This document shows positions 1 to 64,000 of a stretch of 64,000 nucleotides of DNA, one piece after another. Made by a program: the position numbers and the translations under genes. The notes under the pieces are model-generated. The model was not told the DNA's origin and did no database searches. It saw nothing but the letters and a program-made list of their open reading frames with translations. The stretch covers positions 186,001 to 250,000 of the forward strand of contig NZ_ANFY01000003.1 in the NCBI RefSeq assembly GCF_000331225.1, written 5' to 3'. Numbering within the stretch: the first letter of the stretch is position 1; each line of letters begins with the position of its first letter. The DNA comes from Sandarakinorhabdus sp. AAP62. GTDB lineage: Bacteria; Pseudomonadota; Alphaproteobacteria; Sphingomonadales; Sphingomonadaceae.

Positions 1-2347
1 ACTGGGTGGCAGCGAGCAGGCCGAGGACGGCGGTGAGCACCAGCGCCAGCACGCGCCCCGCACCGCCAATCAGCGTGGCGAGGCCGTTGCCCAGCCGGCG
101 GTTGACCAGCATCAGCACCAGCAGGCCCGTGACAAGGGCGAGGAAGGCGGCGGAGCGGACAGCGGCTTCAGGCAGTCCGGCGTACCACAAGGCCAGTGAG
201 AAGCCGGCGACGAGGGCCAGCACGACGGCGCCTTCCAGCAGCGCGGCGGCCAGCTGGGCCGGGGCGAGCAGCGGCGCATCGGGTGCGCGCGGCGGGCGGG
301 TCATCGCGTCGGATTCGGCTTCCTCTGCTTCGAACGCCAGCGCGCTGACCGGATCGATGATCATTTCCAGCAAGGCGATATGGACCGGACCCAGCAGCAG
401 CGGCAGGCCAAACAGCAGAGGCAGCAGCGCCAGCCCGGCGATGGGGATGTGGACGGCGACGATGAAGCCCATCGCCTTTTTCAGATTGTCGTGGATGCGT
501 CGGCCCAGCCGCATGGCGGTGACGATGGCGCCGAAATCATCGTCGAGCAGCACGATGGCCGATGCTTCGCGCGCCACATCGGTGCCGCGGCCGCCCATGG
601 CGACGCCGATGTGCGCGGCCTTCAGCGCCGGCGCGTCGTTCACCCCGTCGCCGGTCATCGCCACCACCGCGCCGCCAGCTTTCAGCGCTTCGACGATGCG
701 CAGTTTCTGGCGCGGCTGGATGCGGGCGCAGACGCCGATGCCGGCCAGCCGGTGGCTGAGTGCGGCGTCGTCGAGCGTATCGAGTTCGGCGCCGGTGAGG
801 GTTGCCAGCGGCACGATGCCGGCCTGGGCGGCGATGGCGCGGGCGGTCTCGGGATAATCGCCGGTGATCATCATCACCCGCACGCCGGCCGCCCGGCAGG
901 CGCGCACGGCATCCGGCACATCGGTGCGCAAGGGATCGGCGATGCCCACCAGAGCGCGGAATTCCAGCGGCAGGTCGGCCAGTGCATCGGGCAGCGGGCC
1001 ATCGGGCGATGCACATTCGGCCAAGGCCAGCACGCGCAGGCCCTGCGCGGCCATCGCGCCGGCGGCAACCTCCATCCCGGCGAGCGCGGCGGCATCGAGC
1101 CGGCACAGCCGCGCCACGGCTTCGGGCGCGCCCTTGGCCGCAACCGTACCGCTGCCCCAGGCCTGCGCCATCACCGGCTGGCCGGGGGCGAGCGGGTAGA
1201 GGTGCAGCACCTCGCTGGTGGCCGCTGCCGCACCCAGATCGGCAGCGAGCGTGTGGAAGGCGATGTCCATCGGATCAGTGGCATGGGGCGGGCTGGCCAG
1301 CCGGCCCAGCGCGGCGAGATCGCGGTGTACGGCACGATCAGGCGCGGCGGCCTGTGGGTCATCGGGCCGCCACAGCGCCACCACCGCCATGCGGTTCTGG
1401 GTGAGCGTGCCGGTCTTGTCGCTGCACAGCACGGTGGCAGCGCCCAGCGATTCGATGGCGGCAGCGCGGCGCACCAGGACGCGCTGGCGAGACAGCCGCA
1501 TCGCCCCCATCGCCATGAACACGGTGAGCACCACCGGAAATTCCTCGGGCAGCATCGCCATGCCCAGCGCGATGCCGGCCAGCACCGCCTGCAGCCAGCC
1601 ACCGCGCAGCAAGCCATGGAGCAGCACCGCCGCCAAGCTGGCCACCAGCCCAAACGCGGCAAACCACAGCACCAGCCGGCGTGTTTGCAGCGTCAGGCGC
1701 GGGACTTCAGCATCAACCGTGGCCAGCATGATGCCGATCTGGCCCATGTGGGTGGCAGCGCCGGTGGCCGTGACCTGCGCCAACCCGGCGCCGCGCACCA
1801 CCAACGTGCCGGCGTGCAGGTGCGGCAGGCCATCACCGCCCGGCGCTGCGGGCGGCGGCGCGACATCAACAGCCAGCTTGCCGACCGGCAGCGATTCGCC
1901 GGTGAGCAGCGATTCATCGACAAGCAGGCCATCGCCCTGCAGCAGCCAGCCATCAGCGGGCACCCGATCGCCCTCGCCCAGCACCAGCACGTCGCCCACC
2001 ACCACGTCTCGCCCGGCGACGCGCTGGCGCTGGCCGTCGCGGATCACCAGCGCGCGCGGCGAGGCCAGATCGCGCAGGGCAGCCAGCGCGCGTTCGGTGC
2101 GCTGTTCCTGCACCACCGTGATCAGGATCGACAGCCCGGCAAAGCCGACGAGCACCAGTGCATCGGTGCGCTCGCCGAGCAGCAGATAGACGAGGCCGCC
2201 ACCCAGCAGCAGCGCCAACATGGGCTCCTTCAATACGTCATTGATGATGCGCGGCAGGCTACGCGTGCCAGGGCGCGGCAGATCATTGGGGCCATCGGCG
2301 GCCAGCCGCGCTGCTGCCTGGGCCGAGGTGAGGCCGGCCATAGCCAT
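1..2347 (-). CDS. Cation-transporting P-type ATPase (3' end beyond the window)
   Basis: Membrane ATPase that moves cations by forming an aspartyl-phosphate. One minus-strand frame stays open from an ATG at 2347 to the left edge, giving 782 codons. It carries the actuator motif TGES (residue about 149), a PEEFP motif in the ion-binding helix, the phosphorylation site DKTGTLT (Asp about 310) and the hinge TGDGVND (about 565), all in the same frame. Several hydrophobic helices follow. Known: this motif set defines P-type ATPases, and PEEFP resembles the PEGLP-type site of the P2 calcium/cation group rather than the CPC site of copper or zinc pumps. By comparison with the family, probably 50-80 C-terminal residues are missing. 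A second ATG at 2341 is also possible. The transported ion cannot be told from sequence alone. Confidence 0.93.
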   Translation of the reverse strand, partial: MAMAGLTSAQAAARLAADGPNDLPRPGTRSLPRIINDVLKEPMLALLLGGGLVYLLLGERTDALVLVGFAGLSILITVVQEQRTERALAALRDLASPRALVIRDGQRQRVAGRDVVVGDVLVLGEGDRVPADGWLLQGDGLLVDESLLTGESLPVGKLAVDVAPPPAAPGGDGLPHLHAGTLVVRGAGLAQVTATGAATHMGQIGIMLATVDAEVPRLTLQTRRLVLWFAAFGLVASLAAVLLHGLLRGGWLQAVLAGIALGMAMLPEEFPVVLTVFMAMGAMRLSRQRVLVRRAAAIESLGAATVLCSDKTGTLTQNRMAVVALWRPDDPQAAAPDRAVHRDLAALGRLASPPHATDPMDIAFHTLAADLGAAAATSEVLHLYPLAPGQPVMAQAWGSGTVAAKGAPEAVARLCRLDAAALAGMEVAAGAMAAQGLRVLALAECASPDGPLPDALADLPLEFRALVGIADPLRTDVPDAVRACRAAGVRVMMITGDYPETARAIAAQAGIVPLATLTGAELDTLDDAALSHRLAGIGVCARIQPRQKLRIVEALKAGGAVVAMTGDGVNDAPALKAAHIGVAMGGRGTDVAREASAIVLLDDDFGAIVTAMRLGRRIHDNLKKAMGFIVAVHIPIAGLALLPLLFGLPLLLGPVHIALLEMIIDPVSALAFEAEEAESDAMTRPPRAPDAPLLAPAQLAAALLEGAVVLALVAGFSLALWYAGLPEAAVRSAAFLALVTGLLVLMLVNRRLGNGLATLIGGAGRVLALVLTAVLGLLAATQ

Positions 2348-2565
2348 CAGATCAGGCCGCAGGAGCAAATCCTGACCATGTGCGCGCCGCTCATCCCTTG
2401 CATCTTGTGGGCAGCATGCATCAGCCGCGCCAGCGGGCCAATGCCGGGCTTCTACGGACAAGGGGCATCCGCAATTCCCCCGGCTTGCGGCGGCCGAGGG
2501 GAGGCCCGACACTTGCAGCACGCAAGGGTGCGCCCGCTGCTGTTGACGGATGGAGGGACAAGCCC

Positions 2566-4134
2566 ATGGCGATGACAATCTGCTTCCACGGCGCGGCGCG
2601 CACCGTCACCGGCTCCTGCCTGGAAGTGGAAGTGGGCGACAAGCGCATCCTGCTGGATTGCGGCCTGTTCCAGGGCACCCGCAGTGTGGAGGCGCTGAAC
2701 CATGAACCGCTGGCCTTTGATCCGGCCCGGATCGATGCTGTCGTGCTCAGCCACGCCCATATCGATCATTGCGGCCTGCTGCCGAAACTGGCGGCGCAGG
2801 GCTATGCCGGGCCGATCTGGTGCACGCCGGAAACGACTGATCTGCTGGAATATATGCTCGCCGATGCCGGCCGCATCCACGAATATGAAGCCGAACGCCG
2901 CAACCGCCGGCGGGACCGCGCCGGCGATGAGCCGTTCGAGCCGCTTTATACCGAAGCCGATGCATTGCTAGCGTGGCGGCTGGCGCAGCCGGTGATGCTG
3001 GATGAATGGTTCGCGCCGGCCGACGGTTTTCGCGCCCGGCTGTGGAACGCCGGGCATATCCTGGGCGCGGCCTCCATCGAGGTGGAAGCCGGCGGGGTCC
3101 GTCTGATGTATTCGAGCGACATCGGGCCGGAGAACAAGGCCTTCCTGCCGCAACCCCAGGGCGGCGCTGGCTTCGACCATGTCATCTGCGAAGCGACCTA
3201 CGGCGATCGGGCCCGTGCCCGCGTCACCATGGAGGAACGCCGCGAACTGCTGGCGGCCGTGATCGCGGAGACCATGCAGCGCGGTGGCAATCTGATCATC
3301 CCGGCCTTTGCTCTGGAACGCACGCAGGAACTGCTGCTCGACATCGCCACGCTGTCGCGCAACGAGCGCATCGGGCCGGCGACGGTGTTTGTGGACAGTC
3401 CGTTGGCCAATCGCGCCACCGGCGTGTTCCGCAAATATGTGCGCAGCCTGCAGGATACCGCCGGGCGCGACGTGTTTGCCCACCCGTCGATCCACTATGT
3501 CCATGATGCCAGCGAATCGATGCGGCTGAACAGCATGTCGGGCGCGATCATCATCGCGGCTTCGGGCATGTGCGAGGCCGGGCGCATCCGCCACCATCTG
3601 CTGCACAATCTGTCGCGCCGGGAATCGACCATCCTGTTTGTCGGATTTCAGGCCGGTGGGTCGCTGGGCCGAGTGATTCAGGACGGTGCGCGGCGGGTGC
3701 GGATTTCCGGGCAGGAAGTGGCGGTGCGCGCCCAGATCCGCAGCATCGACAGCTATTCCGCCCATGCCGATCAGGGCGAACTGGTCGACTGGATGCGCGC
3801 GCGTGGGCCGATATCGGGCAGCCTGTTCCTTGATCACGGCGAGGAGGAAGCGGTGCTGACGCTGGGCAAGCTGGCGACGGCCGAGCGGCTGGCACCCAGC
3901 GTCATCCTGCCCGAAATCGGTGAGCGTTATGAACTGCAACCCGCCGCGCCGGCCAAGCGGCTGCAGACCGGGCGGCATGATCTGGCCCGGGTGATGGCCC
4001 GCGACTGGCAGAATGATTATGCCGAACTGGCCAGCAGCCTGAAACAGAAGCTGGGGCGCATCAGCGACCCGCAAGCCCGCCGCGAAGCCATCGCTGCCAT
4101 GCAGCGCGTGCTCGACAGCTACGGCAAGAACTGA
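2566..4134 (+). CDS. MBL-fold beta-CASP hydrolase (RNA-specificity-domain type)
   Basis: A 522-residue metallo-beta-lactamase-fold protein of the beta-CASP class, whose characterised members are RNA or DNA nucleases. The metal site HAHIDH is at residues 63-68. Further along are the GHILGA and SSDIG metal ligands, a central beta-CASP segment with ASGMCEAGRIRHH, and a C-terminal SAHADQ motif followed by DHGEEE. The ATG at 2566 is chosen because a clear GGAGGGA Shine-Dalgarno lies just upstream and homology begins at once; longer frames to the left are antisense to the ATPase. The end overlaps aroB (opposite strand) by 16 bases. The gene is divergent from the P-type ATPase. Family is certain; ribonuclease activity is inferred from the family and the substrate is unknown. 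Confidence 0.93.
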   Translation: MAMTICFHGAARTVTGSCLEVEVGDKRILLDCGLFQGTRSVEALNHEPLAFDPARIDAVVLSHAHIDHCGLLPKLAAQGYAGPIWCTPETTDLLEYMLADAGRIHEYEAERRNRRRDRAGDEPFEPLYTEADALLAWRLAQPVMLDEWFAPADGFRARLWNAGHILGAASIEVEAGGVRLMYSSDIGPENKAFLPQPQGGAGFDHVICEATYGDRARARVTMEERRELLAAVIAETMQRGGNLIIPAFALERTQELLLDIATLSRNERIGPATVFVDSPLANRATGVFRKYVRSLQDTAGRDVFAHPSIHYVHDASESMRLNSMSGAIIIAASGMCEAGRIRHHLLHNLSRRESTILFVGFQAGGSLGRVIQDGARRVRISGQEVAVRAQIRSIDSYSAHADQGELVDWMRARGPISGSLFLDHGEEEAVLTLGKLATAERLAPSVILPEIGERYELQPAAPAKRLQTGRHDLARVMARDWQNDYAELASSLKQKLGRISDPQARREAIAAMQRVLDSYGKN

Positions 4135-5222
4135 AGCTGTTCGGCGAGGAAGGTTTCCACCTCGGCCATTTCGACGTCGCGTGAAACGAAGCTCTGGCCA
4201 ATGCCGCGCGCCAGGATGAAGGCGAGGCGACCGGCGCTCATCTTCTTGTCGTGGGTCATGTGATCGACCAGCCGCGCCGCACTGCAATCGAGGTTCAGCG
4301 CAGCCGGTTCGATGGTGAAACCCAGGCCGGCGAGATGGCGGGCCACACGTTTGGCGTCATCTTCGGGGCAAAGGCCCAACCGGGCGGAAAGGCGGAAGGC
4401 CTGCACCATGCCAATCGCCACCGCCTCGCCGTGCAGCAGCCGGCTGGAGAAGCCGGTTTCGGCCTCGAAGGCATGGCCGAAGGTGTGGCCGAGGTTGAGC
4501 AGCGCGCGGATGTCGTCCGTCTCGCGCTCATCGGCGGCGACGACGGCGGCCTTGGCGCGACAACTGTGGGCGATGGCGTGGATCTGCGCGGATGCATCGC
4601 CGTCCAGCACGGCGGCGCCGTTCGCCTCGCACCAGGCAAAGAAATCGGCATCATTGATCAGACCGTATTTCACCACCTCGGCATAGCCCGCCATCACTTC
4701 GCGGCGCGGCAAGGTGGCGAGCACGTGCGGATCGATCAGCACGGCCACCGGCTGGTGGAAGGCGCCAACCAGATTCTTGCCGGCGCGGGCGTTGATCGCC
4801 GTCTTGCCGCCCACCGACGAATCGACCTGGGACAGAAGGGTGGTCGGCATCTGCACGAAACGGCAGCCGCGTTTCAGCATCGAACAGGCAAAGCCGACGA
4901 GGTCGCCGATCACGCCGCCGCCCAGCGCCACCACGGCATCGCTGCGCTCGACCCCCAGTTCCAGCAGCCGTTCGACGACCAGTTGCAGGTGCGCCCAGTC
5001 CTTGGTGGCTTCGCCCGGCGGCAGCACGATGGGTTCCAGCCGGATGCCGGGCAGGCCGGTGGCCAGCGTTTCCAGGTGCAGCCCCGCGACCGTCTCGTCG
5101 GTCACCACAACCAGGCGGCCGCTGCGCGCGAACGGTGACAGCACTGCTGCCGCCGCGCCCAACAGGCCGGGCGCGATATGAATGGGATAGGCACGCGCGC
5201 CCAGAGCGACATCGACGATCAT
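4119..5222 (-). CDS. aroB: 3-dehydroquinate synthase
   Basis: Second enzyme of the shikimate pathway: converts DAHP to 3-dehydroquinate using NAD+ and a divalent metal in the cytoplasm. The 367-residue length is normal. Visible signatures are the NAD-binding stretch ALGGGVIGDLVGF, the MPTTLLSQVDSSVGGKTAIN segment, the metal-site NLGHTFGHAFE motif and HGEAVAIGM. Its ATG overlaps the aroK stop by four bases, so the two are translationally coupled in an aroK-aroB operon. The 3' end runs convergently into the MBL-fold gene with a 16-base overlap, leaving no room for a separate terminator. Nothing abnormal is seen. Confidence 0.98.
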   Translation of the reverse strand: MIVDVALGARAYPIHIAPGLLGAAAAVLSPFARSGRLVVVTDETVAGLHLETLATGLPGIRLEPIVLPPGEATKDWAHLQLVVERLLELGVERSDAVVALGGGVIGDLVGFACSMLKRGCRFVQMPTTLLSQVDSSVGGKTAINARAGKNLVGAFHQPVAVLIDPHVLATLPRREVMAGYAEVVKYGLINDADFFAWCEANGAAVLDGDASAQIHAIAHSCRAKAAVVAADERETDDIRALLNLGHTFGHAFEAETGFSSRLLHGEAVAIGMVQAFRLSARLGLCPEDDAKRVARHLAGLGFTIEPAALNLDCSAARLVDHMTHDKKMSAGRLAFILARGIGQSFVSRDVEMAEVETFLAEQLQFLP

Positions 5223-5815
5223 CGGGCGGCCTCTTCGGCATTGGCGGCGGCGAGCGCGGAAACAATCGCCTCCACGGTTTCATGGTGTGGGCCGGGCTTG
5301 CTGCCAACGCGGATGCGGGCCTGCGCGTAAATCGGATTGCGGATGGCGGCGAGCGCGGTGAGCACTTCGCCCGGATCCTTGCCCTTCAGCAGCGGGCGGG
5401 TGCCGCGTCGGCGCACGCGATCGACCAGCGTGGCGATATCGGCGTCCAGCCACACACTCAGCGTGCGTTCCAGGATCAGCGCGCGGGTCTCGTCGTTCAT
5501 GAAGGCGCCGCCGCCGGTGGCGATCACCTTGGGGGTGCCGTCGATGAGTCGGGCGATCACCCGCCGTTCGCCATCGCGAAAATGCGCCTCGCCAAAGCGT
5601 TCGAACATTTCCGAAATGGTCATGCCCGCCGCTTCCTCGATTTCGGTATCGGCATCGACAAAGGGCAGGTTCAGCCGCGCGGCCAGCCGCTTGCCGATGC
5701 TCGATTTGCCGGAGCCCATCAGCCCGACCAGCGTGACCGGCCGCTGCGCCGCCAGGGCCAGGCGATCGGCTTCGCCCGAGGTTTTCGGATGGGGGATTTT
5801 CGGGTCGCCGTCCAT
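5219..5815 (-). CDS. aroK: Shikimate kinase
   Basis: Phosphorylates shikimate at the 3-hydroxyl with ATP; fifth step of the shikimate pathway, cytoplasmic. The 198-residue product has the P-loop GLMGSGKSS at about 31-39, the substrate-binding DADTEIEE segment, the FRDGE motif and ATGGGAF glycine loop, and the lid arginine region RGTRPLL. I chose the ATG at 5815, about 22 residues before the first beta strand; a longer frame reaches 5986 but would run through the divergent neighbour's start and signal peptide. First gene of the aroK-aroB operon. Only 25 bases separate its start from the divergent gene at 5841, so both promoters must overlap the opposing coding regions or this short gap. Confidence 0.97.
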   Translation of the reverse strand: MDGDPKIPHPKTSGEADRLALAAQRPVTLVGLMGSGKSSIGKRLAARLNLPFVDADTEIEEAAGMTISEMFERFGEAHFRDGERRVIARLIDGTPKVIATGGGAFMNDETRALILERTLSVWLDADIATLVDRVRRRGTRPLLKGKDPGEVLTALAAIRNPIYAQARIRVGSKPGPHHETVEAIVSALAAANAEEAAR

Positions 5816-5840
5816 TGCGCTGCCCGCTATACACCGGCGC

Positions 5841-7622
5841 ATGGGATCGGCAAGCAAACGCGCATTGATGACCGGCGCTGCCATGGCAGTGGCCGCGGGG
5901 CTGATCCTCGCCGCACCCGTGGTGGGCCAGGATGCCGGCCCCAACCGCGACGCGCCCAAATCGCTGTTGCCCCCCGGCTTTGACACGCCGGCCCCGGCCC
6001 CTGCCGCCGCGCCGGCGCCCCTGCTGCCCGGTGCGAATGCGCCGCCAGCCGAAACCGCAGCTGCGCCCGCCGCACCATCGCTGGTGCCGGATCAGGTGGG
6101 CGATGTGCCGCCACCCTATGTTGCCGCACCTGCGGCGCCGGCGCTGCCACCAGGCGCGCCGATCGGCATTCTCGATGCTGCCAATGGCGGTCTGCCGGCC
6201 GATGCCTTCAGCGGCAGCAACGGGCGTTTTCTGGCCGGGCTGGCCAATCGCATCAAGGGCCCCATCGCCTCGCGCTGGGCGGCCATCACCGTGGGCCGGG
6301 CGCTGGCCTCGCGGGTGCCGGGGCCGGCGGGCCTGGGTGACGGCGATTGGGTGGCGGCCCGGGCTGGCCTGCTGATGCGGATGGGGGCGATTGATCCGGC
6401 GCGGCGACTGATCGATGTGCTGCCCAGTGAACGTTATACCCCGGCGACTTACCAGGTGGCGGGAGAGGTATCGCTGGCCGCCGCTGATCTGGCCGGCCTG
6501 TGCCCGATTGCCGCCACTGGCCGGGCGCTTTCCGATGATGTGATGTGGGATCTGGCCTGGGGCATGTGCGCCGCCATGGACGGTGACGACATCACGGCGG
6601 CCGGCGTCATCGATTCGGTGCGCAACAAGCGCGGTGCGGTGCCGGCCTTTGATCTGCGGCTGGCGCAGCGCGTGGTGGTGCTGGCCGGCGGCGCCGGGCG
6701 GGCCGACGGCATCAACTGGGCGGAAGAAGAAGGGCTGAGCCCCTATCGCTATGGCGTGGCCAGTGCCGCCGGCGTGACAGTGCCCGCCGATCGGCTGGCC
6801 GCGCTGGGCCCGGCGCATCCGGGCTGGGTGGTGCGCAACGCCGGGATGCCGGCGGCAACGCGCCTTGCGTTGCTGCGGCAAGCTGCGGTGCTGGGCACGC
6901 TGTCGGCCGAGGAACTGGCCAGCGGTGTTGCGGCGCTCAGCCCCGCCGATGCCAGCGGCGGGTTCGCCGCCGACAGCCGGGCGGGCCGCCTGCGTGATGC
7001 TTTCACCGGCAGCGCGGCAGACCGGGCCGACGTGATTGCGGCCATTGTTCGCGACGATGGTGCCGATCACTATGGCGCGCTGCTGGAAGCCGCCACGGCG
7101 GCAGCGGCGCTGAAACCGGCGGCGGCCCTGGCCGATCAGTCCGATGTGATCATCGCGGCGCTGCTGGCCGCCGGCAATGCGGCGCGGGCACGGGCCTGGT
7201 GGCCGGTGGCGCAGCAAGCCGATGCCGATGTTCGTGCCCGCGCGCTGGCGCTGCTTGCCACGGGTGCGGGGGTGCCGATGGCTTCGGGCGATGTTGGCGA
7301 TTGGCGCAGCGCCGCCAAGGCCAGCCCACGCCGCGAGGCCATGCTGGTCGCGGCCTTGTCCGGACTGGGGCAGGCGCGGGGCGGCAGTTGGAACCGCGAC
7401 GGCATCAAGCCGGTCAGCAACCGCTGGACGGCGGCGCTGGCCAGTGCGGCGAAGCGGCGGGCGGTGGGCGAAGTGGCCCTGCTGGCGGCAACTGGCCTGC
7501 AAGGCGGCTGGGCCGATGTGCCGCCGGCCCATGTCCAGGCCATCATTGCCGCGCTTGTTGCCTGTGGGCAGATGGCGCCGGCGCGGCTGATCGCAGCCGA
7601 AGCGGTGACTCGCACCGCATGA
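5841..7622 (+). CDS. Secreted Ala/Pro-rich protein of unknown function
   Basis: A 593-residue protein I do not recognise. It starts at ATG 5841 with a short basic segment and a hydrophobic core ending near GQDAG, which looks like a cleavable signal peptide. Residues of roughly 30-110 are a low-complexity Pro/Ala linker. The rest is an alanine-rich region with repeated helical character, resembling a TPR-like or alpha-solenoid fold, though no clear TPR consensus is seen. Its TGA overlaps the xerD ATG by four bases, so the two are probably co-translated. It is divergent from aroK. Location suggests a periplasmic or envelope-associated scaffold protein; that is inference from the signal peptide and helical repeats only. 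Confidence 0.8.
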   Translation: MGSASKRALMTGAAMAVAAGLILAAPVVGQDAGPNRDAPKSLLPPGFDTPAPAPAAAPAPLLPGANAPPAETAAAPAAPSLVPDQVGDVPPPYVAAPAAPALPPGAPIGILDAANGGLPADAFSGSNGRFLAGLANRIKGPIASRWAAITVGRALASRVPGPAGLGDGDWVAARAGLLMRMGAIDPARRLIDVLPSERYTPATYQVAGEVSLAAADLAGLCPIAATGRALSDDVMWDLAWGMCAAMDGDDITAAGVIDSVRNKRGAVPAFDLRLAQRVVVLAGGAGRADGINWAEEEGLSPYRYGVASAAGVTVPADRLAALGPAHPGWVVRNAGMPAATRLALLRQAAVLGTLSAEELASGVAALSPADASGGFAADSRAGRLRDAFTGSAADRADVIAAIVRDDGADHYGALLEAATAAAALKPAAALADQSDVIIAALLAAGNAARARAWWPVAQQADADVRARALALLATGAGVPMASGDVGDWRSAAKASPRREAMLVAALSGLGQARGGSWNRDGIKPVSNRWTAALASAAKRRAVGEVALLAATGLQGGWADVPPAHVQAIIAALVACGQMAPARLIAAEAVTRTA

Positions 7623-8533
7623 TCACGGACCGCCAGGCCATTGCGCTGTTCCTCGACAGCCTGGCCAGCGAACGCGGAGCGGCAAGGAACACGCTGCTCG
7701 CCTATGGCCGCGATCTTGCCCAGGCCAGCGAATGGCTGGGCGGCGGCCTGGCAGCAGCAGATGCGGCCGCACTGGCCCGGCTGGCGCGGCATTGGGCACC
7801 GCTGGCCCGCGCCAGTGCCGCCCGCAAGGCCAGTGCGGTGCGGCAGTTTCTCAGCTTTCTGATGGCCGAACATCTGCGCCCCGATGATCCCGGCCGCGAT
7901 CTGGCGTTGCCGCAATCGGCGCGGCCGTTGCCGAAAACGCTGGCGGCCGGCGATGTGGAACGATTGTTTGCCACGCTGGCCGAAAAGCGCAGCGCCCGGC
8001 CTGACGATCCGTTGGTCCTGCGTTCGGCGGCGCTGCTGGAACTTCTCTATGGATCGGGCCTGCGCGCCAGCGAACTGGTGGCGCTGCCCCGCCATGCCTG
8101 CAAGGCCGGGCGCGGCCATATGGTGGTGCTGGGCAAGGGCGCCAAGGAACGGCTGGTGCCGATCAGCCGCCGCGCCGAAGCCGCCGTGCTGGCGTGGGAA
8201 GCGCATGTGCCCAAGGACGCCAAGTTCCTGTTTCCGGCCGGCCAGAATCGGAAGGATTTGGGCAAGGCGGGTTATCTCTCCCGCTTGCGACTGTGGCAGA
8301 TCATCAAGGCGCTGGCTGCTGATGCCGGCATCCCACCCGCCCGTATTTCGCCGCACGTGCTGCGCCACGCCTTTGCCACCCATCTGCTGGAAGGCGGCGC
8401 CGATCTGCGCATCGTGCAGACGCTGCTGGGCCATGCCGATATCGCGACAACGCAGATTTACACCCATGTCGCCTCGGCGGCGCTGGTGGAACTGGTCAAC
8501 ACCCGCCATCCGCTTGCCGATGGGTCAGATTGA
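7619..8533 (+). CDS. xerD: Tyrosine recombinase XerD
   Basis: Site-specific recombinase that, with XerC, resolves chromosome dimers at dif under FtsK control. The 304-residue product has the full tyrosine-recombinase catalytic set: Arg149 in SGLRASEL, Lys173 in GKGAKER, His246 and Arg249 in HVLRHAFATHLLEGG, His272 in LLGHADI, and the nucleophile Tyr281 in TQIYTH. An N-terminal SAM-like core-binding domain covers about residues 1-95. The ATG overlaps the upstream stop by four bases. I prefer XerD over XerC because of the family motif pattern and the aroK/aroB neighbourhood common for xerD in alphaproteobacteria; a XerC assignment is the main alternative. Length and context argue against an integron or phage integrase. 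Confidence 0.92.
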   Translation: MITDRQAIALFLDSLASERGAARNTLLAYGRDLAQASEWLGGGLAAADAAALARLARHWAPLARASAARKASAVRQFLSFLMAEHLRPDDPGRDLALPQSARPLPKTLAAGDVERLFATLAEKRSARPDDPLVLRSAALLELLYGSGLRASELVALPRHACKAGRGHMVVLGKGAKERLVPISRRAEAAVLAWEAHVPKDAKFLFPAGQNRKDLGKAGYLSRLRLWQIIKALAADAGIPPARISPHVLRHAFATHLLEGGADLRIVQTLLGHADIATTQIYTHVASAALVELVNTRHPLADGSD

Positions 8534-8573
8534 CAGGTGACTTTGCATGGTTCGCCCGGCTAGGCAGGCGGGC

Positions 8574-9677
8574 ATGAGCAACAATCCCCTCTTCCGCCCG
8601 TTCCCTCTCAAGGGCCTCACCCTCCCCAATCGCATCGTGATGGCACCGATGACGCGCAGCTTCTCGCCGGCGGGCCAGCCGGGCGCGAATGTCGCGGAAT
8701 ATTATCGCAAGCGCGCTGCCGGCGGGGTGGGCCTGATCATCACCGAAGGCACGGCGGTGGAGCGGGTGGGTGCGGCCAATGATCCCAACGTGCCGCATTT
8801 CTTTGGCTCGGCGCTCGATGGCTGGGGCCAGGTGGTGAAGGCGGTACACGGCGAGAGCGGGCTGATCGCGCCGCAATTGTGGCATGTCGGCGCGCTGCCC
8901 AACCGCCGCAGCCCCAAGGGCGAGGAAGCCGAAAGCCCGACCGGCCATTACATGCCCGGCAAGACCAATGGCCGCGCCATGACCGATGCAGACGTGGCCG
9001 ATGCCATCGCCGCCTTCGCCCGCGCCGCTGGCGACGCCATGCGCCTGGGTTTCGACGCGGTCGAACTGCACGGCGCGCATGGCTATCTGATCGATCAATT
9101 CTTCTGGGGCGCCACCAACACTCGCAGCGACCGTTGGGGCGGTGACACGCTGCCGCTGCGCGCGCGGTTCGCGGTGGAATTGCTGAAGGCGGTGCGCGCC
9201 GCCGTTGGCCCCGATTTCCCGGTGATCATCCGCCTGTCGCAGTGGAAGCAGCAGGATTTCGCCTTCCGCCTGGCGCCGACACCCGACGAGATGGCAGCCT
9301 GGCTGGGCCCGCTCGCCGATGCCGGCGCCGACGTGTTCCACTGTTCGCAGCGCCGCTTCTGGGAGCCGGAGTATCCGGAACTCGATGGCCCCGAAGGCCT
9401 GAATTTTGCCGGCTGGGCAAAGAAGCTGACCGGCAAGCCGACCATCACCGTGGGCAGCGTTGGCCTCACCGGCGAATTCGTCGCCGGCATGGGCGGCGAA
9501 TCATCGAAGCCGGCCAGCCTTGATGGCCTGCTCGCCCGGCTGGAGCGCGACGAGTTCGATCTGGTTGGCGTGGGCCGTGCGCTGATCGTCGATCCGGATT
9601 GGGCGCTGAAGGTGCGCGATGGCCGCCACGGCGAATTGACCGATTATACGACTGAATCGCTGATGACCTTGGTGTGA
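8574..9677 (+). CDS. Old yellow enzyme family NADH:flavin oxidoreductase
   Basis: FMN-dependent ene-reductase of the old yellow enzyme class, a TIM barrel that uses NAD(P)H to reduce activated carbon-carbon double bonds. The 367-residue product begins with NPLFRPFPLKG, followed by PNRIVMAPMTRSF, the QLWHVG substrate/FMN segment, and the family signature ELHGAHGYLIDQFF with the TRSDRWGG motif at about 160-190. VGVGRALIVDPDWA near the C-terminus is the phosphate-binding part. An upstream in-frame ATG at 8547 has a better-spaced AGGTGA and would add nine residues; I kept 8574 because family homology begins there. Natural substrate is not evident. It stands alone after xerD, 28 bases before the Nudix gene. 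Confidence 0.94.
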   Translation: MSNNPLFRPFPLKGLTLPNRIVMAPMTRSFSPAGQPGANVAEYYRKRAAGGVGLIITEGTAVERVGAANDPNVPHFFGSALDGWGQVVKAVHGESGLIAPQLWHVGALPNRRSPKGEEAESPTGHYMPGKTNGRAMTDADVADAIAAFARAAGDAMRLGFDAVELHGAHGYLIDQFFWGATNTRSDRWGGDTLPLRARFAVELLKAVRAAVGPDFPVIIRLSQWKQQDFAFRLAPTPDEMAAWLGPLADAGADVFHCSQRRFWEPEYPELDGPEGLNFAGWAKKLTGKPTITVGSVGLTGEFVAGMGGESSKPASLDGLLARLERDEFDLVGVGRALIVDPDWALKVRDGRHGELTDYTTESLMTLV

Positions 9678-9705
9678 GGCCACGGCTTGTGGCAGGAGAG
9701 GCCAC

Positions 9706-10395
9706 ATGCAGGTTGATGAAGACAATGTACCGATCCTCAAGGGCCGCTCGTTGCGGCCCAAGGATGCGGCGACCGTACTGGTGATCCGCCGCGACGGGCC
9801 GGCCCCGCGCGTTCTGATGGGCCGGCGGGCGAAGGGCCATGTGTTCATGGCCAGCAAATGGGTCTTCCCCGGCGGACGGCTGCACCCGGCTGATTTCCGC
9901 GTGGCCGCCGCCAGCGAATTGCACGACGAAACGGCGACATCACTCTGCCGCACCGCGCCGCTGGGGCGGGCCCGGGCGCTGGCGGCGGCGGCCGTGCGCG
10001 AATTGTTCGAGGAAACCGGCCTGGTCCTGGGCGCGCCCGGCGCGGGCCGCACGAAATCGCCGGAATGGCGCGATTTCCTCGCCACCGGCCATCTGCCGCA
10101 TCTGGAACCCCTGCGCTTTGTCGGCCGCGCCATCACGCCGCCGGTGCGGCCGCGCCGTTTCGATGCCCGCTTCTTCACGGTGGAGGCGGATCATCTCGTC
10201 AGCCTCGATCCCGGCAGCGGCTGCGGCGAACTGGACGAAATCGCCTGGTTCGACTGGGAAGAGGCGGCGCAGCTTGATCTGCCCAGCATCACCAGGGCCA
10301 TTCTGGCCGATGTGGCGGCGCGGCTCGATGATCCGGCGCGGCCCATCCCCTATCATCGTTTCGACAATGGCCGGCATCGGCTGCTGATGCTGTGA
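9706..10395 (+). CDS. Nudix hydrolase
   Basis: A 229-residue Nudix-superfamily hydrolase that would cleave a nucleoside diphosphate linked to another group. The Nudix helix is visible as [16 protein letters not shown] at about residues 91-106, preceded by the [12 protein letters not shown] glycine loop. The spacing between the GG and the REXXEE part is longer than in MutT and resembles the NUDT7/NUDT19-type CoA or acyl-CoA hydrolases; that substrate guess is inference. An AGGAGAGG Shine-Dalgarno precedes the ATG. The stop overlaps the recF start by four bases, so they are probably transcribed and translated together. Confidence 0.9.
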
Positions 10396-11480
10396 CGGCG
10401 ATCACCCGCCTGACGCTGACCGATTTTCGAAACCATGCCCACGCCACCATCGCTACCGGGCCGGGCCTGGTCGTGATCACCGGTGATAATGGCGCGGGCA
10501 AGACCAACATATTGGATGCAATCTCGCTGCTGGCGCCGGGGCGGGGCCTGCGCAGCGCAGCGCTGTCGGATGCGGCGCGGCAGGATGGCCCGGGCGGCTG
10601 GAGCGTGGCGGCAACGCTGATCTCGCCGCAGGGGGAAGTGCAGATCGGCACCGGCACGGCGGCTGCCGCGCCCGAACGCCGGCTGGTGCGGGTGAATGGC
10701 GCAGCGGCCACGGCGGCGGCACTGGCCGATTGGCTGGCGCTGGTGTGGCTCACCCCGGCGATGGACCGGCTGTTCAGCGAAAGCCCCGGCAGCCGGCGGC
10801 GGTTTCTCGATCGGCTGGTGCTGGCGCTGCATCCCGGCCACGGCCAGCGCGTCAACCGCTATGAGGCAGCGATGCGCGAACGCACGCGGCTGCTCACCGC
10901 CGATACGCCCGCCGATCCGGTGTGGCTGGCCGGGCTGGAGGCCGACATGGCCGACCATGGCGCGGTCATCGCGGCCGCCCGCGCCGAAATGGTGGCAGCC
11001 CTCGCCGCAGCGCTGGCAGGCGGCGACGAGGGGCCCTTTGCCCGGCCGCTGATCGCATTGGCTGGCAATGATGCCGATCATCTGGCGGCGCGGCTGGCCC
11101 GGGGCCGCGCCCGCGACGCGGCAGCGGCGCGGGCCATCGACGGGCCGCACCGTGCCGATCTGATCGTCACCCATGCCGGCAAGGCGATGCCGGCCGCGAC
11201 CTGCTCCACCGGTGAGCAGAAGGCGCTGCTGATCGCGATCGTGCTGGCCCATGCCGCGCTGGTGGCGCAGCGCAGTGGCCAGCCGCCGATCCTGTTGCTC
11301 GATGAAATTGCCGCCCACCTCGATGCCAGCCGGCGCGCCGCCCTGTTTGAACGACTGAGCGGCATGGGCGTGCAGGCATGGATGACCGGCACTGATGCGG
11401 CACTGTTTGCCGAACTGGCCGGCAACCGCCCGCCGGCACACCGTTTTCAGCTGATCGGCGGGCAAATCTCCCCCGGATAA
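10392..11480 (+). CDS. recF: DNA replication/repair protein RecF
   Basis: SMC-like ATPase that loads RecA at single-strand gaps with RecO and RecR. The 362-residue protein has Walker [10 protein letters not shown] at 31-39, the ABC signature STGEQKALL near 275, and Walker [14 protein letters not shown] near 300, in the right order. It starts with GTG inside the stop of the Nudix gene (GTGA). The typical N-terminal motif LTLTDFRNH supports this start. The neighbourhood (recF followed two genes later by gyrB) is a remnant of the ancestral dnaA-dnaN-recF-gyrB order, here broken by a GGDEF-EAL gene. Confidence 0.97.
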
Positions 11481-11536
11481 AGCCGGCGCTTGCCTGGCCG
11501 TTAGAGCGAGTCGGTGCCAAGCGGGAGATTTGTTGC

Positions 11537-17323
<5,787 letters not shown>

Positions 17324-17346
17324 GGCGCATCATGACGTGCTGCGCC

Positions 17347-17397
17347 TGAAAATAAAGTGCCGCCCGGCGTCGAGGGATGGATCTCGCCGGGCGGCAC
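17347..17397 (-). terminator. Intrinsic terminator downstream of the UrcA-family gene
   Basis: Perfect 13-base inverted repeat, GTGCCGCCCGGCG (17357-17369) and its complement (17385-17397), loop of 15. Read on the minus strand the stem is followed by TTTATTTTC, the signature of a Rho-independent terminator. It ends the transcript of the gene at 17568-17927, leaving a 3' untranslated region of about 200 bases. Confidence 0.85.
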
Positions 17398-17402
17398 CGT
17401 CG

Positions 17403-17508
17403 CGATGCGCCCCGAGAGGGGCAAGAGAGGCGCATCGGAGCTCGTGGGAGCTGAAGATTGGGGGCTCTTTGGGCGGGGCGCACCCTGTTGGGGGCTATCG
17501 GGTGCGCC
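17403..17508 (-). other. Two further stem-loops in the UrcA 3' untranslated region
   Basis: Between the UrcA stop and its terminator lie two more inverted repeats. One pairs 17477-17485 (GGCGCACCC) with 17500-17508. The other pairs 17403-17411 (CGATGCGCC) with 17429-17437 and can instead form an inner GCCCC-GAGA-GGGGC hairpin at 17409-17422. Together with the terminator they make three stem-loops in a row. Could be an mRNA-stabilising tail or the source of a 3'-derived small RNA; no function is shown by sequence. Confidence 0.55.
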
Positions 17509-17567
17509 ACCGGCCGGATCGGCGGGCAAGGACGGCCCCTGCCCAAACCCGCCGTTTCGTCAGCCGA

Positions 17568-17927
17568 TCAGGCGGCCAGCTTTTCCGCTTCGATGGCGGC
17601 CATCGTCGCATTGCGGGTGGCCTTCAGCGCCTCGCTGTAGCAGCGATATTCCTGCGCCACGGCCAGCGGATTTTCGCCGGAGCCCTGGCAAACCCTCTTG
17701 GCGGCATGGCGCAGGCGGCTTTCCAGGCGGGCACGGCCGTCGGTCGAACCCAGGTTGAGGTCAGCGTAGGACACATAGGCCACGCGCTGGCCGGCTTCGT
17801 TCACGCTGTAGGCGACCTGGGCGTTGGCCGGGGTGGCGGTGGCGCCGACGACGCACAGGCCGGCAAAGAACAGGGTGCCGGCAGCGCCGACAAGGTTGCG
17901 GGTGAAATTCTGGGCAGAAGCGAACAT
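17568..17927 (-). CDS. UrcA family secreted protein
   Basis: A 119-residue exported protein of the UrcA family, small proteins of unknown function found mainly in sphingomonads and relatives. A signal peptide of about 35 residues ends at PANAQ. The mature part contains VSYADLNLGSTDGRARLESRL, typical of the family, and two cysteines (RVCQGSG and EYRCYSEAL) likely to form a disulphide. The ATG at 17927 is preceded by AAGAGGT; longer in-frame upstream codons have no export signal. The gene has a long structured 3' region with its own terminator, so it is monocistronic. It is divergent from the Rrf2 regulator, 280 bases away, which may control it. Confidence 0.88.
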   Translation of the reverse strand: MFASAQNFTRNLVGAAGTLFFAGLCVVGATATPANAQVAYSVNEAGQRVAYVSYADLNLGSTDGRARLESRLRHAAKRVCQGSGENPLAVAQEYRCYSEALKATRNATMAAIEAEKLAA

Positions 17928-18057
17928 GGGGGACCTCTTGTCTGTTTCAGCGGCCGGACCATCCGGCTGCCGATGCCAACAGCTTTGCAAAGCCCGTGCC
18001 AAGTGAACGGAAAAAATCGCATTTTGAAATATCAATGGCTTAGGGGAGATTCCGTAT

Positions 18058-18067
18058 TGCATATGCA
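18058..18067. promoter_or_regulatory. TGCATATGCA palindrome in the UrcA/Rrf2 intergenic region
   Basis: The 280-base gap 17928-18207 is AT-rich compared with its surroundings and holds the start regions of two divergent genes. It contains a perfect 10-base palindrome TGCATATGCA here and an imperfect inverted repeat around ATTGCCAATAATCGGCAT at about 18106-18123. Either could be an operator for the adjacent Rrf2 protein. This is inference; Rrf2 sites vary. No clear -35/-10 pair was found for either gene. Confidence 0.3.
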
Positions 18068-18207
18068 TGACAGCGGATGCGGATAGCGCGAATAGATGGT
18101 GAATATTGCCAATAATCGGCATTCATTTTGTCGCGAGATCCTGCATCTGGCACGGCCATTTGGCTTGGCAGCTAATCCCTGCTGATGCATAGGAGATAGC
18201 GTTCGTC

Positions 18208-18633
18208 ATGCTCACCCAGCGTTCCCGTTACGCGCTTCGCGCGCTTATCTTCATCGCCCAGTCGGGTGGGGTTGCCCCCGTGCCGATTTCGGTGATCGCC
18301 GCCGATCAGAAACTGCCGCGCAAATTTCTGGAGGCGATCCTGCTCGACCTGAAGAATGGCGGCCTGGTGAACAGCTATCGCGGCAAGATGGGCGGCTATC
18401 GCCTGGCGCGCCCGGCCAGCCAGATCAGTTTCGGCGAGATCATCCGCCTGATCGAAGGTCCGTTGGCGTTGGTCCCCTGCGTGTCGCTTTCGGCCTATCA
18501 GCGCTGCGATGATTGTTTCGAGGAAACCACCTGCGTGATCCGCAAGGTGATGCTGGTGGTGCGCGAACAGACGGCGGATATTCTCGACAACACCACGCTG
18601 GCCGATCTGTCAGTGGATCGCGTCGCCGCCTGA
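18208..18633 (+). CDS. Rrf2 family transcriptional regulator with four cysteines
   Basis: A 141-residue winged-helix regulator of the Rrf2 family (relatives: IscR, NsrR, RirA, CymR). The N-terminus MLTQRSRYALRALIFIA and the helix-turn-helix with LPRKFLEAIL and GYRLARP wing are typical. Four cysteines, at 91, 100, 103 and 109, fall where IscR-like proteins bind an iron-sulphur cluster, but the spacing differs from the C-X5-C-X5-C of IscR. A cluster or metal is likely; the ligand is not known. AGGAGA lies about 12 bases before the ATG. Its TGA abuts the TGA of the convergent META-domain gene, the two sharing the palindrome TGATCA. Confidence 0.93.
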   Translation: MLTQRSRYALRALIFIAQSGGVAPVPISVIAADQKLPRKFLEAILLDLKNGGLVNSYRGKMGGYRLARPASQISFGEIIRLIEGPLALVPCVSLSAYQRCDDCFEETTCVIRKVMLVVREQTADILDNTTLADLSVDRVAA

Positions 18634-19086
18634 TCAGGGCTGCGCTGGCTTGCGCAAGGTGAGTTTGCGGCCATCCTGCGTGGCGAGGATGGCGGCGCCA
18701 TCGGCCAGGTAGATCACGCTGTTTGCCGCTTCCAGCAGCGCCAGCACCCGCTGTTCGATCGCCATGGCAGGCGGCGGGCAGGCCATCCTCGTGGCAGCCA
18801 TCGGCCCCAGTTGCAGCACGGCGCCATCCTGTTTCCAGTTGCCGTTGAAGCGGTTGCAGCCGGCCGTGCCCGAAAGCCGGCTGGTGCCGTGATCGCCGGG
18901 ATCGAACATCAGGCGGCCACCCGCAACCGGCCCGCCGCCGTTGAGATCCGCAATCTGCCATTCGCCTTCCAGGCTGCCGGCGATCACGGGCGGCCTGCCG
19001 CTCATGGCCTGGCCCAGTTGCTGGCGCTGCTCACGGCAGCCGGCGATGGCGAGGAGAACGAAGGGCAGGAGCAGGGCGGCACGCAT
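18634..19086 (-). CDS. META-domain (HslJ-like) lipoprotein
   Basis: A 150-residue lipoprotein: the signal peptide ends in LLAIAGC, making Cys17 the lipidated residue. The mature part carries one META domain, seen as the GEWQIADLNGG strand, the TAGCNRFNG motif and MACPPPAMAIEQRVL. META proteins such as E. coli HslJ are outer-membrane proteins tied to heat or antibiotic resistance; exact role unknown. The two cysteines in TAGCN and MACPP could pair, as in the family. It is convergent with the Rrf2 gene. The start at 19086 lies 15 bases downstream, in its own reading direction, of the bestrophin-like gene's stop (19102), so it may be the last gene of the mscL-containing operon. Confidence 0.9.
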   Translation of the reverse strand: MRAALLLPFVLLAIAGCREQRQQLGQAMSGRPPVIAGSLEGEWQIADLNGGGPVAGGRLMFDPGDHGTSRLSGTAGCNRFNGNWKQDGAVLQLGPMAATRMACPPPAMAIEQRVLALLEAANSVIYLADGAAILATQDGRKLTLRKPAQP

Positions 19087-19101
19087 GCCTTCATCCTGCC
19101 G

Positions 19102-19878
19102 TTAGCCAGCAGCCGGTGCAAGACTGGCAACCAGCGTCTCCATCGCCGATTGATCGATCAGGATGGCGCCATCGGCCGGCCGATCGAGATCGAGGATCAG
19201 CATGATGGTAAGGCCCATCAGCAGAAACAATATGCCCGAGGCAAAGCGGTGGCGGTGGCCATGGGCATCGAGCACATAGCCGAGCAGGAAGCAGGCGACG
19301 GCGGAGAAACCGACCAACAGCAGCATGACTTCACCGGGCACGCGGGCCGCCACCGCCTTCTCGCGCTGGGTGCCGGTATCCAGCACCGCATTGACGGCGC
19401 TGACCAGGTTGACCGCGCGCGGTCCATCGAGGCTGGCCTGGGCGGCTGAAGTCAGGCTCCACACCCGGCTCCGCAAAGCCGAGGCATGAGCCAGCCGGGC
19501 GGTTTCGTGCGGCAGCGGGCTGTTCACCCGGATGCGGGCATAATCGGCCAGTGCGGATTGCAGCTGAGGGCCCTGCGGTGCCGGCAGCAGCCCGGCACGC
19601 AGCCAGGCCGTGCCGATGTCGTTGGCTTCCTGCACCACCAGCTGACGGCGCTCATCATAGCGATCAAGCGCCATCGAGAAGGTGAAACCCAACAGCAGCG
19701 CCAGCACCAGCAGCGCGGTGGAGAGGACCTGGCTTTCATCCTCGCCGCCGCCACTGCCGCCAAAACAACGGTGGCAGAAGAAGCCGGCTTCGGCGGCGAG
19801 GAAGAAGATGCCGAGCAGCACCGCCGGGATGGCGGGCAGCGGCACCCAATCCAGCAGGTCCGCGAGCTGGTTGATCAA
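19102..19878 (-). CDS. Bestrophin-like (DUF4239) membrane protein
   Basis: A 258-residue integral membrane protein. Hydrophobic helices are at about 14-32, 55-72, 183-203 and 211-231, the first pair and second pair flanking a cytoplasmic or periplasmic loop of about 110 residues. The layout and the LGFTFSMALDRYDERRQLVVQEAN stretch (shown in two halves: LGFTFSMALDRYDE and RRQLVVQEAN) fit the DUF4239 family, which is distantly related to bestrophin anion channels. Its ATG overlaps the mscL stop by four bases, so it is co-translated with a mechanosensitive channel. A role in ion flux or osmotic response is inferred from that coupling. Confidence 0.8.
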   Translation of the reverse strand: MINQLADLLDWVPLPAIPAVLLGIFFLAAEAGFFCHRCFGGSGGGEDESQVLSTALLVLALLLGFTFSMALDRYDERRQLVVQEANDIGTAWLRAGLLPAPQGPQLQSALADYARIRVNSPLPHETARLAHASALRSRVWSLTSAAQASLDGPRAVNLVSAVNAVLDTGTQREKAVAARVPGEVMLLLVGFSAVACFLLGYVLDAHGHRHRFASGILFLLMGLTIMLILDLDRPADGAILIDQSAMETLVASLAPAAG

Positions 19879-20315
19879 CCGTGACCCTTCTTCAGTTCAT
19901 CGCGGATTTCGGCCAGCAGCACTTCGCTGGGCGTCGGGCCCGGCGGTTCGGCAGGGGCTTCGGCCGGCTTGGCCATCGCCTTGTTGGCGGCTTTCACCAT
20001 CAGGAAGATGACAAAGGCGATGATGATGAAGTTGATGAAGGCGGTGACGAACTTGCCATAGCCGAACAGGGGCACGCCGGCCTTCTTCAGTGCTTCATAA
20101 TCGGTAGGGCTGCCCTTGTAGTCAGCCGGAATGTCGCCCAGCACCACGAACAGGCTGGTAAAATCGGCGCCGCCCGAAACGAGGCCAATGATGGGCATCA
20201 CCATGTCTTCGGTGAAGCTGGTGACCACCGCACCAAAGGCAGCGCCGATGATCACGGCCACGGCCAGATCAAGCACATTGCCGCGCGCGATGAAGGCCTT
20301 GAATTCCTGCAGCAT
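19875..20315 (-). CDS. mscL: Large-conductance mechanosensitive channel
   Basis: Inner-membrane pentameric channel that opens under membrane tension during osmotic downshock. The 146-residue product starts MLQEFKAFIARGNVLDLAVAV, the canonical amphipathic N-terminus and gate helix, then TM1 with GAAFGAVV, a periplasmic loop of about 40 residues, TM2 around FVTAFINFIIIAFVIFLMVK, and a C-terminal bundle helix ending EIRDELKK. ATG at 20315 is preceded by GGGGAG and AGGAA. The cytoplasmic tail contains a Pro/Ala linker. First gene of an operon with the bestrophin-like gene. Divergent from lemA, with 127 bases between. Confidence 0.97.
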   Translation of the reverse strand: MLQEFKAFIARGNVLDLAVAVIIGAAFGAVVTSFTEDMVMPIIGLVSGGADFTSLFVVLGDIPADYKGSPTDYEALKKAGVPLFGYGKFVTAFINFIIIAFVIFLMVKAANKAMAKPAEAPAEPPGPTPSEVLLAEIRDELKKGHG

Positions 20316-20442
20316 GATTTCCTTACTCCCCTGTTGAAAAGCCCGCAGGCGCATTATCTTGTGGTCAGCAATGCGCAACGATCCACTGCACTCTGCCACA
20401 AACCGCGGCCTGCGCAAGCCGCTGCCACTGGAGACTTTTTCC

Positions 20443-21042
20443 ATGACCAAGGCCCTTCGTCGTCCCGCTGCACTGGCTGCGCTGGCCGGTACTGCGCTGC
20501 TGCTGTCGGGCTGCGGCGTCAACACCATCCCCGCCAAGGAAGAGGCAGTGAAGGCCAAATGGGCCGATGTGGAAAACCAGTATCAGCGCCGGGCTGACCT
20601 GATCCCCAATCTGGTCGCGACGGTCAAGGGCTATGCCGCGCAGGAAAAGGACGTGCTGGAAAGCGTGACCAAGGCGCGCGCCAGCGCCACCCAGGTGACG
20701 GTTGATCCCACCAAGCTTACCGACCCGGCGCAGCTGGCGCAGTTCGAACAGGCGCAAGGCGCGCTCAGCCAGTCGCTCGGCCGACTGCTGGTGACAGTGG
20801 AAAAATATCCGGAGCTGAAATCCAACGAGCAGTTCCTGCAGCTGCAGAGCCAGCTGGAAGGCACCGAAAACCGCATCGCGGTTGCCCGTCGCGATTACAA
20901 CATGGCCGTTCAGGATTATAACACCGAGATCCGCACCTTCCCGTCGCTGATCACGGCCAAGGTGGTTTATGGTGCGCAGCCGATCGCGCCGTTCAAGGCC
21001 ACGACGGTCAACGCCGACAAGGCGCCCGAGGTGAAATTCTGA
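20443..21042 (+). CDS. lemA: LemA family lipoprotein
   Basis: A 199-residue LemA-family protein. The N-terminus has a lipobox LLLSGC (Cys24), so it is membrane-anchored. The mature part is the conserved helical bundle: NQYQRRADLIPNLV, KGYAAQEKDVLESVTKAR, and RRDYNMAVQDYNTEIRTFPS are hallmarks. LemA proteins occur with TPM-domain proteins across bacteria; the cellular role is not settled. GGAG precedes the ATG. It heads a three-gene operon with two TPM-domain genes, 26 bases before the first. Confidence 0.94.
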   Translation: MTKALRRPAALAALAGTALLLSGCGVNTIPAKEEAVKAKWADVENQYQRRADLIPNLVATVKGYAAQEKDVLESVTKARASATQVTVDPTKLTDPAQLAQFEQAQGALSQSLGRLLVTVEKYPELKSNEQFLQLQSQLEGTENRIAVARRDYNMAVQDYNTEIRTFPSLITAKVVYGAQPIAPFKATTVNADKAPEVKF

Positions 21043-21068
21043 AACCCCCCGTTCGGGGAGGACAAGCA

Positions 21069-21875
21069 ATGACGGCACTTCGCCGGACGACCCTGCCGGC
21101 CATCACGCTGCTGCTGGCGGCGCTGTGGGCGCTGTTCACGGCGCTACCGGCAGCGGCTGAACCGATCTTCCCGAAACTCACCGGCCGCGTCAGCGATGCG
21201 GCCGGGGTGTTGCCAGCCGATACGGCGGCAGCGCTGGAGGCGAAGCTGAAGGCGCTGGAAGACACGACCGGCACCCAGCTGGTGGTGGCGACCGTGCCCG
21301 ATCTGCAGGGCTATGAGATTGATGAATATGGCTATCAGCTCGGCCGGGCCTGGGGCATCGGCCAGAAGGGCACCAACAATGGCGCCATCCTGCTGATCGC
21401 GCCGGCGCAGCGCAAGTTGCGCATCGAGGTTGGCTATGGCCTGGAAGGCGTGCTGACAGACGCGGTTTCCATCCGCATCATCCGGCAGGCGATCGTGCCG
21501 CGCTTCAAGGCGGGCGACATGGCGGGCGGGATCGTTGCCGGCGCGGATGAACTGATTGCGCTGCTGCAATTGCCGCCCGATCAACAGGCGGCCTTTGCCG
21601 CCCAGGCCAAGGCCGCCAGCGCCGATGAAGGCGACAGTCCCGGCTGGGGCGCGCTGGTCTGGCTGATCATCATCATCGTCTGGATCATCATCGCCTCGCG
21701 CCGCGGCTCGCGCGGCCGACGTCGTGGCCCGGTGATCGTGTGGGGCCCCGGCATCGGCGGCAACTGGAGCGGTGGCGGCAGCTCGGGCTGGGGCGGCGGT
21801 GGCGGCGGCGGTTTTGGCGGCTTTTCGGGCGGCGGCGGCAGCTTCGGCGGCGGCGGCGCTTCGGGAGACTGGTGA
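21069..21875 (+). CDS. TPM-domain (YgcG-like) membrane protein
   Basis: A 268-residue exported protein: signal peptide to about residue 30 (ending AAAEPIF), a TPM domain at about 38-165 with LVVATVPDLQGYEI, NNGAILLIAP and RIEVGYGLEG, a single transmembrane helix at about 195-212, and a basic then Gly/Ser-rich tail ending GASGDW. This architecture is the YgcG type found with LemA. TPM domains were reported as phosphatases in plants (TLP18.3); activity here is unproven. The stop shares its A with the next gene's ATG. The glycine-rich end is a common feature of this family and is not damage. Confidence 0.92.
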   Translation: MTALRRTTLPAITLLLAALWALFTALPAAAEPIFPKLTGRVSDAAGVLPADTAAALEAKLKALEDTTGTQLVVATVPDLQGYEIDEYGYQLGRAWGIGQKGTNNGAILLIAPAQRKLRIEVGYGLEGVLTDAVSIRIIRQAIVPRFKAGDMAGGIVAGADELIALLQLPPDQQAAFAAQAKAASADEGDSPGWGALVWLIIIIVWIIIASRRGSRGRRRGPVIVWGPGIGGNWSGGGSSGWGGGGGGGFGGFSGGGGSFGGGGASGDW

Positions 21876-22543
21876 TGCTGTTCAACGATACCGATCGCGC
21901 CCGCATCGCGGCGGCCATCGCCGCTGCCGAAGCCAGTACGGCCGGCGAAATCGTGGTGATCATCAACACACGTGCGCACCGTTATGCTGCGACGATGCTG
22001 GCAACGGCGGTGCTGGCGGCCTTCACCTTGCCGTTCTTGGCGGTGCTGGCCGGATGGACGCCTTCCTTGCTGTTCCCGGATTGGGACGCACTGGATGGCG
22101 CCACCCGCGAGGTGCACGGCATCGAGGGCTTTGCCGCCGTGCAGGCGCTGGTGTTTGTCGCCACGCTGGCGCTGGTAGCCGGGCTGCAGCTGGACCGCGC
22201 GCTCACCCCGCGCGGCCTGCGCCGGGATCGGGTGCATCATGCCGCGATGATGCAGTTCCGGGCGCGCGGGTTGACCGCCACGCAAGGGCGCACTGGCGTG
22301 CTGCTCTATCTTGATGAGGCCGAACATGTGGCCGAGGTGATCGCCGATGAAGCGGTGTTCACCCGGGTGGCAGCCGACGAATGGGCCGACACCATCGCGG
22401 CGCTGATCGCCGGAATCAAGGCAGGCCGCGCCGCCGACGGGCTGGTGACGGCGATCGAACGCGCTGGCGCGGTGCTGGCCGCGCATCTGCCGGTGCAGGC
22501 TGGCGATGTGAACGAACTGCCCGACGCGCTGATCGAAATCTGA
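21875..22543 (+). CDS. Second TPM-domain membrane protein
   Basis: A 222-residue protein beginning MLFNDTDRARIAAAI, with no signal peptide. The N-terminal part GEIVVIINTRAHRY resembles the first TPM strand; two hydrophobic helices at about 36-60 and 87-108 interrupt; the C-terminal part GVLLYLDEAEHVAEVIAD completes the TPM-like fold. This is the arrangement of the second TPM protein in lemA operons. Translation is coupled to the gene before it through TGATG. Function unknown beyond the family. It converges on the GST gene with 18 bases between the two stops. Confidence 0.85.
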   Translation: MLFNDTDRARIAAAIAAAEASTAGEIVVIINTRAHRYAATMLATAVLAAFTLPFLAVLAGWTPSLLFPDWDALDGATREVHGIEGFAAVQALVFVATLALVAGLQLDRALTPRGLRRDRVHHAAMMQFRARGLTATQGRTGVLLYLDEAEHVAEVIADEAVFTRVAADEWADTIAALIAGIKAGRAADGLVTAIERAGAVLAAHLPVQAGDVNELPDALIEI

Positions 22544-22561
22544 CGCGCCGGGCAGCGTTCC

Positions 22562-23173
22562 TCAGGCGGCGGCAGAAGGCCGGGCAGCCACGCGGTCGCG
22601 CCACGCCGGCAGCCAGGTGAGGCCGGCCGGCAGCGGCTGGCCCACCTGTGCGCCAAACTCGACAAAACAGAACAGCAGGATGTCGGCCAGGGTGAAGCGG
22701 TCACCACAGACGAATTCGCCCTTCATCAGCCCATCGAGCCAGGCCAGCTTCTTGGCCGCCAGTGCCTTCAGCTCCTCGCCGCCGCTTTCCGACATGATCG
22801 GGAAACGCGGTTCGAACATCGGCCGGCCCTGCGTCGCGCGAAAACCGTTGGCCATGGTTTCGCAATAGCCCAGATCGATGATACGCACCCACCGCCGTGT
22901 TTCGGCGCGCTCTTCCGGCGTGCTGCCGATGATGGCGGGAGCGGGGTGAATCTCTTCCAGATATTCGGCGATCACGGTGATTTCGCTGACGATGCTTCCA
23001 TCATCCAGCTCCAGCGCCGGGGTGCTGCCGGCCGGCACCTTCTTGATATAGTCGCCGCTGCGATTGACGCCGGCCATGATGTCGATGGTCTCGCTGGGCA
23101 GCGAGATGCCCTTTTCCGCCATCGCCATACGCACCACGCGCGGGTTGGGGCCGATACTGTCATAGAGCTTCAT
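22562..23173 (-). CDS. Glutathione S-transferase family protein
   Basis: A 203-residue glutathione S-transferase fold. N-terminal thioredoxin-like domain starts MKLYDSIGPNPRVVRMAMAE and includes the cis-proline GSTPALELDDGSIVSE glutathione-binding turn; the all-helical C-terminal domain includes GDRFTLADILLFC, the conserved N-capping region. Ser6 or Asn9 region would host the catalytic residue. AGGAGA precedes the ATG. It is last in a minus-strand operon with a sugar-type transporter and an oxidoreductase, overlapping the latter by 14 bases. A detoxification or isomerase role in that pathway is possible; substrate unknown. Confidence 0.92.
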   Translation of the reverse strand: MKLYDSIGPNPRVVRMAMAEKGISLPSETIDIMAGVNRSGDYIKKVPAGSTPALELDDGSIVSEITVIAEYLEEIHPAPAIIGSTPEERAETRRWVRIIDLGYCETMANGFRATQGRPMFEPRFPIMSESGGEELKALAAKKLAWLDGLMKGEFVCGDRFTLADILLFCFVEFGAQVGQPLPAGLTWLPAWRDRVAARPSAAA

Positions 23174-24140
23174 CTGGTTTCTCCTGGTTGAAGTGGTTAC
23201 GGACAAGATCGATGGCCTGCATGGAACGCAGCGGGTCGTCGGTGGGCAGCGGCCATGGCGCGCCGCCGGTGACATGGGCGACAAACGCCGCCAGCTGCAC
23301 ATCATAGCTGCCGGGATCGGCGGGGCTGGTCAGCACGCTGGTGCCGGCGGCCTGCTCCAGCCTGATGGCATGGCCGCCGCGCTGCGGGGCCAGCGGATTG
23401 TCGACGATGATGCGGCCGTCGCGGCCGGTGATGACCAACTCCGCTCCGAAGGGGGCCGCCATGTCGGCGCGCACCACGGCAATCACCCCGCCGGGCATGG
23501 CGAGGTGCGCGCAAAAGGCCGCATCGGCCGCGCGCTGCTGGCGGAATTGCGCCGCGATCACTGCCAGTGGTTCGCCAGCGATGGCGCGCACCCAGGTCAG
23601 CGGATAGACGCCCAGATCCATCAGGGCGCCGCCGCCCAGGCTGGCCTGCCAGCGGAATTCATCGTCATCGGTCTTCACCGCCGCGTCGAACCAGGCTTCG
23701 AGCTGCTGAATTGGCCCGATGGCCGGCAGCGCCTGCTGCACCACGCGCCACAGGGCGTGGCAGCGGCTGTGCTGGGCTTCGACCATCGGCACACCGGCCG
23801 CGGCCGCTTCGGCCAGCAGTATTTCAGCCTCTTCACTGTTCAGCGTGAAGGGTTTTTCGACCAGCACCGGCTTGCCGGCCCGGATCGCGAGGCGGGCCTG
23901 TTCCAGATGAAAGGCCGGTGGGGTGGCAACGTAGATGGCGTCGATGCCGGGATCATTCACCATGGCGGCATAGTCGCCAAAGCTGCGGGGGATACCATGG
24001 GTGGCGGCGTAGGCGGCGGCACGATCGGCATCACGGGCGGCGACAGCGGCCACCACCACATCATCGCGCGCCCGGGCCGGGGCGATCATCGCATAGGTCG
24101 CGACCCGCGCGGCGCCGATGATGCCGACCGCCAAGCTCAT
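23160..24140 (-). CDS. Gfo/Idh/MocA family oxidoreductase
   Basis: A 326-residue NAD(P)-dependent oxidoreductase. The Rossmann motif GIIGAARVA is at 6-14, followed by the family EKP motif in VLVEKPFTLN at about 93-102 and the C-terminal alpha/beta domain with GGGALMDLGVYPLTWVRA. Most relatives oxidise or reduce sugars, inositols or cyclic diols. Its ATG overlaps the stop of the upstream MFS gene by four bases, and its stop overlaps the GST start, so the three genes form one unit. Coupling to a GPH-family transporter suggests a sugar-like substrate; that is inference. Confidence 0.92.
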   Translation of the reverse strand: MSLAVGIIGAARVATYAMIAPARARDDVVVAAVAARDADRAAAYAATHGIPRSFGDYAAMVNDPGIDAIYVATPPAFHLEQARLAIRAGKPVLVEKPFTLNSEEAEILLAEAAAAGVPMVEAQHSRCHALWRVVQQALPAIGPIQQLEAWFDAAVKTDDDEFRWQASLGGGALMDLGVYPLTWVRAIAGEPLAVIAAQFRQQRAADAAFCAHLAMPGGVIAVVRADMAAPFGAELVITGRDGRIIVDNPLAPQRGGHAIRLEQAAGTSVLTSPADPGSYDVQLAAFVAHVTGGAPWPLPTDDPLRSMQAIDLVRNHFNQEKPDEAL

Positions 24141-25474
24141 CTGCCGTGCAGCTCGGCAATGATCTGCTGTTGGGCATCGCGGTCGATGGTCCAGCCCCGG
24201 GCCAGCCAGGCCGCCCCCAGCGCGCAGATCGTGGGCGGCAGCAGGAACAGCAGCACCAACCCATCGATGGCGGATGGCGTGTTGCCAGCGCCCAGCTTGG
24301 CATCAAAACCGACCAGATCGAGCACGATATAGGCAAGGCCGACGGGAATTGCGTAGCCGATCTTCTGCACACCCACGAGGACGGCATAATAGAGCCCGGC
24401 GTTGCTGCGGCCGGTGGCCAGTGTTTCGGCATCGGTCACATCGGCCAACATGGCGCGCACCAGGAAGGGCGGGGCCACGGCCGGAATGCCAGCCAGCAAC
24501 ATGCCGCCAGCGGCCACCCAGAAACCGGCGTTGGGCGCCAGCACCAGCGCGACGTGCAGCACGGCATAGCTGCCGATCGCCCAGGCCACGGCCATATGCT
24601 TGGACGTGCGGCGGGCGACCCAGCCCCACAAGGGTGCACCGATCAACCCGGCAGCAAAATAGAACAGCAACAGCAGCCGCGCCTCGTTGACCGAAAAGCC
24701 GCGCGCCGCTTCGAAAAAGAACACCAGCAGTGCGCCGCCAAAGCCGGGGGGCAGGCTGGCAAGCAGATCGATCAGCATCAGCCGCTGCAACAAGGGCCGT
24801 TTCAGCGCGTTCTTCACATCGCCCCAACCGTGCGGACTGGCATGGATCGGCGCACCATCGGGTACCCCGGCCGAGACGGCAAACAGGGCAGGCAGCATCA
24901 GCGCCAGCAGCACCCAGCCCATGGCGTGCACGCCCAGCGCCGACGAGGGCTCCAGCCCCCAGCGTGGCCCCAGCGCGTTGATCAGGGGCGGCACTGCCAG
25001 CAGGCTGAGCAGCGCCACCATGTTGAAACCCTGCCACCAGCCAAAGATGCGGCTGCGTTCATGATAATCGGTGGAGAGCGCCTGGCCCCAGCTGGTATGC
25101 GCCACCTGGGCCGCCGAATAGCCACTGTACATCAGCAGCAGGCCGGCAAAGGCGCGCAGCGGGCTGAGCCCGGGTTCGGCAAAGAAGACCAGCGCCAGGC
25201 CTATCATCATCACCAGGCCACCGATCACCATCCAGGGCCGGAACCGCCCGAACCGGGTCTTGGTGCGGTCAATCCAGTGGCCGAACACCACATCCAGTGG
25301 CAGATCGATCCAGCGCACGGCAGAGAACAGGATGCCGGTGAGCGCCAGGTCCAGCCCAAGCGTGCTGGCATAATAAGGCGGCAGATAGACAACCAGCGGC
25401 AAGCCGACGCCGGTGAGCGGCAGGCATGGCGCGGCAAAGGCGGCAAGCGTGCGGCGTTTCAGTGGTTCAGCCAT
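24137..25474 (-). CDS. MFS transporter of the GPH (melibiose-type) group
   Basis: A 445-residue inner-membrane transporter with about 12 hydrophobic helices. The loop sequence GHWIDRTKTRFGRFRPWMV between helices 2 and 3 is the hallmark of the glycoside-pentoside-hexuronide cation symporters, and DVTDAETLATGRSNAG near helix 9-10 is also typical. Substrates in this group are mostly sugars and glycosides taken up with H+ or Na+. First gene of the operon with the oxidoreductase and GST. The exact substrate is not evident. Confidence 0.9.
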   Translation of the reverse strand: MAEPLKRRTLAAFAAPCLPLTGVGLPLVVYLPPYYASTLGLDLALTGILFSAVRWIDLPLDVVFGHWIDRTKTRFGRFRPWMVIGGLVMMIGLALVFFAEPGLSPLRAFAGLLLMYSGYSAAQVAHTSWGQALSTDYHERSRIFGWWQGFNMVALLSLLAVPPLINALGPRWGLEPSSALGVHAMGWVLLALMLPALFAVSAGVPDGAPIHASPHGWGDVKNALKRPLLQRLMLIDLLASLPPGFGGALLVFFFEAARGFSVNEARLLLLFYFAAGLIGAPLWGWVARRTSKHMAVAWAIGSYAVLHVALVLAPNAGFWVAAGGMLLAGIPAVAPPFLVRAMLADVTDAETLATGRSNAGLYYAVLVGVQKIGYAIPVGLAYIVLDLVGFDAKLGAGNTPSAIDGLVLLFLLPPTICALGAAWLARGWTIDRDAQQQIIAELHGR

Positions 25475-25536
25475 TGTCCGTCCTCAGGGCGCGCCGCACA
25501 GTGCGGTGATGGCTGCAGCGGCGCAAGCCCGTGAAA

Positions 25537-26373
25537 TCAGGCAGCCAGACCGCGCCGGCGCGCCGCGAACAATTTGAGCGCATGATCAAGCCGGGCCAGC
25601 ACTTCGCCGTGCAGGGCCGGGGTGGCGGCGGCAAGGCCGTGGACCAGTGGCGTGGGCTGGTTGAAGCGCAGCGCCTCGCCGCGGCGATCGGTGAGCGTGC
25701 CGCCGGCTTCGCTGAGGATCAGGCTTGCGGCCGCCACATCCCATTCGCCAACGCTGCGACCTTCCACCCAGGCATCGGCTTCGTCTGCCGCCAGCATGGC
25801 CATGCGCAGCGCCAGGCTGTTGGGCTTGGTCACCGCCGCGCCGGGCCAGGGGGAGGGCCAATAGGCGGCGGCCATATTGGCCTGATCGATGGGCAGGCGC
25901 ACGCCATCCAGCGTGTTCAGCGCCGACACGCGCAGCGGTTTGCCATTCAGCGTCGCGCCGCGCCCAGCGCCTGCGGCATAGATGCGATCCTGTGCCGGCG
26001 CGCCCAGCACGGCAGCGACAACCGCGCCATTTTCGACCAGTGCCACCGATACCGCCCAGCCGGTGCGGCCACGCAGGAAATCGCGGGTGCCGTCGATGGG
26101 ATCAACCACCCAGACCCGGCCGCGGGACAAGCGATCCTCGCTGTCCGGGCATTCTTCCGACAGCCAGCCATCATCGGGGCGGGCAGCCGCGATCACGCCC
26201 TTCAGATATTCGTTCACCGCCATGTCGGCCGCGCTCACCGGGCTACCGTCGGCCTTGTTCCAGCGCGCCGTGGCGGTGCCGAAATGCGCCATGGCGATGC
26301 GGCCGGCGTTGCCCACGATCTCGGCCGCCAGGGCCAGATCGGCATCGCGCAGCGAAGGTGTGTGCGGCGTCAA
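25537..26373 (-). CDS. Inositol monophosphatase / CysQ-like phosphatase
   Basis: A 278-residue Mg-dependent sugar-phosphatase-fold enzyme. Metal ligands are visible: the Glu of SEECPD (about 72-77), DPIDGTRDF at 91-99, and the late Asp in GEWDVAAA. This set covers inositol monophosphatase, fructose bisphosphatase and 3'-phosphoadenosine-5'-phosphate phosphatase (CysQ). I favour a CysQ-like role because the SEE segment and FLRGRTGWAVSVAL resemble that branch, but sequence alone does not settle it. The ATG overlaps the tldE/pmbA stop by four bases, a pairing common in alphaproteobacteria. Confidence 0.88.
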   Translation of the reverse strand: MTPHTPSLRDADLALAAEIVGNAGRIAMAHFGTATARWNKADGSPVSAADMAVNEYLKGVIAAARPDDGWLSEECPDSEDRLSRGRVWVVDPIDGTRDFLRGRTGWAVSVALVENGAVVAAVLGAPAQDRIYAAGAGRGATLNGKPLRVSALNTLDGVRLPIDQANMAAAYWPSPWPGAAVTKPNSLALRMAMLAADEADAWVEGRSVGEWDVAAASLILSEAGGTLTDRRGEALRFNQPTPLVHGLAAATPALHGEVLARLDHALKLFAARRRGLAA

Positions 26374-27716
26374 CTGCCTGCCACCATCATGCCATCGATG
26401 CGCAGCGTCGGCGCGTTGCTGGCATGACGGAAGGCAAGATCATTGGCGGCCACCAGCCGGGCAAACATGTCGAGCAGATTGCCTGCAATGGTGATTTCGG
26501 CCACGGGCCCGGTGATCTCGCCATTTTCGATCCGGTAGCCGCTGGCCCCCCGGCTGTAATCACCGGTGAGGCCGTTGACGCCCATGCCGATCAATTCGGT
26601 GACCAATATGCCCTGCTTGATGTCGGCCATCAGTTCAGCCGGCGTGGCGGTGCCGCCTTCCAGGTGCAGATTGGTGGTGCCGGCTCCGGGTGGCCCCGAA
26701 GTGCCGCGGCTGGCGTGGCCGGTGGGGGCCAGGCCCAATTGCCGGGCGCTGGCGGCATCCATCAGCCAGGTGGTGAGCACGCCATTTTCGATGATGGCGG
26801 TGCGGGCAGCGGGCAGGCCCTCGCCATCAAAGGCCCGGCTCCTGAGGCCGCGGCGGCGCAGCGGGTCATCGATCAGCGACAGGCCGGCAGGCAGGATGGC
26901 CTGGCCCAATTTGTCTTTCAGAAAGCTGGTGCCGCGGGCAATGGCGCTGCCGGTGACGGCGCCGACCAGGTGGCCAAGCAAGGTGGACGACACGCGCGGA
27001 TCAAACAGCACGGTCATCGCCCCGCTGGGCAGCTTGATCGGGCCCAGGCGCTGCACGGCACGCTGGCCAGCGCGAGTGCCGATTTCGGCGGCGGATTCCA
27101 GATCGGCGAGATGGCGGGCGCTGTGCCAGGCATAATCGCGCTGCATGTCGCTGCCGGTGCCGGCCACCACGCTGGCCGAAAGGCTGTGGCTGGTGGAACG
27201 CTTGCCGCCGCGAAAGCCCGTCGATGTCGCCAGCGCCATCACCACCGTGCCAGCGGCAGCACCGGCGCCTTCGCTGTTGGTGACGCCAGCAATGGCGCGC
27301 GCGGCGTCCTCGCATTCCAGCGCCCGGTCTTTCAGGGCAGCGGCGCTGATCTCGGTGGGATCATCCACGTCCAGTTCGGGCAGGGGGCCGTGCGCCAGCC
27401 GGTCTTCGGGAGCGAGGCCGGCATAGGGGTCTTCCGGCGCCAGGCGGGCCATGGCCACGGCGCGCATCGCCGCTTCCTGCAGGGCGGCGGCCGTCAGGTC
27501 GGAAGAAGAAACGCTGGCCGAACGCTGGCCGACGAACACCCGGATGCCGATTTCCTCGCCTTCGGCACGGCCGATGTCTTCCAACTGGCCAAGGCGCACC
27601 GAAATCGAGGTGGAACCATCGCCAACATAAAGCGCATCGGCAGCATCGGCCCCGGCTGCGCGGGCGGCGGCAAGGGCGGCATCAAGGCGGGTGAGAGCGT
27701 CATCAGGGGAAAGCAT
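26370..27716 (-). CDS. pmbA: TldE/PmbA subunit of the TldD/E metalloprotease
   Basis: A 448-residue protein of the TldD/PmbA family. TldE partners TldD in a heterodimeric zinc protease that degrades modified or unfolded peptides and helps mature some peptides. Features are the N-terminal alpha/beta part with GEEIGIRVFVGQRSASVSSSD, the central TVLFDPRVSSTLLGHLVGAV segment, and the C-terminal TGDYSRGASGYRIENGEI motif. The HExxxH zinc motif of TldD is absent, which identifies this as the TldE partner. Start ATG at 27716 follows AGGGGAAA-like purines. No tldD is in the window. Operon with the phosphatase gene. Confidence 0.93.
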   Translation of the reverse strand: MLSPDDALTRLDAALAAARAAGADAADALYVGDGSTSISVRLGQLEDIGRAEGEEIGIRVFVGQRSASVSSSDLTAAALQEAAMRAVAMARLAPEDPYAGLAPEDRLAHGPLPELDVDDPTEISAAALKDRALECEDAARAIAGVTNSEGAGAAAGTVVMALATSTGFRGGKRSTSHSLSASVVAGTGSDMQRDYAWHSARHLADLESAAEIGTRAGQRAVQRLGPIKLPSGAMTVLFDPRVSSTLLGHLVGAVTGSAIARGTSFLKDKLGQAILPAGLSLIDDPLRRRGLRSRAFDGEGLPAARTAIIENGVLTTWLMDAASARQLGLAPTGHASRGTSGPPGAGTTNLHLEGGTATPAELMADIKQGILVTELIGMGVNGLTGDYSRGASGYRIENGEITGPVAEITIAGNLLDMFARLVAANDLAFRHASNAPTLRIDGMMVAGS

Positions 27717-27929
27717 GGCCCAGATGTAGGGAGATGATCTGCCCCTGTCACGGCCCAATCAACAGGGGCCCATCATCGCGGCGATTTGTCGAATCCATGC
27801 AATGCGCCGGCCCGGTGCCGTGCGATTACAGCGTTCGTCCGGCGCGGGTGATGGGTGGGCCAGCCCGTCGCCGGGTCCCAAAGAAGCGCGCGGGCCTGTA
27901 TCCAATCCGGAACAGGTCCGCAGCTGCAT

Positions 27930-28856
27930 TCAGGCCAATCCCACCGACGCACAGGCCGCTGCCCACAGCACCCCGGCCAGCCGGTTGGAGCGGAACAGGA
28001 TCAGCGCGTTGGCCGGCGCCGTGTCGGCCAGCTTCACCACCTGCCAGCCCAGCTGTGCCGCCAGCGGCAGCAGCGCCAGCACCGCCAGCGCCTGCCCGGC
28101 GACCAGCCACAGCGCCGCTGCCCACAGGATCAGCGCCAGCGCATAGAAGCCCGCGACGCCGGCCCGCGCCTTCGGCCCCAGCGCGCGGGCGGAGGATTTG
28201 ATGCCGGCCAGTGCATCATCCTCGATATCCTGCAACGCGTAGATCGTGTCGTATCCCAGCGTCCAGGCGATGCCGCCGGCCCACAACAGCCACATCGCCG
28301 GGGCTTCGACGGGTGCCACCGCCGTCCAGCCCACCAGTGCGCCCCAGTTGAAGGTCAGGCCCAGCCAGGCCTGCGGCCACCAGGTGATGCGTTTCATGAA
28401 GGGATAGGCAGCGACCGGAAGCAGGCTGGCCAGCGCCACGACCTGGGCCAGCCCGCGCAACTGCAGCAGCACGACAAGGCCGATCAGCGACAGCGCCACC
28501 GCAAAGGCCAGCGCGGCCTTTACCGAGATGCGGCCCGAAGCGACCGGGCGATCACGCGTGCGCTCCACCTGGGCATCAAGATCGCGATCAACGATATCGT
28601 TCCACACGCAGCCAGCGCCGCGCATGGCGAGGCTGCCAAGGGCGAACCACGCGATCAGCCACGGCGCGCGTTGCAGGCCGCCGGCCAGCGCCAGCCCGGC
28701 GATGCACGGCCACAACAACAGCCAGGTGCCGGCCGGCCGGTCGAGCCGGGCGAGGCGGGCATAGGCCTGCGCACCCGCCGGCAGCAGATCGATCCAGCTC
28801 TTGACCGCGTCTGGCGTTGCGTTGGTGGGGGCAGGCGGCGTAACCACGAAGCCCAT
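27930..28856 (-). CDS. ubiA: 4-hydroxybenzoate octaprenyltransferase
   Basis: Membrane prenyltransferase of ubiquinone synthesis that attaches a polyprenyl chain to 4-hydroxybenzoate. The 308-residue product has eight or nine hydrophobic helices and both Asp-rich motifs: NDIVDRDLDAQVERTRDRP near the first third and YDTIYALQDIEDD later. The RLDRPAGTWLLLWP entry helix is typical. Start ATG at 28856 shares the palindrome CATG with the start of rsmE on the opposite strand; no strong Shine-Dalgarno is seen for either. A longer in-frame start at 28934 would run into rsmE. Assignment to UbiA rather than another UbiA-superfamily enzyme rests on these motifs. Confidence 0.94.
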   Translation of the reverse strand: MGFVVTPPAPTNATPDAVKSWIDLLPAGAQAYARLARLDRPAGTWLLLWPCIAGLALAGGLQRAPWLIAWFALGSLAMRGAGCVWNDIVDRDLDAQVERTRDRPVASGRISVKAALAFAVALSLIGLVVLLQLRGLAQVVALASLLPVAAYPFMKRITWWPQAWLGLTFNWGALVGWTAVAPVEAPAMWLLWAGGIAWTLGYDTIYALQDIEDDALAGIKSSARALGPKARAGVAGFYALALILWAAALWLVAGQALAVLALLPLAAQLGWQVVKLADTAPANALILFRSNRLAGVLWAAACASVGLA

Positions 28857-29592
28857 GAGCGAATTCGACCGCAGCTTGTCAACCACACCGCGCCTGTTTG
28901 TACAGGCTGTGCTGTCGGCGGGCGCGGCGATCACGCTGGATGCGCCGCAATCCCATTATCTGGGCAGCGTCATGCGCCGCCAGCCCGGCGACATGGTGCG
29001 GCTGTTCAATGGCCACGACGGCGAATGGGCGGCGCGGGTTTCGGCTGTGGCCAAAAAGGCCGTCACCTTGATCGCCGAACGACAAAGCGCGCCGCAGGAA
29101 CAGGTGCCCGATCTGTGGCTGTGCGCGGCGCCACTGAAGAAGGGCCGCATCGACTGGCTGGTGGAAAAGGCCTGCGAACTGGGCGTGGCGCGGCTGCAAC
29201 TTGTGACGACCCAGCGCACGGTGGTGGACAAGCCCAATCTGGAACGGCTGAGCGCGCATCTGGTCGAGGCTGCCGAACAATCCGGCCGCACCGCCGTGCC
29301 GGAGCTGCCGGCGCCATTGTCGCTGGCGCAGCTGCTGAAGCATTGGCCGGCGGACCGCGCGCTGATCTTTGCCGATGAAACCGGCGGCGACGCCATGGCC
29401 GCCGCCTTTGCCCGTTGTCCTGCCCCGGCCGCCATCCTGATCGGCCCGGAAGGCGGCTTCACTTCGCCGGAACGCGACGCCATCCGTGCGCACCCCGGCG
29501 CGGTTCCCGTCAGCCTTGGCCCACGCATCCTGCGTGCCGATACGGCCGCGCTGGCAGCTGTTGCCGTCTGGCAGGCGATCAACGGCCATTGA
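28855..29592 (+). CDS. rsmE: 16S rRNA (uracil-1498-N3)-methyltransferase
   Basis: SPOUT-class methyltransferase that modifies U1498 of 16S rRNA. The 245-residue product has an N-terminal PUA-like domain (HYLGSVMRRQPGDMVRLFNG) and the C-terminal SPOUT knot with KKGRIDWLVEKACELGV, EAAEQSGRTAVP, LIGPEGGFTSPE and LGPRILRADTAALAA, all canonical RsmE motifs. The ATG at 28855 overlaps the ubiA start codon on the other strand; a TTG at 28801 is the alternative and would add 18 residues. Followed 54 bases later by the cytochrome gene. Confidence 0.95.
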   Translation: MSEFDRSLSTTPRLFVQAVLSAGAAITLDAPQSHYLGSVMRRQPGDMVRLFNGHDGEWAARVSAVAKKAVTLIAERQSAPQEQVPDLWLCAAPLKKGRIDWLVEKACELGVARLQLVTTQRTVVDKPNLERLSAHLVEAAEQSGRTAVPELPAPLSLAQLLKHWPADRALIFADETGGDAMAAAFARCPAPAAILIGPEGGFTSPERDAIRAHPGAVPVSLGPRILRADTAALAAVAVWQAINGH

Positions 29593-29646
29593 ATTGCGCC
29601 CGAAAAGCCGGCATTTTCTCCGCCAGGCAAGTCGGGGGGAAAGCCG

Positions 29647-30540
29647 ATGCCCATCATCATGCTTGCGGCCGCCGCCGTCGCCATCGCACCGCCGGCCTGG
29701 CTCTATCCGCAGAACATGGCGGCTGAGTCGCCCGCGTCGCATGCGCCCATAAGCGTGCCGGGTAGCCGGGTGACAGTGGACGCCGCGATCCTGCATGACC
29801 GCGCCCAGACGGTGAACTGGTTTCCGGCAGATCAGCCTGCGCCACCGGCACGAGTGCTGAAAGCAAAAGCCGGCGAATTTGCCTGCGGTTATTGCCACAT
29901 GGTCAATGGGGTCGGGCATCCGCAGAATATCAGCATCGCCGGGCTGAACGCCGATTATGTCATCGCCCAGTTCGCCGCTTTTCGCAGCGGCCAGCGCAAG
30001 GCGGCGCAGCCGGGCTATATCCCCAACAACAGCATGACACGCGTTGCCGGGCAGGTGAGCGAGGCCGAGGTGGCTGAACTGGCAAACTATTACAGCAAGC
30101 TGCGTTATCGCAGCCTGATTCGGGTGCGGGAGGCGGCGATGGTGCCCAGGGTGCGCGCCGCCGGGCTGGTATGGGAGCGCGTGCCCGGCCCGCCCGAACC
30201 CATTTCGGGGCGCATCGTCGAGCTGATGGACCGGCCCGAGGACTCCCTTCGCCACAATCCGCGCGGCCGCAGCACCGCCTATGTGCCGCCGGGCAGCATT
30301 GCGCGTGGCCGTCGCATCGCCGCCGAACTGGGCTGCATGGCGTGCCACGCGCAGATGCTGGGCGGTTGGGGGCCGGGCCGATCACCCAGCTATATCGTCC
30401 GCCAGCTGCTGGCCTTCCGCAATCGTGCCCGCACTGATCCGGGCGCGGAGACGATGCAGCCCATCGCCGACCAGCTCAGCCTGGACGACATGGTGGCAGT
30501 GGCGGCGTGGATGGGGGCGGGGACTAAGGCGTCACGCTGA
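29647..30540 (+). CDS. Diheme cytochrome c
   Basis: A 297-residue exported protein with two c-type haem sites, CGYCH (residues 80-84) and CMACH (230-234). The N-terminus has a hydrophobic segment that could be a signal peptide or anchor (about residues 3-20). Each haem domain is followed by a methionine-containing region (NSMTRV, ETMQPI) that may supply the sixth ligand. This two-domain class I layout resembles periplasmic electron shuttles such as cytochrome c4 or dehydrogenase subunits. GGGGGA precedes the ATG. It converges on the acylase gene with a 17-base overlap. The donor or acceptor enzyme is not next to it. Confidence 0.92.
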   Translation: MPIIMLAAAAVAIAPPAWLYPQNMAAESPASHAPISVPGSRVTVDAAILHDRAQTVNWFPADQPAPPARVLKAKAGEFACGYCHMVNGVGHPQNISIAGLNADYVIAQFAAFRSGQRKAAQPGYIPNNSMTRVAGQVSEAEVAELANYYSKLRYRSLIRVREAAMVPRVRAAGLVWERVPGPPEPISGRIVELMDRPEDSLRHNPRGRSTAYVPPGSIARGRRIAAELGCMACHAQMLGGWGPGRSPSYIVRQLLAFRNRARTDPGAETMQPIADQLSLDDMVAVAAWMGAGTKASR

Positions 30541-32839
30541 TGATGCGTTCGGCTTCCTGCAGCACGCGCGGGCGGCTCCAGACGAAGGGCACGTAATTGC
30601 CGGTGGCCCAGCGCGGGAACAGGTCGCGGTAATGCGGGCTGGCGGGGTCGCCGGATTGACCGGGTGTGTTGATCGCCATGCTGTTGTCCCATGCGCCCAC
30701 GTCGAGCACGACGCGCACTGACGCGCCGGACACGAGCTGGAAGTCGCTGCCACTGCCCATCGCCATCGGCGTGGAGCCGCTGCCGCCGATGGGCAGCGGG
30801 CCTGCCCGGCGTTCGGCGCTGCGCCCCGCGATGCCAAGCGCCGGCTTGAAATCGGCCACATGCAGCGCGCCCCAGCGCCAGAGCGCGGGATCGGGGCCGA
30901 ACATTTTTTTGGCTTCGACATAGGCAGTACCCAGCGAGCCCAGCAGGATCGTTTCGCGCAGCGCTTTCGGATCGGGGCCAAGCAAGGCGCCATTCTCCAG
31001 CACAGGCAGCACATTGCCGATACTGGTGCGGCCGAAATTCTCGCGCTTGTCGTCCGGCACGATGGCCTTCACCGCCGCCATCGGCAGGTGGCGCGCCGCC
31101 CAGACCTCATACAGCGCCGCTGCCGCTGAATCCGGCCCTTCATGGCCATCCCAGCCGCTGAGCAGTGCCAGTGCGCCGCGTTCATCGTCGTTGCGGCCGG
31201 ACAGGCCCTTCAGCAACGCCACGGCACGGCGGGCCATGGCGGACGTGGCGTCATTCTGCAGCGCCATCGCATCAGTCAGGCTGAACTTGGGCTTGGCAGC
31301 GATCACTTCGGAAATGCGGGTGATGCGGCTGCGGTCGGCCCATTCCAGGCCGAGCAGATGTGGATAGCCGGCCGGCACGTTCATCTCGTTCGCCGTGGCA
31401 AACCAGCCTTGGGGCGGATTGTGTGACACCGGCATCAGCTTCGCATCCAGCAGCCCGGTCCAGCGATGAGTCTTACCAGCCGGAACCGGCAACAGCCCGT
31501 CGCCAGCGGCCCGCATCGGCACGAAGCCGCTGGGTGCCCAACCGATATCGCCATCGCGCGCGGCAAACAGCAGGTTGAGCGGCGGCGCCCCCCAATGATT
31601 GCGGGTGGTCAGGAATTCGTCCCAATTGCGCGCAGTGAAGGCCCAGGTGGCATTGAAATAAGCCGATGCGCCGGGTTTGCTCCAGGTGGCGCGCAGGGCA
31701 AAGCTGCGGCCGCTGGCGAGGTCTTCATGGATGATCGGCCCGTCATCGGTGAAGTGCAGCACCACTTCGCGCGGCGCTTCGCCCTTCACGTCGATCGTCT
31801 CACGCACTTGCGAAAACTTCGTTCCCTTGGGGTTCACCACCAGATCCTGTTGATCGATGGCAAAGATGGTCAGCGCCCAGGCCACATCCTCATTGTGGCC
31901 AAAGCTGACGCCGGGCAGCGCCGGTTCGCCGGAGCCGGCGATCTTCAGCTCCGGCGTGTCGATGTGGGAGAGGTAGCGCAGATTGGGCACGGCGTGGGCG
32001 CGGTGCGGATCATTGGCCAGGATCGGCCGACCGGTGGCCGAACGCGCCGCGCCAATCACCCAGTTGTTGCTGCCTTCCTGGGCTTCCGGATCGAGGCTGG
32101 CGACAACCATTTTCTGGCCATCGAAACGCACATCGCCGGTGCCCAGCGCATAATCGTCGAGCACGTTGGCCGGGATGCTGCAGGGGTCCAGGCCTTTGGG
32201 GATGGTGACATTGTGGGCCGGCGCCAGTTCACGGCGCAGCGGTTCATATTTCAGGTCGCCGCCGCACAGGGCGCGGGCGCGGGCGACTTCGTCGGGGATG
32301 TTGCGGGTCAGCGCGTTGGAACGGATGCGCACCACATCGTCGGCGCTCCAGCGTTCGGGGCGGCTGGCGGTGGCGGTGAACTCCATCGGCAGTTTCTGCC
32401 GGCCGGCTTCGACATCGGCGATATAAGCGTTGATCCCGGCGGCAAAGGCCTCTGTCCAGCCCTTGGCCGCGGCCGGATAGGCGGCCCACTCGGCGGCCAT
32501 GTCACCGCGATAGAGCAGCAGCCGGGCGGCGCGATCCTGCGCCACGAACTGCGGGCCGAAACTGGCCGACAGCCGGCCCAGTCCGCGCTTGCGCCACAGA
32601 TCAATCTGCCACAACCGGTCGCGCGCCACCGCATAGCCCTGCAGGAAGAAACCATCGCGGGCGTTGGCGGCATAGATATGCGGAATGCCGGCACGATCGA
32701 TGATGATCTCGCCCGGCGCGGTGAGGCCTGGCAGCGAACGTGCCTCGCTGTACACGCCCAGGGGAATATTTGGGGGCGGCGCGTCCTGGGCGGAGGCTGC
32801 CGTGGTGAGCAGCAGGGCGGCGGCGACGGGGCGCATCAT
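30524..32839 (-). CDS. Penicillin-acylase-family (Ntn) acylase, exported
   Basis: A 771-residue member of the penicillin amidase/AHL acylase family, made as a precursor, cleaved into alpha and beta subunits and acting in the periplasm. A signal peptide (ending TTAASAQD) starts the protein. The autoproteolysis site is Gly256-Ser257 in EGSNNWVIGA; Ser257 becomes the nucleophile. Family motifs DRAGIPHIYA, QGYAVARDRLWQ, FGHNEDVAW and the Asn-containing late region are seen. Substrates in the family include beta-lactams, aculeacin and acyl-homoserine lactones. Its ATG overlaps the D-aminoacylase stop by four bases, giving a two-enzyme amide-hydrolysing operon. The true substrate is unknown. Confidence 0.93.
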   Translation of the reverse strand: MMRPVAAALLLTTAASAQDAPPPNIPLGVYSEARSLPGLTAPGEIIIDRAGIPHIYAANARDGFFLQGYAVARDRLWQIDLWRKRGLGRLSASFGPQFVAQDRAARLLLYRGDMAAEWAAYPAAAKGWTEAFAAGINAYIADVEAGRQKLPMEFTATASRPERWSADDVVRIRSNALTRNIPDEVARARALCGGDLKYEPLRRELAPAHNVTIPKGLDPCSIPANVLDDYALGTGDVRFDGQKMVVASLDPEAQEGSNNWVIGAARSATGRPILANDPHRAHAVPNLRYLSHIDTPELKIAGSGEPALPGVSFGHNEDVAWALTIFAIDQQDLVVNPKGTKFSQVRETIDVKGEAPREVVLHFTDDGPIIHEDLASGRSFALRATWSKPGASAYFNATWAFTARNWDEFLTTRNHWGAPPLNLLFAARDGDIGWAPSGFVPMRAAGDGLLPVPAGKTHRWTGLLDAKLMPVSHNPPQGWFATANEMNVPAGYPHLLGLEWADRSRITRISEVIAAKPKFSLTDAMALQNDATSAMARRAVALLKGLSGRNDDERGALALLSGWDGHEGPDSAAAALYEVWAARHLPMAAVKAIVPDDKRENFGRTSIGNVLPVLENGALLGPDPKALRETILLGSLGTAYVEAKKMFGPDPALWRWGALHVADFKPALGIAGRSAERRAGPLPIGGSGSTPMAMGSGSDFQLVSGASVRVVLDVGAWDNSMAINTPGQSGDPASPHYRDLFPRWATGNYVPFVWSRPRVLQEAERIISVTP

Positions 32840-34581
32840 TCTGCGGCCAGTGCGGCAGTGGCCGGGGCGGCCTGCGGGCCGCGGATCAGGCCGCCGGGCA
32901 GGGCGCCGGTCATCTGGCCGTTGCGGAAGGTGACATGCCCATTCTTGATCGTGCACACATAGCCATCGGCGCGTTGCAGCAGGCGCTTGCCGCCGGCCGG
33001 CAGATCGAAGGCCAGCCATGGCTTGCCCAGTTGCAGCCGATCCAGATCGATGATGTTGAAATCGGCGAGGTAACCCGGCGCGATGAGGCCGCGATCGTGG
33101 AGGCCATAGAGTTTGGCCGTGTCGTGGCACTGGCGGCGGATGGCGTTTTCCAGGGTCACGGTGCCGCGCGCCCGGTCGCGCACCCAATGTTGCAGCAGAT
33201 AGGTCGGGCTGGCGGCATCGCAGATGGTGCCGCAATGGGCGCCACCGTCGGATAGCGAGATCACCACGTCGTCGCGGTGCAGCAGGCCCTTCACGAAATC
33301 CAGGTTGCCATCGGCATAGTTCAGGATCGGGAAATAGATGAAGCCGGTGCCATCACCGCGACACAGCAGGTCATAGGCGTATTCCGCCGGGTCCTTGCCG
33401 GCGGCCTTGGCCATCGCCCAGATTGTCTCGTCCTGGGTGGGCTCGTAATTGAAGGCATCGGTCATTTCGAACTGCAGCTGCCAGCCCATGGCGACCGCCA
33501 TCAAGAGCGGCAGCACATCGGTTTCGGGCCAGATATTCTCCTCCGCCAGCAGCTTCGCCTTGAAGGCCGGATCAGTGAGATGCGCCCACTGCTCTTCCCA
33601 CGCCAGCGGCTCGATCGCCTGCCAGCTGGGCTTGAACTTGAACGGGTGCACGGTGCCGCGCCAGGCCATCAATATGCCGTTGCCGCGAATGGCGATCTGG
33701 GCGACGATGTTGGCGCCCTCGGCATTGGCGCGCGCTGTCTCGCTCATCTGCTCTTCCCACGGCAGTTCCTTGGCGATCGACTGCAGCATGGCGAAGGTGA
33801 CCGGCAGGCCGGTCTCGCGGCTCATCTCGGCCATCCAGCCAAATTCATCCCACTCGCGGCGCAGATCGCTGGCCATTTCAAACACGCCGTGGCCCACCTT
33901 GCCCATGGCGCGGCCAATGGCGATCAACTCGTCCTTCTCGGCGGTCGTGCCAGGCACGAGTTCGCCGTCGATCGACTTGTGCAGGATGGTGCGGCTGGTC
34001 GAGAAACCGAGCGCGCCGGCCTTCACGCCTTCCGCGACGATTTCGGCCATCTGGGCGATATCGTCCTCGGTCGGCTTTTCGTTGCGCGCCCCGCGCTCGC
34101 CCATCACATAGGCGCGCACGGCGCCATGCGGCACATGGGTGGCGACATCGATGGTGCGCGGCCGCCTTTCCAGCGCGTCGAGATATTCGGGGAACGTCTC
34201 CCAATCCCAGGTCATGCCTTCGGCCAGCGCGGTGCCGGGGATATCCTCCACCCCTTCCATCAGGCCGATCAGCCACTGGTGCTTTTCGGGCTTGGCCGGC
34301 GCAAAGCCGACGCCGCAATTGCCCATCACCACGGTGGTCACCCCGTGCCATGACGAGGGCGCCATTTCCGAATCCCACGTCGCCTGACCGTCATAATGGG
34401 TGTGGATGTCGACAAAGCCGGGCGTGACGATCAGGCCCGCCGCATCAATCTCCTCGTGGCCTTTCGCCGTGATGCTGCCCACCGCCGTGATGCGCCCGCC
34501 ATCCACGGCGATATCGCCGGTAAAGCGTGGATTGCCGCTGCCATCAACGATGGTGCCGCCGCGAATGACCAGATCATGCAT
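32836..34581 (-). CDS. N-acyl-D-amino-acid deacylase family amidohydrolase
   Basis: A 581-residue metal-dependent amidohydrolase of the D-aminoacylase class. The N-terminal beta-sandwich [13 protein letters not shown] leads to the metal motif [14 protein letters not shown], then STSRTILHK and the late [16 protein letters not shown] catalytic Asp segment, ending in the typical NGHVTFRNG strand. Start ATG at 34581 is preceded by GGGAGA; a longer start at 34626 is less likely because homology begins at MHDLVIRGG. First gene of the operon with the penicillin-acylase-type enzyme. Cytoplasmic, no signal peptide. Known relatives remove acyl groups from N-acyl-D-amino acids; actual substrate unknown. 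Confidence 0.94.
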
Positions 34582-34662
34582 GATTTCGATCTCCCAGGAT
34601 GGCGGGAGGATGCCACAGGTCGCCAATGGCGCAACCCTGCCGCTTTGCAGCAGGCGTGTGGC

Positions 34663-34827
34663 TCAGCTTGGCAGGGCCGCCGCGCGTTCGGCCTGCTGCA
34701 ATCGCTCCGGGTCAGGTGGCAGATGGCCCCATCGGTCATCGGCCGTCACCGGCGCCGGCTGCGCCTGCTCCACGCCGCAGCCAGCCAGGGAAAGAAGCAA
34801 CAGAATCAGCAGGGGGGCGGCTTTCAT
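34663..34827 (-). CDS. Small lipoprotein (54 residues)
   Basis: A 54-residue product whose first 17 residues form a lipoprotein signal peptide ending LLLLSLAGC (Cys17). The mature part of about 38 residues is Pro/Ala/Arg-rich with no recognisable domain. Similar tiny lipoproteins are scattered in sphingomonad genomes; function unknown. It lies upstream of the D-aminoacylase gene on the same strand, 81 bases away, and divergent from gshA. The Shine-Dalgarno is weak. The lipobox is the main support; it could still be a chance frame. Confidence 0.55.
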   Translation of the reverse strand: MKAAPLLILLLLSLAGCGVEQAQPAPVTADDRWGHLPPDPERLQQAERAAALPS

Positions 34828-34977
34828 GGCCGCCAATGTCGGCAAACATTACGAATTTGCAAGGGGGAGGATGGCGCAGACGGCAACGGGGGGCGCGGTT
34901 CGTGCGAAGAATGCCACAAAACCGCAACATGGCCGCTTCATTGCGCCAGCGGGGCAACGGGGCTAAGGGCGCTTCCC

Positions 34978-36351
34978 ATGAGCAACAAGGTGACTTCCGC
35001 CGGTGATGACGCGATCATCGAATCGCGTGACCAGCTGATCGGCGTGTTTACCGCCGGCGCCAAGCCGAAGGCCGCCTGGCGCATCGGTACCGAGCATGAG
35101 AAGTTCGTGTTCCGCACCGAAGACCACCGCGCTCCCTCCTACGCCGAACCTGGCGGTATCCGCGATCTGTTGATGGCGATGACCCGCTATGGCTGGGAGC
35201 CGATCCTGGAAGGCGGTAACGTCATCGCGCTGAAGGGTGCGGACGGCAACATCAGCCTGGAGCCGGCCGGCCAGTTCGAACTGTCGGGCGCGCCGCTGGA
35301 AAATCTGCACCAGACCTGCGCCGAATCGAACCGCCACCTGAAACAGTGCCGCGAACTGGGTCAGGAACTGGGCCTGGGCTTCCTCGGCCTCGGCTTCTGG
35401 CCCGACAAGACGCGTGCCGAACTGCCGATCATGCCCAAGGGCCGCTATGACATCATGCTGCGGCACATGCCGCGCGTCGGCAGCCTTGGGCTGGACATGA
35501 TGCTGCGCACCTGCACCATCCAGACCAATCTGGATTATGGCAGCGAAGCCGACATGGCGCAGAAATTCCGGGTGAGCCTGGCGCTGCAGCCGATCGCCAC
35601 CGCGCTGTTTGCCAATTCGCCGTTCACGGAAAAAGCGCCCAACGGCTTCAAGTCGTTTCGCAGCCATATCTGGACCGACACCGATCCGGCCCGTACCGGC
35701 ATCCTGCCCTTCGTGTTCGAAGAGGGCTTCGGCTACGAACATTACACCGATTACGCCCTCGATGTGCCGATGTACTTCGTTTATCGCGACGGCAAATATA
35801 TCGATGCGGCCGGCCTGAGCTTCCGCGATTTCCTTGCCGGCAAGCTTGAGGTGCTGCCCGGCGAGAAGCCGCGGCTGGGCGACTGGAAGGATCATCTTTC
35901 CACCGCCTTCCCGGAAGTGCGGATGAAGGGTTATCTGGAAATGCGCGGCGCCGATGGTGGGCGCTGGGATCGCATCTGCGCGCTCCCGGCGCTGTGGGTC
36001 GGCCTGCTCTATGATCAGACGGCGCTGGATGCCGCCTGGGATCTGGTGAAACACTGGACGCCGGAAGACCATGCCCGCCTGCGCCGCGAAGTGCCGGCGC
36101 TGGCGCTGGGGGCGGCCAGCCCCAATGGCGGCACGCTGAAGGAGCTTTCTGCCGAAGTGCTGAAGATCGCCGATCTGGGCCTCGCCAACCGGGCCCGGCT
36201 GAACAGCGCCGGCGATACCGAACAGGGCTTCCTCAATCCACTGCGCGAGATCGTGGCCAGCGGCATGACCAACGCCGATCGTCTGCTGGCGCTGTATAAT
36301 GGTCCGTGGGGCGGCGACATCAGCCGCATCTACGAGACCGAGGCTTATTGA
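34978..36351 (+). CDS. gshA: Glutamate-cysteine ligase (plant/alphaproteobacterial type)
   Basis: First enzyme of glutathione synthesis: joins glutamate and cysteine with ATP. The 457-residue product belongs to the plant-type GCS2 class. Motifs include WRIGTEHEKFVF, GGNVIALKGADGNISLEP, QFELSGAPLENLH, RTCTIQTNLDYGSEADM and GYLEMRGADGG. Start ATG at 34978; the open frame extends left but has no family homology. The adjacent region holds a GST gene 12 kb away, not clustered. Its end overlaps the tetR stop by seven bases in a convergent pair, so there is no separate terminator. Confidence 0.95.
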   Translation: MSNKVTSAGDDAIIESRDQLIGVFTAGAKPKAAWRIGTEHEKFVFRTEDHRAPSYAEPGGIRDLLMAMTRYGWEPILEGGNVIALKGADGNISLEPAGQFELSGAPLENLHQTCAESNRHLKQCRELGQELGLGFLGLGFWPDKTRAELPIMPKGRYDIMLRHMPRVGSLGLDMMLRTCTIQTNLDYGSEADMAQKFRVSLALQPIATALFANSPFTEKAPNGFKSFRSHIWTDTDPARTGILPFVFEEGFGYEHYTDYALDVPMYFVYRDGKYIDAAGLSFRDFLAGKLEVLPGEKPRLGDWKDHLSTAFPEVRMKGYLEMRGADGGRWDRICALPALWVGLLYDQTALDAAWDLVKHWTPEDHARLRREVPALALGAASPNGGTLKELSAEVLKIADLGLANRARLNSAGDTEQGFLNPLREIVASGMTNADRLLALYNGPWGGDISRIYETEAY

Positions 36352-36872
36352 ACCAGCCGCGCCGTGGCGCTGATGCGGGCCGCCATCTGTGGCGGTGTCG
36401 CTGAAATGCTGCCGGTCAGCCACGCATCCACTGCGGTCAACTGCGCGGCGGCAATCTGCAGCGCGGCGATCCGGAATTCGGAGCCCAGCCGCGCCTGAAT
36501 GGCATCGGCCAGGGCGCGTTCCAGCACGGCGCGCAGTGGCGGCGCGAACATGATACGGCCGTGGCGGCGCTGCTCCCAGAAATGTTCAAGCAGCCACAGC
36601 AGCGACGGATCATCCCCGGTCGCGGCCACTTCGGCGAGCTTGTCGAGCAGCGGCTGCATCGAAGCGGCGAGCAGCGCATCCTTGCCGGCAAAATGGGCAT
36701 AGAAAGTGGAGCGGCCAACATTGGCCTTCACACACACCGCCGCCACATCGATACGATCATAGCGCTGGGCAAACATCAGATCACGAAAGGCGGTCAGCAA
36801 GGCGGCCCGGGTGCGCAGTTGCCGCCGATCCGGCAGGCGTGACTTAGCAGACATATCAAGCAATCCGTCCAT
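36345..36872 (-). CDS. TetR family transcriptional regulator
   Basis: A 175-residue TetR-type repressor. The N-terminal helix-turn-helix reads RTRAALLTAFRDLM then YDRIDVAAVCVKANVGRSTFYAHFAGKD, the core family motif. The C-terminal ligand domain is alpha-helical and diverged, so the inducer is unknown. The start is either 36872 or 36854 (MSAKS); I used the longer one. It is divergent from the membrane-protein gene at 36959 with an 86-base gap and probably controls it and itself. A direct repeat in this region is noted separately. Confidence 0.87.
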   Translation of the reverse strand: MDGLLDMSAKSRLPDRRQLRTRAALLTAFRDLMFAQRYDRIDVAAVCVKANVGRSTFYAHFAGKDALLAASMQPLLDKLAEVAATGDDPSLLWLLEHFWEQRRHGRIMFAPPLRAVLERALADAIQARLGSEFRIAALQIAAAQLTAVDAWLTGSISATPPQMAARISATARLVQ

Positions 36873-36885
36873 TATCAGACGTATC
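36848..36885. promoter_or_regulatory. Direct repeat near the tetR start (possible operator)
   Basis: CAGACATATC at 36848-36857 and CAGACGTATC at 36876-36885 are direct repeats matching at nine of ten bases, 28 bases apart. The second copy is also the left part of the imperfect dyad CAGACGTATCTG. One copy lies inside the start region of the TetR gene. Autoregulatory TetR sites often lie here, but the match is short and may be chance. Confidence 0.25.
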
Positions 36886-36958
36886 TGCCCTGATGTTTGG
36901 TGAATGGTCAAGCCGCCGCTTTTATGTCGGTCGAGCAACCATTTGCGGAGCTCGCCCC

Positions 36959-37627
36959 ATGACCATCAACACTTCTGATCAACCTCGCGCTGCCGGCGCC
37001 TTGCTCATTGCGGCCTCGGCCCTGTCGGTATTCGGCATGCTGCATCACCCCACGGCGCAGGGCGATGGGCTGCAACGCGTGCAGAATCTGGCGGCCATCG
37101 GCCCATTTGCGGCCGATGTTCATGCCGCGCTGGTGGCGGTGATGTTGATGCAGATGATCGGTTATGCCGGGCTGGCGACGCGGCTGGGCGGCCAACGCCT
37201 GGTGGTGCAGGGGGCGTTCCTGGCGCAGGCCGCTGGCGCGATGGCGCTCACCGGTGCTGCTGCCATCAACGGCTTTGCCCTCGCCGCGCAGGCCAGGCGG
37301 CTGCTGGCGGCCGGCTATATCCTGCCGGAACAATATCAACCCACCATCTGGGCGCTGTTTGGCCAGGCCCGTGCGCTGGAACAATTGGGCACCGGTGCCT
37401 GGGCCATCGCGCTGTTGCTGTGGGGGCTGGCGGTGTGGCCGCAGCAGCGCTGGCTGGGGCTGCTGACCTTGCCGCTGGCGCTGGTGCCGCTGGCCGGCGG
37501 GCTGGGCCTGCTGCCGCTGGGCGTGGTCGGTTTCGGTGCGGTGGTCGCAGCGCAGGGCATCTGGGCTGTGGCCGCAGGGACACAATTGCTGCGCGGACAG
37601 CTTGGCGCACCCCACACAGCCCCTTGA
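36959..37627 (+). CDS. Multi-pass membrane protein of unknown function
   Basis: A 222-residue hydrophobic protein with about six predicted membrane helices (around 14-32, 55-75, 85-105, 150-170, 172-190 and 195-215). Family not recognised. GCGGAG precedes the ATG at 36959. It is divergent from the TetR regulator, an arrangement typical of a regulator and its target, so it may be an efflux or stress-linked membrane protein; that is inference. Unusually alanine- and leucine-rich, consistent with a membrane protein in a high-GC genome. Confidence 0.8.
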   Translation: MTINTSDQPRAAGALLIAASALSVFGMLHHPTAQGDGLQRVQNLAAIGPFAADVHAALVAVMLMQMIGYAGLATRLGGQRLVVQGAFLAQAAGAMALTGAAAINGFALAAQARRLLAAGYILPEQYQPTIWALFGQARALEQLGTGAWAIALLLWGLAVWPQQRWLGLLTLPLALVPLAGGLGLLPLGVVGFGAVVAAQGIWAVAAGTQLLRGQLGAPHTAP

Positions 37628-37729
37628 CGGCAAACGGCAAAGGCTAAACACTCACTTTTGTGTCACGATCTGGACCGCCCCATGGTGGGAGATAAGGCCG
37701 GACGATGACCTTGATTGGGGAGACGATCG

Positions 37730-40693
37730 ATGGGGGTGATGCACCTTCGCAACAGCTGTGCGGCTGTTGCCCTGTTTTCTACCGTTGCCATGTTCAGCAG
37801 CCCGGTATTCGCACAGGCTGCCCCGCAAGCTGCTGCCGATACTGAATCAGTTGAAGCCGAAATCATCGTCACCGGCAGCTTCATTCGCGGCACCCGCGAA
37901 GATGCGGCCATGCCGGTCGATGTGTTCACCGCCGACGATTTGAACAAGCAGGGCGTCTCCTCGCCGCTGGAATTCATCAAGCAGCTGCCCTCCGTGGGCG
38001 CCACGCTGGGCGATTCCAACCAATATTCCACGGCATCGCAGGGCTTCCAGGGCAATGGCTCGCTGAACCTGCGCGGCCTGGGCCCGACGCGCACGCTGGT
38101 GCTGTTCAACGGTCGCCGCACCGTGCTGGCCCCGGGTGACGGCTTCATCGATACCAACCTGATCCCGATCTTTGCACTGCAAAACATCGAAGTGCTGAAG
38201 GATGGCGCGGCCGCCACCTATGGTTCCGATGCCATTGCCGGCGTCGCCAACTTCACCACGCGCCGCAACTTCAATGGTGTCATCATCCAGGGCGATTGGG
38301 ATGCTATCAAGGGTTCGGACGACAACTGGACCAGCTCGATCCTGATCGGAAAGACGTTTGGCAAGGTTAATCTGATGGCCGGCTTCGGCTGGCAGCACCG
38401 GTCGACGTTGCCCAACTATGCCCGTGAATTCAGCCGCACAACCTATGCGGTCAACCCGTCGGGCTGGTCGGCGCTGTCGACGCCGGGCTTGTTTGCGGCC
38501 ACCTATCTGCAGAATGGCGCGCTCACCACGCAGACCGCCCGCGATGGCGGCAACGCCGGCTGCACGGCCGTTGGCGGCATCAATGATGGCGCCTTGTGCA
38601 GGTTCAGTTTCATCCCATGGAACAACATCATCGAAGAGGAAGATCGTTACCAGGGCTATGTGCAGGCCGATATCGACCTGACCGACCGCACAAAGGTGCA
38701 TCTGGAATTCAGCTATGCCCAGACCGATCTCAACTCGCTGGGCTATTCGCCGTCGTTCCCGCCCACCCAGGGCCCGCGCGGTTCCGGTTCGGCCAGCGCG
38801 TTCACCGTCAGCCCGAACAACCCCGGCGTGCCCGCCTTCCTGGCCCAAAGCGGGCTGGCACCTTCAACGGCGGAACGCCCGCTGGCCGCCGTGACTGCGG
38901 TATTCTGGCGGCCGCTTGGCTGGCTTGGCAACCCGGCCGATCCGGTGCGCGGTGCCGGCCTCGGAGCGGCCAATAATAAATCCTATCGCTTTTCGGGCGG
39001 GATTGAGCATGAATTCACCGAAAATTTCCGCGGTCAGGTCTATGGTACTTGGTGGCGCTCGGAACGTGATGCCTTTGCGCCTGATGTGATCGGCACGCGG
39101 CTGCAGAATGCCCTGAATGGCCTTGGCGGCCCGGGCTGCACCGGGACCACGCCCGGCCAGAACGGCTGCCAGTGGTTCAATCCCTTCCTCAATGCCGGCC
39201 AACCGATTTCGATCGAAGGTCGGACCAATCCCAACTATGTCCCCGGCGCCGAAAACAGCCCGGAACTCATCCGCTGGCTGCAAGTGCCCAACGGCACCCG
39301 CCAGGTGGAAGAACAGACCGTGTTTGATCTGATCTTCTCCGGCGAAACCAATCTCGACTTGGGAGGTGGGCCGATCGCCTACGCCTTTGGCGCGCAATAT
39401 CGCGGCAATGGCTGGTCCACCCGGCCGCTGCGGCCGGAATCCGATCTCAACATCAATCCCTGCTTCCGTGAAGGTGATCGCAGTTGCGTCGGTACGCCGA
39501 TCGAAGGCGTTGGCTCGTTCATCTTCCTGGGTGGCAGTCGCTTCGAACGCCAGACCCAGAATGTGAAGGCGATCTTTGCCGAAGTGAAGATTCCGATCAC
39601 TTCCACGCTGGAAGTCACGGGTGCGGCCCGCTTTGAAGATTATGGCGGCTCGGTTGGTTCCACCTTCAACCCCAAGGGCACGGTGCGCTGGCAGCCGGTT
39701 GATTGGCTGGTGTTGCGCGGCTCGGCGGGCACTACTTTCCGTGGTCCGCAGGCCAACCAGGTGGCGGCCAACCAGATCACCAGCCTCGCTGGCATCCAGG
39801 CGGCGGCCAACAACTTCAAATCGGTCGATATCTTCGGCAATCCCAATGATCTGGGGCCGGAAACCGCCTTCACCTACAATCTGGGCGCGGTTGTCTCCAC
39901 CGGCGGGCTGACCGTTTCGGTGGATTACTGGAGCTTTGACTTCAACGACCGCATCACCACCACGCCGGCCCAGGCCATCGCCACCAGCGTGGCCAGCGGC
40001 GCCGTGGCTGCCAACGGCACGCGTTTTGCCAATTGCAGCAGCATCTTTGCCAACCTGATCACCTTCCAGGGCGGCTGCGTGCAGGGCACGACGACCGGGT
40101 TCGACATCTCCCGCGTCCGCACCGACTGGGTGAACGGCCCCGGCATCAAGACCAGCGGCATCGATGTGTCGATCGATTACAATGTCGATGTGTTGGGCGG
40201 CCGGCTGAACGTCGGCGGCCAGGGCAGCTTTGTGCTGGACTACACGTTTGAAGATTTCATCTTCCGCGGTGTGCTGGTGCAGGCGGGTTATCAGGCCAAG
40301 GGCTTCACCAACTATTTCCGTGATCCGCAGACGGTGTCGCCGTTCCGCGGCAATGCCTGGATCAACTATAATCACAGCGGCATCAACGCGCGTTACCAGG
40401 TGCGTTATGTCGATGGCGTCACCGATGATCGCTGCGTCGGCCTCACCAACTGCACCAGCACCAGCTTTGGCCCGGTCAACTTCGGTCGCGAAGTCAGCAG
40501 CTTCACGCAGCACGATTTCCACCTGCAGTATGACCTGCCGACCATCGGCGGCGTGAAGACGCAGCTGCAATTCTCGGTCGAGAATTTCACCGATGCCGAT
40601 CCGCCCGCTTCGCGGCTGGAGCCGTCCTACGATCCGTTCATCGGCAACGCGCTGGGCCGCGTGTTCCGCTTCGGGGCGCGGGTGCAGTTCTGA
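37730..40693 (+). CDS. TonB-dependent outer-membrane receptor
   Basis: A 987-residue outer-membrane beta-barrel receptor energised by TonB. A signal peptide of about 34 residues (ending PVFAQAAP) is followed by EAEIIVTGSFIRGT, the start of the plug domain, DVFTADDL and LNLRGLGPTRTLVLFNGRR, then a large barrel ending with an aromatic C-terminal strand (GRVFRFGARVQF). Several cysteine pairs sit in extracellular loops. No N-terminal STN signalling domain is present. GGGGAG precedes the ATG. No partner genes for a specific substrate are adjacent, so the ligand cannot be assigned. Followed by a bidirectional terminator. Confidence 0.95.
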   Translation: MGVMHLRNSCAAVALFSTVAMFSSPVFAQAAPQAAADTESVEAEIIVTGSFIRGTREDAAMPVDVFTADDLNKQGVSSPLEFIKQLPSVGATLGDSNQYSTASQGFQGNGSLNLRGLGPTRTLVLFNGRRTVLAPGDGFIDTNLIPIFALQNIEVLKDGAAATYGSDAIAGVANFTTRRNFNGVIIQGDWDAIKGSDDNWTSSILIGKTFGKVNLMAGFGWQHRSTLPNYAREFSRTTYAVNPSGWSALSTPGLFAATYLQNGALTTQTARDGGNAGCTAVGGINDGALCRFSFIPWNNIIEEEDRYQGYVQADIDLTDRTKVHLEFSYAQTDLNSLGYSPSFPPTQGPRGSGSASAFTVSPNNPGVPAFLAQSGLAPSTAERPLAAVTAVFWRPLGWLGNPADPVRGAGLGAANNKSYRFSGGIEHEFTENFRGQVYGTWWRSERDAFAPDVIGTRLQNALNGLGGPGCTGTTPGQNGCQWFNPFLNAGQPISIEGRTNPNYVPGAENSPELIRWLQVPNGTRQVEEQTVFDLIFSGETNLDLGGGPIAYAFGAQYRGNGWSTRPLRPESDLNINPCFREGDRSCVGTPIEGVGSFIFLGGSRFERQTQNVKAIFAEVKIPITSTLEVTGAARFEDYGGSVGSTFNPKGTVRWQPVDWLVLRGSAGTTFRGPQANQVAANQITSLAGIQAAANNFKSVDIFGNPNDLGPETAFTYNLGAVVSTGGLTVSVDYWSFDFNDRITTTPAQAIATSVASGAVAANGTRFANCSSIFANLITFQGGCVQGTTTGFDISRVRTDWVNGPGIKTSGIDVSIDYNVDVLGGRLNVGGQGSFVLDYTFEDFIFRGVLVQAGYQAKGFTNYFRDPQTVSPFRGNAWINYNHSGINARYQVRYVDGVTDDRCVGLTNCTSTSFGPVNFGREVSSFTQHDFHLQYDLPTIGGVKTQLQFSVENFTDADPPASRLEPSYDPFIGNALGRVFRFGARVQF

Positions 40694-40707
40694 TCTTCCA
40701 GACTTTG

Positions 40708-40754
40708 ACAAAGGCGCGCGGCGTGGCCCAACCGGCCACGCCGCGCTGCTTTGT
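40708..40754. terminator. Bidirectional terminator between the TonB receptor and the NTF2-like gene
   Basis: A perfect 13-base inverted repeat (40716-40728 with 40734-40746), loop of five, flanked by a further ACAAAG/CTTTGT pair (40708-40713 and 40749-40754). T-rich sequence follows the stem on both strands. It sits between two convergent genes and should end transcription in both directions. Confidence 0.75.
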
Positions 40755-40756
40755 GG

Positions 40757-41131
40757 TCACGCGGTCTGGCGGGCGTAGTCTTCGGCGTCGAACCAGCCGC
40801 GCGAGGCGGCGATCTCTCCGGCCTCGTTCAGTTCCCAGGCTTCCCATCCGGCCACCGATACAGGCTTTCCGCTGGCCGCGTGGGTGCCGGTGAAGGTCCA
40901 CAAATAGATGGCGGTCAAGCCAGCCGCGCGCACGCCGTCACAGCGCAGCACCATATCGGGGATATCGGCGAGGAACCCGGCGGCCATCTCGGTCACGCCG
41001 GCATGGCCCTGCCACAGCGGCCCGCCGTTGATGCTGATGCCACCATCACTCGCATAATGGTTCGCCACGGCCTCCGGGTGGCCGCTGTTCCAGGCGGCGG
41101 TATAGCCAGCTGCGATGGCGGCGATATCCAT
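40757..41131 (-). CDS. NTF2-like (SnoaL-type) protein
   Basis: A 124-residue single-domain protein of the NTF2-like superfamily. Typical features are AAGYTAAWNSGHPEAVANHYA at the N-terminus and the strand pattern YLWTFTGTHAASGKPVSVAG with a final WFDAEDYARQ. Members include small ketosteroid-isomerase-like enzymes and ligand-binding proteins; catalytic residues cannot be fixed from sequence. Its ATG shares the A of the rlmB stop, so the two are translated together, though a functional link is not obvious. Confidence 0.85.
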   Translation of the reverse strand: MDIAAIAAGYTAAWNSGHPEAVANHYASDGGISINGGPLWQGHAGVTEMAAGFLADIPDMVLRCDGVRAAGLTAIYLWTFTGTHAASGKPVSVAGWEAWELNEAGEIAASRGWFDAEDYARQTA

Positions 41132-41886
41132 CACAAGCCGCGCCGCGCGCAGGCATACAGCGCAATGGCGCCGGCGTTGGACACGTTCAGGCTCTCGACG
41201 CCGCTGATCGGCAGCCGGGCCAACTGATCGCAATTCTCGATGGTCAGATGGCGCAGGCCTTCGCCTTCGCTGCCCAGCACCAGCGCCGGCTGCGCCTTGC
41301 CCAGCGCCGATTCCAGCGTGTCTGGCGCACTCCCGTCCAGCGCGATGCGCCAAAAGCCGGCATCGCCAATCTCGCCCAAGGCGCGTGCCAGGTTCACGGT
41401 GCGCACCCATGGCAGCTGTTCCAGTGCGCCGCTTGCCGACCGGGCCAGCACGCCGGTTTCGGCCGGGCTGTGGCGATCCTGGGTAACGATTGCCCGCGCA
41501 TTGAAGGCCAGCGCCGATCGCATCAGCGCGCCAACATTGTGCGGATCAGTCACCTGATCGAGCACGATGATCGGCCGGTTTTCGCCATCGTCGGCCTGGG
41601 CCAGGATGTCGCCCAGCCAGACATTTTCCAGCGGCTCCACTTCCAGCACAAAGCCCTGGTGCGGCGCATCGGGCGGGCACAACCGGCCCAGATCATGATC
41701 ATCGCCAATCTGTACCTGCAGCCCCTGCGGGATCACGATGGTTTTCGACGTGGCCGGGGTCAGCCACAATTTGCGGAACGACCGTTCTGGATTGTCGAGC
41801 GCGGCAAACACCGCATGCCGGCCATAAAGGCGCGGGAAGGGGCTTTTCTGACCCTGCTGGTTCTTGGGGTGGGGACGGCGGCCCAT
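41131..41886 (-). CDS. rlmB: 23S rRNA (guanosine-2251-2'-O)-methyltransferase
   Basis: SPOUT/TrmH-type methyltransferase that modifies G2251 in the peptidyl-transferase P-loop of 23S rRNA. The 251-residue product has an N-terminal substrate-binding domain (RLYGRHAVFAALDNP) and the knot motifs VLDQVTDPHNVGALMRSA, LGSEGEGLRHL and LPISGVESLNVSNAGAIALY. These match RlmB; TrmH-like paralogues are the alternative. It sits 87 bases from the tRNA-Tyr gene on the same strand, downstream of it. Confidence 0.93.
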   Translation of the reverse strand: MGRRPHPKNQQGQKSPFPRLYGRHAVFAALDNPERSFRKLWLTPATSKTIVIPQGLQVQIGDDHDLGRLCPPDAPHQGFVLEVEPLENVWLGDILAQADDGENRPIIVLDQVTDPHNVGALMRSALAFNARAIVTQDRHSPAETGVLARSASGALEQLPWVRTVNLARALGEIGDAGFWRIALDGSAPDTLESALGKAQPALVLGSEGEGLRHLTIENCDQLARLPISGVESLNVSNAGAIALYACARRGL

Positions 41887-41972
41887 GGCAAACTTCCGAT
41901 AACTGAAACGCCGCTGCCATAGCGATGAAAGCAGCCATGCGCCACGGTCAATGCAGGGAAAGGCCCGACAGG

Positions 41973-42059
41973 TGGTGGAGGGGGTTGGATTTGAACCAAC
42001 GTAGGGTGAAACCCGGCAGATTTACAGTCTGCTGCCATTGACCGCTCGGCCACCCCTCC
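41973..42059 (-). tRNA. tRNA-Tyr (GTA)
   Basis: An 87-base tRNA with encoded CCA. Acceptor stem GGAGGGG pairs with CCCCTCC, the anticodon loop CTGTAAA reads GTA, and the long variable arm marks a class II tRNA, which fits tyrosine. T-arm GGTTCAAATCC is normal. Confidence 0.97.
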
Positions 42060-42091
42060 ACAGCCGCTGTGCGGACCTGTCGGGAGGCGGC

Positions 42092-42120
42092 CTAGTGCGT
42101 CAGGCCAGCGCGCCTGTCAA
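42092..42120 (-). promoter_or_regulatory. Putative promoter of tRNA-Tyr
   Basis: On the minus strand a perfect TTGACA (42120-42115) is followed 17 bases later by CACTAG (42097-42092), a weak -10. Transcription would begin about 25 bases before the mature tRNA. The -35 is strong, the -10 poor, so the exact register is uncertain. Confidence 0.45.
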
Positions 42121-42156
42121 CGCCAATTTCAACGCCGCTTTTCCGAATGCGCCGCA

Positions 42157-43236
42157 TCAGCCACGATCCGGTACCACCCGGTCACGGCCCAGCCGCTTGG
42201 CGGTATAAAGCGCCCCATCGGCGCGCTCGATCAGCTGGTCCGGCCCTTGCCCGTCACGATGTTCGGCCACGCCAGCCGAAAAGCTGATGCGGCCCATGCT
42301 GCTGCCATCAACGGCGCTGCGCAGCACCTGGCCCGCCAGATCGGCGCGAACCCGGTCGATGCGGCCGGCGGCCGCCTGCACGCTGGTGCCCGGCATCACG
42401 CCCACGAATTCCTCGCCGCCCAGCCGGCCGACGAGGCCGCCATCCTGTTCCAGCCTGTCGGCCAGATGGCGGGCCACGAAACGCAGCACATCATCGCCCA
42501 TGGCGTGGCCAAAACGATCGTTGAAGCGCTTGAAATGGTCGATATCGACCACTGCCACCGCCAGCGGTGCGCCCGCTGCCGCGGCATCGGCCTGGGCCTT
42601 TTCGACGGCTGCCATCAGCCCGCGCCGGTTGAGCACGCCGGTCAGCGCATCGGTCACCGCGGCGCGTTCGGCCTGGGTCAGCCGGTCGGCCAGCGCCCGG
42701 CTTTCGGCGGCGGCCTGTTCCAGTTCTTTCAGCAGGCGGCCATTGGCGGCCTGCACCGTGGAGGTCGCTGAACTCAATTGCTCCAGCAGGCCGGCCAGCG
42801 CGGTGGCGTCCATCGGGCCGGCCAGCTGCTCGCCGCCATTGGCGATGGCACGGCCATAATCGGCCAGATCGGTCTGGCCGCTTTCGATGCGCTTGGTCAG
42901 GGCCTCGGCCTGGCCATGGGCTTCGGCGATCAACTGGTTGACCTGCGCCTCGCTCATTTGACCCAGCAATGTCTCGCGCAGGCCCATCACCACGCCCAAT
43001 GTCAGCCCTTCGCCGGCAATGGCCTTGTCGATGGCCAGCGACAATTCGGGGTCTTCATCCCGTACATAGCGCCACAGCACATCATAGACGGAAGGTTCCG
43101 GCGGCAGCCCGGTCTGGATCAGCAGGGTGCGGATCTGGTCGTAATTGGCCAGCGGACCCGAGCCGGCGGGAAAGGCGACATCGGGCGGGGCTGGCACCGC
43201 CTTTTCTGCCACCATTGGCCCCGGCTGATGCTTCAT
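42157..43236 (-). CDS. GGDEF-domain diguanylate cyclase
   Basis: A 359-residue cytoplasmic protein. The C-terminal GGDEF domain (about 195-355) keeps the active GGEEF motif in VGRLGGEEFVGVM and the DALTGVLNRRGL and DIDHFKRFNDRFGHAMGD substrate segments, so it should make cyclic-di-GMP. The inhibitory RxxD site is absent at the expected position. The N-terminal 190 residues are a conserved alpha-helical region (WRYVRDEDPELSLAIDKA) leading to a coiled coil; its signal is unknown. Start ATG at 43236 has GGAGGG upstream; a longer frame exists but lacks a ribosome site. Confidence 0.93.
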   Translation of the reverse strand: MKHQPGPMVAEKAVPAPPDVAFPAGSGPLANYDQIRTLLIQTGLPPEPSVYDVLWRYVRDEDPELSLAIDKAIAGEGLTLGVVMGLRETLLGQMSEAQVNQLIAEAHGQAEALTKRIESGQTDLADYGRAIANGGEQLAGPMDATALAGLLEQLSSATSTVQAANGRLLKELEQAAAESRALADRLTQAERAAVTDALTGVLNRRGLMAAVEKAQADAAAAGAPLAVAVVDIDHFKRFNDRFGHAMGDDVLRFVARHLADRLEQDGGLVGRLGGEEFVGVMPGTSVQAAAGRIDRVRADLAGQVLRSAVDGSSMGRISFSAGVAEHRDGQGPDQLIERADGALYTAKRLGRDRVVPDRG

Positions 43237-43477
43237 GTGATTGACCCTCCCGCACTGATTGACCTGATCCGGATACGGCGGCAGCGGCGGCGGGTTTAGG
43301 AGGTTTTTGCGTGCGAAGAAGGGCAGTGAAGTCAACAGACAGGCAAAAAGGCAAGGCAAGGGGCCGCGGCAAAGCCGCGGCTGACGTCGAAGCGGTTCTG
43401 CTGGCCTGGGGGTCAGCCGCCCGCCCGGCCGATCTTGCGCCTGTCGGCACGCGGCACGCGCGCTCGCGCCGCTGCGA

Positions 43478-43551
<74 letters not shown>

Positions 43552-43641
43552 GCTGTCACCGCCAATAGGCCAGCCGTGCCGCCGATTCAATCATTGCTTC
43601 ACCGTTTGCGCTGCATCGGCCGCAGCGCCGGCACCGACCAC

Positions 43642-43670
43642 TTGCGCCGCCGCGCCCGCCTCTTTATAGC
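43642..43670 (+). promoter_or_regulatory. Putative promoter of tRNA-Trp-secE-nusG
   Basis: TTGCGC (43642-43647), a 17-base spacer and TATAGC (43665-43670), about 16 bases before the tRNA-Trp 5' end. Good spacing and -10 agreement; the -35 matches consensus at four of six. It probably serves the tRNA and the secE-nusG-rplK-rplA genes after it. Confidence 0.55.
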
Positions 43671-43685
43671 CGCGCCTCTGCGCAC

Positions 43686-43761
43686 AGGAGTGTAGCTCAG
43701 TTGGTAGAGCATCGGTCTCCAAAACCGAGGGCCGGGGGTTCGAGCCCCTCCACTCCTGCCA
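43686..43761 (+). tRNA. tRNA-Trp (CCA)
   Basis: A 76-base tRNA with encoded CCA. Acceptor stem AGGAGTG pairs with CACTCCT, the anticodon loop CTCCAAA reads CCA. It immediately precedes secE-nusG, an order conserved in many bacteria. Confidence 0.98.
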
Positions 43762-43949
43762 GCAGCCCGGAATTTCTGCCGCAAGCGGTTGAAGTTGCAG
43801 GGTCGCAGGCCCAAGTTGTGGGGCGTGGGCAGCGTTGATCCGGCCGGTAGCGGGGTTCCCCGTGCCGGTTATTGGCGTTGCGGGCGGCGGGTTCCAGCTG
43901 CTGCCCGAGTGATTCGTGTCGGGTTTCGAATGGCAAAAGGCGAACGCGC

Positions 43950-44177
43950 GTGAGTGAGGCAAAGGCTGAAGTGGCGAAGAAGCCCCGGGTTTCCCCGGCG
44001 GAATTCGTGCGCCAGGTGCAGACCGAGCAGCGCAAGATCACCTGGCCGACGCTGCCCGATACAGTGCGCATGACGATCATGGTGCTGGTGATGACGACGC
44101 TGCTGTCGGTCTGCTTCCTCGGCATCGATCAGGTCCTGGGTCGCACCGTCAAATTCCTGCTCAGCCTCGCTGCCTGA
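43950..44177 (+). CDS. secE: Preprotein translocase subunit SecE
   Basis: Short essential subunit of the SecYEG channel in the inner membrane. The 75-residue product has the conserved amphipathic segment EFVRQVQTEQRKITWPTLPDT followed by one membrane helix (MTIMVLVMTTLLSVCFLGI), the single-helix form of alphaproteobacteria. Start is GTG at 43950 with AAAAGG upstream; the frame to the left has no homology. Followed after eight bases by nusG. The leader from the tRNA-Trp end (43762) is 188 bases and contains a GC-rich hairpin near 43854-43870. Confidence 0.95.
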   Translation: MSEAKAEVAKKPRVSPAEFVRQVQTEQRKITWPTLPDTVRMTIMVLVMTTLLSVCFLGIDQVLGRTVKFLLSLAA

Positions 44178-44185
44178 GGAACATT

Positions 44186-44722
44186 ATGTCGCGCTGGTAC
44201 ATCATTCACGCCTATTCCGGTTTCGAGAACAAGGTGAAGGAGTCGATCCTCGCCGAAGCCCGCCGCATGGGCCTTGAAGGCTTCATCGACGCGGTTGAAG
44301 TGCCGGCCGAAACCGTCACCGAAGTGGTGAAGGGCAAGAAGCGCCAGGTCGAGCGCAAGTCGATGCCCGGCTATGTGCTGGCCAAGCTGGCGATGACCGA
44401 CGATGTCTATCACCTCGTCAAGAACACCCCGAAGGTGACCGGATTCCTGGGCCAGCAGAACAAGCCGCAGCCGGTGAGCGAGGCGGAAGCCGCCCGCATG
44501 CTGAACACCAAGACCGAGGAAACCCCTGCGGCCAAGATCAAGAAGAAGGCCAATTTCGAGATCGGCGACAGTGTGCGCGTGCTCGATGGCCCGTTTGCCA
44601 GTTTCAACGGCCTGGTCGAGGAAATCGACTACGACCATGGCCGCGTCAAGGTTTCGGTGTCGATCTTCGGCCGGGCAACGCCCGTCGAACTCGGCTTCGA
44701 ACAGGTGGAAAAGCAGAAGTAA
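44186..44722 (+). CDS. nusG: Transcription termination/antitermination protein NusG
   Basis: Universal elongation factor that binds the RNA polymerase clamp and links to Rho and ribosomal protein S10. The 178-residue protein has the NGN domain (MSRWYIIHAYSGFENKV, PGYVLAKLAM, NTPKVTGFLG) and a C-terminal KOW domain (GDSVRVLDGPFASFNGLVEE). Length and motifs are normal. Lies between secE and rplK as in most bacteria. Confidence 0.98.
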   Translation: MSRWYIIHAYSGFENKVKESILAEARRMGLEGFIDAVEVPAETVTEVVKGKKRQVERKSMPGYVLAKLAMTDDVYHLVKNTPKVTGFLGQQNKPQPVSEAEAARMLNTKTEETPAAKIKKKANFEIGDSVRVLDGPFASFNGLVEEIDYDHGRVKVSVSIFGRATPVELGFEQVEKQK

Positions 44723-44792
44723 GGCTTTTCCATCTTCAGCGTGGGAGGCCGGTTGCCCCGGCCGCTAGCACCACACAACAAGGAGTGGCCCG

Positions 44793-45227
44793 ATGGCCAA
44801 GAAGATTACCGGTTATATCAAGCTGCAGGTGAAGGCGGGTTCCGCCAACCCCTCGCCGCCGATCGGCCCCGCACTGGGCCAGCGCGGCGTCAACATCATG
44901 GAATTCTGCAAGGCGTTCAACGCCAAGACCGAATCCCTGGAAAAGGGCACGCCGATCCCGACGGTCATCACCGTCTATGCCGATCGCTCGTTCAGCTTCA
45001 TCACCAAGCTGCCGCCGGCCTCTTACCTGATCAAGCAGGCTGCTGGCCTGAAGTCGGGCGGCACCACGCCGGGCAAGGGCGCGCCGGTTGCCAAGATCAA
45101 GCAGTCGCAGATCCGCGCCATCGCCGAGCAGAAGATGCCCGACCTGAACGCGAACAGCATCGAGATGGCGATGAAGACCATCGAAGGTTCGGCCCGCGCG
45201 ATGGGCCTGCAAGTGGTGGAGGGCTAA
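44793..45227 (+). CDS. rplK: 50S ribosomal protein L11
   Basis: L11 of the ribosomal stalk base, needed for translation-factor GTPase action and stringent response. The 144-residue product begins [15 protein letters not shown] and has [20 protein letters not shown], the thiostrepton-site signature, and the C-terminal RNA-binding part with [26 protein letters not shown] precedes the ATG. Separated from rplA by four bases. Confidence 0.98.
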
Positions 45228-45231
45228 GACC

Positions 45232-45930
45232 ATGGCAACGACCAAGAAGGCCAAGGCTCTGGCCGCTGCGGTGAACCGCGACAAGCTCTATCCGATCGAC
45301 GAAGCGCTGGGCCTGGTGAAGAGCCTGGCCACCGCCAAGTTTGACGAAACCATCGAAGTGTCGCTGAACCTGGGCGTTGATCCCCGTCACGCCGATCAGA
45401 TGGTGCGCGGCGTCGTCACCCTGCCCAAGGGCACCGGCAAGACCGTGCGCGTGGGCGTGTTCGCCCGCGGCGCCAAGGCTGATGAAGCCAAGGCCGCCGG
45501 CGCCGACGTGGTGGGCGCTGAAGACCTGCTGGAACTGGTGACCGGCGGCACGATCGATTTCGATCGCTGCATCGCCACGCCGGACATGATGGGTCTGGTT
45601 GGCCGTCTCGGCAAGGTGCTGGGCCCCAAGGGCCTGATGCCGAACCCGAAGCTGGGCACCGTGACGATGAACGTCGCCGAAGCCGTGAAGGCGGCCAAGG
45701 GCGGCCAGATCGAATATCGCGTCGAAAAGGCCGGTATCATCCATGGCATCCTGGGCAAGGCCAGCTTTGACCAGGCCGATCTGCGCAGCAACTTCAACGC
45801 GCTGCTCGATGCCGTGGTGAAGGCCAAGCCGTCGGGCGCCAAGGGCAAGTATCTGCTCAAGGTCGCCGTCAGCTCGTCGATGGGCGCCGGCATCAAGGTC
45901 GATCCGGCCTCGACGGGCCAGAACGCCTGA
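45232..45930 (+). CDS. rplA: 50S ribosomal protein L1
   Basis: L1 of the ribosomal L1 stalk, which moves the E-site tRNA and in many bacteria represses its own operon. The 232-residue product shows [20 protein letters not shown], the central GAEDLLELV and the [21 protein letters not shown] motif. Followed at once by an intrinsic terminator, so the rplKA unit ends here. Confidence 0.98.
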
Positions 45931-45954
45931 TCCAAGCGCTGAGCGCAATGAAAC

Positions 45955-45989
45955 GGGGCCGGGAAGAGCGATCTCCCCGGCCCTTTTTT
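45955..45989 (+). terminator. Intrinsic terminator after rplA
   Basis: An eight-base stem GGGCCGGG (45956-45963) with CCCGGCCC (45976-45983), loop of 12, followed by six T residues. It ends the secE-nusG-rplK-rplA transcript before the rplJ leader. Confidence 0.9.
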
Positions 45990-46127
45990 CGTGCTGCGAA
46001 CCGGAACCGGCAGCGCCCGCCACCGGCCATCCGCTTCACTGGACAGCAGGCAGATACGCTGGTCACCTTCTGCCGATGCAGGGCCGCCGGAAAAGATCGG
46101 CCTGGCCCGGGCAGGGCCGTGTCGGGC

Positions 46128-46156
46128 TTGACTCTGCGGCGGCCACCCCGTAGTGC
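46128..46156 (+). promoter_or_regulatory. Putative rplJ-rplL promoter
   Basis: TTGACT (46128-46133), 17-base spacer and TAGTGC (46151-46156). The -35 is near consensus, the -10 weak. It lies in the long gap after the rplA terminator, where a separate promoter for rplJL is required. Confidence 0.45.
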
Positions 46157-46462
46157 GCCGCATCCGCTCAAGCCAGCAATGGCTGGGCGACCGTCCGAGA
46201 TTGCAGGTGGGTTTTGCCCTTAAGCCAGTTGGGCCTGCATGAGACGAGGTTGGTTTTCACGGATTGGGCTGTGGCCTGATCCGGTCTGCACTGGGTATCC
46301 CGGTGTGGCGACGATCCTCTTCGGACGGGCCTGGTGCCCGCTCCTCCCCACAATGTGGTGATTGGCAGGCGCAAGGCTCATGAGCCGGCGCAGCGGAAAC
46401 GCTGTGTCATCACCGGCCTGCCAAGCCCCTGGGCCTGGCGGGCATGAAACCAAGGAGTGAGC
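46157..46462 (+). promoter_or_regulatory. Structured rplJ leader (L10-type autoregulatory leader)
   Basis: The 532-base gap 45931-46462 holds the rplA terminator, a promoter and then about 300 bases of leader with no credible gene. It can fold strongly: a nine-base stem TTGGCAGGC/GCCTGCCAA (46362-46370 with 46416-46424) encloses a CAGCG-GAAA-CGCTG hairpin (46391-46404) and a 12-base palindrome GGCTCATGAGCC (46375-46386). Known: L10 with L12 binds such leaders to repress rplJL. That this is the L10 site is inferred from position and shape. Confidence 0.6.
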
Positions 46463-46978
46463 ATGGATCGCGCCCAAAAAGCCGAAGCCGTCTCCAGCCT
46501 GGCCAAGACGCTGACCGAGACTTCGGTCGTCGTGGTCACGCGCAACCATGGCCTGACCGTCGCGCAAGCGAGCGATCTCAGGAACAGGATGCGCGCGGCT
46601 GGTGCCAGCTACAAGGTGACGAAGAACAGCCTTGCGCGCATCGCGCTCGAAGGCACGCCCTACCAGCCGATCGGCGACCTGCTGACCGGCCCGATCGGCC
46701 TTGCCACGTCCACCGATCCGGTGGCCGCTGCCAAGATCGCGGTGGAATTCGCCAAGACGACCGACAAGTTCGAAATCGTCGGTGGCGGCATGGGTGGCAC
46801 TGTCCTCGATGTGAATGGCGTGAAGGCCCTGGCCGAACTGCCGTCGCTCGACGAACTGCGTGCCAAGCTGATTGGCCTGCTCAACGCACCGGCCACCAAG
46901 CTGGCCCAGCTGGCCAATGCGCCGGCGACCAAGCTGGCCCGCGTCTTTTCGGCCTATGCCGAAAAAGAAGCTGCCTGA
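46463..46978 (+). CDS. rplJ: 50S ribosomal protein L10
   Basis: L10 anchors the L7/L12 stalk and represses its own operon. The 171-residue product starts [17 protein letters not shown] at the ATG 46463 (AAGGAG upstream; a GTG at 46457 would overlap that site). The RNA-binding segment [19 protein letters not shown] and [14 protein letters not shown] are typical; the C-terminal helix that binds L12 dimers contains two near-copies of NAPATKLA. Followed by rplL after 51 bases. Confidence 0.97.
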
Positions 46979-47029
46979 GCCTTCGACCAAACTTCACACA
47001 GACCAAACTGAAAACACTGGAGAATTACC

Positions 47030-47407
47030 ATGGCTGACCTGAACTCGATCGTTGAACAGCTTTCCGCCCTGACCGTGCTGGAAGCCGCTGAACTCGCCAA
47101 GATGCTGGAAGAAAAGTGGGGCGTGTCCGCCGCTGCCGCCGTGGCCGTGGCCGCTGGCCCGGCCGCTGCTGCTGCTGGCCCGGCTGCTGAAGAGCAGACC
47201 GAATTTGACGTGGTGCTGACCGGCGACGGCGGCAAGAAGATCAACGTCATCAAGGAAGTCCGCGCCATCACCGGCCTGGGCCTGACCGAAGCCAAGACCC
47301 TGGTGGAATCGGCGCCGAAGGCCGTCAAGGAAGGCGTGTCGAAGGCTGATGCCGAGAAGTTCAAGAAGCAGCTGGAAGAAGCCGGCGCCACCGTCGAGCT
47401 CAAGTAA
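47030..47407 (+). CDS. rplL: 50S ribosomal protein L7/L12
   Basis: Stalk protein that recruits translation GTPases. The 125-residue product has the N-terminal dimerisation domain ([19 protein letters not shown]), an alanine-rich hinge, and the C-terminal domain with [21 protein letters not shown] and [12 protein letters not shown]. Followed by a strong terminator. rpoB is not next as usual; a secreted hydrolase gene intervenes. Confidence 0.98.
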
Positions 47408-47440
47408 GCGCTTCGCACCAGCTCTGCTGGCACGAACAGG

Positions 47441-47478
47441 AAAGGGGCGTCTCCTCGTGGAGCCGCCCCTTTTCTTTT
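47441..47478 (+). terminator. Intrinsic terminator after rplL
   Basis: Nine-base stem AAAGGGGCG/CGCCCCTTT with an inner CTCC/GGAG pair and a following T-rich tract. It should separate rplJL from the genes downstream, at least partly; in E. coli a partial terminator lies in this same place. Confidence 0.85.
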
Positions 47479-47564
47479 GGATGCCAAAGGCGCAACCTTG
47501 TCATCATGCCCGATTGGCCAGAAAACCACCTCATTCGCGCCGGCGCTGGCCGCATGAGCACCCG

Positions 47565-48974
47565 TTGAATCGGCTGCGCCGTTTGGTGATTGCGGCCATT
47601 GCCGCAGCAGCATGGGCGCTCCCGGCCGCGGCGCTCGCACCGGAACCGGTGACGTGTGCCGACCCCAGCCTGCCTGCCGAAGCCACGTGTTTCCGCTTGG
47701 CGGTGCCGGAGTCCCGCGAAGCTCACGGACCGGACCGATTGCTGTCCTTGTCGCTGGTGCGGCTGCCCGCTGTTGCAGGCACGGGCCACAAAGCCATCTT
47801 CATCTTCCAGGGCGGGCCTGGGCAGGCGGCCACCCGGCTGACCGGCTTTTACGCCCGCGTCTATGCCGGGGCGCGGTCCACCCACGACATAGTGCTCATC
47901 GATCAGCGCGGCACCGGCGGGTCGGCGCCGCTGAATTGCCGCGTTCCGGCCAACCAAACCCTTGCCGATCTGTTCGATCCGGCGATCATTTCTACCTGCC
48001 GCGCCCAGCTTTCTGCCAAACACCGGCTGGCTGCCTTCACGACAAGTGCCGCCGTTGCCGATGCCGAAGCCGTGCGCCAAGCCTTTGGTTATGGCCGCAT
48101 CGATTTGTACGGTACTTCCTATGGCACCAGGGTCGCCATGGAATATGCCCGCCGTTACCCAGATCATGTGCGCACTCTCACGCTGAAGGGTGTGGTGCCG
48201 CCCTGGTCAATCATGCCGGCCGATTTTGCCCCCGACGTCCAGGCGGCAGTGGCACTCATGCTGCGCGACTGCACAGCTGACCACGCCTGTCACGACGCCT
48301 TTCCCGATCTGGCCGGCGATCTGGCGCGCGCTGGAGCCAGACTCGATGAGGCACCAGCGACGGCCGTGGTCGACACGCAGCCGCTGCGCCTGCAGCGCGG
48401 CATGTTTGGCGCCGTGATCCGGACGATGCTGCAAGCAACGCCTCTGCGTGCAGGATTGCCGTTGCTGTTGCATGAAGCAGCAGGCGGGAACTGGCAGGGG
48501 TTCATCGCGCAAGCGGCGGCGCTGCGGCGGGCTGCCCAAAACGATATCGCTACCGGCCTGATGCTGTCGGTGGCCTGCAGCGAGGATGTGCCGTTCATCG
48601 ATCGAGCAAGGGCGCAGCGATCGGCGCGTGGCACCGTGCTCGGGCGCTATTGGATCGACCAGTTGATCGGTGGCTGTGCCCGTTGGCCGCGCGGCAGCGT
48701 GCCAGCCGATTGGCGCGAACCCTATCGGCTGCCAGGGCCGGCGCTGCTGATTTCGGGTGAGCTTGATCCGGCGACGCCGCCGGCGGGAGCTGAGCAGGTC
48801 GCCAGGCTGATCGATCAGGCACATCATGTGCTGGTGACGGGTAGTAGCCATAGCTTTGCCGGCATGAACGGCTGTGTGGATCGCATTATGACCACGTTCG
48901 TGGTTGCGGGCAGCATGGCTGGCCTTGACACCGGCTGCACTGCGGCAATCCGCCCGCCGGCATTCCAGCATTAG
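47565..48974 (+). CDS. Secreted alpha/beta-hydrolase (TAP-like family)
   Basis: A 469-residue alpha/beta-hydrolase with a signal peptide (IAAIAAAAWALPAAALAPE). The nucleophile lies in YGTSYGTRVAMEYARRYPDH (Ser of GTSYG), preceded by IFIFQGGPGQAAT and LIDQRGTGGSAPL, the oxyanion and strand motifs of the TAP/proline-iminopeptidase group; the acid is in LISGELDPATPP and the His in GSSHSF. Eight or so cysteines suggest disulphides in the periplasm. No good ATG exists; TTG at 47565 or GTG at 47586 fits the signal peptide best. Position between rplL and rpoB is unusual. Substrate unknown, peptide or ester likely. Confidence 0.85.
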   Translation: MNRLRRLVIAAIAAAAWALPAAALAPEPVTCADPSLPAEATCFRLAVPESREAHGPDRLLSLSLVRLPAVAGTGHKAIFIFQGGPGQAATRLTGFYARVYAGARSTHDIVLIDQRGTGGSAPLNCRVPANQTLADLFDPAIISTCRAQLSAKHRLAAFTTSAAVADAEAVRQAFGYGRIDLYGTSYGTRVAMEYARRYPDHVRTLTLKGVVPPWSIMPADFAPDVQAAVALMLRDCTADHACHDAFPDLAGDLARAGARLDEAPATAVVDTQPLRLQRGMFGAVIRTMLQATPLRAGLPLLLHEAAGGNWQGFIAQAAALRRAAQNDIATGLMLSVACSEDVPFIDRARAQRSARGTVLGRYWIDQLIGGCARWPRGSVPADWREPYRLPGPALLISGELDPATPPAGAEQVARLIDQAHHVLVTGSSHSFAGMNGCVDRIMTTFVVAGSMAGLDTGCTAAIRPPAFQH

Positions 48975-49272
48975 CATCCGCCTTCTGGTCGATGGGCTGA
49001 CACCGTCATTTCGCCGCCCCTCTTGCCGAAATCCAACAAAGCGCCTATTTGCCGCCCTGCACTGAACGGGCCTCGAGTCCCGCTCAGCCTGTTGTTCTTC
49101 GAGACACGGTTCGCTTGCGCGATCGGACCGCGACGGAGGAAGGGCACACAGGGTTCCATCGCCAGTGACCGTGCGACATTCCGCAGCAGCGGAGTGACGT
49201 GCGGTTTTTGCTGTTTTTCCGGTCGGGCGACTGACTGGAGCCACGATTTTGACGAAAAGGCGATCGCAACAC
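48975..49272 (+). promoter_or_regulatory. rpoB leader with competing hairpins
   Basis: About 300 bases without a gene. Near the end, TCCGC (49180-49184) can pair with GCGGA (49189-49193), or CCGCA (49181-49185) with TGCGG (49200-49204); the second is followed by five T residues (49205-49209), like a weak attenuator. The two pairings exclude each other. The rpoB promoter must lie in this gap or further upstream; I could not fix a -35/-10 pair. Confidence 0.4.
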
Positions 49273-53415
<4,143 letters not shown>

Positions 53416-53421
53416 CATCAG

Positions 53422-57692
<4,271 letters not shown>

Positions 57693-57726
57693 TCGGCATC
57701 GCCGATTCCGGCGGCAGAATGAAATG

Positions 57727-57756
57727 GGGCGTGGCGGGCAACCGTCACGCCCTTTT
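57727..57756 (+). terminator. Intrinsic terminator after rpoC
   Basis: Stem GGGCGTGGCGG with CCGTCACGCCC (one G-U pair), loop of four, then four T residues. It ends the rpoBC transcript, 34 bases after the rpoC stop. Confidence 0.85.
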
Positions 57757-57907
57757 CATGTTCATGCCGATGAGCCCATCGGTGGTTTGTCGCGGGCTGG
57801 TGTGCCTGATCCTGCTTCTGGGGCAATGCTGATCGCTGGCTGCCATCACTCTGCCGCGCCTTGGCCACAATGGCATGCGATAGGGGGCGAGAATCAGGGA
57901 ATGATGT

Positions 57908-59116
57908 GTGGCCACCGCTTACAAGATGCCCGAACAATTTGATGCCGCGCCGGTTGCCGCGCCGATGGCGGCGCGTGGGCTGAAGATCGCGCTCTATTCG
58001 GGCAATTATAATTATGTCCGCGATGGCGCCAATCAGGCGCTGAACCGGCTGGTCGCCTATCTGGAGCGGCAAGGCTGCACCGTGCGCGTCTATTCGCCGA
58101 CCAGCGATACCCCGGCGTTCGAGCCGGCCGGCACGTTGGTTTCGGTGCCCAGCCTGTCGATCCCCGGCCGCGATGAATATCGCTTGGCGCTGGGCCTGCC
58201 TGATCGACTGAAGCGCGATATCCGCGCCTTCGCCCCCGATATCATCCATCTTTCGGCGCCCGATCCCGCCGCCCATGCGCTGAAGCGGCTCGGGCGCGAT
58301 CTGAAGCTGCCGGTGGTGGCCTCCATCCACACCCGCTTTGAAACCTATCTCGAATATTATGGCTTCGGCTTTGCCCGGCCGCTGCTGGAGGCCATGCTGC
58401 GGCGCTTCTATGCCGGGCTGGATGAAGTGTTCGTCACCACGCCGGGTTTCGGGGCCATGATGCGCGACTCAAGGATCATCGCCAATCAACCGGCGGTGTG
58501 GAGCCGCGGCGTCGACAAGGCCCGTTTCAATCCGCAGCGTCGCTCGCCGGAATGGCGCTGGGGGCTGGGCATTGGCGACAGCGAGCCGGTGATCGGCTTC
58601 GTCGGCCGGCTGGTGCTGGAAAAGGGGCTGGAAACGGTTGCCGCGGCCGTGGCCGAACTGCAGCGCCGCGGCGTGCCTCACCGGCTGGTGGTGGTGGGCG
58701 ATGGCCCGGCGCGGGATCGCTTCCAGGCGCTGGCCCCGGATGCCATTTTCACCGGCTTCCTCGATGGGCTGAACCTCGCCCGCGCCTATGCCAGCATGGA
58801 CATGCTGTTCAATCCGTCGACCACGGAAACCTTTGGCAATATCAACCTCGAAGCCATGGCCAGCGCCATCCCGGTGGTGGCGGCGCGGGCCAGCGGCAAT
58901 GAATGCCTTGTCACCGACAGCGCGACCGGCGCGCTGGTGACGCCGGGTGATATCACCGGCTATGCCGATGCCCTGCAACGCTATTGCACCGATCCCGTCT
59001 TGCGGACTGATCATGGCCAGGCCGGGCTGGCGGCGGCGCAGGCCTTCGACTGGGATGCCATCAATGGCGCCGTGCTTAGCCGCTATCGCGAACTGATTGC
59101 AACTAAGCACCCGTAA
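57908..59116 (+). CDS. GT4-type glycosyltransferase
   Basis: A 402-residue cytoplasmic retaining glycosyltransferase of the GT-B fold, family 4. The N-terminal domain has the acceptor motif SGNYNYVRDGANQALNRLV and HLSAPDP; the C-terminal domain carries the nucleotide-sugar site FVGRLVLEKGLET and the E-X7-E-like STTETFGNINLEAMA. The pattern is close to enzymes that glycosylate diacylglycerol, such as sulfoquinovosyl or mannosyl transferases, so a glycolipid role is plausible but unproven. Start is GTG at 57908 with AGGGA seven bases upstream; ATG at 57926 is an alternative. It ends 44 bases before the efflux operon. Confidence 0.9.
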   Translation: MATAYKMPEQFDAAPVAAPMAARGLKIALYSGNYNYVRDGANQALNRLVAYLERQGCTVRVYSPTSDTPAFEPAGTLVSVPSLSIPGRDEYRLALGLPDRLKRDIRAFAPDIIHLSAPDPAAHALKRLGRDLKLPVVASIHTRFETYLEYYGFGFARPLLEAMLRRFYAGLDEVFVTTPGFGAMMRDSRIIANQPAVWSRGVDKARFNPQRRSPEWRWGLGIGDSEPVIGFVGRLVLEKGLETVAAAVAELQRRGVPHRLVVVGDGPARDRFQALAPDAIFTGFLDGLNLARAYASMDMLFNPSTTETFGNINLEAMASAIPVVAARASGNECLVTDSATGALVTPGDITGYADALQRYCTDPVLRTDHGQAGLAAAQAFDWDAINGAVLSRYRELIATKHP

Positions 59117-59160
59117 AATAACGGGTTTGTTTTTGCGTGCGATGGTCTAGGCGGGGCGGG

Positions 59161-60411
59161 ATGATCCGTGCGCTTTGCCTTTTCGTGGTTGCCGTTCTGG
59201 CAGCGCCTGCCACCGGCCAGACGGTGGCCATCTCCATTGATGCGCTCGCCGCCGAAATTGTGGCGGGCAATCCCGAGCGCCAGTTTCTCGCCCGCCAGAT
59301 CAGCCTGGCGCAAACGGGGGCTGCCGCCGCTGGCCGCTTTGCCGATCCGGAAATCAGCGTCGAATTCGGTGAGCGCCGCACCGACAATCCGCTCACCGGC
59401 CAGCGCCTGGGCGACGGCCCGGCCTTTGTCGTTTCCATCCTGCAGCCGATCGAGTTCAATGGCCGCCTGCCGCTGCGGAAGGCCATCGCGCAGGGCAATG
59501 TCACGCTGGCGCGCATCGGCCTGGCCCAGTTCGACGCCACGCTCGCCGCCCGCGCCCGCACCCTTGGCTATCGCCTGTTTGCCGCTGATGCCCGCGCCGA
59601 TGCCGCCGCGCAGGTGGCCGGGCGGATGCGGGTGCTGGCCGCCGTGCTGGTGGCGCGCGATCCGGCCGGGCCGGCGCCGGCGGTGGAAGCGGCCGTGCTG
59701 GAAGCCGCGGCCATCACCGCCGAACGCAGCGCCGCAGAAGCCCAGGCCGCTGCCAACGCCGCACTTTATGAGCTGAACGCCCTGCGCGGCCAGCCTTTCC
59801 CGGCCAAGGTCCGCATCCTGCGCCCGCCGCCCGCGCCGCCGCCGCTGCCCGATGTGACCATGCTGGCCGAACAGGTGGAAGCCGGCAATTTCGAACTGCT
59901 CGCGCTGAAGGCGCAGCTGGAACAGCAGGGGCTGGGTGTGCGGCTGGCCGAAAAGGGCCGGGTGGGTGCGCTCAGCATTGGCCCGTTCATCAACCGCGAT
60001 CGCGGCGACGTGAAGGACCAGGTGGTCGGCCTGCGCGCCACCACCACCCTGCCACTGTGGAACCGGCAGGAAGGCGATGTCGCCGCGGCAGAATCCCGTG
60101 CGGCACAGGGCGAGGCGGCTTTGATCGCGGCGCGGCGGCGCCTGCTGTCGGGCCTGCATGCCGATGCCGCGCTCTATCGCGCCCGTTCTGAAGCTCTGGC
60201 CAAATGGCCGGCGGATGCGCCGCAGCGCTTTGCCGATGCCGCGGCCGAGGCCGATCGGGCCTGGCGGCTGGGCGCGGTGCCGCTGGCCACCTATGTGCAG
60301 ATGCAGACCGGCTGGCTGGATGCGCTGGCCGCCGTACTGGAAACCCGCGCCGGCCTGTGGGAAGCGCGGGAGAATATCCGCGTCGCGACCGGGGGCGGCG
60401 CGCAGCCGTGA
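59161..60411 (+). CDS. TolC-family outer-membrane efflux protein (CzcC-like)
   Basis: A 416-residue outer-membrane channel of the TolC superfamily with a signal peptide (ending APATGQ). The helical repeats with ADPEISVEFGERRTDNP and VVSILQPIEFNGRLPLRK in the first half and LRATTTLPLWNRQEGDVAAA in the second are typical of CzcC-type metal-efflux channels. Start ATG at 59161. Its stop overlaps the GTG start of the RND pump, so the two form one operon. No membrane-fusion (CzcB) gene lies between or beside them. Confidence 0.9.
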   Translation: MIRALCLFVVAVLAAPATGQTVAISIDALAAEIVAGNPERQFLARQISLAQTGAAAAGRFADPEISVEFGERRTDNPLTGQRLGDGPAFVVSILQPIEFNGRLPLRKAIAQGNVTLARIGLAQFDATLAARARTLGYRLFAADARADAAAQVAGRMRVLAAVLVARDPAGPAPAVEAAVLEAAAITAERSAAEAQAAANAALYELNALRGQPFPAKVRILRPPPAPPPLPDVTMLAEQVEAGNFELLALKAQLEQQGLGVRLAEKGRVGALSIGPFINRDRGDVKDQVVGLRATTTLPLWNRQEGDVAAAESRAAQGEAALIAARRRLLSGLHADAALYRARSEALAKWPADAPQRFADAAAEADRAWRLGAVPLATYVQMQTGWLDALAAVLETRAGLWEARENIRVATGGGAQP

Positions 60412-63400
60412 TCGCCTCCTTGATTTCGGCCAGCGCCCGCCATCGCGGCGGTGTGCTGATCGCGGCGCTGATTGCGGCGGCCATCGGCCTTTATCACCTC
60501 GTCACCCTGCCGATTGACGCCATTCCCGACGTCACGGGCGTGCAGGTCCAGGTGAACACCGCCGTGCCGGGCCTGGCCGGTGAGGAGATCGAGACACGGG
60601 TGACGGTACCGATCGAGCGGCTGATGGGCGGTCAGCCCGGTCTCACCGGCTTCCGCTCGCTCACCCGCTCCGGCCTGAGCCAGGTGACCTTGCTGTATGA
60701 GGACGGCACCGATGTGATGCGCGCCCGCCAGGTGGTGACGGAACGGCTGGCCAACGCGGTGGCAACGCTGCCGCCCGGTTCGGCGCCGCAACTGGCACCG
60801 ATCACCACCGGGCTGGGCGAGATTCTCTATTACACGCTGGAATGGGATCACCCGCCGCACGCCGAGCCGCATCACGCCGGCCTGCAACCGGCCAGCACCC
60901 ACGACGAGCATCTGATGGCCCTGGCCGAAACCCAGGAATATGTCGTCATCCCCATGCTGCGACAGGTCGCCGGCGTGGCCGAGGTGAACAGCATCGGCGG
61001 GCTGGAACGCCAATATGTGATCGAGCCGGACCTGGCAAAGCTGGCGGCCGCCGGGGTGACGCCAGCCGAACTCGCGGCCGCTGTCGCCGCCCATGCCGAC
61101 AATGCCGGCGGCGGCGCCATCTCGCAGAACGGCCGCCGGCTGGTGGTGCGCACCGATGCCAAGGTGATGCAGCCCGAAGCCATCGGCGCGCTGCCGGTGA
61201 AGTTCGCCGGCGGCGCTCGGCCGCTCACCGTGGCCGATCTTGCCACCGTGCGTGTTGGCCACATGCTGCGCGCGGGCGCGGCCACCGTGAACGGCCAGCA
61301 GACCGTGCTGGGCACCATCATGATGCTCACCGGCCAGAACAGCCGTGAGGTGGCGCGGCGGGTGGGCGAATTTCTGCCCGACGTGCAGGCGGCCTTGCCC
61401 AGGGGCATGGTGATCAAGGTGCGCTATGACCGTGCCGACATCGTGGAGCGCACCGTTGCCACCGTGCGCAGCAATCTTTCCGAAGGCGCCTTGCTGGTGG
61501 CGTTCGTGCTGATCCTGGCGTTGGGCCAGTGGCGTGCGGCGCTGATCGTGGCGGCGGTGATTCCGGTGGCGTTCCTGATCGCCAGCATCGGCATGGTGCA
61601 GCTCGATGTCAGCGGCAATCTCATGAGCCTGGGGGCGCTCGATTTCGGGCTGGTCGTCGACGGGGCGATTGTGGCGGTGGAAAACGCCCTGCGCCGGCTG
61701 GCGGCGGAACAGGCCCGGCCGGGCCATCCGCTCACCGAAACGGCGCGCCGCGCGGTGATCGCCGAAGCCATGGGGCAGGTGGCGCGGCCGGTGGCCTTTG
61801 GCGTGGCGATCATCACGCTGGTTTATGTGCCGGTGCTGGCGCTGGGCGGGGTGGAAGGCAAATTGTTCCGACCGATGGCGATCACGGTAATGCTGGCGCT
61901 GTCGGCAGCGCTGCTGGTGAGTATCACGCTGGTGCCAGCGTTGGCGTCCTATTGGTTGCAGCCCACGGCTGGCCACGGCCCTACCCGGCTGGTGGCGGCG
62001 CTGGAAGACGTCTATCGCCCGGTGCTGACCGCCACGCTGGCGCGGCCGCTGCTGGCGCTGGTGCCGGCGCTGCTGGCGGTGGGCGCGGCCGGGCTGCTGT
62101 TCACCCGGCTTGGCACGCAGTTCACGCCGCGACTGGACGAAGGCTCGATCACCACGATGATCTACAAGCCGGTGGACATGAGCCTTGAGCGCAGCCTTGA
62201 GATCGAGATCGCGCTGGAAAAATCGCTGCTGAAGAAATTCCCGCAGATCACCGCCGTCTTCTCGCGCATCGGCACGTCGGCCGTCGCCACCGATCCGATG
62301 CCGCCGAACGAGAATGATCTGTATGTCAGCTACAAGCCGCTGAGCGAATGGCCGGCCGATGGCCCGCAGAGCAAGGTCGCGCTGCAGGATGCCATCGAAG
62401 CCGAAGCCCACCGCCAGTTTGCCGATCAGAGCTTCCTGCGCGGCCAGCCGATCGAGATGCGTTTCAACGAAATGCTGGAAGGCACCCGCGCCGATCTGTC
62501 GGTGAAGCTATTCGGCGACGACAATGATCGGCTGGAACAACTTGGCACCAAGGTGCTGGCCGTGCTGAAGCGGCTGCCCGGCACGGCGCAGGCCGAATAT
62601 GAAGTGGATGGCCGCACCCCCAGCCTGGTGGTGCGGGTTGATCATGACGCGCTGGTGCGGCTGGGCCTGGGGGCGGACGAGGTGAACCGGGCCATCAGTA
62701 CCGCGCTGGCGGGGCAGGAAGTGGGGGCCATATTGGAAGGCATCCGCCGCCACGGCATCGTGGTGCGCCTGCCTGATTCCAGCCGCGCCGATCTCGATAC
62801 CATCCGTTCGCTGCCGCTCAGGGTCGGGCAGGCCGGGCTGGTGCCGCTGGGACGGGTGGCAAGGCTTGAGGAAGTGCTGGCGGTGGAGCCGGTGCGCCGC
62901 GACAATGGCCAGAAACGGGCGGCGCTGCTGGTCAACCTGTCGGGCAGCGATATCGAGGGCTATGTGGCGCGGGCCAAGGTGGAAATGGCCAAGGCGGTGG
63001 CGCTGCCCGAAGGCTATCGCATCGAATATGGTGGCCAGTTCAAGCAGTTGCAGGAAGCCAAGGCGCGCCTCGCATTGCTGGTACCGGCCTGCCTGCTGCT
63101 GATCCTCGTGCTGGTCTATGGCGCGCTGGGGTCCATCACCCAGGCGCTGATCGTGTTCGCCGGCATCCCGCTGGCGGTGACCGGCGGCGTGTTTGCGCTG
63201 GCGGTTCGGGCCATGCCGTTTTCCATTACGGCGGCGATCGGTTTCATCGCGCTGTCGGGCATTGCCATGCTCAATGGCCTGGTGATGGTCGATCACATCA
63301 ACCATCTGCGCGGGGAGGGGCTGGCCAGGGACGAGGCGGTGCGCGAGGGCGCGATGGACAGGCTGCGGCCGGTCATCTCCACCGCACTGGTGGCCAGCAT

Positions 63401-63548
63401 CGGTTTCCTGCCGATGGCGATTGCGACTGGCGCTGGCGCGGAGGTGCAGCGCCCGCTTGCCACCGTGGTGATCGGCGGCATCATCTCCTCCACCCTGCTC
63501 ACGCTGCTGCTGCTGCCGGCGCTGTATCGGCGGCTGGTCAAGGGCTGA
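60408..63548 (+). CDS. RND efflux pump of the heavy-metal (CzcA) type
   Basis: A 1046-residue inner-membrane proton-driven pump of the HME-RND group. It has the expected 12-helix layout with two large periplasmic loops. Motifs: AIPDVTGVQVQVNT near the N-terminus, RSLTRSGLSQVTLLYEDGTD, and in TM4 ALDFGLVVDGAIVAVEN with the proton-relay Asp at about 412 and 418, the CzcA signature DFGxxxDGA. The substrate could be cobalt, zinc, cadmium, copper or silver; metal choice cannot be read here. Start is GTG at 60408 in a GTGA overlap with the channel gene. The tmRNA gene follows about 40 bases later. Confidence 0.94.
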   Translation: MIASLISASARHRGGVLIAALIAAAIGLYHLVTLPIDAIPDVTGVQVQVNTAVPGLAGEEIETRVTVPIERLMGGQPGLTGFRSLTRSGLSQVTLLYEDGTDVMRARQVVTERLANAVATLPPGSAPQLAPITTGLGEILYYTLEWDHPPHAEPHHAGLQPASTHDEHLMALAETQEYVVIPMLRQVAGVAEVNSIGGLERQYVIEPDLAKLAAAGVTPAELAAAVAAHADNAGGGAISQNGRRLVVRTDAKVMQPEAIGALPVKFAGGARPLTVADLATVRVGHMLRAGAATVNGQQTVLGTIMMLTGQNSREVARRVGEFLPDVQAALPRGMVIKVRYDRADIVERTVATVRSNLSEGALLVAFVLILALGQWRAALIVAAVIPVAFLIASIGMVQLDVSGNLMSLGALDFGLVVDGAIVAVENALRRLAAEQARPGHPLTETARRAVIAEAMGQVARPVAFGVAIITLVYVPVLALGGVEGKLFRPMAITVMLALSAALLVSITLVPALASYWLQPTAGHGPTRLVAALEDVYRPVLTATLARPLLALVPALLAVGAAGLLFTRLGTQFTPRLDEGSITTMIYKPVDMSLERSLEIEIALEKSLLKKFPQITAVFSRIGTSAVATDPMPPNENDLYVSYKPLSEWPADGPQSKVALQDAIEAEAHRQFADQSFLRGQPIEMRFNEMLEGTRADLSVKLFGDDNDRLEQLGTKVLAVLKRLPGTAQAEYEVDGRTPSLVVRVDHDALVRLGLGADEVNRAISTALAGQEVGAILEGIRRHGIVVRLPDSSRADLDTIRSLPLRVGQAGLVPLGRVARLEEVLAVEPVRRDNGQKRAALLVNLSGSDIEGYVARAKVEMAKAVALPEGYRIEYGGQFKQLQEAKARLALLVPACLLLILVLVYGALGSITQALIVFAGIPLAVTGGVFALAVRAMPFSITAAIGFIALSGIAMLNGLVMVDHINHLRGEGLARDEAVREGAMDRLRPVISTALVASIGFLPMAIATGAGAEVQRPLATVVIGGIISSTLLTLLLLPALYRRLVKG

Positions 63549-63582
63549 CCCTTGAGGAATCGCCCGGCTGCGCCTACATAGG

Positions 63583-63872
63583 CTGAGCCGGCTTGCCGGA
63601 TATGGCGATAAATGATGCCGTGAAATAGACGCAGCGGACCCGGGGGCAGTACCCGGCGGCTCCACCATTTTCTCAACCCGTTGTCGGGGCGATGTATGGG
63701 GCCGAACCAGAATCGACGTGTGTTCAAAGACGATGTTTTTGCCCGGCCTGAATGAGCCGTAAAACCGTTCAAAACACCATAAATGCCAACGACAACGAGG
63801 CATTCGCAATCGCAGCGTAACTGAGGTCCTCACGGACTGAGTTTCACTGGCCGAAAGCGCGGTACGGGCCAC
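63583..63872 (+). ncRNA. ssrA: Transfer-messenger RNA, circularly permuted two-piece form
   Basis: Rescues stalled ribosomes and tags the protein for proteolysis. The gene is in the permuted alphaproteobacterial order: acceptor piece first, ending GGCTCCACCA at 63667, then a removed spacer of about 30 bases, then the coding piece starting GGGGCCG at 63698. GGGGCCG (63698-63704) pairs with CGGCTCC (63657-63663), confirming the acceptor stem. The tag frame at 63785-63820 reads ANDNEAFAIAA then TAA. The T-arm CCCGGGGGCAGTACCCGG is typical of the group. The outer ends (about 63583 and 63872) are estimates. Confidence 0.93.
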
Positions 63873-64000
63873 ACCGGGCAACAGAAGTGGATTCCAGCGG
63901 CCTGAGGGAGGGCCGGGCAACAGAACCTCCCTCACCGATTTGCACCATCACGGCCCTCCCGGAAAACCAGAACAACTCAGGGGGCCGGGCAACAGAACCC
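63869..64000 (+). repeat. Three hairpins sharing one 13-base loop motif (array cut by the window end)
   Basis: CCGGGCAACAGAA occurs at 63874-63886, 63913-63925 and 63985-63997. Each copy fills the last 13 of a 14-base loop closed by a different complementary stem: CCAC/GTGG, TGAGGGAGG/CCTCCCTCA, and GGG/CCC (the last truncated at 64000). Loop length is identical in all three while the stem sequence changes. No gene is seen in this stretch. It starts at the estimated end of the tmRNA coding piece. I know of no family that matches; function unknown. Confidence 0.7.

Follow-up and report, generated by a model that had tools for sequence, protein, structure and literature searches.

The closest described system to the locus treated here is the alpha_tmRNA of Rfam (RF01849), a permuted two-piece form of tmRNA, the RNA that frees stalled ribosomes, with the conserved 3' terminus ACCuGGCAACAGAA...CACU. 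According to the excerpts of the cited articles used here, pk3 and an ACCU tail close chain A (213 nt) of the Caulobacter tmRNA (PMC1168896). Of the pseudoknots typical for the two-piece form, an excerpt of another account names only PK1 and PK2 (PMC3985003). RNase R is stated to degrade the two-piece tmRNA of Caulobacter, and the split could create an entry point (excerpt of PMC12320835). Pseudoknots 2–4 of the E. coli molecule are described, in the portions consulted, as dispensable for tagging and as mattering for folding and maturation (PMC3985003, PMC3968760), and thus a lineage with a doubled terminal pseudoknot would be a natural test of 3'-end protection. An arrangement of this kind is known from the one-piece tmRNA of cyanobacteria, where one pseudoknot position is filled by two tandem pseudoknots, pk4a and pk4b (excerpt of PMC1168896).

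Here we analyzed a window, that is, a stretch of 64,000 nucleotides of the genome of Sandarakinorhabdus sp. AAP62, at the end of which an initial annotation had reported three hairpins with a common loop. Comparison of structure, covariation, distribution and gene neighbourhood makes it very likely (probability of roughly 0.86) that the copies belong to a two-piece alpha tmRNA, at the 3' end of its coding piece, copies 1 and 2 being tandem pseudoknots and copy 3 a later partial duplicate. As far as the literature searched shows, what is new is the tandem duplication in Sphingomonadales, the Rfam boundary that falls short there, and the recurrent extra copies, mostly lacking one of the two pseudoknot helices (S1, described below). 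An alphaproteobacterial case of pseudoknot duplication thus joins the cyanobacterial one. The latter differs in lineage, in position (pk4) and in belonging to a one-piece RNA, and the likeness noted here is one of arrangement (excerpt of PMC1168896); pk3 of Caulobacter is a counterpart by position. No report of tandem terminal pseudoknots in alphaproteobacterial tmRNA was found in the literature searched, partly available as excerpts (including PMC1168896, PMC3985003, PMC3968760, PMC2704228, PMC11915505, and PMC12320835), which does not establish absence from print, and the matches listed in a literature search for GGCAACAGAA looked unrelated by title.

The tmRNA gene and its motif copies

The last part of the window is matched on the forward strand by the covariance model of RF01849 at 63548..63895 (cmscan, 213.1 bits against a gathering threshold of 50, E 2.7e-60), and ARAGORN places the tmRNA at 63572-63911. 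The permuted order is present: CCACCA of the acceptor piece precedes the coding piece, which holds the tag reading frame ANDNEAFAIAA and a stop at 63785..63820 (+; ARAGORN and sequence). The Rfam match rules out an independent new RNA family. The initial annotation had placed the array after the tmRNA gene and knew of no described family with such a loop, but GGCAACAGAA is the Rfam consensus at the 3' end of RF01849, the CAC tail and the place at the end of the coding piece are the same, copy 1 lies within the match, and copies 1 and 2 are best read as part of the tmRNA. Where the Rfam family has one terminal pseudoknot, the window has two in tandem, plus a partial copy.

A motif scan of the window found CCGGGCAACAGAA without mismatch in three places, 63874-63886, 63913-63925, and 63985-63997, with the spacings of 39 and 72 reported initially. 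The whole 3.13-Mb genome holds exactly these three, all within the array, and a reversed control pattern occurs 0 times. When up to one mismatch was allowed in shuffled sequence, the expectation was 0.17, and three copies were reached in 1 of 100 shuffles. The complementary arms that enclose the copies differ from each other, again as first described. In copy 1 the arms CCAC/GTGG (4 bp) form a stem, S2, around ACCGGGCAACAGAA (63869..63890, +), and by eye this stem can be extended beyond a 2-nt bulge; the letters ACCG (63873-63876) are the 3' strand of a further helix, S1, and pair with the 5' strand CGGU at 63860..63863 (+), as judged from sequence and covariation. Copy 2 has the S1 5' strand CGGC at 63898..63901 (+), which pairs with GCCG at 63912-63915, and a 9-bp stem S2, TGAGGGAGG/CCTCCCTCA, around GCCGGGCAACAGAA (63903..63934, +), followed by the CC of a CACC tail; it is similar to the lone terminal pseudoknot found in other alphaproteobacteria. 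Copy 3 consists of the 6-bp stem AGGGGG/CCCCCT around the same 13-nt loop with a CACTT tail (63979..64000, continuing to 64003, +), without an S1 5' strand at the usual distance. The window end falls inside this copy, and its stem uses bases beyond 64000: the next genomic bases, CCTCACTTCTCC, complete the stem as had been foreseen, although in letters other than the predicted CTGAG.

Between copies 2 and 3 lies an inverted arm, CGGCCCTCCC (63951..63960, +), which is complementary throughout to 63906-63915 on the 5' side of copy 2. The alternative hairpin of these two strands reaches -22.8 kcal/mol, compared with -16.0 for S2 of copy 2 alone with S1 not counted. RNAfold gave z = -0.30 for the 241-nt region, a stability that is not unusual; pseudoknots are outside its scoring, and minimum-energy folding is uninformative here.

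Pseudoknot structure and covariation

Copies 1 and 2 had been described as hairpins, whereas on comparative sequence evidence they are two tandem H-type pseudoknots with interleaved helices S1 and S2. In S1, CGGY just 5' of the stem pairs with RCCG, the first four loop bases, and part of the "14-base loop" is therefore helical; the variable stem forms S2, and GGCAACAGAA is the A-rich crossing loop. The same pairing of S1 and S2 is found in relatives with a single unit. The loop is invariant, as initially claimed, among the three copies of the window, but among relatives its first four letters change together with the 5' flank. Its first letter covaries with the last letter of the flank GCGG(y), giving CGGU/ACCG, CGGC/GCCG, and CGGG/CCCG.

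Among 209 parsed copy-1 and copy-2 units (11 unparsable copies were left out), the outer S1 pair is formed in 207, six of them as G-U, and the other two are G-G in the register used. Different Watson-Crick outer pairs occur in the two copies of 47 of 103 molecules, each matching its own loop. The inner loop letters are fixed in this set because most loci had been chosen by an exact pair of CCGGGCAACAGAA. When the first four loop letters were left free and a stem of at least 3 bp was required, an S1 complement stood 7–11 nt from the loop in 309 of 315 distinct units, compared with a mean of 209 and a maximum of 223 when the loop letters were dealt among the same units. From the 341 distinct units, 26 had been dropped in this test for a stem below 3 bp in the register used, and some of these are real second copies in a shifted register (G006, G016, and G023, the last without S1 there). 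All six exceptions are extra downstream copies, namely those of L001 (the window), L215 (G011), L118, L146, L271 (G063), and L289 (G541). Rare loop types also fit their own flanks (CCCG 2/2, AGCT 2/2, ACGT 1/1, GGCT 1/1, GCCC 1/1, ACCC 1/1, ACCT 14/14, and GCCT 6/7), and rare pairings such as GGCU/AGCU, GCGU/ACGU, GGGU/ACCU, and GGGU/ACCC obey the rule.

Shuffle counts overstate significance because the units share descent, and controls in which the alignment is slid are safer. Two alignments of 38-nt units were tested in this way with a structure fixed beforehand: A1, with 49 distinct rows of 51 units drawn from 61 copy-2 and 24 class units, and A2, with 33 units picked from 52 copy-1, 61 copy-2, and 24 class units. 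In A1, 98.7% of the cells are paired (slid controls 48–57%, maximum 57.3%) and covariation is 0.461 (controls 0.099–0.151); in A2 the values are 99.6% (35–51%, maximum 50.8%) and 0.705 (at most 0.157). S1 is 100% paired in both, its two middle pairs being invariant and hence uninformative there. In one covariation set the S1 5' strands were taken by the pattern G[CG]GG, and only the outer S1 pair is unbiased in that set. Since the stems differ and covary, a direct or tandem-repeat array is ruled out, and the original suggestion of a selected structure with compensated stems, of which further covarying copies should exist in relatives, holds well. The terminal pseudoknot thus has covariation evidence, while the Rfam covariance model leaves the stretch unpaired: copy 1 is aligned there to the terminal consensus.

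Altered crossing loops are found in family f6 (GGUAACAGAA, GGUCUCAAAA). The tmRNAs L291 (G040) and L275 (G052) of this family have degenerate loops, GGUAACAGAA, GGUCUCAAAA, and GGUUACCAAA, in both tandem units, which makes them a place to study the limits of the conserved loop.

Distribution in the class and the order

A covariance search across alphaproteobacteria, as the initial annotation had proposed, was run with a model of the unit (R1) on 142 genomes drawn across the class; 99 match at E <= 0.01, two of them in the window's family. Outside that family, 95 of the 97 matching genomes have a single match, a count in which the cut-off could miss a weak second unit. The two others are G063, where the second copy lies 93 nt on and has no S1, and G193, where the matches are on two contigs. 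When 30 tmRNA loci of the class were read directly, 25 showed one unit and 5 none with a loose pattern. The extra unit of G063 (L271), outside Sphingomonadales, adjoins a 10-bp inverted repeat, CAAATCGGCG/CGCCGATTTG. In G193, contigs C49 and C54 each carry a terminal tmRNA unit, and the second match to RF01849 scores 34.3 bits, below the cut-off; the second place is possibly a second or broken tmRNA gene.

Within the order, R1 matches 125 of 196 genomes, and 40 are matched twice, with 39 belonging to the window's family; the single matches are partly a threshold effect, because G024 has two units by sequence. Direct reading of loci found two or more units in every additional genome read from the window's family (7/7: G012, G027, G028, G204, G465, G532, and G541), and one terminal unit in all genomes read from f4 (3/3), f5 (4/4), and f8 (4/4). 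Families f2, f6, and f7 are mixed: two units were read in three genomes of f2, three of f6, and one of f7, and a single unit in two, one, and one genome, respectively. Our best reading of these sequences is that most alphaproteobacteria with the unit have one terminal pseudoknot, and that the window's family and parts of the order have two, through tandem duplication; one duplication followed by losses, or several duplications, may account for the pattern in the order.

An exact pair scan returned at least 119 records, of which 111 lie behind a tmRNA, 7 start too close to the locus edge to be assigned, and 1 is a chance match. From a whole-collection scan, L088 (labelled Lachnospiraceae) was rejected as a chance repeat, as a tmRNA was not found there. 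A class-wide exact search for the close pair GGCAACAGAA..GGCAACAGAA matched 2 of 385 genomes, the window's own and G232, in an even draw over the class with only four other genomes of the window's family and exact matching only; the pair in G232 is a 15-bp tandem repeat away from the tmRNA and was discarded.

Copy 3 and other extra copies

Arrays of the genus were readable in 22 of 24 genomes (G003 is cut by a contig end and G014 has no Rfam match), and all 22 hold at least two copies of the loop motif. A third copy is present in eight (G000, G001, G009, G010, G011, G015, G020, and G022), and G015 and G010 have a fourth, intact in the former and decayed in the latter. We take copy 3 to be a recent, mostly partial tandem duplication, in which, in the window, S2, the loop and the tail are kept and the S1 5' strand is not. 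The inverted arm behind copy 2, complementary to its 5' side (with a G-U pair in one genome), is found in G000, G001, G005, G009, G010, G011, G015, and G020, and it is missing from G002 and G022.

A function for copy 3 is possible. Copy 3 and its like could serve as a third pseudoknot, as a spare 3' boundary, or through a pairing switch between copy 2 and CGGCCCTCCC, and we give this a modest chance, on the unlikely side. In its favour, the copy 3 loop is identical in 6 of the 8 genomes, while the adjoining 14 nt of spacer average 36% identity among those six (G009 and G010, with changed loops, were left out of this comparison); identical loops are, however, explicable by recent duplication or gene conversion, and in G009 and G010 the loop is changed to GGGCAACATTA. 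Extra copies recur in several lineages and the alternative hairpin with CGGCCCTCCC is strong, but a mismatch falls within the first five stem pairs of copy 3 in 3 of 8 genomes, the fourth copy of G010 has decayed, the third copy of L065 has lost its stem, and the close relatives G002 and G005 have no copy 3. In G015 copy 3 has CGGC 7 nt from the loop, so that a full pseudoknot is possible, and this array is one of two counted as three pseudoknots; on the other side, no S1 strand was found within 18 nt of the copy 3 loop in G000, G001, G010, G011, G020, and G022, and in G009 CGGC stands only at 17 nt. In the window itself, a CGGC begins 33 nt before the loop of copy 3, with no S1 complement within 18 nt. 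Altogether 11 arrays hold a unit without S1, and in one of these (L221 = G023) the unit is no extra copy but the second copy, read in a shifted register. The third copy of L121 has 3 bp with CGGC only at 16 nt, and the second copy of G037 appears by eye to have no S1.

Copy 3 would be what remains of a duplication or, at most, a spare 3' boundary. There is a small chance that the terminal pseudoknot is a cassette that has been duplicated repeatedly at the free 3' end, with extra copies kept as a spare boundary or as the CGGCCCTCCC switch; if true, the switch could unfold the last pseudoknot and so tune tmRNA maturation or turnover.

The 3' boundary of the coding piece

In five of five loci checked (the window and records L062, L082, L102, and L125), the Rfam match stops after copy 1, one unit short, and in contig numbering the second unit of the window's genome begins at 249897, just past the Rfam end at 249895. 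Similarly, in G071 of the same family one unit begins where the match stops. The short match in the five loci may be taken to mean that only copy 1 belongs to the tmRNA and that copies 2 and 3 are terminator or 3'-processing hairpins of the trailer, descended from copy 1. The flank of the terminal unit is also enriched in U, with T frequencies of 0.62, 0.69, and 0.51 at positions 3–5 past the terminal stem (background 0.21), and so the terminal unit may additionally serve as a terminator. We nevertheless consider the trailer explanation quite improbable, as copy 2 has the full pseudoknot (S1 and S2), the strong stem and the CAC tail of single-unit alphaproteobacteria, whereas copy 1 has no CAC tail. 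Moreover, when two result lists were compared, the end of the unit and the Rfam 3' end lay within 2 nt of each other in 36 of 36 genomes outside the window's family, where units are single. The T enrichment is moderate, and a simple terminator scan called none here on this strand.

Against this background the tandem duplication of the terminal unit explains why the Rfam boundary is short in sphingomonads, and a boundary error is indicated in the five loci. Although copy 1 is aligned to the conserved terminus of RF01849, the stem and tail of copy 2 agree with it better. The best reading is therefore that copy 2 would be the ancestral terminal unit, given its strong stem, CAC tail and U-enriched flank, and copy 1 an added internal unit; the mature RNA would then extend through copy 2. 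A terminal pseudoknot in this position could cap the 3' end that the coding piece exposes, stabilising it against RNase R and other 3'-5' exonucleases. It may also support the folding of the two-piece molecule, while the second copy would either reinforce the putative cap or be redundant. The duplicated domain probably guards the free 3' end of the two-piece tmRNA.

Gene neighbourhood

The gene upstream of the tmRNA encodes an RND transporter. On the downstream side, a DUF3833 gene in convergent orientation (L004:1004-1555, or 64003-64554 in window numbering, past the window end) ends at copy 3 and is followed by sspB (PF04386), guanylate kinase, and metabolic genes. The initial annotation had considered the edge of a mobile element, and genomic islands do often integrate at tmRNA genes (excerpt of PMC11915505), but although the extra copies are 3'-terminal gene fragments, as an integration or an att-site scar might leave, such an origin is highly improbable in view of these downstream genes, of a Pfam scan in which none of 13 flanking proteins matched an integrase or phage family (3 of the 13 had no match at all), of 0 matches of the close-pair pattern in viral contigs, and of a spacing between copies 1 and 2 conserved at 35–39 nt in 118 of 118 tmRNA-type records among the matches listed. 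The earlier interpretation was on the whole partly supported: the structure is real and selected, yet it is part of a known RNA.

In several members of the genus, among them G002 and G005, the start of sspB (recognised by eye) lies behind the tmRNA without a DUF3833 gene between them; array growth and the DUF3833 gene may be linked, because G002 and G005 lack both copy 3 and the intervening gene. The tmRNA tag is bound by SspB, which assists ClpX, with certainty in beta- and gammaproteobacteria and perhaps in alphaproteobacteria (excerpt of PMC3985003). With the tmRNA at window 63548-64000 and sspB, which encodes this ClpX adaptor, at L004:1715-2203, the maker and the reader of the tag are thus neighbours.
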